From: Winogradskyella sp. PG-2
Lineage (GTDB): Bacteria; Bacteroidota; Bacteroidia; Flavobacteriales; Flavobacteriaceae
Assembly (NCBI RefSeq): GCF_000828715.1
Contig: NZ_AP014583.1
Location: 3,747,480 to 3,811,479 of the forward strand
Length of the DNA: 64,000 nucleotides
Direction of reading: 5' to 3'
Shown: one piece after another, positions 1 to 64,000 of the stretch
Numbering within the stretch: position 1 is the stretch's first letter
How the letters are laid out: every line of letters begins with the position of its first letter
Translations under genes and position numbers: made by a program
The notes under the pieces: generated by a model
Told to the model about the DNA's origin: nothing
Database searches by the model: none
Seen by the model: the letters and a program-made list of their open reading frames with translations, nothing else

Positions 1-2710
1 CTGAAAATTGATTAAACTCTATAAGCTCTAATTCTTCCAATTGGCTTAAATTAGAAAGGTCAAGGTTTGATACTCCATACAACTGTCTAAAATACAGGCT
101 TTTAAGCTGGTTAAGATTAGACAAATCAATCATTTGCAAGCCATACAATGTATTTAAGGATAACGTATGAAGATTGATATTTTGACTCAAATCCAGGCTT
201 GATAAATTACTAGTAGCTGTATCTATTATTAACTCTTCAAGTAGTGTATTGTTACTTAATATTAATTCATTAAAACCAGATGAAGCTGGTGCACCGACAT
301 AAGCATCAATTTCGATTACACGTAAATTAAAGTTATTATTAAAATCAACAGATAAGTTGAGTGCGTAACCATTAGTATATCTAAATACTTCTAAATTCAC
401 AAAGCTTTGAATACCTTCAAAATTAGATATTGAATACCCATTAATATTAAGAGTTTCAACACTTGATATTCCACAAACCTCAATTTGACCATTTAGATTC
501 TGATCCAAATCAATATTTAAATCTATTAAAGCTTGTTCAAACTGTTGGTCAGGAATAAGGATTGTTTCAGCTGTACTAGAAACAAGAGTTACATAAATAG
601 GCTCGCCTGCGCAGTCTTCCAAAAAGTTCTTAGCATTAAATTGATAAACTCCTGGTTCAGTAATTTCGTTCAGTGACGATGGATTGGAGCCATCTTCTAA
701 ATTATCATTTTGGTTATACCAGAAACTTGCTGGATTAAAACCACTTAAATCTGCATTATTAAAACTTGTATTATTAATAGCTTCTGAGTCAATTTCTAAT
801 TGATCATACAACCACAAAAGATCTAAATTATTAAAATCGCAAACCTGCACTGTAGTAACAGGATCAATAGGGTCAAAGGCTACTGTAACATCATTAGCGG
901 TATAAAAAGTTGATGTTTCATAAGTTTTTTCTTCGCTTCCTATATTAAAAGAAGTACTAACCTTAAACTCAAAAAAGTAAGTAAACTGACCAGCACCAGA
1001 TTCAGGAAACCTGATATCAGTACCTTCTAATTCAAGTCCAGACAAACCACTTATTTCATCAATACTAAAAGTAGAAGAACTAAATTTACTATCATTATAC
1101 TCAGCACCTCCATTTGGTTCTGTATACAGAGAGTCATCAAATTTACTAACATCATAAAAATTATCACATATAACACCTCCATTACCATTACTCTCACCTG
1201 CAGTAGCAAAATTATTAAATATTATATCAGCGACTATAGTTATGGATTCTCCTATTTCATCTGTTGCTGTAAACTCAACAGAAACGGCAAGACGATCTAA
1301 AACACCATCAAAATCTGAATCACCTAAAAAATCATCAATTACATTATAAGTCCATATTACTTCACCAATGCAACTATTAACCTCTGCTCCTCCATTAATG
1401 TCTAGCCATTCATTTACTTCAGTTTGATTTCCATTACCATCATAATCAACAATTAAATCATTAGGATTTTCAGTTATTCTTGGATTCAAATTAGCAACAT
1501 AAACACCAGAAGGTTCAAACCAATTAGATTGGGACTGTGCTGCAGACGTATTCCAAACAGCTACACAATTTAAATTAGAGTTATTCCTGACATCAAGAAA
1601 GCTTATTGGTGAGAATAGGCCCTCTTGATTTCTTAGATCTATAAATTGTAAAAATGGATTGTTTGTTACGGTAACATTCTCAAGATTAATATTATTTGTT
1701 AAATCCAAAGATTGAATTGCCGTAAACCTAAGTGTTAAATCATCGAGGTATACATTTTGATCAAATGAAATTTGGTTAAGGTTTTCAGCAGCAAGGATAT
1801 TGACAGTTTCCAAATACATATTTCCATAAAAATCCAATGGCTGTATGATAGCTGCATTGTTATTAATTAATTCAAAGTTTTGAAGGCATTTAAAGAATTG
1901 TAACCCTTCAAAATTCATAATATTGTAATCCAATATATCTAACTGAGAATTAAAATAAATATCATTAAGATTAACCAATGAATTCAATATCCCATCAGAA
2001 TCTATGTTACTATCTATTAAAGCCTGTTCAAACTGTTCATCTGGTATAGAAACAGCCTCATTACCTATATCTATTATACTAAAGTCATCAAATGCAATTC
2101 CTGGGTTTTCACCGCTTAAATTTGATGAAAAAGCAATTCTAAAAAAGACACTACTTTCCCCTGATAAATTTTGAATTGACTGAATAGTTGTAAACCAATA
2201 GGATCCAAAACCAGATTCATATGGATTCCCAGACCAACCAACTTCTTGCCCACCTGGAAGACTTGAAACTGAATCATCATTATAACCATTAAGACCTGTC
2301 TCTAAAGCACCAATATTTTGCCAGGTGAGACCATTATCAATAGAAGATTGAAGAACTGCACCATCACATACACCATTAAAACAATAAGTTTGCCAAATTA
2401 AACTGAAATTTACAACTGGATTTATAAGTGACGATAAATCGAATTCAGGACTTACCAAAGCTGAATTTTCATCAGAATTATAAAAACCCGTTAAATTGGT
2501 CACCCAAGCGTTTAAACCTGAAGCTGCTGAGTTAAAAGATCCAAATGAAGGTGTTCCAAGTTGCCATGAACTATTGACACCTTCTGAAGTCCATCCCCCA
2601 GCACCTGTTTCAAAATCTTCAATATAAGGATATGAGGTTATCTGCGCATTTAAGCCATAAGAAATAGTTAAAGCTATTAATAGAAATTTTATGTTTAATA
2701 CTTTTTTCAT
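1..2710 (-). CDS. Secreted MAM-like / leucine-rich-repeat surface protein, C-terminus outside window
   Basis: The frame is open from an ATG at 2710 to the left edge (about 903 codons), so the stop and any T9SS sorting domain lie outside the window. The N-terminus is a typical signal peptide (MKKVLNIKFLLIALTISYG, then LNAQ). About residues 22-205 form a MAM/choice-of-anchor-like beta-sandwich (YIEDFETGAGGW near its start). A leucine-rich segment follows, then a central region with acidic, calcium-binding-like DYDGNGN. A second leucine-rich segment begins near residue 715. Each leucine-rich segment opens with a near-identical motif, IPDEQFEQALID and IPDQQFEQALID, which suggests internal duplication. 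The start lies 8 bp after the stop of the CHAT gene, so the two are probably co-transcribed. Export to the cell surface is inferred; the ligand is unknown. Confidence 0.8.
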   Translation of the reverse strand, partial: MKKVLNIKFLLIALTISYGLNAQITSYPYIEDFETGAGGWTSEGVNSSWQLGTPSFGSFNSAASGLNAWVTNLTGFYNSDENSALVSPEFDLSSLINPVVNFSLIWQTYCFNGVCDGAVLQSSIDNGLTWQNIGALETGLNGYNDDSVSSLPGGQEVGWSGNPYESGFGSYWFTTIQSIQNLSGESSVFFRIAFSSNLSGENPGIAFDDFSIIDIGNEAVSIPDEQFEQALIDSNIDSDGILNSLVNLNDIYFNSQLDILDYNIMNFEGLQFFKCLQNFELINNNAAIIQPLDFYGNMYLETVNILAAENLNQISFDQNVYLDDLTLRFTAIQSLDLTNNINLENVTVTNNPFLQFIDLRNQEGLFSPISFLDVRNNSNLNCVAVWNTSAAQSQSNWFEPSGVYVANLNPRITENPNDLIVDYDGNGNQTEVNEWLDINGGAEVNSCIGEVIWTYNVIDDFLGDSDFDGVLDRLAVSVEFTATDEIGESITIVADIIFNNFATAGESNGNGGVICDNFYDVSKFDDSLYTEPNGGAEYNDSKFSSSTFSIDEISGLSGLELEGTDIRFPESGAGQFTYFFEFKVSTSFNIGSEEKTYETSTFYTANDVTVAFDPIDPVTTVQVCDFNNLDLLWLYDQLEIDSEAINNTSFNNADLSGFNPASFWYNQNDNLEDGSNPSSLNEITEPGVYQFNAKNFLEDCAGEPIYVTLVSSTAETILIPDQQFEQALIDLNIDLDQNLNGQIEVCGISSVETLNINGYSISNFEGIQSFVNLEVFRYTNGYALNLSVDFNNNFNLRVIEIDAYVGAPASSGFNELILSNNTLLEELIIDTATSNLSSLDLSQNINLHTLSLNTLYGLQMIDLSNLNQLKSLYFRQLYGVSNLDLSNLSQLEELELIEFNQFS

Positions 2711-2718
2711 ATTAAAAT

Positions 2719-3336
2719 TTACTCTAATAGTACAAACGCGGCCCATTTAAAGGGGTCATCTTTATACTTTCTAGACAAGTTGCGTTGTGTCTCTATAAAT
2801 GCTGCTCTAATAGTGTTATTTTTAGTCCAGTTTTTATAAAGTGTTTCCATAAAAATGGCCGTTTCTTTGTCTGGTACCTGCCACAAACTCATAATAAGTG
2901 TATCTACCCCAGCCATTTTAAACGCACGTTGCAAACCATATACTCCTTCACTCCCATTAATATCACCTAAACCAGTTTCACAAGCACTTAGAACAACAAT
3001 ACTGGTATTTGATAAATCTAAATTGGCTATTTCCATAGCTGTTAAAATACCATCTTCATTATCACTATAAAAATTATTGTTTCCCCATGCCTGATTCGCT
3101 CCAGAGAGAATTAAACCAGATCTTAATAATGGGTCTTTTGAGGACCTATAAATATTTGAAACCTCATCATCAATACTAGTTTTTGACTTTTCAGAATTCT
3201 CAAAAAAGAAACCATGAGTAGCAATATGAATAAGATTCGGGCTTTGACCGCTTAAATTCTTGAATTGTTTTTCTGATGCATTATCAGACTCCCATACAGA
3301 AACTACTTTACCCTTTTTTTGATAAAATGTTTTCAA
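2719..3336 (-). CDS. CHAT protease domain, C-terminal fragment of a frameshifted TPR-CHAT protein
   Basis: This 205-codon frame carries the catalytic half of a CHAT (caspase HetF associated with TPRs) domain. The histidine lies in HIATHGFF (about residue 41) and the cysteine in LSACETGLG (about residue 119); both are the expected dyad residues. The frame has only a TTG start and overlaps the end of the upstream TPR frame at an A7 tract (3314-3320). Removing one A would join the two frames seamlessly as SKKGKVVSV, giving one protein of about 1,098 residues. The fragment is therefore probably not an independent gene. It is expressed in full-length form only if the tract is a sequencing error or is slipped over during transcription or translation. 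The LRR gene follows 8 bp downstream. Confidence 0.75.
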   Translation of the reverse strand: MKTFYQKKGKVVSVWESDNASEKQFKNLSGQSPNLIHIATHGFFFENSEKSKTSIDDEVSNIYRSSKDPLLRSGLILSGANQAWGNNNFYSDNEDGILTAMEIANLDLSNTSIVVLSACETGLGDINGSEGVYGLQRAFKMAGVDTLIMSLWQVPDKETAIFMETLYKNWTKNNTIRAAFIETQRNLSRKYKDDPFKWAAFVLLE

Positions 3337-6016
3337 TAGACATAACTTCCTTTAAGGTTCCAGGAAGTTCATTCCACTTTGAAGCCCTCGACTCAGCTTC
3401 GTTAGACTTAATATCATAATTTACACCACCTATAAGAAGAATATTACCATTATCCTTTTTATTTATTTCGTTAATTAAATTATGAGTGCTACCCATTTGA
3501 TACAAATCGTATTGATAAGAAAGTATTGGTTTATCTTTAGTCCCAAGAGCAGACATTGGTATTTGATTTAGTATACCACTTAGCGCAAAATACACTTTCT
3601 TTTTTGGGCTTAGGTTTTTTAAATAGGCCTCAATAGGAAGCCATATCAGATTGTATAAACCCTTTGTTGATTTCATAGATTTTCCCTTGGATCCTCTAAC
3701 GGCATATAATGAATTTGGAGAGCCTTTATCTAATAATGCTATAAGTTCTTTCTCTCTAAATAATGGAATAACTGCTGGTTGAAGTTCATCTTTAGTATAT
3801 AAATAAGCGATATAGTTCGTTTCGCCAGTTGACTTGTTGTTTTTGTAGGTGCCAAAATGAGCAAACTCAATGGCTACTTCATCTTGTTTTAACTGCTTCC
3901 TTACATCTTCCCAATTTCGTGTAAGAGAAATTCCTCCTTCAAAATTTGTAGAATAATATTTTACTAGTTCGGCTTCCCTCTGATTAACTACACTTTTTAA
4001 ACTATCAATTTCTTTTTCGTTTGTAGTTCTATACTGTGTTAACAATTTTGACAATCTTTTTTTATCATTTTTATAGAGTTCAATTTTGAATGTTAAACTA
4101 TCATTCTCAATCTTACTAAGCTTTGTTAAAATATCCTTAGAATTATTCAATAGCAAGCCTTTTAACATTAATTGATTATTCAAATTTGCAATATCTAAGC
4201 TCGAATCTTTAAATGTATCACTTTGCGATAAAGATTGCATTTGATTGAACGTATTAGTTATCATCTTCATAAAAGCCGCCTTTTCTTGCTCACTGCTAAA
4301 CTGAAAAATCTTGTTGATTTGATTTACAAATACACTATTAGATTCTAATAATGATGAAATACCTTCATCTTTCATACCCAAGCCAAAGTAAGTGTTACTA
4401 AGTGTTTTTAGAAAATCACCATAATCCACATGGTCTGTCCCTAATATGTCACCAAGATTAGAAGTAGATTCTTTAATTAAAGGTAAAGCGCTTTTAAAAT
4501 CCCCTGTTAAATTATATGCATTTGCTAAGCTATATTTTCTATTATAGAATTCTTCATTTTTAGGCTTACCCTTATTAATAAAGTAATTCAAATTCTTTTC
4601 CATAAGTCTAATCGCCTGCTCGTTATCACCTAATTCAAGCAAAGTTTTGGCATAATCGTTAAGCATATAGCTGTAATCGTTGTGCCATTCTTCTCCTTCT
4701 GGTTTTTCATTTATCTCTAAAGCATTTTTAAAATACTCTAAAGCTTCATCAAACCTATTTTCTTCAAAATAAAGTTTACCTCTATTATTTAAGAGCTTCG
4801 CATACTTTTCGCTATCCACTCCATGAGAGATTTTCATGGATTCAATTGACTCATTATAGAATTGATTCGCTAAATTATATTGTCCCATATTTTGATAACA
4901 ATACCCTTTATCCATAAGCCTTAAACTTATGGTTCTCTTGGATATTTCAGTAACCTCTAACGCTTGGTTACAATAATAAATCGCTTTTTCATAGTTGCCA
5001 ATACGGTCATAGATTAGTCCAATCACTCCAAGTAACTGGGCATAAGAATCAGTATTGTTGTCATTTTGACTAATCATAGTTTTTTGCACCTTCTTAAAAG
5101 CGTCTATTGCCTTTAAATAGTTATTATTATCTCTTTCTATTAGTCCTAAAACATAACTAGCGTATATATAACCACTACTATTTGAATCTTCAAGATTTTC
5201 AAATATTTGCAATGCCCTATTTTCATATGCTGCTGCCTTTTCTAAAAATCCTGCTCTCCAAAAAACGACTCCAAATTCATTAAGTGAATTTGTGTAAGAT
5301 TCACTTGTACTTCCTTCTTTTTTTTCTACGATATTTAGAGCCTCTTCTGCGACTATTTGCGCATTTAATGTATCCCCTAGGTTTATATAAACGAGCAATA
5401 GACTCTTTAAAATACCTTCTTCTTTTAATGTATTCATAGGAATTGAATGCACTAGATTTAGAGCTTGTTCAAGATGTTGCTTTGCTTTTAAGTTATTTTG
5501 CTTTGTGCCTTTATAAATCTTGCCTAATCCATACAGGGTTTTAGCATAATCACCTGTATTGGAAAGATCATTTTTACTTAAAACAGATTTACGCTCCTCA
5601 TAGAGCTTTATAGCATCTTTGTATTGTCTATACTTAGACAAAGAATCCGCAAATTGCTCTAGTCTAGAAGAATAGTCTAAAAGTTTAGCCTTATTAAGAC
5701 CATCCGAGCTTTTTAATAACATATCTGTTAACTCTAAAGAATCAATAAGGGCAAACTTCTTAAGAGCAATGTTTGCACTATAATACTCTAGTAATGCTTG
5801 CCGAAGTTTTTTCTTAGAATTTATACTATCTCTTGCGATAGTATATGCTGTATTTAAGTATGGTAAGGCTTCTTTGTAGGAACTATCTTTTACCAGAACC
5901 ATTCCTTTAGAATAATTATCCTTCAACTGCAAGTAGTTCTTAGAACCATTACAGGAAGAAAAACAGACACCTATTAACAAAAAGGCGAAACAAAATCGAA
6001 AAAAAGCAGTCAACAT
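3308..6016 (-). CDS. TPR-repeat lipoprotein, N-terminal part of a frameshifted TPR-CHAT protein
   Basis: The 902-residue frame starts with a lipoprotein signal (hydrophobic residues 5-19, lipobox FSSC, cysteine near 21), so the protein should be membrane-anchored outside the cytoplasm. Residues of about 90-560 are tetratricopeptide repeats, for example YAKLLNNRGKLYFEENRFDE and YEKAIYYCNQALEV. A helical linker follows, then the first part of a CHAT domain (YFALSGILNQIPMSALG, and ELPGTLKEVMSIENIL). The frame ends in the A7 tract at 3314-3320, just before the catalytic His and Cys, which lie in the next frame (2719-3336). TPR arrays normally bind a partner and gate CHAT proteolysis. The partner is unknown; the downstream secreted LRR protein is one candidate. 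Confidence 0.8.
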   Translation of the reverse strand: MLTAFFRFCFAFLLIGVCFSSCNGSKNYLQLKDNYSKGMVLVKDSSYKEALPYLNTAYTIARDSINSKKKLRQALLEYYSANIALKKFALIDSLELTDMLLKSSDGLNKAKLLDYSSRLEQFADSLSKYRQYKDAIKLYEERKSVLSKNDLSNTGDYAKTLYGLGKIYKGTKQNNLKAKQHLEQALNLVHSIPMNTLKEEGILKSLLLVYINLGDTLNAQIVAEEALNIVEKKEGSTSESYTNSLNEFGVVFWRAGFLEKAAAYENRALQIFENLEDSNSSGYIYASYVLGLIERDNNNYLKAIDAFKKVQKTMISQNDNNTDSYAQLLGVIGLIYDRIGNYEKAIYYCNQALEVTEISKRTISLRLMDKGYCYQNMGQYNLANQFYNESIESMKISHGVDSEKYAKLLNNRGKLYFEENRFDEALEYFKNALEINEKPEGEEWHNDYSYMLNDYAKTLLELGDNEQAIRLMEKNLNYFINKGKPKNEEFYNRKYSLANAYNLTGDFKSALPLIKESTSNLGDILGTDHVDYGDFLKTLSNTYFGLGMKDEGISSLLESNSVFVNQINKIFQFSSEQEKAAFMKMITNTFNQMQSLSQSDTFKDSSLDIANLNNQLMLKGLLLNNSKDILTKLSKIENDSLTFKIELYKNDKKRLSKLLTQYRTTNEKEIDSLKSVVNQREAELVKYYSTNFEGGISLTRNWEDVRKQLKQDEVAIEFAHFGTYKNNKSTGETNYIAYLYTKDELQPAVIPLFREKELIALLDKGSPNSLYAVRGSKGKSMKSTKGLYNLIWLPIEAYLKNLSPKKKVYFALSGILNQIPMSALGTKDKPILSYQYDLYQMGSTHNLINEINKKDNGNILLIGGVNYDIKSNEAESRASKWNELPGTLKEVMSIENILSKKG

Positions 6017-6216
6017 TTATTAAGATTGAGTAATAACAATTACACAATAACAAAATGTAAACTTAAGATAGTAGTATTAGGGTCATGTTATTTAAAGCCA
6101 ATGGCTATAATTATATGAATATATAGGATAGATGAATTTTTGTCAAAAAAAGCGTACAAAAAACTAATTATATCGATTAAGAACTCATTCTTGGTTATAT
6201 ATATACGTTTTAAGAC

Positions 6217-6738
6217 TTAATTTAAACTATTCCTAGTTTCTTTATCTGCTAATTTTAATTGCTTGTTGTAGGCATCAATTCTGTTATGTGCTGTACCATC
6301 TATCAACAAAATAACGACCATCATAGCAATTGTAGTGATTGCAGATGCTCGCCAAGTTGGCTTATTAACAAAAATAATTAACAACGCCGCTACTATAATA
6401 ATATCTGGTATGGCTTTAAAAACTATAGTTCTATATTAGTTTAAAGCTTTTTCGATACCTACAAATTCTGAAGCCACAAAAGCTGATGAATCCTCATTAT
6501 AAGCTGTTTCAAATTGTTTGATTCAAGATTTATTGGTGTAAAATAATCCAAGTCCTATGGTCATAAGTAATAGACCAGCTATTAAGGTAGGAATGATGTA
6601 AGCTCTTGCCGTTTCTGTTTTTCCCAGCTGCCAAAAGCCTATGCTTGCAATTAAAAATAAAATCGCAAATAAGATGAAGAATCTGGTAGAAAAAACTTCA
6701 GCTTTGGTCCATTCAGTAGCTAATTTTAATATATCCAT
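6217..6738 (-). pseudogene. Decayed multi-pass membrane protein gene with two in-frame stops
   Basis: From the ATG at 6738 to the TAA at 6217-6219 there is one reading frame of 174 codons, interrupted by TGA at 6523-6525 and TAA at 6436-6438, with no indel. The intact first part (71 residues) has a membrane span RFFILFAILFLIASIGFW and a second from about AYIIPT to GLGLFY. After the first stop the frame continues as IKQFETAYNEDSSAFVASEF. After the second it continues as YRTIVFKAIPDIIIVAALL and a final span near TTIAMMVVILLIDGTAHNR. The sequence stays protein-like throughout, so this is a recently broken gene and not chance. It resembles a conserved flavobacterial membrane protein of unknown function. 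The first stop could come from an Arg codon and the second from Glu; both origins are inferred. Confidence 0.85.
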
Positions 6739-6895
6739 GGTTTGTTTTATCTCTAATTACACTAACGTATTGGTGTTTGTTTAGTTGCATTGGCTAGACT
6801 AAGTTAGTAAAAGAAAGCGTATCTGAAGGAAATCTGTAGGATTTTCCGAATACACAAAAAACAAGTTATTTTACTGCAGAATTTGTTAAACAATA

Positions 6896-7624
6896 TTACT
6901 GTTTTATGTTAGGCAATTTCAGAACCATTCCATTACCCAAAGTTAGGTCATCTAAATGTCCTGCTAATTTATTGTCCGTTGTTTTTACATATAAGTGCAT
7001 ATTAGTGGAATGATGCGTAAAAATTGCATGATGAGAATCAGAGTAGAATCCCAAAATTTCAACTTTCTTATTCTTTAATCTTCCATTTAGTCCAGAACTT
7101 ATATGTTTGTGATGAGAGTGATCCATATCTCCCTCATTCCAGTTAATTACGTGCCAATCAACTGATTTGCATATACCTTCTAGTAAAAATAGAAATGGTT
7201 CATCAATTTTAATTTGATTTTCTTTAGCGGTTTGTGCTATGTAATTCTCTAAGTCTTTATATGATAAAATATCATTAGGAATATGTATTGAGTTCCATTT
7301 TTCAACTTGCGCATAAACAAGTAGTGTTGCCTTTTTATTAAATGAATTATCGAACTTCAAAGTACTATCAATAACCATAGTATTAAAAGGCTTACCATCA
7401 AATATTTGAATTTCACCTTTTAGATTTTCAATCGCACCAAGTGCATAGAAATGTTTACTGTTTTCAAACGTTTTTAAATCAACTTTAGTAGAAATATCGC
7501 TTTTGTGCATCATATTTTTTAATGCGCCATTATACTCTACTTTAAATTTATTTGACTCTTCCTTTTCTGTTTTAAATGATACGATTAAGAATAAAACTAA
7601 AAGAATTAAAAAGTACTTCGTCAT
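6896..7624 (-). CDS. Exported acetolactate-decarboxylase-like protein
   Basis: This is a 242-residue protein with a hydrophobic N-terminal leader (YFLILLVLFLIVSF), so it is probably exported. The rest matches the alpha-acetolactate decarboxylase fold: an N-terminal part with KHFYALGAIENLKGEI, and a C-terminal zinc-site region with FTHHSTNMHLYV followed by KLAGHLDDLTLGNGMVLKLP. The classic enzyme converts 2-acetolactate to acetoin and uses three His ligands. Here the usual HLH pair seems to read HLY, so one ligand may be lost, while the later GH is kept. A His-rich insert (DHSHHKH) precedes the site. No acetolactate synthase is nearby. Assignment to the fold is fairly confident; catalytic activity is uncertain. 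Confidence 0.65.
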   Translation of the reverse strand: MTKYFLILLVLFLIVSFKTEKEESNKFKVEYNGALKNMMHKSDISTKVDLKTFENSKHFYALGAIENLKGEIQIFDGKPFNTMVIDSTLKFDNSFNKKATLLVYAQVEKWNSIHIPNDILSYKDLENYIAQTAKENQIKIDEPFLFLLEGICKSVDWHVINWNEGDMDHSHHKHISSGLNGRLKNKKVEILGFYSDSHHAIFTHHSTNMHLYVKTTDNKLAGHLDDLTLGNGMVLKLPNIKQ

Positions 7625-7722
7625 TTTTTAATGTTGCCCAACGTTAGTATATATAAAATTAGTCTTTTTTATAACTACATGCAGCTCAATAGCATAAAGT
7701 CAATACATAGAACTACGTAATT

Positions 7723-8109
7723 TTAAATAAACTTATCTAAATCCATCTCATTAATACCACCATGAGAGGCGTGCGCCACCACTACTCCATTCCGCAATAC
7801 CAGTAATTGCGGAGATTGGTGCATTACTTGGAATTTATAACCGGTTTCATTTGAAACTTCTCTATAACTTAATAAATCTAAATAATATAAATCTGCGTTT
7901 GCATCTAGGTTGTAAGACGATACAAATTGGTTCATTACCATTCGGCTAATACCACAGCGTGTAGAATGCTTAAAAATAAGCTGTGTTTTAGTTTTAGATT
8001 TATCTTCAATAGCATGTAATTGTTCTATACTATTTAAAGCAATCCAAGGCAATACTTTTTCTTCTTTAGGTTCTGATGAACCACCAAACATTTTATTAAA
8101 AATCCCCAT
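7723..8109 (-). CDS. ytxJ: YtxJ family bacillithiol-system / thioredoxin-like monothiol protein
   Basis: This 128-residue cytoplasmic protein has a thioredoxin-like core. Its single active cysteine lies in FKHSTRCGISRMVM, the signature of the YtxJ (DUF2847) family. A later VMHQSPQLLVLRNG segment corresponds to the thioredoxin cis-Pro loop. The family is thought to reduce mixed disulfides between proteins and bacillithiol, which many Bacteroidota make. It stands alone on the minus strand, with clpB starting divergently 196 bp away. Whether the two share stress control cannot be told from the sequence. Length is normal for the family and the ATG start is unambiguous. Confidence 0.85.
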   Translation of the reverse strand: MGIFNKMFGGSSEPKEEKVLPWIALNSIEQLHAIEDKSKTKTQLIFKHSTRCGISRMVMNQFVSSYNLDANADLYYLDLLSYREVSNETGYKFQVMHQSPQLLVLRNGVVVAHASHGGINEMDLDKFI

Positions 8110-8305
8110 AACTTGTATACGATTATAACTAGTAAGTCGTTAACACTTTTTAATCTTACAAACTGACGAAACGTCACGCTACTACTAGAAGAATACGTCA
8201 TTTTGTCTTCTTAGTTGTATTGGTAAGATTATTGACTAAAGGTAAACAAAACATAATACTAATTGTAGATTTCTACCTGTGTAGAAAATACAAAAAAAAT
8301 AAAAG

Positions 8306-10912
8306 ATGAATTTTAATAATTATACCATTAAATCACAAGAAGCCTTACAGCAAGCACAGCAGCTTGCGCAAGGTTTTGGTCATCAGCATATAGAAAATGA
8401 CCATATTTTTAAAGCCCTTTTTGAGGTTGATGAAAACGTTTTACCATTCCTGCTAAAGAAGATGAATGTTAATGTATCAATATTTCAACAAATATTAGAT
8501 AAGGAACTAGAAAGTTTTCCAAAAGTTTCTGGTGGAGATATTATGATTTCTCGCAATGCTAGTAAAGCTTTAAACGAGGCTTCTATCATTGCCAAAAAGA
8601 TGAATGACGACTTTGTATCTATAGAGCATTTGGTATTAGCCATTTTTAAATCTAAAAGCAAGATTGCACAGATTCTAAAAGATCAAGGTGTTACAGAAAA
8701 GGTACTAAGCGCGAGTATAGATGAGTTACGCAAAGGAGATCGTGTCACCTCACAAAGTCAAGAGGAAACCTATAACGCACTTAGTAAGTATGCTAAAAAC
8801 TTAAATCAGTTAGCTAGCGATGGCAAATTAGATCCTGTTATTGGAAGAGATGAAGAGATTCGTAGAATACTTCAAATTTTATCACGTCGTACTAAAAACA
8901 ATCCAATTTTAGTTGGTGAACCAGGAACTGGTAAAACGGCTATTGCAGAGGGTTTAGCACACAGAATTATAGATGGTGATATTCCAGAAAATCTAAAAGA
9001 CAAACAAATATTTGCTTTAGATATGGGTTCACTTATTGCTGGTGCAAAATTTAAAGGCGAGTTTGAAGAGCGCTTAAAAGCCGTTATAAAGGAAGTAACA
9101 ACTAGTGATGGAGATATAGTTCTCTTTATTGATGAGATTCACACTTTAGTTGGTGCAGGTGGTGGACAAGGTGCCATGGATGCTGCTAATATTTTAAAGC
9201 CAGCTTTAGCACGTGGTGAATTAAGAGCCATTGGTGCAACTACATTAGATGAATATCAAAAATATTTTGAGCAAGATAAAGCCTTAGAACGGCGTTTTCA
9301 GAAAGTTATAGTGAACGAACCAGATACTGAGAGCGCTATTTCTATTCTTAGAGGTATTAAGGAGAAATACGAAACGCATCACAAGGTTAGAATTAAAGAC
9401 GAAGCCATTATTGGTGCTGTAGAATTATCTGAGCGCTACATTACAAACCGATTCCTACCAGATAAAGCTATTGACTTAATGGATGAGGCTGCGTCTAAAT
9501 TACGTATGGAAATTAACTCTAAGCCAGAAGAATTAGATGTTCTCGATCGTAAAATAATGCAATTAGAAATTGAACATGAAGCCATTAAGCGCGAAAAAGA
9601 TGAAACCAAATTAAAAAGTTTAAAAGTTGATTTAGCAAATCTTAAAGAAGAACGCAATGAGATTAATGCCAAATGGAAATCTGAAAAAGAGGTTGTAGAA
9701 AACGTACAAACTATTAAACAAGATATTGAAAACTATAAACTAGAAGCGGAACGTGCAGAGCGTGAAGGCGATTATGGTAAAGTAGCAGAAATACGATACG
9801 GTAAAATTAAAGAGGCCACAGAATCATTGGAAGCCTTTCAAAAACAATTAACAGAACAACAAGAAACGGCCTTAATTAAAGAGGAAGTGACTTACGAGGA
9901 TATTGCAGATGTTGTTGCCAAATGGACCGGAATTCCAGTAACCAAAATGATTCAAAGCGAACGTGAAAAGCTTCTTAAATTAGAAGATGAGTTGCATAAA
10001 CGTGTTGTAGGGCAAGAAGAAGCCATAGAAGCTGTTAGTGATGCTGTAAGACGCTCTAGAGCAGGCTTACAAAATCCGCAAAAGCCAATAGGAACCTTTT
10101 TGTTCTTGGGTACAACTGGTGTTGGTAAAACAGAATTAGCTAAGGCCTTAGCCGAATATCTGTTTGATGATGAAAATGCGATGACACGTATTGATATGAG
10201 TGAATATCAAGAACGACATGCTGTAAGCCGATTAGTTGGAGCACCTCCTGGTTACGTGGGCTATGATGAAGGTGGTCAATTAACAGAAGCTGTAAGACGT
10301 AAACCATATTCAGTGGTGTTATTAGATGAAATTGAAAAAGCGCATCCAGATACTTTCAATATTTTATTACAAGTGTTAGATGAAGGGCGATTAACAGATA
10401 ACAAAGGTCGTATTGCTGACTTTAAGAACACTATTATCATTATGACCTCAAATATGGGAAGTCATATTATACAAGAACGTTTTGAAGCTACAAAAGATAT
10501 TGCTTCAGCCATTGAATCGGCTAAAGTGGATGTTTTAGGCTTATTGAAACAAAGTGTAAGACCAGAGTTCTTAAATCGAATTGATGATACCATACTCCTT
10601 ACACCTTTATCTAAAGAAAACATTGTAGATATTGTTGGCTTACAACTAAATAGTGTTACTAAGATGATTGCTAAGCAAGGAATTACTTTTGACGCGACAC
10701 CAGAAGCCATTAGTTATTTGGCAGAGAAAGGTTATAATCCAGAATACGGAGCTAGACCTGTAAAACGTGTTATACAAAAAGAGGTATTAAATCAATTAAG
10801 TAAAGAGATTCTAGCAGGATCTGTAACTACTGATAGCGTTATTCTTTTAGATGAGTTTGATGATAAACTCGTTTTTAGAAATCAGGGAGATTTAGTTGTT
10901 GAAGAATTCTAA
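8306..10912 (+). CDS. clpB: ATP-dependent disaggregase ClpB
   Basis: This 868-residue Hsp100 chaperone extracts polypeptides from aggregates together with DnaK/DnaJ. An N-terminal repeat domain (about 1-145) precedes the first AAA+ module with Walker A GEPGTGKT (about 203-210) and Walker [15 protein letters not shown] coiled-coil middle domain rich in Glu and Lys (about 400-530) marks ClpB as opposed to ClpA or ClpC. The second AAA+ module carries GTTGVGKT (about 602-609), the pore loop GYVGYDEGG and the sensor region [10 protein letters not shown]. Length is standard. A short leader with a small palindrome (GTAGATTTCTAC) lies upstream; no CIRCE element is visible. A probable terminator follows at 10965-11017. 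Confidence 0.98.
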
Positions 10913-10964
10913 TACCACTGTAACATAATAGCTTAAAAATAGTCTATATAATGATTGGTTGGTT

Positions 10965-11017
10965 AAAGCAACACGGAATTTAAACGAAAAGCTATCGGTT
11001 AAAAGATGTGTTGCTTT
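10965..11017 (+). terminator. Probable intrinsic terminator after clpB
   Basis: AAAGCAACAC at 10965-10974 pairs perfectly with GTGTTGCTTT at 11008-11017 across a 33-nt loop. CCTTTTG follows. The long loop makes this weaker than a compact terminator, but its position between clpB and the next gene fits. Confidence 0.45.
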
Positions 11018-11073
11018 CCTTTTGTAACAAAAAGTATTAATTTGCTACTTATACTTCAAAATTAAAACTTCAT

Positions 11074-11940
11074 ATGAAACATAAATTATCCCTTTTATTA
11101 TTAGCGTTATTCTCAATTATTGGATTGCAGGCACAAAAATTAGAAAATTCTACACTTTGGAAAATCGAAGGCAATGGCCTAGATAAAGCATCTTATTTAT
11201 TCGGAACCATACATCTTACATGCGACGCAACCATAGAAAATGATGTTAAAAAAGCATTAGATGACACCTCACAAGTTGTTTTAGAAATAGATATGGATGA
11301 TCCTGAGTTACAAACTAAGATGATTAAGGGTATGTATATGAAAGATGGTAAAACGCTTAAAGATTTTGTTTCTGAAGAGGATTACCAAGCTATTGACTCT
11401 TTATTTATAAAAAATATTGGTGTTTCGGTGAAAACATCTGAAAACGTAAAACCTTTCTTCTTAGCAGCATCATTATATCCTCATATCTTAGATTGTCCAC
11501 TGCAATCTTTTGAAGTTGAATTAATAAAAATTGCTCAAATACAAGGTGAAGATGTTCATGGTCTAGAAACAATAGAAGATCAGATACAAGTTTTTGAAGA
11601 CATTCCGTACCAAGATCAAATCGACGATTTATTAGAAATGGCAAAGGATAATTTGGCTTCAGACAAAAAAGATTTTGCTAAAATGTTGTCTGTTTATAAT
11701 GACGAAAACATTACAGACTTATTAGATATGATGGATGATGACGAAAACTCTTCAGTAGCTAAACATCAAGATAAATTATTAGTTACAAGAAATAAAAATT
11801 GGATTTCGAAAATTAAAACCTATGCTAATGAACAAGCTACCTTCTTTGGTGTTGGTGCTGGTCATTTAGCAGGTGAAAATGGTGTAATTAATTTATTACG
11901 AGCAGAAGGTTATACTGTGACTGCTGTTCGCTCAGAATAG
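11074..11940 (+). CDS. TraB/GumN family protein
   Basis: This 288-residue protein has a signal peptide (MKHKLSLLLLALFSIIGLQA, then QKLE). The TraB/GumN fold is recognised by LWKIEGNGLDKASYLFGTIH near the N-terminus and the C-terminal FFGVGAGHLAGENGVINLL, with conserved GTIH and GxGH motifs proposed to bind metal in TraB/Tiki-type proteases. A GLETIEDQIQVFEDIP segment in the middle is also typical of the family. The protein should act in the periplasm or be lipid-free exported; its substrate is unknown. It is monocistronic, lying between the clpB terminator and the palindrome in front of the TetR gene. Confidence 0.85.
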   Translation: MKHKLSLLLLALFSIIGLQAQKLENSTLWKIEGNGLDKASYLFGTIHLTCDATIENDVKKALDDTSQVVLEIDMDDPELQTKMIKGMYMKDGKTLKDFVSEEDYQAIDSLFIKNIGVSVKTSENVKPFFLAASLYPHILDCPLQSFEVELIKIAQIQGEDVHGLETIEDQIQVFEDIPYQDQIDDLLEMAKDNLASDKKDFAKMLSVYNDENITDLLDMMDDDENSSVAKHQDKLLVTRNKNWISKIKTYANEQATFFGVGAGHLAGENGVINLLRAEGYTVTAVRSE

Positions 11941-11963
11941 TAATTAGCCGTAAAAAATAAAAT

Positions 11964-12005
11964 AAGTCGTTAAAAATATACCAAACGGTATATTTTTAAC
12001 GACTT
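11964..12005 (+). promoter_or_regulatory. Perfect 19-bp inverted repeat: TetR operator, possibly also a terminator
   Basis: Arms at 11964-11982 and 11987-12005 are exact reverse complements around a 4-nt AAAC centre. The core ATATACC-AAAC-GGTATAT matches a second palindrome at 12628-12647, after the TetR gene. The repeat ends 9 bp before the regulator's ATG, as expected for autorepression. It is followed by a T-rich run, so the hairpin could also end transcription of the TraB-like gene. Confidence 0.75.
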
Positions 12006-12014
12006 TTGTTTTAT

Positions 12015-12611
12015 ATGCTTACTAAATCAGAACATACTACTCAATATATATTAGAAACTGTGGCGCCAATATTTAATAAAAATGGTTATGCAGCAACGAG
12101 TTTAAGTGATTTAACTTCTGCAACGGGTTTAACCAAAGGCGCTATTTACGGTAACTTTAAAAATAAAGAAGACTTGGCTATAGCAGCATTTAAGTATACA
12201 GTAAAAAAACTAATGTCATTAATTTCTGAATATATTTCTAAAAGCGACTATCCTATTGAAAAGCTGTACTTAATCTCTGATTTTTATCGCGACTATTATA
12301 AGTTGAGTAAAACTTATGGTGGTTGCCCAGTTTTAAATATTGGTGTAGATGCTAATAATCAAAACTCTGAATTATTAGATAATGTAAGAGTTGTTATAGA
12401 ACGTATCCAAGATAAAGTCGCTACTATAATAGAGGATGGTATTGAAATTGGTGAAATTTCATCAGAAATAAATGCTATGCAGTATGCGAAACGATTAGAC
12501 TCCATGATCCAAGGCGCTATTTTTATGACTTATACTATGGATGACGAATTTTATATGAAAGATAGCATGAATCAAATTGATGATATGATTACAAATGAAC
12601 TAAGAGCATAA
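12015..12611 (+). CDS. TetR/AcrR family transcriptional regulator
   Basis: This is a 198-residue repressor. The N-terminal helix-turn-helix is clear: APIFNKNGYAATSLSDLTSA, then TGLTKGAIYGNFKNKEDLA (about residues 17-55). The C-terminal ligand domain contains GGCPVLNIGVDA, as in YcdC/TetR_C-type regulators. The ATG at 12015 is preferred to a TTG at 12006, because the latter would place the start right against the palindrome. Two copies of an ATATACC-N4-GGTATAT palindrome flank the gene. This suggests the protein represses itself and the following thioesterase gene. That target gene is now broken, so the regulator may have lost its main local purpose. Confidence 0.9.
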   Translation: MLTKSEHTTQYILETVAPIFNKNGYAATSLSDLTSATGLTKGAIYGNFKNKEDLAIAAFKYTVKKLMSLISEYISKSDYPIEKLYLISDFYRDYYKLSKTYGGCPVLNIGVDANNQNSELLDNVRVVIERIQDKVATIIEDGIEIGEISSEINAMQYAKRLDSMIQGAIFMTYTMDDEFYMKDSMNQIDDMITNELRA

Positions 12612-12627
12612 TATTTTTTTAACCAAT

Positions 12628-12647
12628 AATATACCGATTGGTATATT
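12628..12647 (+). promoter_or_regulatory. Second TetR-type palindromic operator
   Basis: AATATACC-GATT-GGTATATT has perfect 8-bp arms and shares its core with the palindrome at 11964-12005. It lies between the regulator and the decayed thioesterase gene, 18 bp before that gene's ATG. This is the expected position for repression by the TetR protein. Confidence 0.75.
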
Positions 12648-12665
12648 TTAAAATCAAATAAAGAG

Positions 12666-13154
12666 ATGAATTTACCAAAGATTGTAGAAAGCCAAACGAA
12701 AATTAGATTTTAGGATTGCGATCCATTTAATCACTTAAATAACGGAAAGTACTCAGATTACTTTATGAATCATCGTGAAGATTAACTCGTAAGAAATTAT
12801 GACATAGATATTTACAAAATGGCAAGAAAGACAGGGAGAAATTGGGTGTCTAGTAGTAATCAGATTGTATATTTAAAACCTGCTTTATTAATGGAAACTG
12901 TAACCATACAATCTCAGCTTATCTATTTTGACAAAAGCAATTTAAAAGCAGAAATGCGAATGTACAATCATGATAAGAGTGAATTAAAATCATTCATTTG
13001 GTGCAGTTTTGTTCACTATGATTTATTGAATCTAAAACGTGCTAACCATGCAGATGACATGATGCAATTGTTTAATGATATTTTAAATCCAATAAACGCA
13101 ATAACTTTTGAAGAGCGATTAAAACAATTTAAACCTCAAAAAGAGGTAAAATAA
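12666..13154 (+). pseudogene. Decayed hotdog-fold acyl-CoA thioesterase gene with two in-frame stops
   Basis: One frame of 163 codons runs from the ATG at 12666 to the TAA at 13154, broken by TAG at 12711-12713 and TAA at 12783-12785 without any indel. Read through, it gives MNLPKIVESQTKIRF, stop, DCDPFNHLNNGKYSDYFMNH, then RED, stop, LVRNYDIDIYKMARKTGR. The DCDPFNHLNN segment is the active-site region of 4-hydroxybenzoyl-CoA thioesterase-type enzymes. The remainder (VSSSNQIVYLKPALLMETV and onwards) is an intact hotdog half of 111 codons that could be called as a separate gene from an ATG at 12819. The catalytic part lies before the second stop, so that remnant should be inactive. The second stop probably arose from CAA. 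Confidence 0.88.
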
Positions 13155-13400
13155 ATTCAACTTTAAGGTCGACTTTTCATATTAATAATCAAGCCATTAG
13201 CAAAAGTGAAATAAACTTTTCGATAAACGGCACAATAAAATTTAGGTTTTTACATACGTTTTAACCGATAAAACATTAACTTTATCGAGCTATTTAATTC
13301 CAACATAACTTAAGACATTATTAAACTTGTCCTGTAATCCCTCTACTTGTAGAGAATTACTATAGCTAACATTTTGTCTAAATCCTACTTAAAAAAATAA

Positions 13401-14075
13401 ATGGAATTAAATAGATACATCGACCATACCCTACTAAGTGCATCCGCTACTGAAGCAGATATACTAAATCTTTGTGAAGAGGCCTTAAAATACAATTTCT
13501 ATTCAGTTTGTGTTAATAGTAGCTATGTACCAATTGCTAAACAAATCCTTGGTAGGTCTGTCATTAAGATATGTACAGTCGTTGGCTTTCCTTTAGGTGC
13601 CATGTCAACAGAGTCTAAAATTTTTGAAGCAAAAAAGGCTATTGAACAAGGTGCTACAGAGATAGATATGGTAATGAATATTGGCAGATTAAAAAGCAAA
13701 AATTATGTCGCTGTATTAAAAGATATAAGCAATGTAAAACGTGCTATTGGTTTAGTGCCTTTGAAAGTCATTTTAGAGATTAGTGAGCTTTCAAAAAACG
13801 AAATCGTAAAAGCCTGTGAAATTTGCATAGATGCAAGAGCTGATTATATAAAAACATCAACAGGCTTTTCTAAGAGTGGTGCGACTCTAACTGCTGTTAA
13901 AATCATGAAAAAATCTGTAAAAAACCAGTTAAAAATTAAAGCTTCAGGTGGCATAAGAGATGTAGAAACTGCTCGAAAGTATATTGAAGTTGGTGTGGAT
14001 AGAATAGGTGCCTCTTTAGGTGTTTTAATGATGAATGAACCTGAACAAGTTATATCTACTGATCCAACGATTTAA
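13401..14075 (+). CDS. deoC: Deoxyribose-phosphate aldolase
   Basis: This 224-residue class I aldolase cleaves 2-deoxyribose 5-phosphate to glyceraldehyde 3-phosphate and acetaldehyde in deoxynucleoside salvage. It has the N-terminal YIDHTLL motif, EIDMVMNIG in the barrel, the Schiff-base lysine in DYIKTSTGF, and the phosphate-binding KASGGIRD and DRIGAS segments. Length and motif order are normal for DeoC. It has no other deo gene beside it. The 246 bp upstream contain only a small hairpin (CTCTACTTGTAGAG); no strong promoter box stands out. The ATG start is well supported. Confidence 0.96.
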   Translation: MELNRYIDHTLLSASATEADILNLCEEALKYNFYSVCVNSSYVPIAKQILGRSVIKICTVVGFPLGAMSTESKIFEAKKAIEQGATEIDMVMNIGRLKSKNYVAVLKDISNVKRAIGLVPLKVILEISELSKNEIVKACEICIDARADYIKTSTGFSKSGATLTAVKIMKKSVKNQLKIKASGGIRDVETARKYIEVGVDRIGASLGVLMMNEPEQVISTDPTI

Positions 14076-14108
14076 CAACTTTTTAAAGGAATTACTCAGT
14101 TTCTAGAT

Positions 14109-14116
14109 TATATTTG
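14109..14116 (+). promoter_or_regulatory. Bacteroidota-type -7 promoter box
   Basis: TATATTTG fits the TAnnTTTG consensus exactly and lies 25 bp before the ATG at 14142. The -33 element is weak (only T-rich sequence near 14079-14084). Confidence 0.45.
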
Positions 14117-14141
14117 ATGGTATTAATTAATCAATCTCGTC

Positions 14142-15032
14142 ATGAAATCCTTTCTAGTTACACTCCTCTTCTTATGCTCATTTTCTATTTTTTCCCAAGA
14201 AACTTCGGATAAAGCTCAAATTGAAATAACGCTAAATAATTATATAGACGGTTTCTATAAAGGAGATACACTTAAATTGAAAGCTGCTCTAAAACCAAGA
14301 CTATATAAATTTGGCTATTGGAAAAATAAAGATACTGGGAAGTACGAATATTATGATCAATTGACGTACAAGAACGCCCTGAAAATGGCGCAAAACACTA
14401 AAGAGAAAGGTAGAATACGCACTGAAACTAAAATGCGAAGTGTCAAAGTTCTTGAGATAAGTAATCACATAGCCTCTGCAAAAGTCACTGGATATTGGGG
14501 ATTAGACTATATGTTACTTTCTAAAGACGATGGCAAATGGATGATAGAACAGGTGATTTGGGAAGGGCCTTTTGAAGAAGACTTTAAAAAAGAAGAAAAA
14601 ACAACTACATTTTACTTAATTAGACATGCAGAAAAAGATCGCTCAGATAAAACGAATAGAAACCCGCATTTAACAGAAGCAGGTTTAAAACGCGCAAATA
14701 ACTGGGCTAATGTTCTAAAAGAGGTAAAGTTTGATATGGTTTACTCTACTGATTACAATAGAACAAAAGAAACTGCAGCTCCTACTGCAAAAGCAAATAA
14801 TGTTGAAGTATCATTCTACGATCCTAGAAAAATGAATTCAAAAGAATTTATGGAAACCACTAAGGGCAAAACCATATTAGTTGTTGGTCATAGTAACACT
14901 ACTCCAATGTTTACAAATGGACTCTTAGGTGAGAAAAAATATGATATGATAGATGATAATAACAATGCAAATCTTTACATTGTTACAGTAACTAAAGACT
15001 CTAAAACCTCAACAGTTTTAAAGGTCGATTAA
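14142..15032 (+). CDS. Exported fusion of NTF2-like (lumazine-binding-type) domain and histidine phosphatase
   Basis: This is a 296-residue protein with a signal peptide (FLVTLLFLCSFSIFSQ). Residues of about 25-145 form an NTF2-like/putative lumazine-binding fold (IEITLNNYIDGFYKGD at its start, GKWMIEQVIWEGP at its end). Residues of about 155-290 form a SixA-like histidine phosphatase: RHAEK with the phospho-accepting His, a second conserved Arg near STDYNRTKETA, and the distal GHSNTTP. All core phosphatase residues are present, so activity is plausible, but the substrate is unknown. An export signal is unusual for SixA itself, which is cytoplasmic. The NTF2 domain may bind a small ligand or make the dimer. 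The 3' end overlaps the convergent gene by 15 bp. Confidence 0.85.
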   Translation: MKSFLVTLLFLCSFSIFSQETSDKAQIEITLNNYIDGFYKGDTLKLKAALKPRLYKFGYWKNKDTGKYEYYDQLTYKNALKMAQNTKEKGRIRTETKMRSVKVLEISNHIASAKVTGYWGLDYMLLSKDDGKWMIEQVIWEGPFEEDFKKEEKTTTFYLIRHAEKDRSDKTNRNPHLTEAGLKRANNWANVLKEVKFDMVYSTDYNRTKETAAPTAKANNVEVSFYDPRKMNSKEFMETTKGKTILVVGHSNTTPMFTNGLLGEKKYDMIDDNNNANLYIVTVTKDSKTSTVLKVD

Positions 15033-15776
15033 ATCAACAGTTACATTTTCGAGTTCTATTTTAGACAGTAATTTTAACTGATTATTTTCAAATGCTTTTC
15101 CTAATTTGAAGAGTTGTATTGAATCATTTTCAGGTTTAAAATTGTTATAATCTACAAAGCGTAAACCATTAACATAGCGCTCATTATCAGCTTCTCTAAA
15201 GCGCATACCTTTACCATCGTCTTCATTATATGAATACGCAAGATAGTCTACTTTAAATATCTCTTTGTCAATCCAATACATAAAAACATCTTCATAATCT
15301 TCTCCTCCACCTTCTTGGTTAAAATTTACTTTTATTTTGTAGTAACCCTTATCCTTAATTTGTTCTTCACCAAGTAAAATTTTATTAACTGCGTTATCAT
15401 TTAAACCCAATGGTAAAGTCGAAAAATAATGCACTGAGTTTACCGAAGCGCTATATTTTACAGCCATTGAGTCTTCAAGTTTAATCGGTTTTTTATTGAT
15501 GTAACGTTGAAAGGTATTGCCATTTAAAAAATCTATAATTATATCATCCTTAATCATACGTCGCGACAAGACTTTCGTTTCTGATGTGTAAGACGATTTA
15601 TAATGAATATCTCTAAAATCAAATTTTATTATAACAGCATTCCGATCAAAAATTTTACCGCCAAAATCTTCTATAGATTTGTTTACAATTTCATTAGCGG
15701 AAAGTACTTCTTCTTTTGTTTCATTCTTGCAGCCAAAGAGGCTAAATGTTATTAAAACAAGAGATAAATATTTCAT
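15018..15776 (-). CDS. Lipoprotein of a Bacteroidota family of unknown function
   Basis: This 252-residue protein has a lipoprotein signal (YLSLVLITFSLFGC, cysteine near residue 16), so it is probably anchored in a membrane facing the periplasm or surface. The body is beta-rich with motifs NEIVNKSIEDFGGKIFDRN, IIDFLNGNTFQRYI and KIKVNFNQEGGGEDYEDVF. It resembles flavobacterial lipoproteins of the DUF6503 type, some of which have been mislabelled in databases because of proximity to deoC. The family name is a tentative recollection. No catalytic motif is visible. It converges on the phosphatase-fusion gene with a 15-bp overlap, so the two cannot be in one operon. Confidence 0.75.
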   Translation of the reverse strand: MKYLSLVLITFSLFGCKNETKEEVLSANEIVNKSIEDFGGKIFDRNAVIIKFDFRDIHYKSSYTSETKVLSRRMIKDDIIIDFLNGNTFQRYINKKPIKLEDSMAVKYSASVNSVHYFSTLPLGLNDNAVNKILLGEEQIKDKGYYKIKVNFNQEGGGEDYEDVFMYWIDKEIFKVDYLAYSYNEDDGKGMRFREADNERYVNGLRFVDYNNFKPENDSIQLFKLGKAFENNQLKLLSKIELENVTVDLIDL

Positions 15777-15846
15777 ATAATAATTTAAAAATTGATAGTC
15801 GTAAAACTATGAATAAGATTACGCAGTTTACTTTAGTCTAATAAAC

Positions 15847-15877
15847 TTTTAACTATTAATTTTTAAGATTACCTTTG
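15847..15877 (+). promoter_or_regulatory. Bacteroidota promoter of smpB
   Basis: The -7 box TACCTTTG (15870-15877) matches TAnnTTTG. TTTT at 15847-15850 stands 19 bp upstream in the place of the -33 TTTG. Only 6 nt separate the box from the smpB ATG, so the transcript may be leaderless. Confidence 0.65.
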
Positions 15878-15883
15878 CTATCC

Positions 15884-16342
15884 ATGCAAAAAACGGTTAA
15901 CATACTTAACAAAAAGGCCAAATTTCAGTACGAGATATTAGATAAATTTACGGCAGGAATTGTGCTTACCGGAACTGAAATTAAATCCATCAGATCAGGT
16001 AAGGCCTCTATTGCGGAAAGTTTTTGCGAGTTTAATGACAAAGAAGAACTTTTTGTTATTAATATGACTGTCGAGGAATATGCATTTGGTAATTATTACA
16101 ACCATAAACCTAAAGCAGTACGTAAGCTATTACTGAATAGAAAAGAGCTTAAAAAGCTAAAAAAAGAAATGGATGTAAAAGGTAATGCCATTATACCTCT
16201 TAAGTTATTTATTAATGAAAAAGGTTTTGCAAAACTTATCATTGGATTAGGTAAAGGTAAAAAGCTTTACGACAAGCGCGAGACCATTAAAGATCGTGAT
16301 AACAAGCGCGACTTAGCTCGTATTAAGAAAAATTTCCGATAA
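15884..16342 (+). CDS. smpB: SsrA-binding protein SmpB
   Basis: This 152-residue protein binds tmRNA and delivers it to stalled ribosomes. The OB-fold core is recognised by NKKAKFQYEILDKFTAGIVL, then TGTEIKSIRSGKASIAESFC and YNHKPKAVRKLLLNRKEL. The C-terminal basic tail is KRDLARIKKNFR. The ATG at 15884 is chosen over an upstream TTG at 15875, because the TTG falls inside the -7 promoter box (15870-15877). No tmRNA gene (ssrA) is visible in the flanking DNA. Confidence 0.97.
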   Translation: MQKTVNILNKKAKFQYEILDKFTAGIVLTGTEIKSIRSGKASIAESFCEFNDKEELFVINMTVEEYAFGNYYNHKPKAVRKLLLNRKELKKLKKEMDVKGNAIIPLKLFINEKGFAKLIIGLGKGKKLYDKRETIKDRDNKRDLARIKKNFR

Positions 16343-16503
16343 ATTTAAGAGCGCTATAACTTTTAACTGATTTATTTTAGTATATGTTTGAGTTCGTGTA
16401 GGCAACCATTTCAATTTTATTGACGTCTTTATAAATAAAGTCACAAAATTTGTAACACATCCTAAAATAATTAGCTAAAACATTAATCATCAATCTTACC
16501 CTC

Positions 16504-18963
16504 ATGACAAAAAAATTACTCAATCTATTCTTTATTCTTTTTAGTACTCTTATAACAGCTCAAGTTGTTGGTAAAGTCACAAATACAAAAAACGAACCTC
16601 TACCCTTTGTAAACATACTTATAGATAATACTTATAAAGGTACCACTAGCAATGACGACGGTTATTACGAGCTCAATATCACTAAACCTAGAGTATATAC
16701 AATAGTTTACACTTATTTAGGCTATAAAACGGTAAAGAAGAAAGTAGAAATTGATAAATTTCCATATACCATAAATGTAACATTAGAGGACGAATCTGTT
16801 TCACTTGGTGAAGTTGTAGTCAACTCAGAAGATAATCCAGCAAATGCTATCATACGACAAGCCATTGCTAAACGAAAAGAAAATTTAGATAAAATAAACA
16901 CATTTAAAGCCGACTTTTATTCCAGAGGATTAATTAGAATTAAAGATGCACCTGAGAAATTTATGGGTCAAGAGATAGAAATTGACGGCTTAGATTCTAC
17001 ACGTACAGGAATTATTTATTTATCAGAAACCATATCTAAGCTTCAGTTTTTAAATCCAGACAAGCTCAAAGAAAAAATTACGGCCTCAAAAGTAAGTGGA
17101 GATAGTAATGGCTTTAGCTTTAATAATGCGAGTGATGTAGATTATAATTTCTATAACAATACCATTGAGTTTGGAAATGAAATCGTTTCACCTATTGCTA
17201 ATAATGCGTTTAGTTATTATCGTTATAAACTAGAAGGTGTATTTTACGATGATAGAGGAAATCTAATTAACAAAGTTAGCGTAACTCCAAAACGCGAAAA
17301 TGACCCTGTTTTCTCAGGTATCATTTATATTGTTGAGGATCAATGGACTATTTATGCTGTAGAACTAGATATTACAGGTGTTCAGGCTCGTATTCCTGCC
17401 GCAGATATTTTATCAATAAAACAAACATTTTCTTATTCAGAAGATAATAGTATTTGGGCTTTAATATCTCAAAGCCTCGATTTTAAATACAAATTCTTGG
17501 GCTTTAAAGGAGACGGTCGTTTTACTGCTGTATATAGTAACTACGAATTTAATTTACCTTTGACGAGAAAAGATTTTGGTAGAGAAATTGTTGCGTTTGA
17601 AAACGAAGCAAATAAGAAAGACTCCATCTTCTGGAATACTATTAGACCAGTACCTTTAACAAGCGAAGAGCAAATTGATTATATAAAAAAGGATAGTATT
17701 CAATTGGTAAAAGAATCAAAACCTTATCTAGATTCTATAGATCGTAAAAACAATAAATTTAAATTAGGAAGTATTTTAGGTTACACCTATCAAAACTCTC
17801 ATAAAGATATTCGGTTAGGTTATGATATACCTTTAACTGGCATACAATTTAATACAGTACAAGGTTATACTGCAAAAGCAAATTTATTTTTTACTAAAGA
17901 TTATGCTGACTTTAAAAGATTCTTTAGTGCTAATGCAAGTTTGCAATATGGGTTTTCAGATCAACGTTTAAGAGGTGTAGGTTCATTAACTTATAAGTTT
18001 AATAATACGTCGCGTTCATTTTTAACTCTCTCAGGAGGAGTAAGAACGGAACAATTTAATCCGTCAGTACCAATAACACCATTTATTAATACTGTAAGTA
18101 CGTTATTCTTTGAGGATAACTACATGAAGATATATGACCGAAGTTTTATTCAGCTAAATCATTCTGAAGAACTGTTTAATGGTTTTAGATTGTATTCTGG
18201 TTTAAGTTACGAAAGACGAAAAGCATTATTTAATACGACTGACCAAGTTTTTAGAAATGAAGATAATGATGTTTATACCAGTAATAATCCATTAGACGAA
18301 ACGGCTTATGGTGTTGCACCTTTTGAAACACACAATATTTTTAAAGCAAACATTACTGCTCAAATTAATTTTGGACAAGAATACTTAAGTTATCCAGATA
18401 GCAAATTTAATGTCAGAAATTATAAATATCCTACACTATTGCTGAGTTATGAAAAAGGTTTTGGTGCAACTAACAATGATTATAATTTTGACCAAGTGAA
18501 AGCAAGACTGTACCAAACTTTCAATATTGCAGATAAAGGGCGTTTTAGATACAACTTAAGAGCTGGTAAATTTTTTAATGCAGATGATATTGCTTTTATG
18601 GACTACCAACATTTTAATGGTAACCAAACTCATGTAAGCACAGAAGGCAATTATACTAATGTATTTAATAATTTACCATATTATGCAGGTAGTACTAATG
18701 ATGCCTATTTAGAAGCACATGCAGAACACGATTTTAATGGTTTTATTTTAGGAAAAGTACCTTTATTAAATAAACTGAATTTTAATTTGGTTGTTGGAGC
18801 ACATCTTTTAACTACACCAGATTTTAAACCTTACCAAGAGTATAGTATTGGTATAGATAACATTGGTTGGGGAAAATGGCGATTTTTACGTTTAGACTAT
18901 GTAAGATCTTACCAAAGCGGATTTCAAAGTGATGCGATTTTGTTTGGCTTGAAATTCTTTTAA
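16504..18963 (+). CDS. DUF5686 outer-membrane protein with carboxypeptidase-regulatory-like domain
   Basis: This 819-residue protein has a signal peptide (LLNLFFILFSTLITAQ). Residues of about 20-100 are a carboxypeptidase-D regulatory-like beta sandwich (GKVTNTKNEPLPFVNILI, then GTTSNDDGYYEL), as seen at the N-terminus of TonB-dependent receptors. There is no plug domain or TonB box. The remainder is the DUF5686 region, ending in alternating aromatic beta strands and the terminal SDAILFGLKFF, typical of an outer-membrane barrel. Function is unknown. The NTF2-like gene starts only 9 bp after its stop, so the two probably form an operon. Confidence 0.85.
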   Translation: MTKKLLNLFFILFSTLITAQVVGKVTNTKNEPLPFVNILIDNTYKGTTSNDDGYYELNITKPRVYTIVYTYLGYKTVKKKVEIDKFPYTINVTLEDESVSLGEVVVNSEDNPANAIIRQAIAKRKENLDKINTFKADFYSRGLIRIKDAPEKFMGQEIEIDGLDSTRTGIIYLSETISKLQFLNPDKLKEKITASKVSGDSNGFSFNNASDVDYNFYNNTIEFGNEIVSPIANNAFSYYRYKLEGVFYDDRGNLINKVSVTPKRENDPVFSGIIYIVEDQWTIYAVELDITGVQARIPAADILSIKQTFSYSEDNSIWALISQSLDFKYKFLGFKGDGRFTAVYSNYEFNLPLTRKDFGREIVAFENEANKKDSIFWNTIRPVPLTSEEQIDYIKKDSIQLVKESKPYLDSIDRKNNKFKLGSILGYTYQNSHKDIRLGYDIPLTGIQFNTVQGYTAKANLFFTKDYADFKRFFSANASLQYGFSDQRLRGVGSLTYKFNNTSRSFLTLSGGVRTEQFNPSVPITPFINTVSTLFFEDNYMKIYDRSFIQLNHSEELFNGFRLYSGLSYERRKALFNTTDQVFRNEDNDVYTSNNPLDETAYGVAPFETHNIFKANITAQINFGQEYLSYPDSKFNVRNYKYPTLLLSYEKGFGATNNDYNFDQVKARLYQTFNIADKGRFRYNLRAGKFFNADDIAFMDYQHFNGNQTHVSTEGNYTNVFNNLPYYAGSTNDAYLEAHAEHDFNGFILGKVPLLNKLNFNLVVGAHLLTTPDFKPYQEYSIGIDNIGWGKWRFLRLDYVRSYQSGFQSDAILFGLKFF

Positions 18964-18972
18964 CTTTATAGA

Positions 18973-19488
18973 ATGAAAAAACTATACTTTATTCTGTTTC
19001 TAATAACTTTGGGCCTTAATGCGCAAGAAACAAAAGACTACTCAAAACAAGTAGTTACGATAGACAGCATTATTGAAACACTCTATTCTGTAATTTCAGG
19101 CGATGCTGGTGTAGAACGCGATTGGGATTTATTTAAACATCTGTTTCATAAAGATGCAAAATTGATTCCTAGTGGTAAATCTAAAGACGGAAAACATGTA
19201 GCACGATATATCACACCAGAAGAATATATTAAGTCTTCAGGAAAATGGTTATTAGAAAATGGGTTTCATGAAGTTGAATTAAATAGACAAACTCAAACCT
19301 TTGGTAATATAACACAAGTCTTCAGCACCTATGAATCTTTTAAAAGCAAAAGTGATGCAGAACCATTTATGAGAGGGATTAATAGCATCCAACTTATGTA
19401 TGATGGAGAACGTTGGTGGATTATTAATATCTATTGGATGCAAGAGTCTGAGAAAAACCCTATCCCAAAAGTGTATTTGCCAAACTAA
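18973..19488 (+). CDS. Exported NTF2-like (SnoaL-type) protein
   Basis: This 171-residue protein has a signal peptide (LYFILFLITLGLNAQ). It shows the helix and strand pattern of the NTF2-like superfamily: DSIIETLYSVISGDAG, then RDWDLFKHLFHKDAKLIP, and a C-terminal strand pair with FMRGINSIQLMYDGERWWII. Proteins of this type are often described as nuclear transport factor 2 family; the cavity may hold a ligand, but no catalytic residue can be assigned. It follows the DUF5686 gene by 9 bp and is presumably co-transcribed with it. A promoter for the next gene begins just after its stop. Confidence 0.8.
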   Translation: MKKLYFILFLITLGLNAQETKDYSKQVVTIDSIIETLYSVISGDAGVERDWDLFKHLFHKDAKLIPSGKSKDGKHVARYITPEEYIKSSGKWLLENGFHEVELNRQTQTFGNITQVFSTYESFKSKSDAEPFMRGINSIQLMYDGERWWIINIYWMQESEKNPIPKVYLPN

Positions 19489-19500
19489 TCTTAAATAGTA

Positions 19501-19531
19501 TTTGACTTGTTAGTTTAACTCCTTATTTTTA
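19501..19531 (+). promoter_or_regulatory. Bacteroidota promoter of the CocE/PepX-type hydrolase gene
   Basis: TTTG (19501-19504) and TATTTTTA (19524-19531) are separated by exactly 19 bp, matching TTTG-N19-TAnnTTTG except for the final base. The ATG follows 28 bp downstream. Confidence 0.65.
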
Positions 19532-19559
19532 TCAGACTATTTTATGAAACAATTCTGAT

Positions 19560-21392
19560 ATGATATCCTCATTAAAATCAAATTCAATACTCACACTAGC
19601 ATTAGTATTTTCTATTTTAAGCTGTGCCCAAAACACCACAGAAAAAGCCACTCCAATTTTTAAAGATGGAGAAGCACAAATTGTCGAAGCCTTTAAAGAT
19701 TCTAGTAAATGGCTTCGTCACGATTTATGGGTAGAAACTGAGTTTGATACTGATGGTGATGGAGAACCAGATCGTATGCACGTGTCTGTAACACGACCAG
19801 AGCAAACAGAAACTGAGGGTTTAAAACTTCCTGTTATTTATGTATCTAGTCCATATTTTGCTGGTGTCGCTGGAGATGCTCCAGGAACCATGTGGAATGT
19901 AAAACACGAGCTTGGAGGCATAGGAGAAGAACGTTTTCATCCTGAAGTAACACGTCGTGGACAACGACCAATTATTTCAAACTCACATATAAGAAAATGG
20001 GTGCCTAGAGGTTACATTGTGGTACATTCATCATCTCCTGGAACAGGCTTATCAGATGGAGCTCCTACTATTGGTGGACCAAATGAATCCTTAGCTCCAA
20101 AAACAGTTATAGATTGGTTATGTGGAAGAGCAACAGGTTACACAGAACGTGCTGGAAAAGAAAAAGTAAAAGCAAGCTGGTCAACAGGAAAAGTAGGTAT
20201 GACTGGTACGTCTTACAATGGAACTATCCCATTGGCAGCAGCAACAACAGGAGTTCAGGGTTTAGAGGCTATTATTCCAATAGCACCAAATACGTCTTAT
20301 TATCATTATTACCGTTCTAACGGTTTAGTACGTTCTCCAGGTGGTTATTTAGGAGAAGATATCGATGTACTTTACGATTTTGTACATAGTGGTGCTGAAG
20401 ATAAAAGAGCATACAACAACAAAACCGTTAGAGATACTGAAATGATGAATGGTATGGATAGACAAACTGGAGATTATAATGACTTTTGGGCTGGACGCGA
20501 TTACCTCAATCAAATGGATAATATGAAAGCAGCTCTACTTATGTCCCATGGATTTAACGACTGGAATGTAATGCCAGAGCACAGTTACAGAATCTACAAA
20601 GCAGCTAAAGAAAAAGGATTGCCAACTCAGATTTACTACCATCAAGTAGGCCATGGAGGTCCACCTCCTACATCTATGATGAATCGTTGGTTTACAAAAT
20701 ACCTTCATGGAATTGATAATGGTGTAGAAAAAGAAGAAAACAAAGCTTATATCGTAAGAGAGTATGACGATAGACAACTGCCAACAGCTTATAAAGATTA
20801 CCCTAATCCTGATGCTGAAGATGTAACATTACATCCTATTAAATCTGGTGCATTAGAACTTATTCAACCAAAAAGTTTAGCATTACAATCACTTACTGAT
20901 AACGTAGAATTTAGCGGATCTGATTTAGCAAAATCAGAAGATTCAAATCATCGCCTATTATATAAAACCATAACCTTAAAAGAAGATTTACATATTTCTG
21001 GAGTTGCTAAAGCTAGAATCACCTTGGCAAGCAATAAACCAGCTGCCAATCTTTCAGTATGGTTGGTATCTTTACCTTGGCAAGATGGAAAAGAATTTAA
21101 AATTACTGATAACATTATAACTCGTGGTTGGGCTGACCCAAAAAATTACAAGTCTTTAACAAATGAAGAAGATTTAGTACCAGGTAATTTTTATACTGTG
21201 AATTTTGATTTACAACCAGATGATCAAATTATAAAAGCTGGGCAACAAATTGGTTTTATGATATTTTCTAGTGATAAAGAATTTACACTACATCCAAAAT
21301 CGGGAACGGAATTAACTATACAATTACATAAAACGAGTTTAATACTTCCTATAGTTGGTGGTTCAAAAGCCTTTAAAAAGGCAACGAACTAG
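19560..21392 (+). CDS. CocE/NonD family hydrolase (Xaa-Pro dipeptidyl-peptidase S15 type)
   Basis: This 610-residue alpha/beta hydrolase has a lipoprotein signal (LALVFSILSC, cysteine near residue 22). The catalytic serine lies in the nucleophile elbow MTGTSYNGT, the aspartate in MSHGFNDWNV and the histidine in HQVGHGG. The C-terminal third is the X-Pro peptidase jelly-roll domain (VAKARITLASNKPAANLSVW). The family includes PepX-like peptidases, cocaine esterase and glutaryl-acylases. The real substrate is uncertain, but cleavage of Xaa-Pro peptides outside the cytoplasm fits. A promoter lies at 19501-19531. The stop overlaps the stop of the convergent pcm gene by 4 bp. Confidence 0.92.
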   Translation: MISSLKSNSILTLALVFSILSCAQNTTEKATPIFKDGEAQIVEAFKDSSKWLRHDLWVETEFDTDGDGEPDRMHVSVTRPEQTETEGLKLPVIYVSSPYFAGVAGDAPGTMWNVKHELGGIGEERFHPEVTRRGQRPIISNSHIRKWVPRGYIVVHSSSPGTGLSDGAPTIGGPNESLAPKTVIDWLCGRATGYTERAGKEKVKASWSTGKVGMTGTSYNGTIPLAAATTGVQGLEAIIPIAPNTSYYHYYRSNGLVRSPGGYLGEDIDVLYDFVHSGAEDKRAYNNKTVRDTEMMNGMDRQTGDYNDFWAGRDYLNQMDNMKAALLMSHGFNDWNVMPEHSYRIYKAAKEKGLPTQIYYHQVGHGGPPPTSMMNRWFTKYLHGIDNGVEKEENKAYIVREYDDRQLPTAYKDYPNPDAEDVTLHPIKSGALELIQPKSLALQSLTDNVEFSGSDLAKSEDSNHRLLYKTITLKEDLHISGVAKARITLASNKPAANLSVWLVSLPWQDGKEFKITDNIITRGWADPKNYKSLTNEEDLVPGNFYTVNFDLQPDDQIIKAGQQIGFMIFSSDKEFTLHPKSGTELTIQLHKTSLILPIVGGSKAFKKATN

Positions 21393-22030
21393 TTTTTATC
21401 CTCAAGTAAAGGGACAAAACGGAATTTACCAAACTCTTGTTTTTCGAATTCCTTTGGTCCTTTTCTAATAAATAAAGTCATTGTTTGTACATCATCACCA
21501 ACAGGAATCACTAATCTGCCTCCAACTTTTAATTGACTTAATAATGGATTAGGTACAAAAGGTGCACCAGCAGTAACAATAATACTATCAAAAGGAGCTT
21601 CTTCTGGTAAACCTTTATACCCATCACCAAAAATTAACTTCTTGGCTCTATAACCAATCTTGGGTAAAAACTTTGAGGTTTTTTTAAAAAGCTCTTGTTG
21701 TCGCTCAATACTATAAACTTTAGCACCAAGCTCAATTAAAACAGCACATTGGTAGCCGCTGCCTGTACCAATTTCAAGAACTTTGTCACCTGCTTTTATT
21801 TGTAATAATTCAGATTGAAAAGCAACAGTATAGGGCTGAGAAATAGTTTGATCTGCACCAATTGGAAATGCTTTGTCTTGATAAGCATGGTCCAAAAAGC
21901 CAGAATCCATAAACAAATGCCTAGGTATTTTGCCAATAGCCTTTATAACATCTTCAGCTTTTATTCCTTTACCAATTAGTACTTCAACTAATTTTTGGCG
22001 CATACCTTGGTGCTTAAATGTATCTTTCAA
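21389..22030 (-). CDS. pcm: Protein-L-isoaspartate O-methyltransferase
   Basis: This 213-residue cytoplasmic enzyme methylates L-isoaspartyl residues in aged proteins using S-adenosylmethionine, so starting their repair. The PCMT signature is complete: IPRHLFMDSGFLDHAYQDKA, DQTISQPYTVAFQSELL, the SAM site VLEIGTGSGYQCAVL, and FDSIIVTAGAPFVP. Length is standard. It lies alone on the minus strand between two plus-strand genes, with convergent stops sharing 4 bp. The start is an ATG and no upstream alternative is needed. Confidence 0.97.
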   Translation of the reverse strand: MKDTFKHQGMRQKLVEVLIGKGIKAEDVIKAIGKIPRHLFMDSGFLDHAYQDKAFPIGADQTISQPYTVAFQSELLQIKAGDKVLEIGTGSGYQCAVLIELGAKVYSIERQQELFKKTSKFLPKIGYRAKKLIFGDGYKGLPEEAPFDSIIVTAGAPFVPNPLLSQLKVGGRLVIPVGDDVQTMTLFIRKGPKEFEKQEFGKFRFVPLLEDKN

Positions 22031-22160
22031 AAAGTGTAGTTTAGTTTATGCTAAATTAATTTAAAGTCTTTCAAGTTCAAAGTAAGAAGTTAAACTTTAT
22101 TTAGTTATTGATTTCTCAGGAATTTATATTTTCTTTTTCAAATTTCTGATTCAAAACGAC

Positions 22161-22168
22161 TATTTTTG
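22161..22168 (+). promoter_or_regulatory. Bacteroidota-type -7 promoter box
   Basis: TATTTTTG fits TAnnTTTG exactly. It overlaps a TTG at 22166 that would otherwise serve as a longer start, which supports translation from the ATG at 22184. No clear -33 TTTG is seen. Confidence 0.55.
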
Positions 22169-22183
22169 TTAAAAACTGAAAAT

Positions 22184-23143
22184 ATGCTAAAAGCTGGTGT
22201 TCTTGGTGCTGGTCACCTTGGTAAAATTCATCTTAGACTCTTAAATCAATCAGAAAAATATGAGCTCGTAGGATTCTATGATGCTGATGCTGAAAATGCA
22301 AAACTCGTAGTCGCAGAATTTGGTTATACCTATTTTGATTCTATTGAAGCTTTGATAGATGCAGTTGATGTTGTTGATATTGTAACTCCAACGCTTTCGC
22401 ATTACGATTGTGCAAAACAAGCTATCAAAAAAGGGAAGCATATCTTCATAGAAAAACCAATTACAAATACAGTAGAAGAAGCAGAAACCATTAGAACTTT
22501 AGTTGCTGAACATGGTGTTAAAGGGCAAGTTGGGCATGTAGAACGTTTTAATCCTGCTTTCATTGGAGTGAAAGAACAAATCGAAAATCCAATGTTTATT
22601 GAATGTCATAGGCTCGCAGAATTTAATCCTCGTGGTACAGATGTTCCTGTGGTATTAGATTTAATGATTCATGATATAGATATTATCCTCAGCGTTGTAA
22701 ATTCACCTGTAAAGCATATATCAGCTAGTGGTGTTTCTGTTGTTAGTGAAACACCAGATATTGCAAATGCACGTATAGAATTTAAAAATGGTTGTGTAGC
22801 TAATCTTACTGCAAGTCGTATTTCTCTTAAAAACATGCGTAAAACACGTTTCTTTCAAAAAGATGCCTATATCTCTGTTGATTTTTTAGAAAAGAAATGT
22901 GAAGTTGTAAAAATGAAAGACGCACCAGAAAATCCAGGTGATTTTGATATGATTCTTCAAAATGCTGAAGGTGTTAAAAAACAGATCTATTTTGATAACC
23001 CTCAAATAGAGAATAACAATGCCATTTTAGACGAATTAGAAACTTTTGCTGATGCTATAAACAATAACACCAAGCCTATTGTAACTCTGCATGATGGTAC
23101 TGAGGCATTACGAGTAGCAACTATGATTATTAACCAGTTCTAG
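22184..23143 (+). CDS. Gfo/Idh/MocA family NAD(P)-dependent oxidoreductase
   Basis: This 319-residue cytoplasmic protein has an N-terminal Rossmann fold (GVLGAGHLGKIHLRLL) and the family motif GKHIFIEKPITNT, with the EKP lysine that helps bind cofactor and substrate. The C-terminal alpha/beta domain includes HDIDIILSVV and a segment rich in substrate-pocket residues near LTASRISLKNMRKTRFF. Family members oxidise or reduce sugars, inositols and related alcohols. The substrate here is unknown. The ATG at 22184 is used because the alternative TTG at 22166 overlaps a -7 box. The 3-hydroxybutyryl-CoA dehydrogenase gene follows after 81 bp. Confidence 0.92.
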   Translation: MLKAGVLGAGHLGKIHLRLLNQSEKYELVGFYDADAENAKLVVAEFGYTYFDSIEALIDAVDVVDIVTPTLSHYDCAKQAIKKGKHIFIEKPITNTVEEAETIRTLVAEHGVKGQVGHVERFNPAFIGVKEQIENPMFIECHRLAEFNPRGTDVPVVLDLMIHDIDIILSVVNSPVKHISASGVSVVSETPDIANARIEFKNGCVANLTASRISLKNMRKTRFFQKDAYISVDFLEKKCEVVKMKDAPENPGDFDMILQNAEGVKKQIYFDNPQIENNNAILDELETFADAINNNTKPIVTLHDGTEALRVATMIINQF

Positions 23144-23187
23144 TTGTCTCTAAATTGAGCATCTCTTAATAAGAGTAAAACAAAATA

Positions 23188-23205
23188 TTCCTGCTTTCGC
23201 AGGAA
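23188..23205. repeat. Short REP-like hairpin
   Basis: TTCCTGC and GCAGGAA form a perfect 7-bp stem around a TTTC loop between two co-directional genes. Similar small palindromes are scattered between genes in many flavobacterial genomes (from memory). Only one copy was noticed in this window, and it lacks a T-tract, so it is not a classical terminator. Confidence 0.4.
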
Positions 23206-23224
23206 CTGAAAATATAATTTTTTA

Positions 23225-24115
23225 ATGAAAAATATAGCAGTTATAGGAGCAGGAACCATGGGAAATGGTATCGCCCACACATTTGCGCAATCTGGATTTA
23301 AAGTTCAGCTTATAGATATTAGTGAAGTATCTCTAGAACGCGGATTGGCAACAATCTCTAAGAACTTAGACCGCATGGTTGCTAAAGAAAGAATTACTGA
23401 AGCTGATAAGTCAGAAACTCTAGGAAATATCAAAACATTTACTAATACTGCAGATGGTGTTAAAAATGTTGATTTAGTAGTTGAAGCAGCCACTGAGAAT
23501 ATAGATTTAAAACTAAAAATCTTTAAACAACTAGATGAGGTCTGTGATAAAAATACTATACTGGCTACGAACACATCATCAATATCTATTACACACATAG
23601 CAGCCACAACGTCTCGACCAGAAAAAGTAATTGGAATGCATTTTATGAATCCCGTGCCAATTATGAAATTGGTAGAGATTATTCGTGGTTATAACACGAG
23701 TGATGAAGTGACTAGCACTATTATGGAATTATCTAAAACTTTAGGTAAAGTTCCAACAGAAGTAAATGATTATCCAGGTTTTGTGGCAAACAGAATCTTA
23801 ATGCCAATGATAAACGAATCTATTGAAACACTTTATAATAATGTTGCTGGTGTAGAAGAAATCGACACGGTAATGAAGTTAGGAATGGCACATCCAATGG
23901 GACCATTGCAACTTGCTGATTTTATTGGTTTAGATGTATGCTTATCTATTCTTAATGTGATGTACGATGGATTTAAAAATCCAAAATATGCACCTTGTCC
24001 ATTATTAGTAAACATGGTAAGAGCTGGTAAACTTGGATTGAAATCTGGTGAAGGTTTTTATGATTATTCTGAGAGTAGAAAAGCAGAAAAGGTTTCTAGT
24101 CAATTTTCTAAATAA
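23225..24115 (+). CDS. 3-hydroxybutyryl-CoA dehydrogenase
   Basis: This 296-residue NAD(P)-dependent enzyme interconverts 3-hydroxyacyl-CoA and acetoacyl-CoA. The Rossmann motif is IAVIGAGTMGNGIAHTFAQS at the very N-terminus. The catalytic His is in GMHFMNPVPIMKLVEI and the partner Glu in the conserved segment near VEII. The C-terminal dimerisation domain begins with YPGFVANRILMPMINE and ends in GLKSGEGFYDYS. Size fits stand-alone Hbd/PaaH-type enzymes, not the fused FadB/J type. No thiolase or crotonase is adjacent, so its use in beta-oxidation or short-chain metabolism is inferred from family only. Confidence 0.95.
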   Translation: MKNIAVIGAGTMGNGIAHTFAQSGFKVQLIDISEVSLERGLATISKNLDRMVAKERITEADKSETLGNIKTFTNTADGVKNVDLVVEAATENIDLKLKIFKQLDEVCDKNTILATNTSSISITHIAATTSRPEKVIGMHFMNPVPIMKLVEIIRGYNTSDEVTSTIMELSKTLGKVPTEVNDYPGFVANRILMPMINESIETLYNNVAGVEEIDTVMKLGMAHPMGPLQLADFIGLDVCLSILNVMYDGFKNPKYAPCPLLVNMVRAGKLGLKSGEGFYDYSESRKAEKVSSQFSK

Positions 24116-24151
24116 AAACAGTCGCTGTTTTCAGTTGTGTGTTCTATTTAT

Positions 24152-24778
24152 ATGAAATATCTTGTTATTTATAGTTTTATCTTATTTGGATTAATATCTT
24201 GTGAACAACAAGTAAGTAAAACTCACAACGTAACTGAGGAACTAACTGATAATTCAGTGATTGAAAAAGAAGAACAAAAAGACTACAAAACACTAATTAA
24301 GGAAGACTCTATACACATATCTAAAGCTTTTGACTTTCCTGTAGGAAAACCAAATGCTAATGGTTACTACAACGCACAAAAATTCCAAGAAAATAATCAT
24401 TTAGGTGAAGATTGGAATGGTGTTGGGGGTGGAAATTCTGATTTGGGAGATCCAATTTATGCGATTGCAAATGGTTATATTAGTGAAACCAAAGATTATG
24501 AAGGTGGTTGGGGAAATGTAATTAGAATCGTTCATTTATATAATAACAAACTTTATGAATCCCTTTATGCCCATTGCGATTCTATTTTGGTTGAGTCTAA
24601 CCGATTTATAAAGAAAGGAGAACAAATAGCAACAATTGGAAATTGTAATGGTGCTTATTATGCTCATTTACATCTCGAAATAAGAGATGATATTGATTTA
24701 GATATTGGTGGTGGTTATTCTAATGAGACAACAGGATATTTAAATCCAATAGAATTTATAACTAAAAACAGAAATTGA
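24152..24778 (+). CDS. M23 family metallopeptidase lipoprotein
   Basis: This 208-residue protein has a lipoprotein signal (LVIYSFILFGLISC, cysteine about residue 17). Its C-terminal half is a LytM/M23 endopeptidase: the metal-binding HLGEDWN motif and YYAHLHLEIRDD with the HxH motif, joined by GDPIYAIANGYISETKDY. M23 enzymes cleave peptide cross-links in peptidoglycan or act as scaffolds. Both metal motifs are present here, so activity is likely. The ATG at 24152 gives a proper lipoprotein signal; the upstream GTG at 24137 adds only five residues. The next gene begins 1 bp after its stop. Confidence 0.9.
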   Translation: MKYLVIYSFILFGLISCEQQVSKTHNVTEELTDNSVIEKEEQKDYKTLIKEDSIHISKAFDFPVGKPNANGYYNAQKFQENNHLGEDWNGVGGGNSDLGDPIYAIANGYISETKDYEGGWGNVIRIVHLYNNKLYESLYAHCDSILVESNRFIKKGEQIATIGNCNGAYYAHLHLEIRDDIDLDIGGGYSNETTGYLNPIEFITKNRN

Positions 24779-24779
24779 A

Positions 24780-26018
24780 TTGGCTAAGATAATTCCATTT
24801 AAAGCAGTTAAGCCAACAAGAGCTATTGTAGGTCTTGTTGCGGCACGTCCTTATCAAAGTTATACAGTAGATGAGCGCGAATCGAGAATGGACTACAATC
24901 CATTTAGCTTTCTTCATATTGTAAATCCTGGTTATAAATATGACAAGGTAATTACTGGTAAAGAGCGTTATAAATTGGTTAAAAATCGCTATTCTGAATT
25001 TAAGGAAGATGGTGTGTTTGTAACTGATAAAACACCATCATTATATGTTTATAAAATTGTAAATAGACATGGTCAGGAATTTAGCGGAATTATAGCTGCA
25101 ACAAGTGCCGAGGATTATGAAAATGATGTTATTAAAAAGCATGAAGACACAATTGCAAAGCGCGAGCAAACGTTTAAAACCTATATACAAACTGTAGGTT
25201 TTAATGCAGAGCCTGTGCTTCTTACCTATCCAGATAACGATACCATATCTAATATTATAAAAGAGACTCAAAAGGAACATGCTGAATTTGAGTTTACCAT
25301 GACCTACAGAGACACTCACTATTTGTGGAAAATAGATAATGAAGCGATTATTGAAACAATTCAATATGAGTTTAAACAAATGGAGACCATTTATATCGCA
25401 GATGGTCATCACCGAAGTTCTTCATCTTATCTGTTATATAAGGATGAGAAAGAGAAAAATCTAAATCATAATGGTGATGAATCTTATAATTTCTTTATGT
25501 CGTATTTAATTCCAGAATCTGATTTGGTAATTCATGAATTTAATAGGTTGATTAAAGATTTAAACGGTTTAACTAAAGAAGAATTTTTAATAAAACTAGA
25601 TACGGCTTTCAGAATAGAAAATAGAGGATCGTTACCTTACAACCCATCAAAGCCACATCATTTTAGTATGTATTTAGATGGTGAATTCTATTCGTTGTAT
25701 TTGAGAAAAGCAAATTATGAGTTTAAAACAGCTCTTGATGAATTAGATGCACAGTTATTATACAAAACTATCCTCCAGCCTATTCTAGGAATTAATGATT
25801 TACGACAGGATTCTCGAATTGAATATGTTAACGGAAGACACGAAATGATTACAATTAAAACTAGTGTAGATAGTGGAGACTTTGTTGTTGGTTTTGGTAT
25901 GTGCCCTTCTAATGTAGAGCAAATGAAACAAATTGCTAACGAAGGTTTAAAAATGCCACCTAAGAGTACGTATATATTACCAAAACTAAGAAGCGGAATC
26001 ACAATTTATGAGTATTAG
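24780..26018 (+). CDS. DUF1015 family protein
   Basis: This 412-residue cytoplasmic protein belongs to DUF1015. Signature segments are MAKIIPFKAVKPTRAIVGLV, DYNPFSFLHIVNPG and the His-rich IADGHHRSSSSYLLY. The biochemical role is not established to my knowledge. The start appears to be TTG at 24780, one base after the stop of the peptidase gene; the protein aligns with the family from its first residues, so this start is probably right despite the rare codon. Its 3' end overlaps yggS by 11 bp, indicating translational coupling within a 24-27 kb operon. Confidence 0.9.
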   Translation: MAKIIPFKAVKPTRAIVGLVAARPYQSYTVDERESRMDYNPFSFLHIVNPGYKYDKVITGKERYKLVKNRYSEFKEDGVFVTDKTPSLYVYKIVNRHGQEFSGIIAATSAEDYENDVIKKHEDTIAKREQTFKTYIQTVGFNAEPVLLTYPDNDTISNIIKETQKEHAEFEFTMTYRDTHYLWKIDNEAIIETIQYEFKQMETIYIADGHHRSSSSYLLYKDEKEKNLNHNGDESYNFFMSYLIPESDLVIHEFNRLIKDLNGLTKEEFLIKLDTAFRIENRGSLPYNPSKPHHFSMYLDGEFYSLYLRKANYEFKTALDELDAQLLYKTILQPILGINDLRQDSRIEYVNGRHEMITIKTSVDSGDFVVGFGMCPSNVEQMKQIANEGLKMPPKSTYILPKLRSGITIYEY

Positions 26019-26667
26019 TATAAACCTACAAGAGATAAAGTCTTCAATACCAGAGAGCATCACATTGGTTGCCGTTTCTAAAACTAAACCTGTTAGTGAT
26101 TTAATGGAAGCATATGATGCTGGTCAGCGAATTTTTGGCGAAAACAAGATTCAAGAAATGGCTGAGAAGTATGAAGAAACGCCAAAAGATATTCAATGGC
26201 ATATGATTGGCCATGTTCAGCGAAACAAGGTGAAATATATGGCCAAATTTGTTAGCCTAATACATGGAGTAGATAGTCTTAAACTATTGAAAGAGATAAA
26301 TAAGCAAGCAAAAAAACATAATCGTGTGATTGATTGTTTACTTCAAATTAAAATAGCTAAAGAAGATAGTAAGTTTGGAATGTCTTTTAATGATGCCTCC
26401 GCTCTACTGCAATCTAATGAGTTTTCAGAATTAAAACATGTTAGCATTGTTGGCTTAATGGGAATGGCAACATTTACTGATAATTTATCTCAAGTTGAGA
26501 CGGAATTTAAATTGCTAAAATCTACGTTTAAAATACTTAAAATACTAAACCCCAAACTCTTAACTATTTCTATGGGTATGAGCGGTGATTACAAATTAGC
26601 AATTGACTGCGGAAGTACAATGATTAGAGTTGGTAGCAGTATTTTTGGATCAAGAAATTATCAATAG
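26008..26667 (+). CDS. YggS/PLPBP family pyridoxal-phosphate homeostasis protein
   Basis: This 219-residue protein has the alanine-racemase-like barrel of the YggS/PROSC family. The PLP lysine is in LVAVSKTKPVSDL; other signatures are FGENKIQEM, WHMIGHVQRNKVKY and the phosphate-binding end SMGMSGDYKLAIDCGSTMIR, then VGSSIFG. It binds PLP, has no known catalysis and keeps vitamin B6 pools in balance. It overlaps the DUF1015 gene by 11 bp. The nuclease gene begins about 70 bp downstream. Confidence 0.95.
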   Translation: MSISINLQEIKSSIPESITLVAVSKTKPVSDLMEAYDAGQRIFGENKIQEMAEKYEETPKDIQWHMIGHVQRNKVKYMAKFVSLIHGVDSLKLLKEINKQAKKHNRVIDCLLQIKIAKEDSKFGMSFNDASALLQSNEFSELKHVSIVGLMGMATFTDNLSQVETEFKLLKSTFKILKILNPKLLTISMGMSGDYKLAIDCGSTMIRVGSSIFGSRNYQ

Positions 26668-26735
26668 ATTTCTTAAATTATACCTTATACTTTTTTTAAT
26701 TTAGTACTTTTAAATTAAACATTTAATTCAGAGTT

Positions 26736-28106
26736 ATATACGCAATACTAGACATAGAAACCACAGGTGGTAAGTATAATGAAGAAGGCATAACAGAGAT
26801 TGCTATTTATCAGTTTGATGGGCATAAAGTCACAGATCAGTTTATATCTTTAGTTAATCCAGAGCGTGAGATTCAACCTTTTGTTGTCAACCTTACAGGC
26901 ATTAACTCTAATATGCTTAAAAATGCGCCAAAGTTTTATGAAGTTGCGAAACGTATTGTAGAAATTACCGAGGATTGCATTATCGTTGCTCACAATTCAT
27001 CTTTTGATTATAGAATTCTTAAAACTGAGTTTAAACGCTTAGGATTTCCTTTTAAACGTAAAACATTATGTACTGTTGAGCTTTCAAAACAGTTAATACC
27101 AGACATGGAATCTTATAGTTTAGGAAAATTAGCTCGTGCACTTGGTATTCCTGTTAGTGATAGACATCGCGCTAATGGTGATGCTATGGCAACTGTGAAA
27201 TTATTTAAGATGCTATTGCATAAAGATTTAGAGAAAGTCATTATCAAAGATGCTGTTAAAGTTGAACAGAAGTCTAACATTGCGCCTAACCTTAAACAAA
27301 TCATTGAAGAACTACCTTCGGATACTGGCGTTTATTACATTCATAATGAAAAAGGAGAAATAATATATATAGGAAAAAGCAAAAATATAAAGAAAAGAAT
27401 AACGCAACATTTTACAAATAAGAGTTCAAAATCTAAAAAGATTCAAACTTTAGTAAGTGCAGTTACTTATGAAAAAACAGGTAGTGAACTTGCCGCACTA
27501 TTAAAAGAAAGTGAAGAAATTAAAAAGAATAAACCCATTTTTAATCGTGCATTAAGACGAACCATATTTACACATGCTTTATATAGCTATGTAGATGAAA
27601 ATGGTTACATCAATCTAAAAATTGATAAAGCGAATGGTAAAGAAATACCAATAACGACTTTTAGCACCAGATCTAGCGGAAAACATTTTATGTTTAAAGT
27701 TGTTGAGAATTATAACCTATGTCAAAAATTGACTGGATTATACACTACAAAAACTAGTTGCTTTAATTATGATGTTAAAGAATGTCTTGGTGCTTGCATT
27801 ACTGAAGAGTCTTCGGAAGAATATAATAAGCGTATAAATTCCCTTATACATAAATATAGTTACGATAATAAGAATATACTCATTATAGATCGTGGTCGTG
27901 ATATAGAAGAAAAATCTGTTTATTTAATAGAGAATGGGATTTTTAAAGGCATGGGGTTTTTCGATTTAAATCATCAGATTAATAACAGAGATGTATTGCA
28001 GTCTTTAATTACTCCAATGGAAAACAACAGGGATAATCAACATATTATTCAGAGTTATATGCGACGTAATAAAAGACTTAAAATTATTGAATTACAAGAC
28101 CAATGA
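26736..28106 (+). CDS. DEDDh exonuclease (DnaQ-like) fused to GIY-YIG (UvrC-like) nuclease, apparent ATA start
   Basis: The coding frame opens after a TAA at 26724-26726 and immediately encodes YAILDIETTGGKYNEEG, the first metal-binding motif of a DEDDh exonuclease. The usual initiating Met position is an ATA (26736-26738). The next ATG is at 26913 and would delete that motif, leaving 397 residues. From ATA the protein has about 456 residues: exonuclease domain (1-160), then a GIY-YIG domain (DTGVYYIHN, IIYIGKSKNIKKRITQHF) and a Cys-rich UvrC/Cho-like tail (CFNYDVKECLGACI). The architecture matches a known flavobacterial repair-type nuclease. Translation from ATA, or loss of expression, must be distinguished. 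The next gene overlaps by 4 bp. Confidence 0.75.
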   Translation: MYAILDIETTGGKYNEEGITEIAIYQFDGHKVTDQFISLVNPEREIQPFVVNLTGINSNMLKNAPKFYEVAKRIVEITEDCIIVAHNSSFDYRILKTEFKRLGFPFKRKTLCTVELSKQLIPDMESYSLGKLARALGIPVSDRHRANGDAMATVKLFKMLLHKDLEKVIIKDAVKVEQKSNIAPNLKQIIEELPSDTGVYYIHNEKGEIIYIGKSKNIKKRITQHFTNKSSKSKKIQTLVSAVTYEKTGSELAALLKESEEIKKNKPIFNRALRRTIFTHALYSYVDENGYINLKIDKANGKEIPITTFSTRSSGKHFMFKVVENYNLCQKLTGLYTTKTSCFNYDVKECLGACITEESSEEYNKRINSLIHKYSYDNKNILIIDRGRDIEEKSVYLIENGIFKGMGFFDLNHQINNRDVLQSLITPMENNRDNQHIIQSYMRRNKRLKIIELQDQ

Positions 28107-30049
28107 AACTAAGAATATTACTATTTATCTTCTTATTATCTTCCTTTGTATTTGCACAAAATTTTAACTCTGCTATGCCAGTTTCAAAAAGTGATGTAGA
28201 GACTAATTATTATGCAAAAGATTCTACAGCTAATGCTCTAGTAATTTATGACTACGGAAACAGTTTTGTAGATAAAGAAACATTTTGGCTTAGAGTACAA
28301 ATAAAACATAAGACAAAAATTCTAACTGCAGAAGGAAGAGATCGCGGTGAAATCGAAGTAAGACTCTATAAAGGTAAGTCCTCTGAAGAGAAGATTAAAG
28401 ATATTAGAGGTGCTACTTATAATCTGGTTAATGGAGAGATAGTTAAAACAGAATTATCATCTAATGCAATTTTTAGAGAAGAAAACGAAAAATATACGCT
28501 TGTTAAATTTGTTCTACCTAATGTTAAAGTCGGCAGTGTTATAACTTATAGTTACGAAACACAGTCTCGTTATATGAGTAAGTACCAACCTTGGTATTTC
28601 CAAGGTCAGGACCCTGTTTTGTATAGTGAATACAATACAAGCATTCCTGGTAATTATGAATATAATATAAAGTTAGTTGGTGGGATAAAACTAGATTTAC
28701 AAGACACAGGTCTTAAAAAAAATTGTATAAAAATTAATGGCAGTGTTGGTGCTGATTGCGCTACTGCAAAATATATAATGAAAAACATACCAGCATATAA
28801 ACCTGAAGGTTATACTACAACCTCATTAAATTATATAGCAAGAATTGAATATGAACTAAAAGTAGTAAAGCATTTTGATAGCCGTGTTGACAAACTCACT
28901 AAGACATGGGCAAACGTAGATAAAGAACTAAAAATAGATAAGGATTTTGGAAAGCAAATAAGTAAAAAAAATATAATAAAGAAAGTTTTACCATCAGGAA
29001 TATCTTCAATTAATAATGAATTAGATAAAGCTATTGCTATATATAAATTTGTCTTAGATAGTTATAAATGGAATGGTAAATCAGAGCGATATGATGTTTC
29101 CATAAAAAACTTAATTAAGGAAAAAGTTGGTAGCTCTTTTGAAATTAATCTACTATTAGAAAACCTTTTAACAAGTCAAGGTTTTAAGGTATACCCTATC
29201 CTAATTTCTACTCGTGGTAATGGGCTGGCAACAAAAGTTTACCCAGTTCTTACAGATTTTAACGATGTGATTTTAAAGACAATAATTGATGGTAAAGATT
29301 ATTTTTTAAATGCAACAGATCCATATTTATCTTTTGGAGAATTGCCATTTAAATGTTTAAATCAATACGGAAGATTAATAGGCTTTGAAGATGGTAGCTA
29401 TTGGGAAAATATAGAAGTAAATGAGTTTTCATCTAGACAACATAGAGTAAACTTACATTCTTTTAAAGATGATATTTTTCAAGGTACAATTGAAAGCAAA
29501 TTTACAGGTTACCATGCTCATAATGTAAAAAAGAAATTTGATGAAGGTCAAAAAGATTATAAAGCAAAAAAGGCTGATAATTATTCTGATATTATTGTAG
29601 AAGAGCATAATGTCATAGATTTTGATAAAACCAAAGTTGATTTTAATGAAAAGATTAACTTCACTTTAGAGCCAGAACTGATAGGTAACAAAATCTATTT
29701 AAACCCCTTTTTAATTAAATTTTTTGAAGAGAACCCATTTAAATTACAAGAACGTACCTACCCTATTGACTTCGGTTACAAAGACGTCTACAATTATATC
29801 ATGAAAATAGATTTAGGTGAGCATTTAAAAGCGTTAGAAATACCTGGTAACATAACATATGCCTTACCAAATAAATCTGGTTCCTTTATTTTTAATGTGG
29901 AATCTAAAGATAATGAGCTTATTATATATTTTAAAGTGAAATTTAACTTCGCTATTTATGCTTCAGAATTTTATAGCTACTTGAAGAATTTTATGAATAA
30001 AATTGTTGTAACGCAAAAGAACACAATCATAGTGTTAGAAAAACAGTAG
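28103..30049 (+). CDS. DUF3857 / transglutaminase-like exported protein
   Basis: This 648-residue protein has a signal peptide (LRILLFIFLLSSFVFAQ). The DUF3857 domain occupies about residues 55-230 (KFVLPNVKVGSVITYSYETQ), followed by a transglutaminase-like region near DKAIAIYKFVLDSYKWNG. The catalytic Cys expected at the start of the core helix is absent: the helix reads KVGSSFEINLLLENLL. This resembles other Bacteroidota members that seem non-catalytic. A beta-rich C-terminal domain follows. Its ATG overlaps the stop of the nuclease gene (ATGA). It may serve as a periplasmic binding or structural protein; function is unknown. Confidence 0.85.
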   Translation: MKLRILLFIFLLSSFVFAQNFNSAMPVSKSDVETNYYAKDSTANALVIYDYGNSFVDKETFWLRVQIKHKTKILTAEGRDRGEIEVRLYKGKSSEEKIKDIRGATYNLVNGEIVKTELSSNAIFREENEKYTLVKFVLPNVKVGSVITYSYETQSRYMSKYQPWYFQGQDPVLYSEYNTSIPGNYEYNIKLVGGIKLDLQDTGLKKNCIKINGSVGADCATAKYIMKNIPAYKPEGYTTTSLNYIARIEYELKVVKHFDSRVDKLTKTWANVDKELKIDKDFGKQISKKNIIKKVLPSGISSINNELDKAIAIYKFVLDSYKWNGKSERYDVSIKNLIKEKVGSSFEINLLLENLLTSQGFKVYPILISTRGNGLATKVYPVLTDFNDVILKTIIDGKDYFLNATDPYLSFGELPFKCLNQYGRLIGFEDGSYWENIEVNEFSSRQHRVNLHSFKDDIFQGTIESKFTGYHAHNVKKKFDEGQKDYKAKKADNYSDIIVEEHNVIDFDKTKVDFNEKINFTLEPELIGNKIYLNPFLIKFFEENPFKLQERTYPIDFGYKDVYNYIMKIDLGEHLKALEIPGNITYALPNKSGSFIFNVESKDNELIIYFKVKFNFAIYASEFYSYLKNFMNKIVVTQKNTIIVLEKQ

Positions 30050-30073
30050 TTTTACTTTTTGTACTTTTAAGTC

Positions 30074-30907
30074 ATGGAATCTCAGAACAAACATACTTGG
30101 AAAACCAAACTTCATGAAATTATTTATGAAGCTGACACTCCTGCTGGAAAGTTATTCGACGTCATTCTATTAATAGTAATTATAGCTAGTATTGTTTTAG
30201 TAATGCTTGAGAGTGTTGATAGTATAGATAAGAATTACCATAACATTTTAATAAGTTCAGAATGGATTATTACTATCCTCTTTTCTCTAGAATATATTGC
30301 ACGTGTAATTACCGTTAAAAAGCCTATAAAGTACATTACAAGCTTTTATGGTATTATTGATTTACTATCTACAATACCTATGTATCTATCATTCTTTTTT
30401 GTCAGTTCAGGTTCGTTTGTAGCATTTAGAGCATTACGCCTATTACGTGTATTTAGAATTTTAAAACTTACAAGATATATTGGTGCTTCAACACAATTTG
30501 TAAGAGCGCTAAAAACAAGTCGAGCAAAAATAGCAGTGTTTTTATCTTTTGTAATTATTCTGTGTATTATTCTTGGTACTGTAATGTATTTGGTAGAAAG
30601 TGAAAAAGGAAGTGGATTTACAAGCATTCCAAGGAGTGTATATTGGGCCATAGTTACACTAACAACTGTTGGATATGGTGATATAGCGCCTGCAACACCT
30701 CTTGGTCAGTTTATTGCTTCTATAATTATGATTATGGGTTATGGTATAATAGCTGTGCCAACTGGGATTGTTTCTTCTGAAATGACAAAAGCAAATAGGG
30801 ATAATGTTCCTACTAATACACAGTCTTGCTTAAATTGTCTTGCGAGTAACCATCGTGATGATTCACAATTTTGTCATAAATGTGGACACGAATTACACCA
30901 TGACTAA
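30074..30907 (+). CDS. Kv-type voltage-gated potassium channel with C-terminal zinc ribbon
   Basis: This 277-residue six-helix channel has an S4 voltage-sensor-like helix with regularly spaced arginines (RALRLLRVFRILKLTRY). The pore has selectivity filter TLTTVGYGDIAP, typical of K+ channels. The C-terminus carries a zinc ribbon, CLNC near residue 256 and CHKCGHEL at the end, which is unusual for classical Kv channels but seen in some bacterial ones. An RNA box TACTTTTA lies 4 bp before the ATG, but no clear -33 element is seen. The miaA start codon lies inside the last codons of this gene (8-bp overlap). Confidence 0.93.
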   Translation: MESQNKHTWKTKLHEIIYEADTPAGKLFDVILLIVIIASIVLVMLESVDSIDKNYHNILISSEWIITILFSLEYIARVITVKKPIKYITSFYGIIDLLSTIPMYLSFFFVSSGSFVAFRALRLLRVFRILKLTRYIGASTQFVRALKTSRAKIAVFLSFVIILCIILGTVMYLVESEKGSGFTSIPRSVYWAIVTLTTVGYGDIAPATPLGQFIASIIMIMGYGIIAVPTGIVSSEMTKANRDNVPTNTQSCLNCLASNHRDDSQFCHKCGHELHHD

Positions 30908-31808
30908 TACACTCATTTCTATAGTTGGACCAACTGCTATCGGTAAAACTGCCTTGAGTATTAAACTGGCTCAGCGTTTCAATGCTGAAATTATTTCTGC
31001 AGATTCACGTCAGTTCTATAAAGAAATGAATATTGGTACAGCTGTGCCATCATTGGAAGAGCTTAATTATGTAAAGCATCATTTTATTCAACATAAATCT
31101 ATAGAAAGTAACTATAACGTTGGGGATTTTGAACGCGATGCAATTATAAAGATTGAGGAGTTACATCAAAAAAATCCTTTTGCAATAATGGTTGGTGGAT
31201 CGGGATTATACGTAAAAGCTGTAACAAAAGGTTTAGATTATTTCCCAGAAGTAGATGATAAAGTTAGAACTAAACTTAATTTAAAATTTGAAACAGAAGG
31301 TATAGAATCACTACAAGAACAACTAAAGTTACTCGATCTTAAAGCATACAATACAATAGCTATTGATAATCCTCAGCGTCTTATAAGAGCTTTAGAAATT
31401 TGTATTGGCACAAATAAACCTTATTCATCTTATTTAACCAATTCAAGTAAGAATCGTGCATTTAAATCTATTAGTATAGGGTTAAATGCTGAACGCTCTG
31501 TTATCTACGAAAGAATTAACCAACGTGTAGATCTAATGATTGAAAATGGTTTGCTGAAAGAAGTTGAAGCACTCTTACCTTATAAACATTTAAATGCCTT
31601 AAATACCGTTGGATATAAAGAACTCTTTCAGTATTTTGAAGGACACTGTACATTAGAATTTGCCATTTCAGAAATAAAAAAGAATACAAGGCATTTTGCC
31701 AAACGTCAGTTAACTTGGTTTAGAAAAGATGATGCTATTATATGGTTTGATTATAAAACTGAGTTAGAAGATATTCTAAAACGATTAGATTTTTATTCTA
31801 AGAAATAG
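30900..31808 (+). CDS. miaA: tRNA dimethylallyltransferase MiaA
   Basis: This 302-residue enzyme transfers a dimethylallyl group to A37 of tRNAs reading codons that begin with U. The P-loop is GPTAIGKTALS, followed by the DSR motif SADSRQFYKEMNIGTA and the GGSGLYVKAV segment. The C-terminal part includes NTVGYKELFQYFEG and KRQLTWFR. The ATG at 30900 is used; longer starts reach back into the channel gene and have no homology. It ends the long plus-strand cluster. A decayed VanZ gene follows on the other strand. Confidence 0.97.
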   Translation: MTNTLISIVGPTAIGKTALSIKLAQRFNAEIISADSRQFYKEMNIGTAVPSLEELNYVKHHFIQHKSIESNYNVGDFERDAIIKIEELHQKNPFAIMVGGSGLYVKAVTKGLDYFPEVDDKVRTKLNLKFETEGIESLQEQLKLLDLKAYNTIAIDNPQRLIRALEICIGTNKPYSSYLTNSSKNRAFKSISIGLNAERSVIYERINQRVDLMIENGLLKEVEALLPYKHLNALNTVGYKELFQYFEGHCTLEFAISEIKKNTRHFAKRQLTWFRKDDAIIWFDYKTELEDILKRLDFYSKK

Positions 31809-31826
31809 AAAAACCTTATTCTAGTT

Positions 31827-32213
31827 TTATAAACTCAGTGATTTATTTTCAATTAAGAAATAACCTATAAAGGTAAAAATTAAAATTCCTAATCCATCAG
31901 CAATAAGATCTGCAATATCTAGAGTACCATTAGGAAAAAATGCCTGACTTAGTTCTTCTAGTAAAACAAAAACCGAAACTAAAACAGTACCTAGAGGTAA
32001 TTTTTGTCAGAATCTGATAACTCTAAACTTTAATACAAAGTTTAGTAATAAAGTTAAAGTTCCGAATAGAAAAAAATGGCCTAATTTGTCTCCATTAGGC
32101 AATATACTTACAAATTCAAAGAATATATTCTGTTTTCCTGTATTGGCTGAAAATACAATTCACAATATAAAAACGAAGAATACAATAGTTATAGTTTGTA
32201 AAGATTTATGCAT
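31827..32213 (-). pseudogene. Decayed VanZ family membrane protein gene with two in-frame stops
   Basis: One frame of 129 codons runs from the ATG at 32213 to the TAA at 31827-31829, interrupted by TGA at 32160-32162 (codon 18) and TGA at 32007-32009 (codon 69), with no indel. The read-through product has VanZ features: IVFSANTGKQNIFFEF, LPNGDKLGHFFLFGTL, and LLEELSQAFFPNGTLDIADL with IADGLGI. At the first stop, family members normally have Trp (TGG), so a single G-to-A change could explain it; the second may have the same origin. VanZ proteins are four-helix membrane proteins of uncertain role. The gene fills most of the otherwise empty stretch between miaA and rprY. Confidence 0.88.
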
Positions 32214-32235
32214 TAACTTCAGGATTAATTAAACA

Positions 32236-32260
32236 AAAACCCAGACAACGTCTGGGTTTT
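32236..32260 (-). terminator. Rho-independent terminator of rprXY
   Basis: AAAACCCAGA (32236-32245) and TCTGGGTTTT (32251-32260) form a perfect 10-bp stem with a CAACG loop, 23 bp past the rprY stop. The A-rich side gives a T-tract on the minus strand; the hairpin could work in both directions. Confidence 0.85.
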
Positions 32261-32283
32261 TAATACTATATAAATTTATGAAG

Positions 32284-32994
32284 TTATGCTTTAACATTAA
32301 CCACTAACCTAAAGCCTTCACCATGAATATTTAATATTTCTACATTTGGGTCTGGTTTTAAATATTTACGCAACTTCGCAATATAAACATCCATACTACG
32401 AGATGTAAAGTAATTATCATCTCTCCAAATTTTTGTTAATGCTAATTCTCTCGGCATTAAATCATTTTCGTGCAACGCCAATAAACGAAGTAATTCATTT
32501 TCTTTCGGCGATAATTTAGAAGGTTCACCTCCATCAAACTTTAAGAAACGTAATTTTGAGTTTAAATCGAAACGTCCTATTTTAAATTCAAATTGTTTGC
32601 TATCAGCAACCGTATCAGTAGCTTTACGCTGAATAATAGCTTTAATTTTCATTAATAAAACTTCACTATCAAAAGGCTTATTTAGATAATCGTCTGCTCC
32701 AACTTTGTAGCCTTTAAGAACATCTTCTTTCATAGCTTTAGCTGTTAAGAAAATAATTGGCACATCCGTATTTTTTTCGCGAATCTCTTTTGCTAAAGTA
32801 AATCCGTCTTTATAAGGCATCATTACATCCAAGATGCAAAGATCGTAATCGTCCTTTTTGAATTTCTCGAAACCTTCCATCCCATTTTTAGCATGGACGA
32901 CATCGTAATCATTCATCATTAAATAATCTTTTAAAACAGTTCCAAAATTTGGATCGTCTTCTACCAAAAGTATTTTTTTGTTTTGCTCTTCCAT
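32284..32994 (-). CDS. rprY: Response regulator, OmpR/RprY type
   Basis: This 236-residue regulator has a receiver domain (residues 1-120) with the acidic pair EDD, the phospho-accepting Asp in LCILDVMMPYKDGF and the conserved Lys in NKPFDSEVLL. The C-terminal winged helix (about 140-233) is of the OmpR type, with PKENELLRLLALHEN and SRSMDVYIAKLRKYLK. It is the partner of the kinase encoded 9 bp upstream. In Bacteroidota the RprX/RprY pair has been linked to envelope and ion stress responses. A terminator lies directly downstream. Confidence 0.92.
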   Translation of the reverse strand: MEEQNKKILLVEDDPNFGTVLKDYLMMNDYDVVHAKNGMEGFEKFKKDDYDLCILDVMMPYKDGFTLAKEIREKNTDVPIIFLTAKAMKEDVLKGYKVGADDYLNKPFDSEVLLMKIKAIIQRKATDTVADSKQFEFKIGRFDLNSKLRFLKFDGGEPSKLSPKENELLRLLALHENDLMPRELALTKIWRDDNYFTSRSMDVYIAKLRKYLKPDPNVEILNIHGEGFRLVVNVKA

Positions 32995-33003
32995 AGTTCG
33001 TTT

Positions 33004-34572
33004 TTATGATATTAACGGCAACTTTATAATAAAAGTGCTGCCTTTGCCTTTTTCACTTTCTACTGATATATGACCATGATGGTCATCTATTATACGTTTT
33101 ACATAAGCTAAACCTAACCCATGCCCTTTAACATTGTGTACATTACCTGAGTGTTCTCTATAAAATTTATCGAACACTTTTTTCGCAACTTGCTTTGACA
33201 TTCCGTTGCCTTGATCTGTTATTTTCAATATTATATTAGTTCCTATATTTTCAGTATACACGTCTATTTTTGGTGCATTGTGTGAATATTTAATAGCATT
33301 ATCTAATATATTAACGATCACATTTGTAAAATGTGTTTCGTTTGCTAAAACTGATGACTTAACAGCACCTAAATGTGTGTTTATGTAACCTTGCCTATCT
33401 TCTACAATTAACTCAACGTGAGTCATTGCATCTTCAATTATGTCGTGTAACTTTAAACGTTCCTTACTAATATTAAGCTCGTTTTTTTCGAGCTTAGAAA
33501 TACGTAATACATTTTCTACTTGAGCATGCATACGTTTATTTTCATCTTTTATCATTCCTAAATACCGCTTAACCTTCTCTTGGTCATTTATTATTTTAGG
33601 GTTTTTTATTGAGTCTAACGCCAAATTTATGGTTGCTATTGGTGTTTTGAACTCATGCGTCATGTTATTAATAAAATCTGTCTTTATCTGAGATATTTGA
33701 CGTTGTTTAATTAATTGGTAAATCGCACTAGAATAGGCTACAATTATTACACTTGTAAAAACTACTGATAATATTATCATCTTAATAATTGAGGATAATA
33801 AATACTTCTTTCTATCCGGAAAATCTAACCAAAGTGTATAACTACTTTCATTGTTATTATCTAAAAAAATAGGAATACCATGAAAAGCATTTTTTTTGTC
33901 AAAATTTTGAGTTTGCACCTTGGTAGCTAAATCGTCATCATACACTGAGAATTCGAAATCTAGATCTATACCTTCCCCAGATAATTCCCTCTCTAATAAA
34001 ATTCTAACTTCAATTGGTGTTATTCGTTTATATATTGGAATATCTTTTAGTAATGTTTTAAATGAATTTTCAAACATCTGTTTACGCAACTCTGGCATAT
34101 TACTGTACTCAGTCAAAGTCTGTTGTGGTGCAATTCTACGACTACCATCTAAATTAGCATTGTCGTAAATCTTAGTGACACGATCATTAGACAACGTACT
34201 AATAGTAATACTGTCTGCATCAATTTCAAAGAACATGGATGGTACTTTAAAGCGTTCTTCTAAAACAGTATTACGATGAATTATCGTTCTATCGTTTATA
34301 TCATCATCACTCTCTATGTAAAGTTGCTGTAATAAAGTAGAATCTGGTGTCTTATTTTGAGCAATAAGAGGTTGAATTTTCAAAAAATAGTCTCTCAACT
34401 CAAACTCTTCTATATCTCTCGACACAAAACTCAAAGCTCTTTTTACACTTAGTGTGAAATTTTTATTCTCATTTTCTAAACTATTGTTAATAAAAAATGA
34501 TTGAACGAAAATTATACCAATGAGTGATAGACTCATTAATACCACTAATAAGATGAATAGCTTTTTGCCCAT
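33004..34572 (-). CDS. rprX: Sensor histidine kinase, RprX type
   Basis: This 522-residue kinase has two membrane spans (about residues 5-25 and 260-282) flanking a periplasmic sensor region. The dimerisation helix has the phospho-accepting His in MTHEFKTPIATI. The ATPase domain has the N box NVIVNILDNAIKYS, the G1 box ITDQGNGMS and the G2 box GHGLGLAYVKRII. It is followed by rprY after 9 bp. A promoter of the Bacteroidota type ends only 4 bp before the ATG, so this mRNA may be leaderless. Confidence 0.93.
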   Translation of the reverse strand: MGKKLFILLVVLMSLSLIGIIFVQSFFINNSLENENKNFTLSVKRALSFVSRDIEEFELRDYFLKIQPLIAQNKTPDSTLLQQLYIESDDDINDRTIIHRNTVLEERFKVPSMFFEIDADSITISTLSNDRVTKIYDNANLDGSRRIAPQQTLTEYSNMPELRKQMFENSFKTLLKDIPIYKRITPIEVRILLERELSGEGIDLDFEFSVYDDDLATKVQTQNFDKKNAFHGIPIFLDNNNESSYTLWLDFPDRKKYLLSSIIKMIILSVVFTSVIIVAYSSAIYQLIKQRQISQIKTDFINNMTHEFKTPIATINLALDSIKNPKIINDQEKVKRYLGMIKDENKRMHAQVENVLRISKLEKNELNISKERLKLHDIIEDAMTHVELIVEDRQGYINTHLGAVKSSVLANETHFTNVIVNILDNAIKYSHNAPKIDVYTENIGTNIILKITDQGNGMSKQVAKKVFDKFYREHSGNVHNVKGHGLGLAYVKRIIDDHHGHISVESEKGKGSTFIIKLPLIS

Positions 34573-34576
34573 CGAT

Positions 34577-34606
34577 CAAATTTAACATTTTAACATTTAG
34601 TACAAA
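34577..34606 (-). promoter_or_regulatory. Bacteroidota promoter of rprXY
   Basis: Read on the minus strand, TTTG (34603-34606) and TAAATTTG (34577-34584) are separated by 18 bp, close to the TTTG-N19-TAnnTTTG consensus. The rprX ATG begins 4 bp after the -7 box, so transcription should start at or next to the start codon. Confidence 0.75.
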
Positions 34607-34645
34607 TTAGCTTTAACCTTACATTAACAAAAGAAATCGATAATA

Positions 34646-35236
34646 TTATTGATCAGAAATTTTTAAAAGCTGATGATGAATTTTTTCTACCTGACGTTTG
34701 GCAATATCCAAATCGTTATTTACAATCACAAAGTTCGATTTTTTAATCTTTTCCTCATCAGAGAGTTGATTACTAATAATAGACTCTACTTTTTCTTTAG
34801 AAGTATCGTCTCTTTTCATTACTCGTTCTATGCGCAAATTTTCATCTGCCACAACTGTTATTATATAATTATATTGATTCTCAAGATGATTCTCAAAAAT
34901 TACTGCAGCTTCTTTAATTACATAAGGAGCTTTCTGTTTTTTGAGCCATCTTTTAAAATGTGATGCTACTTTTGGGTGTACAATAGCATTCATTTTTTCA
35001 AGCAGCGCTTTATCATCAAATATTTTTGAAGCTAAATATGGTCTATTTAATGCTTCATCCTTATAAGCAGATTTGCCAAATAGTTTTATAAGTTTTCTTT
35101 TAATGACTTTAGAGCGATTCATTAAAGCTTTAGCTTCTTTATCCGCAATATATACAGGAATACCAAAAGATTCTAAGTGTTTTGATATTGTGGTTTTTCC
35201 ACTACCTATTCCACCAGTGAGTCCAACTATTATCAT
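34646..35236 (-). CDS. coaE: Dephospho-CoA kinase
   Basis: This 196-residue kinase carries out the last step of coenzyme A synthesis, phosphorylating the 3'-hydroxyl of dephospho-CoA. It has the P-loop GLTGGIGSGKTTISKHLES, the substrate segment VYIADKEAKAL, and the LID/base region RVMKRDDTS. Length is normal. It starts 1 bp after the stop of the YbbR-domain gene, so they share an operon, along with the glycosyltransferase further upstream. It ends 73 bp before rprX, with the rprXY promoter lying in the gap. Confidence 0.96.
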   Translation of the reverse strand: MIIVGLTGGIGSGKTTISKHLESFGIPVYIADKEAKALMNRSKVIKRKLIKLFGKSAYKDEALNRPYLASKIFDDKALLEKMNAIVHPKVASHFKRWLKKQKAPYVIKEAAVIFENHLENQYNYIITVVADENLRIERVMKRDDTSKEKVESIISNQLSDEEKIKKSNFVIVNNDLDIAKRQVEKIHHQLLKISDQ

Positions 35237-35237
35237 C

Positions 35238-36200
35238 TTATAATTTTATAAAATCTACTCTTTTTTGTTTTATACCTATACGCTTTATAAACTCTGGCTT
35301 TTTAGAGATTTTAGGAACAAAAAATGTTTGATTGTCTTCTATACCCAAATAGTCACACACTACACTAAAATCTGTTGACCTAATACTATTGTAATTATCT
35401 AAATCTACATAATAGGAAAGTGAGACTGTTTTAGGGAAATAATTAATATCTAGGCCATTTGGTTTATTAATTAGAGTTACAGGAACCTCCACAGTACCTT
35501 CTGTAAAACGCGCAATTTCGCCCTTAATACTCACAAATTTGGGGAATATTTCTATAGCATCATATTCTGACGTATTCAGTTTAATAGTTTCACTAATATC
35601 TGTATTAACCTCTTTTAGTTCTAACAATTCAGTATCTATTGAACTAATTTCGTCTATCTGATCTTTTGCTCCAACAATCTTTACACTATCACAGTTAAAT
35701 TCAAAATTGCCTTTTAAATCATAACCTATTGCGTAACTAATTTCACTGTTTAAAGTTATGGGCACTAATTTGGATTCGCTTTTAGAGTACGATAATAAAA
35801 GTGTATCTGGTTTTACTGAGAGTAACTTATACGATTCACCTAACTGCCCTTCAATGAGAAATTGATGCTTTTGTACGTCGAAAACAAACTGATTAGGTAT
35901 TGAAGTAACGTCAGTTTTTACATCTAATATAATGTCTTTATAATCTTTAAACATTAAAGGAAGTAATGAAAACCCTTTAGTTTCTATATAAGCACTAATA
36001 GTATTAAGTGAATCATTTTGTAATATTATTTCATCTTCTAGGTTCACCAATTTTACCTTTAATTTTATGGTTTGCTTATACTCAGTAGATAGTTTTGAAA
36101 AAATTAGAAATACAGTTGCAATAACAAAAAAGATACTAAAACGTTTTACATTTTTCCTTTTTAAATAATCTGATATGTTAAATTTTTTCTTAGTATTCAT
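35238..36200 (-). CDS. YbbR-like domain protein
   Basis: This 320-residue protein has one N-terminal membrane span (RFSIFFVIATVFLIFSKL) and an outward-facing region of beta-rich YbbR-like repeats, with motifs such as VPVTLNSEISYAIGYDLKGN and VPVTLINKPNGLDINYFPKT. In Firmicutes, YbbR/CdaR regulates diadenylate cyclase, but no cyclase gene lies next to it here; flavobacteria commonly keep YbbR beside coaE instead. The gene is preceded by a glycosyltransferase by 7 bp and followed by coaE by 1 bp. The role in this setting is unknown. Confidence 0.85.
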   Translation of the reverse strand: MNTKKKFNISDYLKRKNVKRFSIFFVIATVFLIFSKLSTEYKQTIKLKVKLVNLEDEIILQNDSLNTISAYIETKGFSLLPLMFKDYKDIILDVKTDVTSIPNQFVFDVQKHQFLIEGQLGESYKLLSVKPDTLLLSYSKSESKLVPITLNSEISYAIGYDLKGNFEFNCDSVKIVGAKDQIDEISSIDTELLELKEVNTDISETIKLNTSEYDAIEIFPKFVSIKGEIARFTEGTVEVPVTLINKPNGLDINYFPKTVSLSYYVDLDNYNSIRSTDFSVVCDYLGIEDNQTFFVPKISKKPEFIKRIGIKQKRVDFIKL

Positions 36201-36207
36201 TATTACA

Positions 36208-37209
36208 TTAAAAAAATAATTCTGGAAATGCTTCCTTAGGATTTTTACCTAAAATAACTAAATTATATGTTGATTTTATAAAACCATAACCGTACCCAAA
36301 GAATTGTACAACTATTGCAAAAATTGCTTGAAAAGCCACCAATACATTTATACTTGAAAATAAAGCTAAAATAAATGCCAATAAAAAATATAATCCATAA
36401 AAATATAGTGGTAATAAGACATTGAATAGTGACAAAAAAATAGAAGTAACCAAACCTATACTAAATACTGTAGGAAACCAGTACACTAAACTTTTAGATT
36501 TCGGATGCCATTGATTTAAAATTGGTCTTACTAATCCAAATTTATGAACTTGCTTATAAAACCTAGACCAAGATATTCTTCGTTTATGATATACATAAGC
36601 TTTTTGAATCAAAGTTGTTTTAAATCCTAATTGGTTAAGACGTAGAGATAGATCTGGATCTTCACCAGGATGAATTTTACCAAAACCACCTGAGGCCAAA
36701 AATGCTTTTTTGGATAAACCCATATTAAAGCTTCTTGGCTGAAAACCCTCTAATTGTTGATTACCGCCTCTTATTCCTCCAGTTGTAATGAATGACGTCA
36801 TCGCAAAATTAATTGCTTTTTGAAGGTTTGTAAAAGATGGATGTGCTGCATCAGGGCCACCAAAACAATCATAATAAGAATAATCTAAAAAGGATTTTAC
36901 GGCAGTTAAATAATTATTTGGAAGAATGACATCTGAATCTAGAATGATGAAATAATTCCCTTTTGCTTTTTGCATTCCATAGTTTCTTGAATCACCTGGA
37001 CCAGAATTAGATTTATAGTAATACGCTATATCTAATTGATTCTTAAATTCATTAACAATACTCTTAGAAGTTTCGGAAGAACCATCTTCAATTATCACAA
37101 TTTCAAAAACATGCTTTTCATCAAAATTTAAAAAACTTTCTAAAAGCTCTTTAACCTCATCTGGTCTGTTATATACAGGAATAATAAAAGATAACATTAT
37201 ATTGTTCAT
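36208..37209 (-). CDS. Family 2 glycosyltransferase, membrane-anchored
   Basis: This 333-residue protein begins with a GT-A catalytic domain: SFIIPVYNRPDEVKELLESF, the DxD-like motif in ILDSDVILPNNY, and ASGGFGKIHPGEDPDLSLRL with the ED acceptor base region. The C-terminal 90 residues hold two or three hydrophobic segments (YWFPTVFSIGLVTSIFLSLF; VLLPLYFYGLYFLLAFILAL), so it is membrane bound. The sugar donor and acceptor are unknown. It is first in the operon with the YbbR-domain gene and coaE, an arrangement common in flavobacteria. Confidence 0.92.
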   Translation of the reverse strand: MNNIMLSFIIPVYNRPDEVKELLESFLNFDEKHVFEIVIIEDGSSETSKSIVNEFKNQLDIAYYYKSNSGPGDSRNYGMQKAKGNYFIILDSDVILPNNYLTAVKSFLDYSYYDCFGGPDAAHPSFTNLQKAINFAMTSFITTGGIRGGNQQLEGFQPRSFNMGLSKKAFLASGGFGKIHPGEDPDLSLRLNQLGFKTTLIQKAYVYHKRRISWSRFYKQVHKFGLVRPILNQWHPKSKSLVYWFPTVFSIGLVTSIFLSLFNVLLPLYFYGLYFLLAFILALFSSINVLVAFQAIFAIVVQFFGYGYGFIKSTYNLVILGKNPKEAFPELFF

Positions 37210-37265
37210 ACCTCACAAAGGTAAATACATAATTTGACACCAACTTGAGAATTACAATAGAAATT

Positions 37266-38975
37266 CTATCGTTTAATAAGCTCTATTATTTCTGTAGATA
37301 TATCTGTTTGTGTCTCTAAAAAATACACCCCTTTTTCTAGCATTTTTAAATTAATACTAGCTTCTTGTAGATTTACTTTATACTCTAATATTATTTGACC
37401 CAACATGTTATACAAAATAATCTTTTTGATAAGATTTATGCTTTTTACATAGAGCATATCACTAACAGGATTAGGATATACTTTTAAACTATTTAATTCA
37501 TTATCGGATAAAGATAAAGTTGACGAACCTTCAGTAATATTCAATAATTGATTTGCATTTACATTATAAAGTATATCTTCAACACCACTTAACCATTTTA
37601 CTTTTATATAATCTATTTGTGTTCTTGTTCCTATACCAAAAAATTCTGTTGCTGAATTTTGAGATAAATAACCTTCACCACACAATGTATAACGGTATTG
37701 TTTTTCACCGTTTATAGAAATTTCGATTAAAGAACCTATTCCATTTCTATTACTTTGAGTACCTTCTAGTTTTACTTTTAACCAATTATTTGATGTAGCG
37801 GTCGTATTCTTCCAAAGAAAAATATTGTTATGATTTATATTATTGACTGCTATTTCTGGATAACCATCATTATCTATATCGCCAATAGCATTAGAATAAC
37901 TTATGGCTAAATCATCTGGTACAGCAGCATTATTAAGGTTAAAAGTCTCGTCATTATTATTTTCATAGAAAGCAGATGATAAATAACCTGGAATTGTACC
38001 ATCATGCTCTGCACTAACATACAAATCCAAATCACTATCATTATCAGCATCTAAAAAGACGGCTCCCCAAGATACTGTATTAGCTGTAGTTTGAGAGGAC
38101 TCTGCAATATCAGTAAAAGTCCCATCACCATTATTCTTTAATAAAGCATTACCAGGTACATCATTACTAACATAGATATCCATCCATCCATCTGCATTAA
38201 AGTCGCTAATAGTCACAGACATAGCATCTATTGCAATATCTGTTCCTGAGATTTCACTTACATCTGTGAAGGTACCATTACCATTGTTTTTGTACAATGT
38301 GTTGGTATATTCGACCTTATCATTGGCAACATATATATCTTGATAACCATCATTATTATAATCGAAAAAGGCAGAGCAGAAAGATAGCATTCCTGTGTTA
38401 ATTATTCCGGCTTCACTATTTACCAAAGTAAAAGTGTTATTTCCATTATTCTTATACAACACATTAGGTATTGTTGTATCTCTATTACTTAAAAAAACGT
38501 CTATAAACCCATCATTGTTATAATCTCCCCAAGACGCACCATAAGTGACTAAAACTTCTGTTAACATACCAGAAGTTCCCGTAATCTCTTCTAGTATCAT
38601 ATTTCCTAAATTTTTAAATAACCTATTTATACTTGTATCACTTGTAATAAACAAATCGTTATCCCCATCATTATCTATATCTACCCAGTTGATTTGTTTG
38701 TTTTTCCAATTATTATCATTAATGTTTAAATTCTGATTAACAAAATTGCCATTAATATTTTTTAGAAAACGAATAGGATCTCCCTCTGCAGAAGCAATAG
38801 TTATATCATCCCAACCATCATTGTCATAATCATAAAATGTAATTCCATTACCAAAAAGTGTATTACCACAAACTACGTTAATACCAGAATCTGAAGCCAG
38901 ATTTTCAAAGCTAATTTGTGAAAACGAATCAGTGATAATAAAAAGCATTAAGCATGCAGTTAATATGCGAGACAT
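37266..38975 (-). CDS. FG-GAP/VCBS and ASPIC/UnbV repeat protein with T9SS sorting domain
   Basis: This 569-residue protein has a signal peptide (ILTACLMLFIITDSFSQ). Repeats of about 50 residues carry calcium-binding motifs such as FYDYDNDGWDDITIA and DYNNDGFIDVFLSN, which mark an FG-GAP/VCBS seven-bladed beta-propeller. An ASPIC/UnbV domain follows (NRNGIGSLIEISINGEKQYR, then DYIKVKWLSGVEDI). The C-terminal 80 residues are a T9SS type A sorting domain (LKVYPNPVSDMLYV, then YNMLGQIILEY). It should be secreted to the surface. It is a clear paralogue of the protein encoded at 44497-46230. A terminator (39016-39040) separates it from the gene before. Confidence 0.9.
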   Translation of the reverse strand: MSRILTACLMLFIITDSFSQISFENLASDSGINVVCGNTLFGNGITFYDYDNDGWDDITIASAEGDPIRFLKNINGNFVNQNLNINDNNWKNKQINWVDIDNDGDNDLFITSDTSINRLFKNLGNMILEEITGTSGMLTEVLVTYGASWGDYNNDGFIDVFLSNRDTTIPNVLYKNNGNNTFTLVNSEAGIINTGMLSFCSAFFDYNNDGYQDIYVANDKVEYTNTLYKNNGNGTFTDVSEISGTDIAIDAMSVTISDFNADGWMDIYVSNDVPGNALLKNNGDGTFTDIAESSQTTANTVSWGAVFLDADNDSDLDLYVSAEHDGTIPGYLSSAFYENNNDETFNLNNAAVPDDLAISYSNAIGDIDNDGYPEIAVNNINHNNIFLWKNTTATSNNWLKVKLEGTQSNRNGIGSLIEISINGEKQYRYTLCGEGYLSQNSATEFFGIGTRTQIDYIKVKWLSGVEDILYNVNANQLLNITEGSSTLSLSDNELNSLKVYPNPVSDMLYVKSINLIKKIILYNMLGQIILEYKVNLQEASINLKMLEKGVYFLETQTDISTEIIELIKR

Positions 38976-39015
38976 TATTTAAGGATTGGTGTTTTATAAA
39001 TTATCAATATAATAA

Positions 39016-39040
39016 AAAGCCGCTAAAATTTAGCGGCTTT
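39016..39040 (-). terminator. Rho-independent terminator after the fibronectin-type T9SS gene
   Basis: AAAGCCGCTA (39016-39025) and TAGCGGCTTT (39031-39040) form a perfect 10-bp stem with a 5-nt loop in the 90-bp gap between two minus-strand genes. A-rich flanks give a T-tract on the minus strand. Confidence 0.85.
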
Positions 39041-39065
39041 AAAGTATTAATAATAAGGGTTATGG

Positions 39066-41678
39066 TTATTGTTTAATAACTCTAACAGTTTTAGTACTAT
39101 TAGCTATAGTAACTTGTACAAAATAAGTACCGGCTTCTAAATTAGACATATCTACTTCACTACTAATAGCATTCGGTATAGCTCTTAATACTACTTGACC
39201 TAGCATGTTATACATCGTCACATTCTCAATAGTATTTTGAGCGTTTAATGTTAATGTATTTTTAACTGGGTTAGGAAAATATGTAAATGCAATTTGATTT
39301 TCAAACTCATTAGTAGATAAAACTGCAGCACTAACTTCAAAAGCACCTAAATGAAAATCATAATCTTCACTATCGTCTACAGCACCATCAGACGCAAATA
39401 TTGCAAACTGCACAGTCCCTGTCATTCCCGTCATATCAAGAATAAAGTTGGTACCTGTAACAGCTGGTTGATTACCAACATTCCAAGTCGTTACATTTGT
39501 CCAGCTCGCACCACCATCTGCAGTCATTAATAACTGTACTTCATCATCAGAGCCCATAGTATCAATATCAGTTGCATCACTAGTTCCTGAAAAAGAATAA
39601 TCAGTAACAGCTACATTAACCAATAAGCCTACATTACCTAATACATCTAAATCAAAAGATGGAGACACCATCCATTCTCTATCTACACTTTGCCATAAAT
39701 TAATGACATTACTACTTATTACATTACTGTCTAAGTCAGTATAAGCTCTACCTGCTTTCCAGTCAGATGAACCAATACCCATAGGGCCATCAACTACCTC
39801 GCCACTTCCAGCTTCATACCAACAAGAATCTGGCACATTTACGGACATGTCTGCTATATAATCAGTAGATATAGGAGCACAAGGTGTTGTAAAGCTAATA
39901 GGCCCTGTCCAAGAACTCGTACTGCCCCCACAATTAGCTCTAACATATACTTCATAATCATTTTGCTCTGTTAAACCTAATATAGAAAATGGATTATCTG
40001 TAGTTCCCAAAGTTGTTGGAGTTCCAGTAGCAGTACCCATTGCTGTTATGTCTACTAACTCTATATCCCAAGTTGTTGCAGTTCCGTTTTCTGTCCAAGC
40101 TAAATCCGCTACAGAATCCGTAACGTTGCTAACCATTAAGGCAGATGGTTCTGAACATGAAGGAATTGCACGTACCTCAAATCTACCTACGTGAAAATCG
40201 TAGTCTTCAGAATCATCAACTGCACCATCTGTTGCGTATATAGCAAATTGGACATTACCAGTTATAGCAGTTAAATCTTCTGTGTATGCAATACCTTCAA
40301 CTGGAGGTTCATTTCCAGCATTCCAAGTCGTTAAATTAGACCAAGTTGTGCCACCATCCGTACTCATTAATAATTGTACCTCATCATCACTTCCCATAGT
40401 ATCATCAACAGTACCAGCATTCCAATTGGTAACCGCTACATTCATATCTAATTGGTAAGGACCACCAGTAGATAAATCAAAAGTAGGTGATAACAACCAT
40501 TCTTGATCATTATTAAAAAACAAGTTTATTGCATTACTAGAGCCATAGGCATACGATGTACCTTGTCTCCAGTCTGAACTACCTACATCCATTGGACCTG
40601 TTGTTGTATCCCCTGAACCTGCTTCTTTCCAACACGAGTCTGGAACATTTATAGACATGTCAGCGTTATAATCTGGAGTAATTGACGAACACTCTGTGGT
40701 AAAAGAAAATGGTCCAGCCCATTCACTAGTATCACCACCACCACAATCTGCACGTACATAAAACTCATAGTCATTATCTGCTGTTAAACTCATTTGAGTA
40801 TATGGATTTGTAACACCAGATGTTGTAGGCGTACCAGTTACAGTACCCATAGCCGTAACATCTACTAATTCAATATCCCATAAGGTTTCAGAGTCACCAG
40901 CTGTCCAAGATAAATCTGCTGATGAAGTCGTAACATTCATTACGCTCAATGCGCTAGGTACAACACATGTAGCAGGTGTAGAAAAAGCAATAGGTCCAGC
41001 CCATGTACTTAAGTCTCCACCACCACAATCAGCTTGAACATAATATTCATAATCATTTGACGGAGTTAGTCCCATTAAAGTATAAGGATTTGTTACTCCC
41101 GAATTAGTCGCTGTCCCAGTTACTACACCCATCGCAGTAACATCAACCAATTCAATATTCCATAACGTTTCAGAATCACCTGCGGTCCAAGATAAATCTG
41201 CTTCAGTTGCACTTGTCACTAAAGCTGCAGCCGCAGTTGGCTGTACACAGCTTGGTGGACTAGGTACTATAATTTCGAATGATGCTTCTAACTCTAAAGC
41301 GGGATCTTCCCAAGCTGAAGTTGCATCTGTATCTGTTCCGTCACTAGGAGAAGTACCTCCATTGTCACCAATAACACTACCATAAGCCGTAACTGATATA
41401 AGTGTACCATCCCATCCGTCAGCATATCTATCATAGCAATTAACATAATACGTGCCTGGCGCAAGTGTTATGTCTTCGCTAATAAGTCCTTGAGCATTAC
41501 CATAAGAACCATCACCCTGACCCCAAACCTGAGTCCCAGCTCCATCAACTTCTGTAGTAACACTTACCCATTTTTCAGTTGTCCAACTTCCACCTGAAGT
41601 TGTAATATTAATTGTACTCTGGGCAAACATGCATAGAGAAAACATCAATGTAAACATTGATAAAGTAATTTTTTTCAT
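39066..41678 (-). CDS. Multidomain fibronectin-type / MAM-like T9SS-secreted protein
   Basis: This 870-residue secreted protein has a signal peptide (LSMFTLMFSLCMFAQ) and a C-terminal T9SS type A domain (FTYFPNPVKNTLTLNAQ, VTMYNMLGQVVLRA). Three fibronectin type III-like units share near-identical cores, such as ADLSWTAGDSETLWNIELVD and LWDIELVDVTAMGTVTGTPT. Two MAM/choice-of-anchor-like modules also look duplicated (DMSINVPDSCWKEAGSGDT and DMSVNVPDSCWYEAGSGEV). An N-terminal beta sandwich (about 20-135) contains YYVNCYDRYADGWDGTLIS. The acidic composition fits an extracellular adhesin or carbohydrate-binding protein, but no catalytic domain is visible. Compact terminators bound it on both sides. 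Confidence 0.9.
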   Translation of the reverse strand: MKKITLSMFTLMFSLCMFAQSTINITTSGGSWTTEKWVSVTTEVDGAGTQVWGQGDGSYGNAQGLISEDITLAPGTYYVNCYDRYADGWDGTLISVTAYGSVIGDNGGTSPSDGTDTDATSAWEDPALELEASFEIIVPSPPSCVQPTAAAALVTSATEADLSWTAGDSETLWNIELVDVTAMGVVTGTATNSGVTNPYTLMGLTPSNDYEYYVQADCGGGDLSTWAGPIAFSTPATCVVPSALSVMNVTTSSADLSWTAGDSETLWDIELVDVTAMGTVTGTPTTSGVTNPYTQMSLTADNDYEFYVRADCGGGDTSEWAGPFSFTTECSSITPDYNADMSINVPDSCWKEAGSGDTTTGPMDVGSSDWRQGTSYAYGSSNAINLFFNNDQEWLLSPTFDLSTGGPYQLDMNVAVTNWNAGTVDDTMGSDDEVQLLMSTDGGTTWSNLTTWNAGNEPPVEGIAYTEDLTAITGNVQFAIYATDGAVDDSEDYDFHVGRFEVRAIPSCSEPSALMVSNVTDSVADLAWTENGTATTWDIELVDITAMGTATGTPTTLGTTDNPFSILGLTEQNDYEVYVRANCGGSTSSWTGPISFTTPCAPISTDYIADMSVNVPDSCWYEAGSGEVVDGPMGIGSSDWKAGRAYTDLDSNVISSNVINLWQSVDREWMVSPSFDLDVLGNVGLLVNVAVTDYSFSGTSDATDIDTMGSDDEVQLLMTADGGASWTNVTTWNVGNQPAVTGTNFILDMTGMTGTVQFAIFASDGAVDDSEDYDFHLGAFEVSAAVLSTNEFENQIAFTYFPNPVKNTLTLNAQNTIENVTMYNMLGQVVLRAIPNAISSEVDMSNLEAGTYFVQVTIANSTKTVRVIKQ

Positions 41679-41860
41679 AAAAATGAAGATTTAAGTTAGT
41701 AATTCCTTAAAAATATGTTAATTATCTAAATGATTAAAAGGTATAAGTAGCAAATCGTTGAAAGGTAAAAAATAGCGTTAAAGAACAATGAATACCATAT
41801 TTTTATTTATAACTACAGCCCTAAACATAACCACTTGTAGTATCTAATTATGAAAAACAA

Positions 41861-41894
41861 AAAAAACCGCTACAAAATAATGCAGCGGTTTTTT
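41861..41894 (-). terminator. Rho-independent terminator of fabI
   Basis: AAAAAACCGCT (41861-41871) and AGCGGTTTTTT (41884-41894) are exact complements with a 12-nt loop, 17 bp past the fabI stop. A and T runs on both sides suggest action in either direction. Confidence 0.85.
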
Positions 41895-41910
41895 ATATAA
41901 GTTAGAAACT

Positions 41911-42726
41911 TTATTGATTATCCACAAATGTATCCATGACAGCATCACTTACTCCCATATTACTAAAACCACCATCATTATACAAATTTTGTAAAGTAAC
42001 ACGCTTAGTTAAATCACTAAATAATGATACCGTATAATTTGCACAATCCATTGCTGTGGCATTACCTAATGGTGACATTTTCTCAGCATAGGCAATAAAT
42101 CCATCAAAACCTTTTACACCACTACCTGCAGTGGTTGGTGTTGGTGATTGAGAAATAGTATTAACTCGGACTTTCTTATCTCTACCAAAGAAATAACCAA
42201 AGCTACGTGCTATACTTTCTAAATAGGCTTTATTATCTGCCATATCATTATAATCTGGGAAGACGCGTTGCGCTGCCATATAAGTTAAAGCAACTATACT
42301 TCCCCATTCATTCATGGCATCTGCTTTATAAAGTGTTTGCATTGTTTTATGAAAAGACATAGCAGAGACATCAGTCCCTTTTTGAGTCCAGGCGTAATTT
42401 TGATCTGTATAGTGCTTTCCTTTTCTAACATTAATTGACATGCCAATAGAATGTAAAACGAAGTCTAATTTCCCCCCTAAAATTTCCATAGATTGACTTA
42501 CTAAATTTTGCAAGTCTTCTATCGAAGTTGCATCTGCAGGAATAATCTGTGAACCTGTTTTTTCTGCTAACTCACTAATTTGCCCCATACGCATAGCAAC
42601 TGGTGCGTTAGTTAATACAAATGTTCCTCCTTCCTCATGAACCCTCATAGCAGTTTTCCATGCAATTGAGTTTTCGTCTAATGCTCCAAATATGATTCCT
42701 CTTTTGCCTTTCAATAAGTTATACAT
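41911..42726 (-). CDS. fabI: Enoyl-[acyl-carrier-protein] reductase FabI
   Basis: This 271-residue short-chain dehydrogenase/reductase catalyses the last step of the fatty-acid elongation cycle. The nucleotide-binding segment is IIFGALDENSIAWKTAM, characteristic of FabI and not of general SDR enzymes. The active site is the Y-x6-K type in ALTYMAAQRVFPDYNDMADN, followed by Lys in KAYLESIARSFGYFFG. A later SQSPTPTTAGSGVKGFD lies where the substrate loop is expected. It is monocistronic with its own terminator; recN begins 51 bp upstream in the same direction. Confidence 0.95.
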   Translation of the reverse strand: MYNLLKGKRGIIFGALDENSIAWKTAMRVHEEGGTFVLTNAPVAMRMGQISELAEKTGSQIIPADATSIEDLQNLVSQSMEILGGKLDFVLHSIGMSINVRKGKHYTDQNYAWTQKGTDVSAMSFHKTMQTLYKADAMNEWGSIVALTYMAAQRVFPDYNDMADNKAYLESIARSFGYFFGRDKKVRVNTISQSPTPTTAGSGVKGFDGFIAYAEKMSPLGNATAMDCANYTVSLFSDLTKRVTLQNLYNDGGFSNMGVSDAVMDTFVDNQ

Positions 42727-42777
42727 CTTAATTATAATTTAAATTAATTAGTTATTATTCGTTCTATAAATATAAAG

Positions 42778-44430
42778 TCAATTTAGTAATTGCTTGGCGT
42801 GTGCCATAGCAGACTCTGTAATATTAAAGCCACCTAACATTTGTGCTATTTCTACGATCCGCTCTTCTTCATTTAATCTTTTTAGTTGAGTTTGTGTAAT
42901 ATTGTCGATATCTGTCTTAAATACCTTAAAATGCGAGTCTCCTTTAGCTGCTATTTGCGGTAAATGTGTAATGGAAAACACCTGCATTCTATGACTCATC
43001 TGCCTCATAATTTCTCCCATTTTGTTAGAAATTTCTCCCGAAACACCAGTATCTATCTCATCAAACATTATTGTTGGTAGTTGGACATACTCAGCTAAAA
43101 CAGACTTAATAGCTAACATAATACGTGATAATTCACCACCTGAAGCTGCTTTTTTAAGTAAATTAAAACTAGATCCTTTATTAGCCATAAATAAAAACTG
43201 CAAGCTATCTTTACCATTAGCTGTAAAATAATCTAATTGGTTGAGTTCAACTTTAAATTTAGCATTAGGCATACCTAAATCTATGAGTATGTTTTCTAAT
43301 TGTAGTACAAAATTTGGTATTACTTTTGTTCTGTTTTGATATATCTTTTTTGAAATTTGATTTAATTTTTCTTCTATTTTAGGAATCTCTCGCTCATTTT
43401 TAGCAATAGTATCGTCTAAACTCTCTGTGTTGTTTATTTTCGATTTGAGCTCGTTTTTTATTCTAACTAAACCACCTATTTCTATAACGGAATGCTTTTG
43501 AAATAAGTTATTTAAACTTTTTAGCTTACCATTAACTTGTTCCAATTCTTGAGGATCTGATGATAAACTTTCTTCAAGATCAACTAACTCAACTAAAATA
43601 TCATTTAACTCTATACCAACACTAGTGATGCGCTCATTAATAGCCTCATAAGCTTTTCCATAACTAGATATTTTAGATAACTCTTGCTTTACGATATTTA
43701 ATTGATCTATCGTTCCTAAGTCTTCAGCATTTAGTATTGCTTTAGCTTTACTCAACTTCTCACCTATAACTTCTATATTATTTAACTCTTCATATTGAGA
43801 CTCCAGGTCTTCTAAATTAATAGACTCTAATTCTATCTCATTCAACTCTTTCATAAGAAATAGATTGTAATCGTATTCCTTAATCATTTCTGCTTTTGAA
43901 TTTTTTAATTCATCTAAAGATTTCTGAAGAAATTTATAAGATATTAAAAGCTCAGAAAATACTTTTAAATGATCTTTGTTTTGCGCTAATGCATCTATAA
44001 CCTGAAACTGGTAATCATCTTTAGTAAGTCGCTGCGTTTGGTATTGCGAATGTATATCAATAAGATGTTGACTTAGTTTTACCAAGCTTTCTAAGGTTAC
44101 TGGTGTGTCATTTATAAAAGCCCTAGATTTACCTGATGGCAGAATTTCTCTTCTAATAATAGTTTGCACATCATAATCTAAATCTAATGATTTAAATAAT
44201 GGCTTCAAATTATAATTTGCAACATCAAACACACCTTCTATAATACATTTTTCTTCAGTACGCTTTACCTGACTTAAATCTGCGCGTTTTCCGAGAATCA
44301 ATGTTAGTCCACCAAGTAAAATAGATTTACCAGCACCTGTTTCACCTGTAATAATAGAAAGGCCATTGTTAAACTCTACTGTGAGTTCATCAATAAGCGC
44401 ATAATTTTTTATGTAAAGTGATATTAACAA
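42778..44430 (-). CDS. recN: DNA repair protein RecN
   Basis: This 550-residue SMC-like ATPase acts in double-strand-break repair. The Walker A motif is SIITGETGAGKSILLGGLTL, the signature motif is AASGGELSRIMLAIKSVLA, and the Walker B region is LPTIMFDEIDTGVSGEI. Between them lie long coiled coils (about residues 150-370). Length matches RecN. The start appears to be TTG (44428-44430), giving MLISLYIKNYALIDEL, which is the conserved N-terminus. A -7 box at 44451-44458 supports a start near here. Confidence 0.96.
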   Translation of the reverse strand: MLISLYIKNYALIDELTVEFNNGLSIITGETGAGKSILLGGLTLILGKRADLSQVKRTEEKCIIEGVFDVANYNLKPLFKSLDLDYDVQTIIRREILPSGKSRAFINDTPVTLESLVKLSQHLIDIHSQYQTQRLTKDDYQFQVIDALAQNKDHLKVFSELLISYKFLQKSLDELKNSKAEMIKEYDYNLFLMKELNEIELESINLEDLESQYEELNNIEVIGEKLSKAKAILNAEDLGTIDQLNIVKQELSKISSYGKAYEAINERITSVGIELNDILVELVDLEESLSSDPQELEQVNGKLKSLNNLFQKHSVIEIGGLVRIKNELKSKINNTESLDDTIAKNEREIPKIEEKLNQISKKIYQNRTKVIPNFVLQLENILIDLGMPNAKFKVELNQLDYFTANGKDSLQFLFMANKGSSFNLLKKAASGGELSRIMLAIKSVLAEYVQLPTIMFDEIDTGVSGEISNKMGEIMRQMSHRMQVFSITHLPQIAAKGDSHFKVFKTDIDNITQTQLKRLNEEERIVEIAQMLGGFNITESAMAHAKQLLN

Positions 44431-44450
44431 TTTCTGTGTAATTGATTAAA

Positions 44451-44458
44451 CAAAAATA
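44451..44458 (-). promoter_or_regulatory. Bacteroidota-type -7 promoter box of recN
   Basis: On the minus strand this reads TATTTTTG, an exact TAnnTTTG match, 20 bp before the recN TTG. A TTTG at 44484-44487 is 25 bp away, too far to be a good -33 element. Confidence 0.45.
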
Positions 44459-44496
44459 AAGATTCTCAATGAAGTTAAAATAACAAAAACTAAAAA

Positions 44497-46230
44497 TTAT
44501 AGCTTAATTAGTTTTTCAGTATAAAGCGTATTACTATTGTATAGATTTATAATATAAAACCCTTTCTGAAGGTTTGTAATATCAATGTCAAATTCTAATT
44601 GCTCTATCTTTTGCGATAAAATTTTCTTACCACTTAAATCAAAAATAGTAATTGTCTCAAATTCCTTCTGGGTTTTAATTTTTAATAAGTCCTTTGCTGG
44701 ATTTGGCCATATTGAATTATTGAAATCGACATTTGCTTCAGATAGCGTGTTACCTTCAACAATTGTTATTGATTGATTTACTGAAACGTCATAAAGAATA
44801 TCTTCAATTCCACTAAGCCATTTAACCTTCACATAGTCTATTACAGTTTCTTGTCCTAGTCCAAAAAACTCTTTGAATGAATTTTGCGATAAATAACTTT
44901 CACCATTCATTACATATCTATATTGCTTTTCACCATTGGCTTCAATTTCAATAACAGCTCCCACTCCATCTCTATTACTAACAGTACCTTCTAAGGATAC
45001 AACTAAATAGTTATTACTAATATTTGTTTTATTTTTCCAAATGCTTGGATTATTATCAAAATTATTAATAGCTATTATATCTACTTTACCGTCATTGTTT
45101 ATATCTCCAATCGCATTGCCATAACTTCGGTATTCATTATTAAAAAAACCTGCATTTGTAACATTGAGATATGAATTCATTCCTTGATTTTCAAAAAATC
45201 CATATGAAGGAAATCCGTCAGAACTATTATATGAACAGCTCACATAAATATCTAAATCACCATCATTTTCCGCATCCATAAAATTAGCTCCCCAACACCA
45301 ACTGTTTAATTCGCAACCACCAGAAACAGCTATATTAGTAAACGTCTCATCCCCATTATTTTTTAGTAAAACACTTCCATCAGTGGTAGTAGTCGCTGTA
45401 TTTGATGGTGTGTTTGTAATGTATATATCAAAAAAACCATCAGCATTATAATCCTCAATAGTAACCGACATCGCATCAATAATTATATCAGCTCCTGAAG
45501 AAGCACTTACATCAGAAAATGTTCCATCTCCGTTGTTTTTGTATAAATAATTTGGAAATGCTTTATCATTAGATACAAATAAATCTTGCCAGCCATCATT
45601 ATTAAAATCTAAGAAACCTGAACAATATGTCAATGCTGCTGTACTTAATACACCACAAGTAGCAGTTACATTTGTGAAAGTACCATCGCAATTATTTTTA
45701 AATAAGAAATTTGTTATTGGTGAGCTCTCTATCCGATTAGACATATATAAGTCTAAGCAACCGTCATTATCAATATCTCCCCAAGCTACGCTATGTGTAA
45801 ACAAGTTATCAGTAGGTATACCAGAAGCTACTGTAACATTAGCAAAGTTATTTCCAACTCTATTATATAATTTATTACCATTAGAAGTATCACTAACAAC
45901 AAACAAGTCTTTATCACCATCATTATCATAATCTACCCAAGATACACTTCTTACCTGATAAGTTATATCCTCAATAACAAAGGTTTCTTCCACAAAGAAG
46001 CCACCAAAATTTTTATAAAATCTAAGTGGTACTCCTAAACCTGATGTTAAAGTTATATCATCCCATCCGTCACCATCAAAATCTGCGAAACTTAATCCAT
46101 TTCCATCACCTATTGTACCTGTATGGTCAATCAAACCTAGTATTGAAGCATCATCTTCAAATAATGTCTGACTCCATAAGAGAGTTGAGCAAAAAAAGAA
46201 CATTATATACAGAATGTAAAGGTGCTTCAT
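44497..46230 (-). CDS. FG-GAP/VCBS and ASPIC/UnbV repeat protein with T9SS sorting domain (paralogue)
   Basis: This 577-residue protein starts at the ATG at 46230, which gives a proper signal peptide (LYILYIMFFFCSTLLWSQ); a longer frame to 46287 has no support. It has the same order as its paralogue at 37266-38975: FG-GAP repeats (DFDGDGWDDITLTSG, DYDNDGDKDLFVVSD), an ASPIC/UnbV domain (NRDGVGAVIEIEANGEKQYR, DYVKVKWLSGIEDI) and a T9SS type A sorting domain (SIWPNPAKDLLKIKTQ). The many Asp-rich loops suggest calcium binding. The two copies are separated by three unrelated genes, so this is a dispersed duplication. Surface location is inferred; the ligand is unknown. Confidence 0.9.
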   Translation of the reverse strand: MKHLYILYIMFFFCSTLLWSQTLFEDDASILGLIDHTGTIGDGNGLSFADFDGDGWDDITLTSGLGVPLRFYKNFGGFFVEETFVIEDITYQVRSVSWVDYDNDGDKDLFVVSDTSNGNKLYNRVGNNFANVTVASGIPTDNLFTHSVAWGDIDNDGCLDLYMSNRIESSPITNFLFKNNCDGTFTNVTATCGVLSTAALTYCSGFLDFNNDGWQDLFVSNDKAFPNYLYKNNGDGTFSDVSASSGADIIIDAMSVTIEDYNADGFFDIYITNTPSNTATTTTDGSVLLKNNGDETFTNIAVSGGCELNSWCWGANFMDAENDGDLDIYVSCSYNSSDGFPSYGFFENQGMNSYLNVTNAGFFNNEYRSYGNAIGDINNDGKVDIIAINNFDNNPSIWKNKTNISNNYLVVSLEGTVSNRDGVGAVIEIEANGEKQYRYVMNGESYLSQNSFKEFFGLGQETVIDYVKVKWLSGIEDILYDVSVNQSITIVEGNTLSEANVDFNNSIWPNPAKDLLKIKTQKEFETITIFDLSGKKILSQKIEQLEFDIDITNLQKGFYIINLYNSNTLYTEKLIKL

Positions 46231-46420
46231 CACAATTAAATCTTTTACCGAAATTATACTAAGGCCTTCAATATGGTAAAATAGCAAAAAAAAATAAAAT
46301 CAAATGGCAAATCAATTATTAACTAGAACATAAGCAGCATATTACTCAAATTTAGAGTTCAAAAACATGCCAAAGTTGAAAAGAAGATAATTTTCTATAG
46401 GTATGTATGGATAAAAGAGA

Positions 46421-47308
46421 CTAAAACTTAATATTTCTCCACTTTTGAGAATGCATTGGAGCTATTTTATTCAAAATATCAAGAGCCTGTGTAATATTTA
46501 CACTTGGACCACCAGATAGTACATCCATAATCTCATCCGACTTTGCGTCAAAAAATACACGCATTAAATAAGAGTTTGGTCGCCTTCTATGTACCTTATC
46601 CAATTCAGATAATGCAGAAATCACTTTAGATTTTCCTTTTTTAGAATTACCGCTCATAACATCCAAACCACCAATATGATAATTGTACATCGCTGACCTC
46701 ATCTCTTTAAATGTTGGTGACATTAAATTATCGATAAGCGCAAAACGCGATTGTAACCCATCTTCTAATTTCCAACCTTGACCATTAAGCTGTTGAGAAT
46801 AATTAGCAATTGTTTGGGCTTGCTTAAAATATTGACCACCTCCATTAAGTAAAAAGGAATCACCATCCATACCTAATATCATGTAAATATGAAAAGAAAG
46901 AACAGATATTAAGTTAGATTCAAATTGAATTGGATTATATACCAAATTCTGAAATTCTAAATATTGAAAATTAAAGTCTTTATCGTTATAATTATATACA
47001 GGAGAACTATATGTGGAATTAAAAATAGGACGGGATGAAGATATTTGGAGAGATGCAGAAAATAAATCATCATTATACTCCCTTACATTAATCACCATAC
47101 TACAATTAATACGCTCTTCAAGTCTAAATGATTTATCTGTCCACTGTGTATTATTTATAAATTCTGTCAACTGTTTTTCTAAAGTTTTAAATACAACATT
47201 ATTGTCATTACCAGTTTGTTGAGCAATAACATTAACTGTACAATTTAATTCTTGCGAAAAAATAACTGTAGTAAATAAAAAGGTCAATAAAACTAATATG
47301 TTACGCAT
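46421..47308 (-). CDS. DUF4835 family exported protein
   Basis: This 295-residue protein has a signal peptide (NILVLLTFLFTTVIFSQ). DUF4835 signatures include LNCTVNVIAQQTGNDNNVVF, LQISSSRPIFNSTYSSPVYN, and the C-terminal KVHRRRPNSYLMRVFFDAKS. The function is unknown, but the gene is almost always found next to coaBC in flavobacteria and may serve the cell envelope. It overlaps coaBC by 8 bp and is the last gene of the block. No T9SS signal is present, so it is presumably periplasmic. Confidence 0.9.
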   Translation of the reverse strand: MRNILVLLTFLFTTVIFSQELNCTVNVIAQQTGNDNNVVFKTLEKQLTEFINNTQWTDKSFRLEERINCSMVINVREYNDDLFSASLQISSSRPIFNSTYSSPVYNYNDKDFNFQYLEFQNLVYNPIQFESNLISVLSFHIYMILGMDGDSFLLNGGGQYFKQAQTIANYSQQLNGQGWKLEDGLQSRFALIDNLMSPTFKEMRSAMYNYHIGGLDVMSGNSKKGKSKVISALSELDKVHRRRPNSYLMRVFFDAKSDEIMDVLSGGPSVNITQALDILNKIAPMHSQKWRNIKF

Positions 47309-48512
47309 CTAATTGTTTTAGTATTTGTTGCATTAAATCTTTAGCTACCTCAGCCTTAGATTTGAGTTCATTTTCTATAACATCTCCTGCTGATGTTATA
47401 AATGTCACTTTATTTGTGGACACTCCAAAACCAGCTCCTTTATCTTGTAATGAATTTAGAACAATTAAATCTAAATTCTTAGATTTCAATTTTCCTTTAG
47501 CATGTTTCAATTCATTGTTAGTTTCAAGGGCAAAACCAACTAAAAATTGATTGCTTTTAATCTCGCCAAGTGATTTTAATATATCCTTAGTTTTTTCTAA
47601 CTCTATACTAAACGTTGAATCTTTCTTTTTTATTTTCTGATTAGCAACTGTTTTTGGTCTGTAATCTGCTACTGCAGCAGAAAGTATTGCTATATCTGAA
47701 GATTTAAAATGCTTATGCACTTCAATATACATATCCTCTGCACTTGTAACTGGTTTTACATCAATATGGCTATGTGTTGTCTTTTGGTGTGTAGGACCAG
47801 TAACTAGAATAACTTGAGCTCCAAGATTTGCTGCAGCATTGGCAATTTCAAATCCCATTTTACCACTAGAATGATTTCCTATAAAACGCACAGGATCTAA
47901 AGCTTCATAAGTTGGACCAGCAGTAATTAAAATTGGTTTATCCTTTAATGGCAATTGGTTGAGAATATCTTTTTCAATAAAGCTTACAATATCCTCTGGC
48001 TCTGCCAGACGACCTTCACCAACTAGTCCGCTTGCTAATTCACCTGTCCCAGCTGGAATTAACTTATTCCCATAAGATGTTAGCTTATCGAATGATGCTT
48101 TGGTAGATGCATGTTTATACATATCTAAATCCATTGCAGGTGCAAAATATACAGGGCATTTTGCAGATAGATATGTTGCTAAAAGGATGTTGTCACAAAC
48201 ACCATTAGCCATCTTTGCCATTGTATTAGCTGTAGCAGGAGCGATAATAAATATATCTGCCCAAAGCCCTAAATCAACATGGTTATTCCAAACTTCATTA
48301 TCATCTTCTTCATCTACAAAAGACGAATACACTGGGTTTTTAGATAATGTTGAAAGTGTAAGTGGAGTAATAAAATCTTTAGACGCAGGCGTCATAACAA
48401 CTTTTACGTTAGCGCCTGATTTAATAAATAATCGGACAAGACTGGCCGACTTATATGCAGCAATACCAGCAGTAATGCCTAATAAAATATTTTTGTCCTT
48501 TAGAATAGACAT
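47301..48512 (-). CDS. coaBC: Bifunctional phosphopantothenoylcysteine decarboxylase / phosphopantothenate-cysteine ligase
   Basis: This 403-residue protein carries out two consecutive steps in coenzyme A synthesis. The N-terminal flavoprotein domain (CoaC, about 1-180) has GITAGIAAYKSASLVRLFI and the catalytic His in HVDLGLWADIFIIAPATANT. The C-terminal synthetase domain (CoaB) starts at AGPTYEALDPVRFIGNHSSG and contains VSAAVADYRP-like sequence and the C-terminal VGFALET motif. Length is normal. It overlaps the DUF4835 gene by 8 bp and follows the omega-subunit gene by 15 bp. Confidence 0.97.
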   Translation of the reverse strand: MSILKDKNILLGITAGIAAYKSASLVRLFIKSGANVKVVMTPASKDFITPLTLSTLSKNPVYSSFVDEEDDNEVWNNHVDLGLWADIFIIAPATANTMAKMANGVCDNILLATYLSAKCPVYFAPAMDLDMYKHASTKASFDKLTSYGNKLIPAGTGELASGLVGEGRLAEPEDIVSFIEKDILNQLPLKDKPILITAGPTYEALDPVRFIGNHSSGKMGFEIANAAANLGAQVILVTGPTHQKTTHSHIDVKPVTSAEDMYIEVHKHFKSSDIAILSAAVADYRPKTVANQKIKKKDSTFSIELEKTKDILKSLGEIKSNQFLVGFALETNNELKHAKGKLKSKNLDLIVLNSLQDKGAGFGVSTNKVTFITSAGDVIENELKSKAEVAKDLMQQILKQLDA

Positions 48513-48527
48513 CTAAGGGTTTAATTT

Positions 48528-48854
48528 TTATACCTGAGGATCCTCAGTGTTTCTGTGATATATCTTATCATCTAACCACTCTTTAACTGCTAAAGCATGT
48601 GGTTTTGGTAATTTTTCGTAAAACTTAGAAACTTCAATTTGCTCTTTGTTTTCGAATATCTCTTCAAGACTATCATTATAAGTAGCAAACTCTTCAAGTT
48701 TGTCAATTAACTCACGTCTTATATCTGTATTAATTTGTTCTGCACGTTTAGCAATAACAGAGATTGCTTCATAAATATTATCAGTTGGAGCATCAATCTC
48801 ATTTCTGTTGTAAGTAACTGAACTTACTGGTGCATCAGTCTTTTTTAAATCCAT
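48528..48854 (-). CDS. rpoZ: RNA polymerase omega subunit, Bacteroidota type
   Basis: This 108-residue protein has the conserved helical core of the omega subunit: DNIYEAISVIAKRAEQIN followed by RRELIDKLEEFATYNDSL. It lacks the classical gamma-proteobacterial sequence but agrees with the Bacteroidota form in size and position. It assists assembly and stability of RNA polymerase. The gene lies between bamD (11 bp upstream) and coaBC (15 bp downstream), as in related genomes. Confidence 0.88.
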   Translation of the reverse strand: MDLKKTDAPVSSVTYNRNEIDAPTDNIYEAISVIAKRAEQINTDIRRELIDKLEEFATYNDSLEEIFENKEQIEVSKFYEKLPKPHALAVKEWLDDKIYHRNTEDPQV

Positions 48855-48865
48855 CTTTATAATGA

Positions 48866-49666
48866 TTAACTTTTAGTACTAAAGGTATTTAACTCTTGTT
48901 GTAATTCTTCTTTCATTTTATTCCCATCTTCTAAAAACTCAGAATTTGGAAATGCTTTTTTTAACGACTCATAAAAGCCTAAAGCATCTTTTAAACGCTT
49001 CTCTTTCAAATAATCTACACTTAAAATCGCCAAATTATAAGCTGAATCGAATCTGTAAAATAAAGCTTCATTTCTTAATGATGTTCCTGGAAACTCAAGT
49101 AAAAAATTATTAAAAGTATTTATAGATGCTTTGTAGTCTCTAATCAAATTATATTGTTTAGCTACTTCATAAGCTTTCTTCTCTAATTTAAAATCTAAAT
49201 CTTTAACCAACTTGTTTGCTGCTTCAAGATATTCAGAATTAGGATATGCATTAACAAACAACTGCAACTTCTCAATAGCTTCAACCGTTTCTTTTTGCTC
49301 TTTCGAATACACTGGCGAATTGTGATAGTAACCCTTTGCTGCTAAAAATGCAGCTTCTTCTACTTTTTCACTGTTAGGATATATATCTACAAATTTTTCA
49401 AAATGATAACTAGAAATATAATAGTCTCTCATTTCGTAGGAGCACATTGCATGCATGTAAGTCAGTTTTTCAGCCTGTGGCTTACCTCTGTAATTCTGCA
49501 ATACTTGATCAAATAATCGTTTAGCTTTATTGTACTTCTCTGCCTCAAACAACTCAGTCCCCATATTAAACTTTGCAGCTATGTCTTCAGACCTTAACGT
49601 CTTTTGAAAGTCATTGCAAGAAACAAATATTAAACCAATTAGTAGTATGTAGACTAATTTCTTCAT
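48866..49666 (-). CDS. bamD: Outer membrane assembly lipoprotein BamD
   Basis: This 266-residue protein starts at the ATG at 49666, which gives a good lipoprotein signal (LVYILLIGLIFVSC, cysteine near 17); a longer frame to 49696 has no support. Five TPR units can be seen, including AAKFNMGTELFEAEKYNKAK and EAAFLAAKGYYHNSPVYSKE. BamD scaffolds the BAM complex that folds beta-barrel proteins into the outer membrane. It lies between dapA (about 110 bp upstream) and the omega-subunit gene. Confidence 0.93.
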   Translation of the reverse strand: MKKLVYILLIGLIFVSCNDFQKTLRSEDIAAKFNMGTELFEAEKYNKAKRLFDQVLQNYRGKPQAEKLTYMHAMCSYEMRDYYISSYHFEKFVDIYPNSEKVEEAAFLAAKGYYHNSPVYSKEQKETVEAIEKLQLFVNAYPNSEYLEAANKLVKDLDFKLEKKAYEVAKQYNLIRDYKASINTFNNFLLEFPGTSLRNEALFYRFDSAYNLAILSVDYLKEKRLKDALGFYESLKKAFPNSEFLEDGNKMKEELQQELNTFSTKS

Positions 49667-49774
49667 AAATTTTAAACAGGATGCAAAAGTATGCATTATT
49701 AACGGATTTTAAAAACAAAAATTATATGCTAAAATAGCAGTTGTTTTAAGGGTTAACTCTAATTTAGTTTAAGT

Positions 49775-50659
49775 TTAACTTTTACCTAGAGTCTTTAACT
49801 CGCTTTTTATGATATTCTTCAGTTTATCAGTCGCCTCTACAAGTGGTAAACGAACGTGAGGTTTAGAAATATTTAAGCTTTCTAAAACAGCTTTAATACC
49901 TGAAGGATTATTTTCAGAAAATATCATTCCAGTTATAGGCATTAATTTAAAGTGAATATCATAAGCTTCCTTTGCTTTACCTGCAATACCTAAGCGAATC
50001 ATTTCTGAAAACTCTTTAGGCAATGCTTGGCCAATTACAGATACAACTCCTGAGCCACCAGCTAATGTGACACCCAAAACTAAATCATCATCACCAGATA
50101 ATACTAAGAAATCATCTGGTTTTGTTCTCAATAATTCTAAATATTGATGCACATTGTTTCCTGCTTCTTTAACCGCAATAATATTAGCAAAATCATTTGC
50201 TAACCGTAATGTTGTCTCTGGAGACATATTAGAAGAAGTTCTTCCAGGAACGTTGTATAAAATTATTGGTTTAGGAGCGACTTCAGCAACCGCTTTAAAA
50301 TGCTGATAAATACCTTCTTGCGTAGGTTTACTATAATATGGTGATACAGACAATATACCATCTATATCAGAAAAATCTGTTACTCTAATTTCATTAACAA
50401 CATTCGCTGTATTATTACCTCCAATACCTAGAACTAATGGTAATCTACCATTATTAACTTTCGAAATAAATTTGATTAACTGTTTCTTTTCATCAGCAGT
50501 TACTGTAACACTTTCTCCAGTAGTACCACTTATCACCAAGTAATCCGTACCATTTTCAATGTTATATTCAACCAATCGCTCTAATGCATCAAAATCGATG
50601 CTTAAATCTGCATTAAAAGGTGTAATTAAAGCTACACCTGTACCTATAAATTTGGTCAT
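49775..50659 (-). CDS. dapA: 4-hydroxy-tetrahydrodipicolinate synthase
   Basis: This 294-residue class I aldolase condenses pyruvate with aspartate semialdehyde on the route to lysine and meso-diaminopimelate. It has the Schiff-base Lys in IIAVKEAGN, Tyr in PIILYNVPGRTSSN and the TTGES motif in ISGTTGESVTVT. Length is normal. Its ATG overlaps the stop of the DUF6913 gene (TAATG), so the two are translationally coupled. The product feeds peptidoglycan synthesis, matching the envelope-related genes in the block. Confidence 0.97.
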   Translation of the reverse strand: MTKFIGTGVALITPFNADLSIDFDALERLVEYNIENGTDYLVISGTTGESVTVTADEKKQLIKFISKVNNGRLPLVLGIGGNNTANVVNEIRVTDFSDIDGILSVSPYYSKPTQEGIYQHFKAVAEVAPKPIILYNVPGRTSSNMSPETTLRLANDFANIIAVKEAGNNVHQYLELLRTKPDDFLVLSGDDDLVLGVTLAGGSGVVSVIGQALPKEFSEMIRLGIAGKAKEAYDIHFKLMPITGMIFSENNPSGIKAVLESLNISKPHVRLPLVEATDKLKNIIKSELKTLGKS

Positions 50660-51177
50660 TATAATTTATTTAGAATGTTTAAATATTTCTTAAATTCTCT
50701 TTTAAATGTTTCTATCTCTTTAGGTAGGACATCTATTATCAAATCGTATAAACGCTCATCATTTCGTGATATACCCACTTTTAAATTAGCCATAGATGTA
50801 GCAGTTATTAATTTTAACGGTAAAACTTCATCTTTGTAATAACTAATTAAAACATCATAAGTTTCTTCTGTAAATAAAAGTAAATCTTTATGCTTTATAA
50901 TTCCGTTCCAACCAAAATCTTTTGGAGAAACATAAGACTCCCATTGGCTACTGACAAACTTATCATCGTTTGTAAACGCAATAATTTTATGTTTTGGAGA
51001 TGTTAAATTAAGGTCCTTAAAATATTGTCTAAATGCCTCAAAATCATTAAATTCATTTGCATTTAATAGTACCGCAATTGTCTTTACTTTATTACTATTA
51101 ACAACCGCTTTGCGTGTAGTCAACAATTTGTTGACATATTTTTGATTTGATTTTTCTTTAAATGCCTTTAAAATCAT
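50659..51177 (-). CDS. DUF6913 family protein
   Basis: This 172-residue cytoplasmic protein is conserved next to dapA in flavobacteria. It has a basic N-terminus (ILKAFKEKSNQKYVNKLL) and a body with AVLLNANEFNDFEAFRQYFK and VSPKDFGWNGIIKHKDLLLF, but no known catalytic motif. The family assignment is by resemblance and position. Its stop overlaps the dapA start (TAATG). A -7 promoter box lies 18 bp upstream, on the strand opposite the divergently read 5'-nucleotidase-domain gene. Confidence 0.8.
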   Translation of the reverse strand: MILKAFKEKSNQKYVNKLLTTRKAVVNSNKVKTIAVLLNANEFNDFEAFRQYFKDLNLTSPKHKIIAFTNDDKFVSSQWESYVSPKDFGWNGIIKHKDLLLFTEETYDVLISYYKDEVLPLKLITATSMANLKVGISRNDERLYDLIIDVLPKEIETFKREFKKYLNILNKL

Positions 51178-51195
51178 TTACCTTTAGACTTTGTG

Positions 51196-51203
51196 CAAAT
51201 TTA
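51196..51203 (-). promoter_or_regulatory. Bacteroidota-type -7 promoter box before the DUF6913-dapA operon
   Basis: On the minus strand this reads TAAATTTG, an exact TAnnTTTG match, 18 bp before the ATG at 51177. It probably drives DUF6913 and dapA. No clear -33 element is visible. Confidence 0.5.
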
Positions 51204-51248
51204 ATAAAAGCACTCACATTTTATAGAAAACTATATATAAGTTATTCA

Positions 51249-52007
51249 ATGATTACTAAACATATTTTAAAACTTCTTTTTTTATTTGTAATTTTTTCTT
51301 GTAGTACAACAAAAATTGTAAAAATTGAAGGTAAGCGATTAAATATTGATGAAGAGCTAACGACAAATCAGGATATTGAAAATTTTATAAAACCATACAG
51401 AGAAAAGGTGAATAGAGATTTAGATAGTGTCATTTCCTACGCACCAGAAACCTATTCAAAATCCGATGGAGAACTTAATACTGCAATAGGAAATTTAATG
51501 GCCGATGCTGTTTATAGTGAAGGCAATCCTTTATTTAAAAAACAAACAGATAATACCATTGATTTTGTATTATTAAACCATGGTGGAATTCGAGCTATAA
51601 TTTCAAAAGGAGATGTTACATCAAGAACTGCATATGAGGTCATGCCATTTGAAAATTCAGTGGTGGTTGTAGCATTAAAGGGTATTCAAATTAATAAATT
51701 GTTCAAATATTTATCAAAAGCCAAGCGAGCTCACCCTTTGTCGAGCCAAGTTCAGTTATCATTAGATAGTGAATTTAAGATTATATCCGCTACTGTTAAT
51801 GGACAACCCATAAATGAAGAGAAAATATATTATATAGCTACAAATGATTATCTATATAATGGTGGTGATCGAATGACCTTTTTTCATCCTAATGAAGGTA
51901 TGCACGTTTTAAATTATAAAATAAGAAACGTACTCATTGATTATTTTAAAAAGACAGACACATTAAATCCAAAAATTGATAACCGTTTCACTAAACTTAA
52001 TGATTAA
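51249..52007 (+). CDS. 5'-nucleotidase C-terminal domain lipoprotein
   Basis: This 252-residue protein has a lipoprotein signal (HILKLLFLFVIFSC, cysteine near 17). It corresponds only to the C-terminal substrate-binding domain of UshA-type 5'-nucleotidases: FVLLNHGGIRAIISKGDVTS, then YEVMPFENSVVVVALKG and NDYLYNGGDRMTFF. The catalytic metallophosphatase domain is encoded separately by the next gene, 4 bp downstream. The two products presumably assemble into a periplasmic nucleotide hydrolase. The ATG at 51249 is preferred over a longer frame from 51162 that would overlap the divergent gene's coding region. Confidence 0.88.
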   Translation: MITKHILKLLFLFVIFSCSTTKIVKIEGKRLNIDEELTTNQDIENFIKPYREKVNRDLDSVISYAPETYSKSDGELNTAIGNLMADAVYSEGNPLFKKQTDNTIDFVLLNHGGIRAIISKGDVTSRTAYEVMPFENSVVVVALKGIQINKLFKYLSKAKRAHPLSSQVQLSLDSEFKIISATVNGQPINEEKIYYIATNDYLYNGGDRMTFFHPNEGMHVLNYKIRNVLIDYFKKTDTLNPKIDNRFTKLND

Positions 52008-52011
52008 GACT

Positions 52012-52926
52012 ATGAAGAGAAGACAGTTTTTACAACAATCAACTTCAGCTGCAGCAATGGTAGGCTTAGGTGGCCTAAGTTTGCAGTCGTTTACCTCACC
52101 ACAGACTAAAAAAATAACCATTCTACATACTAATGATGTACATAGTCATATAGATCCATTTGGACCAGATGATGGTAGAAATGCAAATAAAGGAGGTGTT
52201 GCAAGACGTGCAAGTTTAGTTGAATCTATTAGAAAGGAAAATCCAAATACCTTATTGTTAGATGCAGGTGATATTTTTCAAGGAACACCTTATTTTAATT
52301 ATTATGGGGGTGAGATTGAGTTTAAGCTTATGAGCATGTTAAAATATGATTTGGCCACAATTGGTAATCACGATTTCGATAATGGTATAGATGGGCTTTA
52401 TGCTCAGATACCTCATGCCAAATTCGATTTTGTTTCGGCCAATTACGATTTCTCTAAAACAGTAATGGATACGCATGTTGAGCCGTATAAAATATTTATA
52501 AAAGATGGTATTAAAATAGGCATATTCGGACTTGGTGTGCAGTTAGAAGGGCTAGTAGACAAAAACATGTACAAAGAAACCGTTTATAATAATCCTATCG
52601 AGATTGCTCAAGACATGTCGCGCGTATTAAAGGAAGAGAAGTCATGTGATTTAGTCATATGTTTATCACATATTGGATACTATTACAGGAAAAGTCCCGA
52701 TCGTGTAAGTGATATAAATCTTGCTAAGGCTACAAAAGATATAGACCTTATTATTGGAGGTCATACACATACTTTTTTACCTAAACCCACAATAGAAAAA
52801 AATAGTGCTGGTAAAAATGTACTTATCAATCAGGTTGGTGCTTATGGGCTCTACCTCGGAAAGATTGACTTTTATTTTGAACCAGGAAAAAGTGTAAAAG
52901 CAGAAGGTGCATCTATCATTGTTTAG
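52012..52926 (+). CDS. Metallophosphatase domain of 5'-nucleotidase, Tat-type signal
   Basis: This 304-residue protein starts at the ATG at 52012. The N-terminus MKRRQFLQQSTSAAAMVGLG has a twin-arginine and hydrophobic stretch of the Tat type, so the protein is probably exported folded. The metal site is complete: LHTNDVHSHIDPF, LLDAGDIFQGTP, TIGNHDFDNG and IGGHTHTFLPKP. It has no C-terminal substrate domain; that is encoded by the gene just upstream (51249-52007). The order C-domain then N-domain is opposite to that in the single-chain enzyme. Confidence 0.92.
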   Translation: MKRRQFLQQSTSAAAMVGLGGLSLQSFTSPQTKKITILHTNDVHSHIDPFGPDDGRNANKGGVARRASLVESIRKENPNTLLLDAGDIFQGTPYFNYYGGEIEFKLMSMLKYDLATIGNHDFDNGIDGLYAQIPHAKFDFVSANYDFSKTVMDTHVEPYKIFIKDGIKIGIFGLGVQLEGLVDKNMYKETVYNNPIEIAQDMSRVLKEEKSCDLVICLSHIGYYYRKSPDRVSDINLAKATKDIDLIIGGHTHTFLPKPTIEKNSAGKNVLINQVGAYGLYLGKIDFYFEPGKSVKAEGASIIV

Positions 52927-53013
52927 CTAATTATTGTTAGTAACTAAAATTGATACGTCTAAGATTTAAACTCAACTATAATTATTATAAAATCTAATAA
53001 AATTATTTTAGTC

Positions 53014-53379
53014 TTGCGTATTGCAGTTGCAATTATATTGATTCAGACACTTCGTTTTAAATTTACGGCTCATCCAGATAGTGTTTTTATTTTTGAAACC
53101 GTTGGTTTAGAACCATTTGGTAGAATTGGAATTGGCATCTTAGAACTTATAGCAGGTGTTTTACTTTTGATACCTAGAACTGTTTGGGCTGGCGCTTTGC
53201 TGACATTAGGGTTAATTGGTGGAGCAATAATGATGCATTTAACCCAGTTAGGAATTGAAGTAAAAGAAGATGGAGGTGTATTATTTTATACGGCAGTTGT
53301 AACTTTTATGTTAAGTGTCATAATTTTATATTCAAAAAGAAAAGATATTCCTATTATTGGCAATAAGCTAAACTTCTAA
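53014..53379 (+). CDS. DoxX family membrane protein
   Basis: This protein of at least 121 residues has four hydrophobic segments and the DoxX-like signatures LIQTLRFKFTAHPDSVFIFE and GRIGIGILELIAGVLLLIP. DoxX-like proteins are small membrane proteins of uncertain redox or transport role. The first start in frame is TTG at 53014. The frame extends upstream without an ATG to 52963, and an ATA at 52987-52989 would begin IKSNKIILVLRIAVAIIL, which looks like natural N-terminal sequence. The start is therefore uncertain and may be a lost ATG. Its 3' end overlaps the convergent membrane protein gene by 12 bp. Confidence 0.8.
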   Translation: MRIAVAIILIQTLRFKFTAHPDSVFIFETVGLEPFGRIGIGILELIAGVLLLIPRTVWAGALLTLGLIGGAIMMHLTQLGIEVKEDGGVLFYTAVVTFMLSVIILYSKRKDIPIIGNKLNF

Positions 53380-54105
53380 TTGCTCATCTAAATAAGCGGG
53401 TTCTGGTCCAGAAAACTCTAATTGAGATTGTAAATAGAAGAATAAAAATGCAATAACCAAAAAGAAAGAGTAGATAAATCCTAAGTCATTGCTCTTTAAT
53501 ATGTAATAATATGCCAATTGAATTATTTCAGAAAATACTATACAAATAGAACCAACCAAAAATAACATTGATTTGTTATCATTTCTATACATGTAGTTTA
53601 TTAATGCAAATGATAATAATGCCATTATAACAGCATTATATGCAAACTCTAATGCATATTCATAAATTGAAAGAACATTCTCAGCCGTAGCAGTTACTAT
53701 AGTAACGCAGAATATATCTAGCAGTATTAATATTAATATTGGAATTGAAAGTTCAGAAAATACAGCTTTAATATTTAGAGGTTTGATTATTTTTAGTATA
53801 AGTAATATGTATGCACTTATATACAACAAATTAGCTCCATAATAGTAATAATCTATTTCCCCTTTTTGTATTTCAGGTCCATTGTAAGCAACATAACTTA
53901 ATAAATGAGCAATTGTAAAAGTAACCAAAAACCAAAAGAAATATTTTGATTTGACTGTGGTCCATCTACAATATAAAACTGTGAGTAGAACAAGCATTAA
54001 CGCACTTACAGCGGCCCCTTCAACTTCAAAGGCTAAACCTTGAAGTATAATGAAGACACCACCTAAAAGTAATAATACTACTTTTAAGATTTTATTTACT
54101 AACAT
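53368..54105 (-). CDS. Multi-pass membrane protein of unknown function
   Basis: This 245-residue protein has about seven or eight hydrophobic segments, including ILKVVLLLLGGVFIILQGLA, SIPILILILLDIFCVTIV and FIYSFFLVIAFLFFYLQ. A conserved-looking acidic patch GPEIQKGEIDYYYYGANLL lies between spans. It does not clearly belong to a family I know; a resemblance to YhhN/lysoplasmalogenase-type topology is possible but weak. It overlaps the convergent DoxX gene by 12 bp and is followed upstream by a 99-bp gap to ligA. Confidence 0.75.
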   Translation of the reverse strand: MLVNKILKVVLLLLGGVFIILQGLAFEVEGAAVSALMLVLLTVLYCRWTTVKSKYFFWFLVTFTIAHLLSYVAYNGPEIQKGEIDYYYYGANLLYISAYILLILKIIKPLNIKAVFSELSIPILILILLDIFCVTIVTATAENVLSIYEYALEFAYNAVIMALLSFALINYMYRNDNKSMLFLVGSICIVFSEIIQLAYYYILKSNDLGFIYSFFLVIAFLFFYLQSQLEFSGPEPAYLDEQLEV

Positions 54106-54204
54106 TAATTAATCCCTTATTATTGAAACAAACATAAAATAATTTTACAATTAAACGATAAAAAAACATATTTAATCGATGAAATGTAATTTTTTGTAAG
54201 TTTT

Positions 54205-56779
<2,575 letters not shown>

Positions 56780-56783
<4 letters not shown>

Positions 56784-57643
56784 TTATTCTTTTTTCCTTT
56801 TAGCATTCTATCGTTGCCATTTAAATCTTTAAACAATTCTATATCAGCAAAATCTGCATCAACTAATAGTTGCTTGGTTTCTTCACCAAGATACTGGTTA
56901 ATTTCAAAATATAACTCACCATTTTGTTTCAAATTGTTAACAGAAAAATTGGTTATAGTTTTATAAAATAATAATGGGTTTTTATTATCTACAAACAATG
57001 CTAAATGTGGCTCATTATCTAAGACATTAGGTTGTATTTCTACTTTTTCTAGATGCCTAACATATGGTGGATTGGACACTATAATGTCAAAATTCATATC
57101 CCAAGTAAATTCAACTAATATATCTGCTTCAATGAAAGTTAGTTCTACGTTATTTAGTTCTGCATTCATTTTAGCTACTTCTAATGCTTCTTTGCTTACA
57201 TCTAAAGCATAAACTTCAGCATTAATTAGATTTTTGGCTAAACTAATGGCTATACAACCAGAACCTGTCCCTATATCTATAACTTTAATCTTTTTAGAAT
57301 TTAGTTTTTGGTTTTTGATATTTTGAAGAACAAGAGCAACAAGTTCTTCTGTTTCTGGTCTTGGAATAAGTACGTTTTCATTCACCTTAAATGATAATCC
57401 GTAAAATTCTGTTTCGCCTAAAATATATTGTATAGGTATTTGTTTATTTAAATCTTCTAATGCATTAAAAAACGCGTCAGTTTCTGAGTTTGATAATGTG
57501 AATTCAGGCTCTAGAGTTAGTTGAAATCTTGGAACGTCTAAATAATGTTGTATACACAAGTAGAAGAAACTATCAACTTCATCTTTACCATAAATTGCAT
57601 CTAATTCTTTGTGAAAAATATGTTTTAGGTCTAGCGCTTTCAA
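56780..57643 (-). CDS. prmC: Release factor glutamine methyltransferase PrmC
   Basis: This 287-residue methyltransferase modifies the Gln of the GGQ loop in release factors RF1 and RF2. The SAM-binding motif is VIDIGTGSGCIAISLAKNLI, and the substrate-glutamine motif is IIVSNPPYVRHLE. The N-terminal helical domain includes FYLCIQHYLDVPRFQLTLEP and IQYILGETEFYGLSF. The gene overlaps the LOG gene by 4 bp and follows the GNAT gene by 2 bp. Confidence 0.96.
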
Positions 57644-57645
57644 TA

Positions 57646-58137
57646 TTATAAATCTTTAAGCATCCATACGGTACAAGAGTAATGACCTGTATTTCCCATA
57701 GGTTTATCTATAAAATCAAAACCCACTTTCTTGTATATTTTCCTTGCATCATCCATATATGGCATTGTTTCTAAATAACACTTATCAAAACCAACTTGCT
57801 TTGCAAAGTCTAAACATTTAGTCATCATTTCGGTACCTAGGCCTATTCCTCTTGCTACTGGTAAAAAATACATTTTCTGTAATTCGCAAATATTACCTTC
57901 GTAATTATCTAATGGAGAAATTCCTGCTCCTCCAAGAATCTCATTTTCTGCTTCAACAACAAAATAAGACATATTAGAAGGTTTGTAAGTTTCAGTCATA
58001 CAATCTAAAGCCTCATCTTCATAGGCTGTCCCAACTTTTGGTACTCCCATTTCTATTAAAACTGAGCGAATTACTTTCGCAATTTTAGGATTATCCTTAA
58101 GTTCAATTTCTCGAATAACAATAGTATCTTTACGCAC
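57646..58137 (-). CDS. GNAT family N-acetyltransferase
   Basis: This 163-residue protein has the GNAT acetyl-CoA binding motif with QxxGxG-like sequence ARGIGLGTEMMTKCLDFAKQ, and the C-terminal YLETMPYMDDARKIYKKVGF. The acceptor is unknown. The start codon is GTG (58135-58137), since no ATG lies nearer. It is first in the operon GNAT-prmC-LOG-ligA and is divergent from the LEA-type lipoprotein gene. Confidence 0.9.
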   Translation of the reverse strand: MRKDTIVIREIELKDNPKIAKVIRSVLIEMGVPKVGTAYEDEALDCMTETYKPSNMSYFVVEAENEILGGAGISPLDNYEGNICELQKMYFLPVARGIGLGTEMMTKCLDFAKQVGFDKCYLETMPYMDDARKIYKKVGFDFIDKPMGNTGHYSCTVWMLKDL

Positions 58138-58197
58138 TTTAATTATAATTTATTTATCGAATTTATTCGGTATGAAGATAACTATAATTCCTTTTTT

Positions 58198-58656
58198 ATG
58201 CTTAAAAGAATAGTACTCATTTCGTTATTTTTTACACCAGTTTTCAACTGTACATTTACAGAGGAACCAAAATTCGTTGGACTTGAAAACATTAAAGTAG
58301 TTAATTCAACACTTCAATCGATAACACTTAGCGCTGATGCATTATTTATTAATCCAAATGATGTTGGTGGCACTCTTAAAACAGACGATTTAAAGGTATA
58401 TATTAATGAGACTGAATTTGCTACTGTCGTTTCTGATATGTTTGATGTTCCTTCCAAAAAGAATTTTAAAATCCCACTTATTGTAGCTGTTCCAACTGAC
58501 AGTATTATTGACAAAAAAAGTCTTGGCGGATTATTAGGTAGTTTAATCTCGCAAAAATTGAAAGTTCAATACAAAGGAGAAATTAAGTATAAAGTTATGA
58601 GTTATTCTTCTACTTATTCAGTTGACGAAACTCAAGAACTAAAAATTAAACTTTAA
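58198..58656 (+). CDS. LEA14-like (late embryogenesis abundant type 2) lipoprotein
   Basis: This 152-residue protein has a short leader (RIVLISLFFTPVFNC, probable lipobox at the cysteine near residue 18). The rest is a WHy/LEA14 domain, a fibronectin-like beta fold: LENIKVVNSTLQSITLSADA, FINPNDVGGTLKTDDLKVYI and VPSKKNFKIPLIVAVP. Such proteins occur in many bacteria and may guard the envelope against stress. The stop is immediately followed by the TTG of ribD, so they are probably co-transcribed. Confidence 0.82.
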   Translation: MLKRIVLISLFFTPVFNCTFTEEPKFVGLENIKVVNSTLQSITLSADALFINPNDVGGTLKTDDLKVYINETEFATVVSDMFDVPSKKNFKIPLIVAVPTDSIIDKKSLGGLLGSLISQKLKVQYKGEIKYKVMSYSSTYSVDETQELKIKL

Positions 58657-59661
58657 TTGAGAAGCCATAAAACCTATATAAGACGGTGTATCCAAATTGC
58701 AAAAAAAGGCTTAGGAACCACCAGACCAAATCCTATGGTTGGTGCAGTTATAGTTTGCGATGATAAAATTATTGGAGAGGGTTTTACCAGTGCTTATGGA
58801 GGAAACCATGCAGAAGTTAACGCTATTAAATCTGTTGAAGACAAAACATTGCTATCTAAAAGCACTTTGTATGTGACGTTGGAACCTTGCAGTCATTTCG
58901 GGAAGACTCCACCATGCAGTGACCTCATTATTAAACACGAAATTCCTGAGGTAATCATTGGTTGTATAGATGATAATCCTGAAGTTGCTGGTAAAGGAGT
59001 TGCTAAGCTAAAAAGTTCAGGTTGTAAAGTGATTGTTGGAGTTCTTGAAGACGAATGTAAAGCACTCCACAAACGCTTTTTTACATTTCACAATAAAAAA
59101 CGCCCCTATATTATTTTAAAATGGGCCGAAACTAACGATTCATTTATTGCACCCAAACATAAAGACGAGCAAAAACCTTTTTGGATTACAAATAAGCATT
59201 CTCGTCAATTAGCACACAAATGGCGTGCAGAAGAGCAAGCTATTTTAGTTGGTACTAATACAGTATTGGAGGATAACCCAAGCTTAACAGTTAGAGATTG
59301 GACAGGCAGTAATCCTATTAGAATTGTTTTAGATAAAGATTCAAAATTAAATTTAGGGTTTGATGTCTTTAATGATGCTGCTGAAACCATAAAAATTACA
59401 AAAAATGATATTGACTTTCAACAACCAATAGCACATCAGATTTGCACACTACTTTTTAATAGAAATATTAACTCAATAATCATAGAAGGTGGTTCTATAA
59501 CACTTCAAACATTTATAGATGAAAATCTTTGGGATGAAGCTAGAATCTTTATTGGAAATACAAAATTTAAAGATGGCGTAAAGGCCCCAGACTTAAAAGG
59601 CGTACTAATTTTAGAAACTAAAATTGAAACTGATATTCTAAAAATTTACAAGCGTGATTAA
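58657..59661 (+). CDS. ribD: Bifunctional riboflavin biosynthesis deaminase/reductase RibD
   Basis: This 334-residue protein carries out two steps in riboflavin synthesis. The N-terminal deaminase (about 1-150) has the zinc site NHAEVNAIKSV and EPCSHFGKTPPCSDLI. The C-terminal reductase domain contains WAETNDSFIAP and the segment IIIEGGSITLQTFID. The start is TTG at 58657, immediately after the preceding stop, giving MRSHKTYIRRCIQIAKKGLG, the expected N-terminus. It overlaps the HAD gene by 8 bp. Confidence 0.96.
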   Translation: MRSHKTYIRRCIQIAKKGLGTTRPNPMVGAVIVCDDKIIGEGFTSAYGGNHAEVNAIKSVEDKTLLSKSTLYVTLEPCSHFGKTPPCSDLIIKHEIPEVIIGCIDDNPEVAGKGVAKLKSSGCKVIVGVLEDECKALHKRFFTFHNKKRPYIILKWAETNDSFIAPKHKDEQKPFWITNKHSRQLAHKWRAEEQAILVGTNTVLEDNPSLTVRDWTGSNPIRIVLDKDSKLNLGFDVFNDAAETIKITKNDIDFQQPIAHQICTLLFNRNINSIIIEGGSITLQTFIDENLWDEARIFIGNTKFKDGVKAPDLKGVLILETKIETDILKIYKRD

Positions 59662-60265
59662 AACATTAATATTCGATTTTGGAGATGTATTTATCAATTT
59701 AGATAAACAAGGCGCGATGAAAAATGCCTTAAATCTATTTGATATAGACACTTTTGAAGATGATATGATTTCTACTAATATTCAATATGAAATAGGTAGA
59801 ATTTCGACTTCAGAATTTATCAACTTTTATAAGTCAAAATTTCCAAGCTTAAGTAAAACCGATATTATTGAAGCTTGGAATTTTATCATCAAAAATTTCC
59901 CTAAATATAGATTTGAGTTTATCAAAGACCTAGTAATTAAAGGAGACTATAAACTAATACTTCTCAGCAATACTAATGATATGCACATTGAATTTATAAA
60001 ACAAAATGTGCCATTCTACGAGCAATTTAAAGATTGTTTTGATGTATTCTATCTATCTCAAGAAATTCATTTAAGAAAACCAAATAAAGATATTTTTGAA
60101 TTTGTGTTAAAAGAAAACAATCTAACTGCTCAAGAATGCCTTTTTATTGATGATACAAAAGACAACACTGATACAGCATCAGAACTAGGCTTTAAGGTTT
60201 GGAATATAGATGAAACTAAAGATGATGTTGTTAACCTATTTAAAATTAAAAAAGAACTCTTTTGA
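59654..60265 (+). CDS. HAD superfamily hydrolase (HAD-IA)
   Basis: This 203-residue phosphatase-like protein has motif I IFDFGDVFINL (the nucleophile Asp and a second Asp), motif II LILLSNTNDMHIEF, motif III Lys in LRKPNKDIFEF and motif IV CLFIDDTKDNTDTA. All four are intact. The cap domain between motifs I and II suggests a small-molecule phosphatase such as those acting on sugar or nucleotide phosphates; some flavobacterial relatives may serve the missing phosphatase step in riboflavin synthesis next to ribD, but this is a guess. The start is GTG, and it overlaps ribD by 8 bp. Confidence 0.92.
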   Translation: MIKTLIFDFGDVFINLDKQGAMKNALNLFDIDTFEDDMISTNIQYEIGRISTSEFINFYKSKFPSLSKTDIIEAWNFIIKNFPKYRFEFIKDLVIKGDYKLILLSNTNDMHIEFIKQNVPFYEQFKDCFDVFYLSQEIHLRKPNKDIFEFVLKENNLTAQECLFIDDTKDNTDTASELGFKVWNIDETKDDVVNLFKIKKELF

Positions 60266-61110
60266 TTTATTTGTTACTTAGCGTACTTTCTTCAACTTGC
60301 ATTTTTATACTTTTTAAATTTTTCGATAAATATAAGATTGACACTTTACAGGCTATTGTCATCAATTACTTTACAGCATTTACTTGTGGATTAATATTAT
60401 ATGATGGAAAAATTAGAGTTGAAATTATTTATGCAAATTGGTTTATTGCTGCCATAGGTTTAGGGTTTTTATTTATAACAATATTTAATATCATGGCACT
60501 TACAGCTCAAAAGAATGGACTTTCTGTGGTTTCTGTTGCTAGTAAGATGAGTGTTATTATTCCTATTCTATTTGGAATTTATATTTATAATGAAAGTGCT
60601 GGTTTTCAAAAAATCATAGGAATTGTATTAGCATTAGTCGCTGTATATCTTACCTCTGTAAAGCAAAAAGATGGTAGCTCATTATCAAAATCAATTTATT
60701 TACCTATTATTTTATTTATTGGTTCTGGTATAATCGATACTTCTGTAAACCATTTTGCTCCACAAAACCATATGCAATTATTTCTTGCCGTTATTTTTGG
60801 TATGGCCGGTTTTATTGGTATTGTCATTTTAAGTTATAAATCTATAATACTAAAGCATCACTTAAAATTAAAGAGTATTCCTTTTGGCCTTGCACTAGGT
60901 GTTGTTAATTACTGCTCAATGTATTTTCTATTAAAAGCATTACGTATAGAAGGGTTTGAAAGCTCTTCAATATTTACTCTCAATAATGTGTCTATAGTAG
61001 CAGTATCGTCGCTAATAGGACTATTCTTATTTAAAGAACAGATTTCTAAAAAAAATTGGGCAGGAATATTAATGGCCATTATTTCTATCATATTAGTAAC
61101 ACTTACATGA
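60262..61110 (+). CDS. EamA family (DMT superfamily) transporter
   Basis: This 282-residue protein has ten hydrophobic segments arranged as two EamA repeats, for example LLLSVLSSTCIFILFKFFDK at the start and SLIGLFLFKEQISKKNWAGI near the end. The second repeat has the typical EamA glycines. The substrate is unknown; members export amino acids, purines or nucleotide sugars. The start is TTG at 60262, overlapping the HAD gene stop by 4 bp. Confidence 0.88.
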   Translation: MIYLLLSVLSSTCIFILFKFFDKYKIDTLQAIVINYFTAFTCGLILYDGKIRVEIIYANWFIAAIGLGFLFITIFNIMALTAQKNGLSVVSVASKMSVIIPILFGIYIYNESAGFQKIIGIVLALVAVYLTSVKQKDGSSLSKSIYLPIILFIGSGIIDTSVNHFAPQNHMQLFLAVIFGMAGFIGIVILSYKSIILKHHLKLKSIPFGLALGVVNYCSMYFLLKALRIEGFESSSIFTLNNVSIVAVSSLIGLFLFKEQISKKNWAGILMAIISIILVTLT

Positions 61111-61133
61111 CAGAAATAATGACTATTTATGCT

Positions 61134-62726
61134 TTAGTTTTTTACGATTTTTATCATTTCAGAATTCCCCTCAGTAGAAATTCTTATAAGATATAATCCG
61201 TTTTCTAAGTTTTCTAAATTAATAGATTGAGCATCTATTTTACTCAATACAATCTTTCCTGCAAGATCATAAACCTGTATGTGATCAATTTGATTATTGA
61301 AATTAAAGTTCACAATACCATCTGTTGGATTTGGGTAAACTTTTAAGTCATTAAAAAAAGCATCATCAACTGACAGTAAATTTGCACAATTTTGTGAAAT
61401 AGAATTTACGTTTTCAATAATACCTGTGTTATTAAAAGTCACACCATTAAAGCCAACATAATCTTCAGGATATCTATGAGCTCTAAAAGATCCTGTACCT
61501 GTAGGTGTTTCGAATTGATTAAAAGTTGAATTAGCAGCTGTAGGTGCTATATAAACCCAAACCACATTACCAGATTCATCGACCTCAGTATATCTACCTC
61601 TACCTGTTTCGTTAATTAAAGCATTTCCATTAGCCATGATTTGAAGTCCGCATCTAGAGCTTCCCTCCATTACCTCACCTAGAATAGTGCCGTCATAAGA
61701 CCAAAAATAATTTTCCGGTAAAAATTTACCCGAGCTTAAGCTATAAACTCCATTAGTATCATTTTGATCTATAATATGAATTGAGGATGCTGTTAAATCA
61801 GTACCATACCCATCGTTATTAAATACAGACATTTTACCTTGATTTGGACCATCTGTAATCCATTTTATATCGTGTTGTCTGCCCAGTTTTCTATCAGCTA
61901 TAGTTCCTTGATCGTACACTTCAGGATTTCCCCATCTCCAAAGAAAATCACCTCCTTTTCCATAAATTCCACCAGAATGTGAAGCTGCTTGTGCAGTAGT
62001 AGTGCTATGATCTAAAACAAATACCTCTTTTAAATGTCTAGCTGATATAGCAATTTGATCTAAGTCTTCGTTATAGTCTATTGCGTTTGCGTGTATAGGA
62101 TTAGTACCATGACCATCTTCATAATTCATATTTAATAATTGAGGATTGTCTGCAACAGTTCCGAAATTAGGTTTAGAACTATCGAAATCTTGTACTAAAT
62201 GGTCAAATAATTTCCACTCCCATACTATATTAGCTGAGTTTGTACCAACTGGTTCAATTTCAACAAGTCGTTCTAGGACTAAATTATCTTCAGGATAAGA
62301 AGTATCCATACCTTCAGCAAACATTTCTACATCAGTATAAGGGTCTCTAACCAAAACTAAAAAATTGCCATTAGGTAAAGGCTCTATATCGTGGTGTATT
62401 CTAAAACCAAAGAATGCCATATAATCAAGACTCCACAATACATTATTGTCCCAATCTCTTATATCTACATTTAATCCACTACTTTGTAACAAGTTCCCAT
62501 TTTCTAAGATATAAACTTGCCTGCCTATAAGACCTGAGAAATCCCATTGATTTATAACCTCACCACAGTTATTCATTAGAAAAACCCTATCATCATTTAA
62601 AGACGTAAATAGTGTATAACCTTCGGATTTGCTTGCATTAACATCATCGAAAACCAAACCAACTGTCTCTTGAGCCTTGGTAAGGTTAAACAATAATAGT
62701 AATACTAAAATTGTAATTTTTTTCAT
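61134..62726 (-). CDS. Arylsulfotransferase-like (ASST) T9SS-secreted protein
   Basis: This 530-residue protein starts at the ATG at 62726, giving a signal peptide (ITILVLLLLFNLTKAQ). The central part is an arylsulfotransferase-type beta-propeller: VLWSLDYMAFFGFRIHHDIE, NIVWEWKLFDHLVQDFD, and GRQHDIKWITDGPNQGKMSV with conserved histidines. The C-terminal 80 residues are a T9SS type A sorting domain (LKVYPNPTDGIVNFNFN). The classical ASST enzyme transfers sulfate between phenols; whether this T9SS form does so is unproved. A longer TTG start at 62741 lacks support. Confidence 0.88.
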   Translation of the reverse strand: MKKITILVLLLLFNLTKAQETVGLVFDDVNASKSEGYTLFTSLNDDRVFLMNNCGEVINQWDFSGLIGRQVYILENGNLLQSSGLNVDIRDWDNNVLWSLDYMAFFGFRIHHDIEPLPNGNFLVLVRDPYTDVEMFAEGMDTSYPEDNLVLERLVEIEPVGTNSANIVWEWKLFDHLVQDFDSSKPNFGTVADNPQLLNMNYEDGHGTNPIHANAIDYNEDLDQIAISARHLKEVFVLDHSTTTAQAASHSGGIYGKGGDFLWRWGNPEVYDQGTIADRKLGRQHDIKWITDGPNQGKMSVFNNDGYGTDLTASSIHIIDQNDTNGVYSLSSGKFLPENYFWSYDGTILGEVMEGSSRCGLQIMANGNALINETGRGRYTEVDESGNVVWVYIAPTAANSTFNQFETPTGTGSFRAHRYPEDYVGFNGVTFNNTGIIENVNSISQNCANLLSVDDAFFNDLKVYPNPTDGIVNFNFNNQIDHIQVYDLAGKIVLSKIDAQSINLENLENGLYLIRISTEGNSEMIKIVKN

Positions 62727-62835
62727 CGCTTTTTTTAACAAATATAATTAATAATGTTCTTTTTTTATGCCTTTAATAAATTTATTCAATGCATTGATTT
62801 ATTAAATAAATGATTTTCAGGTTATGCCAAATTTA

Positions 62836-62843
62836 TATTTTTG
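62836..62843 (+). promoter_or_regulatory. Bacteroidota-type -7 promoter box of the YigZ gene
   Basis: TATTTTTG fits TAnnTTTG exactly, 34 bp before the ATG at 62878. It lies inside a longer frame beginning at 62824, so it supports the later start. A -33 element is not clear. Confidence 0.5.
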
Positions 62844-62877
62844 TCGAGATTTTTCCAATTACCTTTCCTTTTCGATT

Positions 62878-63486
62878 ATGACTGAAAACGATTTATACAA
62901 AACTATTTTAAAACCAGCTCACGGAGACTTATTTAAAGACAAGAATAGTAAGTTTTATGGCTTTGCATTCCCTGTCATAAATGAAAGTGAAATTAAATCT
63001 CATTTAGAAGCCATAAAAAAAGAACATTATTCTGCCAGACATTGGTGTTATGCCTACCAAATTGGCACAGAAAAAATAAAGTATAGAGTGAATGATGATG
63101 GCGAGCCCAACAATTCTGCAGGCATGCCTATTTATGGTCAGATTCAATCTTATGATGTCACAAATATTCTTTTAGTTGTTATTCGATATTATGGAGGAGT
63201 AAAACTTGGTGTAGGTGGCTTAATTAATGCATACAGAACTGGAGCACAATTAGCCTTAGAATCAGCAGAAATAATAGAAAAAACAATAAACAAAGAATTC
63301 CAACTCAAATTTGAATATAAAAATATGAGCAAAGTGATGCGAATATTGAAAGAAAATCAGATAGAAATCATAAATCAGACGTTAGAACTTAATTGTTTGT
63401 TGGAAATATCTGTCAGAAAAGGTATCAGTTCTCATATCTCGAAGCTCTTCAATCAATTTTTCGGAGTTGAAATTCGTGAATTATAA
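62878..63486 (+). CDS. YigZ/IMPACT family protein
   Basis: This 202-residue protein starts at the ATG at 62878, because a -7 box lies within the longer frame. It has the family signature SKFYGFAFPVINESEIKSHL, then ARHWCYAYQIG and VNDDGEPNNSAGMPIYGQIQ, and the second-domain VVIRYYGGVKLGVGGLINAY. Function in bacteria is unclear; the eukaryotic relative IMPACT regulates translation stress signalling. Its 3' end overlaps the convergent thioesterase gene by 6 bp. Confidence 0.93.
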   Translation: MTENDLYKTILKPAHGDLFKDKNSKFYGFAFPVINESEIKSHLEAIKKEHYSARHWCYAYQIGTEKIKYRVNDDGEPNNSAGMPIYGQIQSYDVTNILLVVIRYYGGVKLGVGGLINAYRTGAQLALESAEIIEKTINKEFQLKFEYKNMSKVMRILKENQIEIINQTLELNCLLEISVRKGISSHISKLFNQFFGVEIREL

Positions 63487-63888
63487 CGAATAATTTTGCA
63501 GTTTATCTAAAAGATATTTTGGACAACGTGTTGGGCGATTTCGTTTCATGTCTATAAATGCAAGAATAGTATTACCAGTTGCTAATAAAATATCAGATTC
63601 ATTACGTAATTCATAACTAAATTCTATAGATGCTGTTGGCATCTTTTTTAGTGTAGTTTTTACTTTAAGCACATCGTCATAACGTGCTGAATTTTTGTAA
63701 TTTATAGATAGTGAAATTACAGGTAACATAATCCCTTCTGCTTCCATACCGCTATAACTTAGCCCAAACTCCCGTAACCACTCAGTTCTACCAACTTCAA
63801 AATACACAGCGTAGTTGGCATGGTACACAACGCCCATCTGATCTGTCTCACCATAGCGCACTCTTATTTTTGTTTCATTAAAATTCAT
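63481..63888 (-). CDS. Acyl-CoA thioesterase, YbgC/4-hydroxybenzoyl-CoA type
   Basis: This 135-residue hotdog-fold enzyme has the active-site motif RYGETDQMGVVYHANYAVYF with the catalytic Asp and Tyr, and the helix sequence EVGRTEWLREFGLSYSGMEA. It hydrolyses acyl-CoA thioesters; the chain length is unknown. The frame is intact, in contrast to the decayed hotdog gene at 12666-13154, and belongs to a different subfamily. In many flavobacteria this gene lies near dnaA, which may therefore begin just outside the right edge of the window. Confidence 0.9.
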   Translation of the reverse strand: MNFNETKIRVRYGETDQMGVVYHANYAVYFEVGRTEWLREFGLSYSGMEAEGIMLPVISLSINYKNSARYDDVLKVKTTLKKMPTASIEFSYELRNESDILLATGNTILAFIDMKRNRPTRCPKYLLDKLQNYSL

Positions 63889-63926
63889 TTAATTGGGATT
63901 GTTTAGGAAAAAATTCGTAATTTTCA

Positions 63927-63941
63927 CATGTTTTAAACATG
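63927..63941. other. Small palindrome in the right-edge intergenic region
   Basis: CATGTTTTAAACATG has perfect 7-bp arms around a single T in a strongly AT-rich, gene-free stretch (63889-64000). A weak DnaA-box-like TTGTTCACA occurs at the very end. This could be the upstream region of dnaA, but nothing in the visible sequence proves it. Confidence 0.3.
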
Positions 63942-64000
63942 AGGAAAAAATTCTAAATATTCAATATTAATAGATTTTTTTTAAAAAAATTTGTTCACAT

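Follow-up and report, generated by a model that had tools for sequence, protein, structure and literature searches.

The gene on the minus strand at positions 2,719 to 6,016 very probably is a TPR-CHAT protease gene, normally single, whose frame was broken when one base was gained or lost in a block of adjoining A and G runs, an ordinary frameshift. The window, that is the whole analysed stretch of 64,000 nucleotides, corresponds to G000:C1:3747480-3811479 and lies at the very end of a genome of 3,811,479 bases in a single contig. The upstream frame (3308..6016, minus strand, 902 amino acids) contains an export signal assigned by eye, a TPR array placed by Pfam and the first part of a CHAT domain, and the downstream frame (2719..3336, minus strand, 205 amino acids) contains the remainder of the domain and a C-terminus typical of the family. 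A preliminary description of the locus had given these coordinates and the +1 register of the downstream relative to the upstream frame, both of which hold. The frames, described there as meeting exactly, instead overlap by 29 bases (6016-3308 and 3336-2719 on the minus strand). Within the overlap lies the block where the frame is lost (3311..3320, minus strand), made up of seven T at 3314-3320, which are seven A on the coding strand, and three G directly after. The A7 named earlier as the site of the break is thus indeed found in the overlap, but the assignment to the A-run is uncertain, as A-run and G-run touch and the position of the indel is not fixable more exactly than 3311-3320.

Are the two frames really parts of one gene? 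The Pfam CHAT profile (PF12770, cut-off 24 bits) matches in two pieces, profile positions 5-119 in the upstream frame with 30.9 bits and positions 124-286 in the downstream frame with 152.7 bits. Since the two frames encode consecutive parts of one Pfam model, a chance pair of neighboring genes is ruled out, and the full-length relatives described below exclude it likewise. The codons for the catalytic histidine (in HIATHG; 3214..3216, minus strand) and the catalytic cysteine (in SACETG; 2980..2982, minus strand), whose roles are assigned by homology, are intact, as had been claimed. Of the features that define a TPR-CHAT protease, a profile score over the cut-off and the His/Cys pair are present and one continuous polypeptide is not. 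The proposed joined protein of about 1,098 residues agrees with the consecutive Pfam parts and with the closest relative, P0002, which has 1,100 residues.

The break does part the catalytic dyad from the remainder of the protein, albeit not between the TPR array and the CHAT domain, as first proposed, but inside the CHAT domain. In a predicted model of P0002 (60 sequences as input, mean pLDDT 87.5, pTM 0.78) the junction corresponds to residues 901-905, a loop between a helix (887-900) and a strand (906-912). In Csx29 the protease region begins with CHAT1, a pseudo-caspase, and continues with CHAT2, which is active (PMC10028731); going by its position, the break would fall near the start of a CHAT2-like part. 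An indel in the A/G block coding for this loop would split the gene within a domain. The catalytic residues are absent from the upstream product and the start of the domain is absent from the downstream frame. Taken as read, the sequence would encode exported TPR repeats with an incomplete caspase-like domain lacking the His/Cys pair and hence no protease. As the break is inside the domain, neither product is expected to be a protease, and protease activity should be lost. It could be imagined that the catalytic half is translated alone from the in-frame TTG at 3336, upstream of the break, and assembles with the TPR part to a two-protein enzyme. In line with this idea, database proteins of 166-357 amino acids containing the catalytic part exist (120 listed of 4,219), though the search admits only lengths near that of the query and many of these proteins, being encoded on contigs of small size, may represent truncated fragments. 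Such an enzyme is nevertheless extremely unlikely: the frame has its first ATG at residue 101, past the histidine at residue 41, the split cuts through a single domain, and the export signal seen by eye belongs to the upstream piece only, which would put the two pieces into different compartments.

Comparison with full-length homologues, which had been recommended as a check, finds the gene continuous through the junction in P0002 and in all 27 other CHAT loci. P0002 is the closest protein besides the window's own among the matches listed (63% identity), where clustering at 90% could hide a nearer relative. It shares 64% identity with the first and 80% with the second piece (whole 205-residue frame), and the junction aligns without gap. 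Within the genus, the 902-residue piece has a match at E<=1e-30 in 13 of 68 genomes, the own genome included. The nearest of these relatives have open frames of 1,111 (G033, 50% identity), 1,115 (G039, 46%), 1,140 (G025, 40%), 1,069 (G061, 37%) and 1,081 amino acids (G060, 32%), all devoid of internal stops. A continuous relative is present in Winogradskyella pelagia DF17. In G033, G039 and G061 the gene is close to genes for a 128-residue bacilliredoxin-like protein and an 868-residue chaperone, as in the window (7723..8109, minus strand, where Pfam run on the window copy identifies the BrxC family, and 8306..10912, plus strand, an open reading frame), the window and G061 having one additional gene in between. 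The chaperone is presumably ClpB-like. This shared flank indicates that the continuous copies are found at the same place. Moreover, the homologous loop was read in the DNA of 28 distinct CHAT loci including the window, and the other 27 all pass through it in one frame. This count is limited to loci with the motif H[ILV]A[TS]HG, so that L004 and L005, CHAT matches of the own genome without it, were dropped; some of the 27 frames are truncated where the stretch or its contig ends, and one genome contributes several paralogous loci. One database protein, P0006 (1,043 residues), passes the junction in frame but departs from the family past SACETG and ends early, perhaps because of a frame break of its own or a fault in the assembly.

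Other searches covered the family more widely. A family-wide search with P0002, limited to two scored candidates per genome, yielded a match at E<=1e-90 in 5 of 299 genomes, one of them being the own genome. A scan of contigs with the 902-residue piece returned 31 stretches and no relative, and a second scan with a four-row alignment found 5 loci, 3 of them in Winogradskyella. The 24 sequences matched by P0002 in the PDB, kinesin light chain among them, are TPR proteins without exception, none matching over the catalytic part, and the 205-residue piece has no match in the PDB up to E 1. PADLOC, run on 8 proteins, reported generic TPR and caspase models only and left 3 proteins without match.

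The preliminary description also offered the A7 as a phase-variable switch or as a site of transcriptional slippage, and neither proposal gains support from the relatives. Phase variation would mean that replication slippage in the homopolymer toggles the protease and that the assembly caught the off state. The coding-strand A7 at the break, the good preservation of the catalytic half and a plausible target, given that the protein appears exported by eye and its gene adjoins one for a surface protein, are all consistent with such a switch. It is improbable all the same, since the tract is not conserved: runs of at least six A are lacking at the loop in 24 of the 27 other loci, and the A7 of L022 and the A6 of L014 and L018 are in frame, indicating that an A-rich loop can arise from lysine codons and alone breaks no gene. 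In addition, runs of seven are common in the genome, and the upstream frame itself contains another A7 as well as an A8. With transcriptional slippage on the A7, a minor share of the transcripts would code for the whole protease, and short and full-length protein would be made side by side. Slippage by a single base agrees with the register, and insertions and deletions rise with run length in Buchnera, as insertions do in E. coli, in a transcript study (PMC5574713). The same study describes deletions within homopolymers as rare in E. coli transcripts (PMC5574713). Furthermore, a survey of 108 bacterial genomes finds that selection against slippage in A/T runs becomes apparent at length nine in a large proportion of the genomes (PMC1088944). 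Buchnera and E. coli are distant from the host, so some slippage on the A7 may still take place here. Programmed slippage, however, predicts a site conserved among relatives; since none of the 27 other loci is broken at the loop and an A7 occurs there once and an A6 twice, a conserved slippery site was rejected and a slippage origin of the arrangement is very unlikely. Frameshifting by -1 on the ribosome was rejected as well, because a -1 shift leads into the third frame, which closes soon past the A-run, whereas the downstream part continues in the +1 register.

If the gene is broken, how old is the break? Identity to P0002 amounts to 492 of 784 residues in the TPR part, 78 of 113 in the first CHAT part and 162 of 196 past the junction. 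Among the 76 columns in which at least 85% of the homologues agree, the window departs in 3, P0002 in 1 and the others in 0 to 24. Relative-rate comparisons with six outgroups (P0003, P0004, P0005, P0007, P0008 and P0009; P0006 left out) gave ratios of window-only to P0002-only changes of 7:3, 8:4, 8:5, 7:3, 4:5 and 10:2 for the catalytic part and of 48:81, 65:48, 50:60, 53:59, 49:68 and 41:47 for the TPR part. Window-only changes prevail in five of six comparisons in the catalytic part and P0002-only changes in five of six in the TPR part (Fisher p 0.03-1.0, the comparisons not being independent), which may hint at a slight relaxation of the catalytic part and would speak, weakly, against a pure error. 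As the catalytic half has hardly decayed, the break would be either very recent or an assembly error. Alternatively, continued use of the catalytic half via low-level slippage or phase variation could account for its good preservation.

For the one-base indel in the A/G block, a sequencing or assembly error, already considered in the preliminary description and kept here as a candidate, has nearly an even chance of being the cause; a very recent inactivating mutation of the strain is a possibility somewhat short of even. Long homopolymers are ordinary in this genome. The window contains 50 (at least 7 A/T or 6 G/C bases), 33 of them inside open reading frames, this one included, and 20 further 15-kb stretches (a 300-kb sample) contain 267 A/T runs of 7 or more. 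The genome completeness of 99.97% speaks against a genome full of errors, and so may the 32 other long runs inside open reading frames of the window. How frequent are broken genes elsewhere? A scan of 436,505 bases (431,484 distinct), including five stretches chosen for their CHAT genes (L031-L035) and 20 stretches at spaced positions, found 15 pairs of frames, 14 of them distinct. Twelve of the 14, read in translation, comprise nine pairs of unrelated neighbors, one broken regulator and two transposase-like pairs; what remains is the CHAT gene and a pair at positions 56431-56966 of the window. Since the scan picks up a break only if both frames are long and no ATG is near, broken genes are undercounted. 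A genome riddled with homopolymer errors was not seen, with a single non-IS break besides the CHAT gene recognized, among the twelve pairs read, in 431,484 distinct bases. The two transposase-like genes in two frames (L035:2726-3948 and L035:8866-9869) flank another CHAT gene, one of them with its frame change at an A9; we take this one to be IS3-like and the other IS30-like.

The broken regulator (Reg_prop/Y_Y_Y plus LuxR; L049 8848-11702, near 869-872 kb of the genome) has matches in 58 of 68 genomes of the genus, own included. In the 71 rows listed for 57 other genomes the open frames measure 926-991 amino acids versus 788 here, and 10 rows have a stop within the match. The longest run in its overlap is an A5; an A7 occurs shortly beyond the stop codon that ends the upstream frame, and the overlap, to which the shift is confined, does not include it. 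That the regulator is also broken in frame points to a low background rate of frame breaks in this genome. One break per about 430 kb, leaving out the CHAT gene because its finding chose the window, fits ordinary pseudogenes as well as residual sequencing errors. A 2013 survey of older assemblies expected that BLASTp-validated singletons are sequencing errors and not genuine indels (PMC3711429). The present locus resembles such GeneTack singletons in being one broken gene among continuous relatives, and is unlike them in that the loop of this gene is A-rich in some relatives, too.

Downstream of the split gene, with a likely ATG at 2710, 8 bases past the CHAT stop, begins a gene (1..2710 and beyond the window, minus strand) whose product, a secreted protein of very large size, has a T9SS sorting tail. 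The longest open reading frame of this gene encodes 2,384 amino acids from a start at 2746 (L031:10072-17226) and contains 7.2 copies of a 204-base repeat with 95% matches. A protein with a similar, SYPYxEDFE-like start is encoded next to the CHAT gene in G033, G061 and G060 and, by eye, in G116. More generally, exported TPR-CHAT genes of Winogradskyella and relatives repeatedly have as neighbors genes of large secreted proteins, several of which carry a T9SS sorting tail. This pairing leads to a testable substrate hypothesis that may interest more than the break. In its boldest form, an exported TPR-CHAT protein and its T9SS-sorted neighbor would constitute a protease-substrate pair outside the cytoplasm with the A-rich loop as reversible off-switch, which is quite improbable. 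Among the literature matches listed on the CHAT domain, type IX secretion, Flavobacteriaceae and caspase, none mentions the CHAT domain. Searches for Rfam families and tRNAs gave 0 matches each. Elsewhere in the genome, three caspase C14 and three CHAT proteins are encoded in a cluster (L032:749-15766, near 415-430 kb), and similar clusters are seen by eye in several genomes of the genus (L041-L044, L082). A CHASE2 membrane protein and a small partner gene are found near CHAT genes at L036:2008-3201, L038:5944-7125 and L040:12493-13662, the first assigned by Pfam and the other two alike by eye. The broken gene itself matters little beyond annotation, where an entry as frameshifted TPR-CHAT gene is appropriate for the locus.

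Known proteins with a comparable architecture were compared by structure using VIA-align. Separase and DdvA combine TPR repeats with a CHAT-like C-terminal part, as found here, at a low identity of 11-14% to this protein. Both presumably serve other cellular roles, judging from entry titles. The TPR-CHAT fold is also common to Csx29 of the type III-E CRISPR system (Craspase). In contrast to Csx29, the protein described here is longer, has an export signal by eye and is encoded in a neighborhood with T9SS-type secreted proteins; no CRISPR gene was noticed among the neighboring open reading frames that were read. The proposed exported pair, if true, would be an envelope counterpart of Csx29-Csx30.
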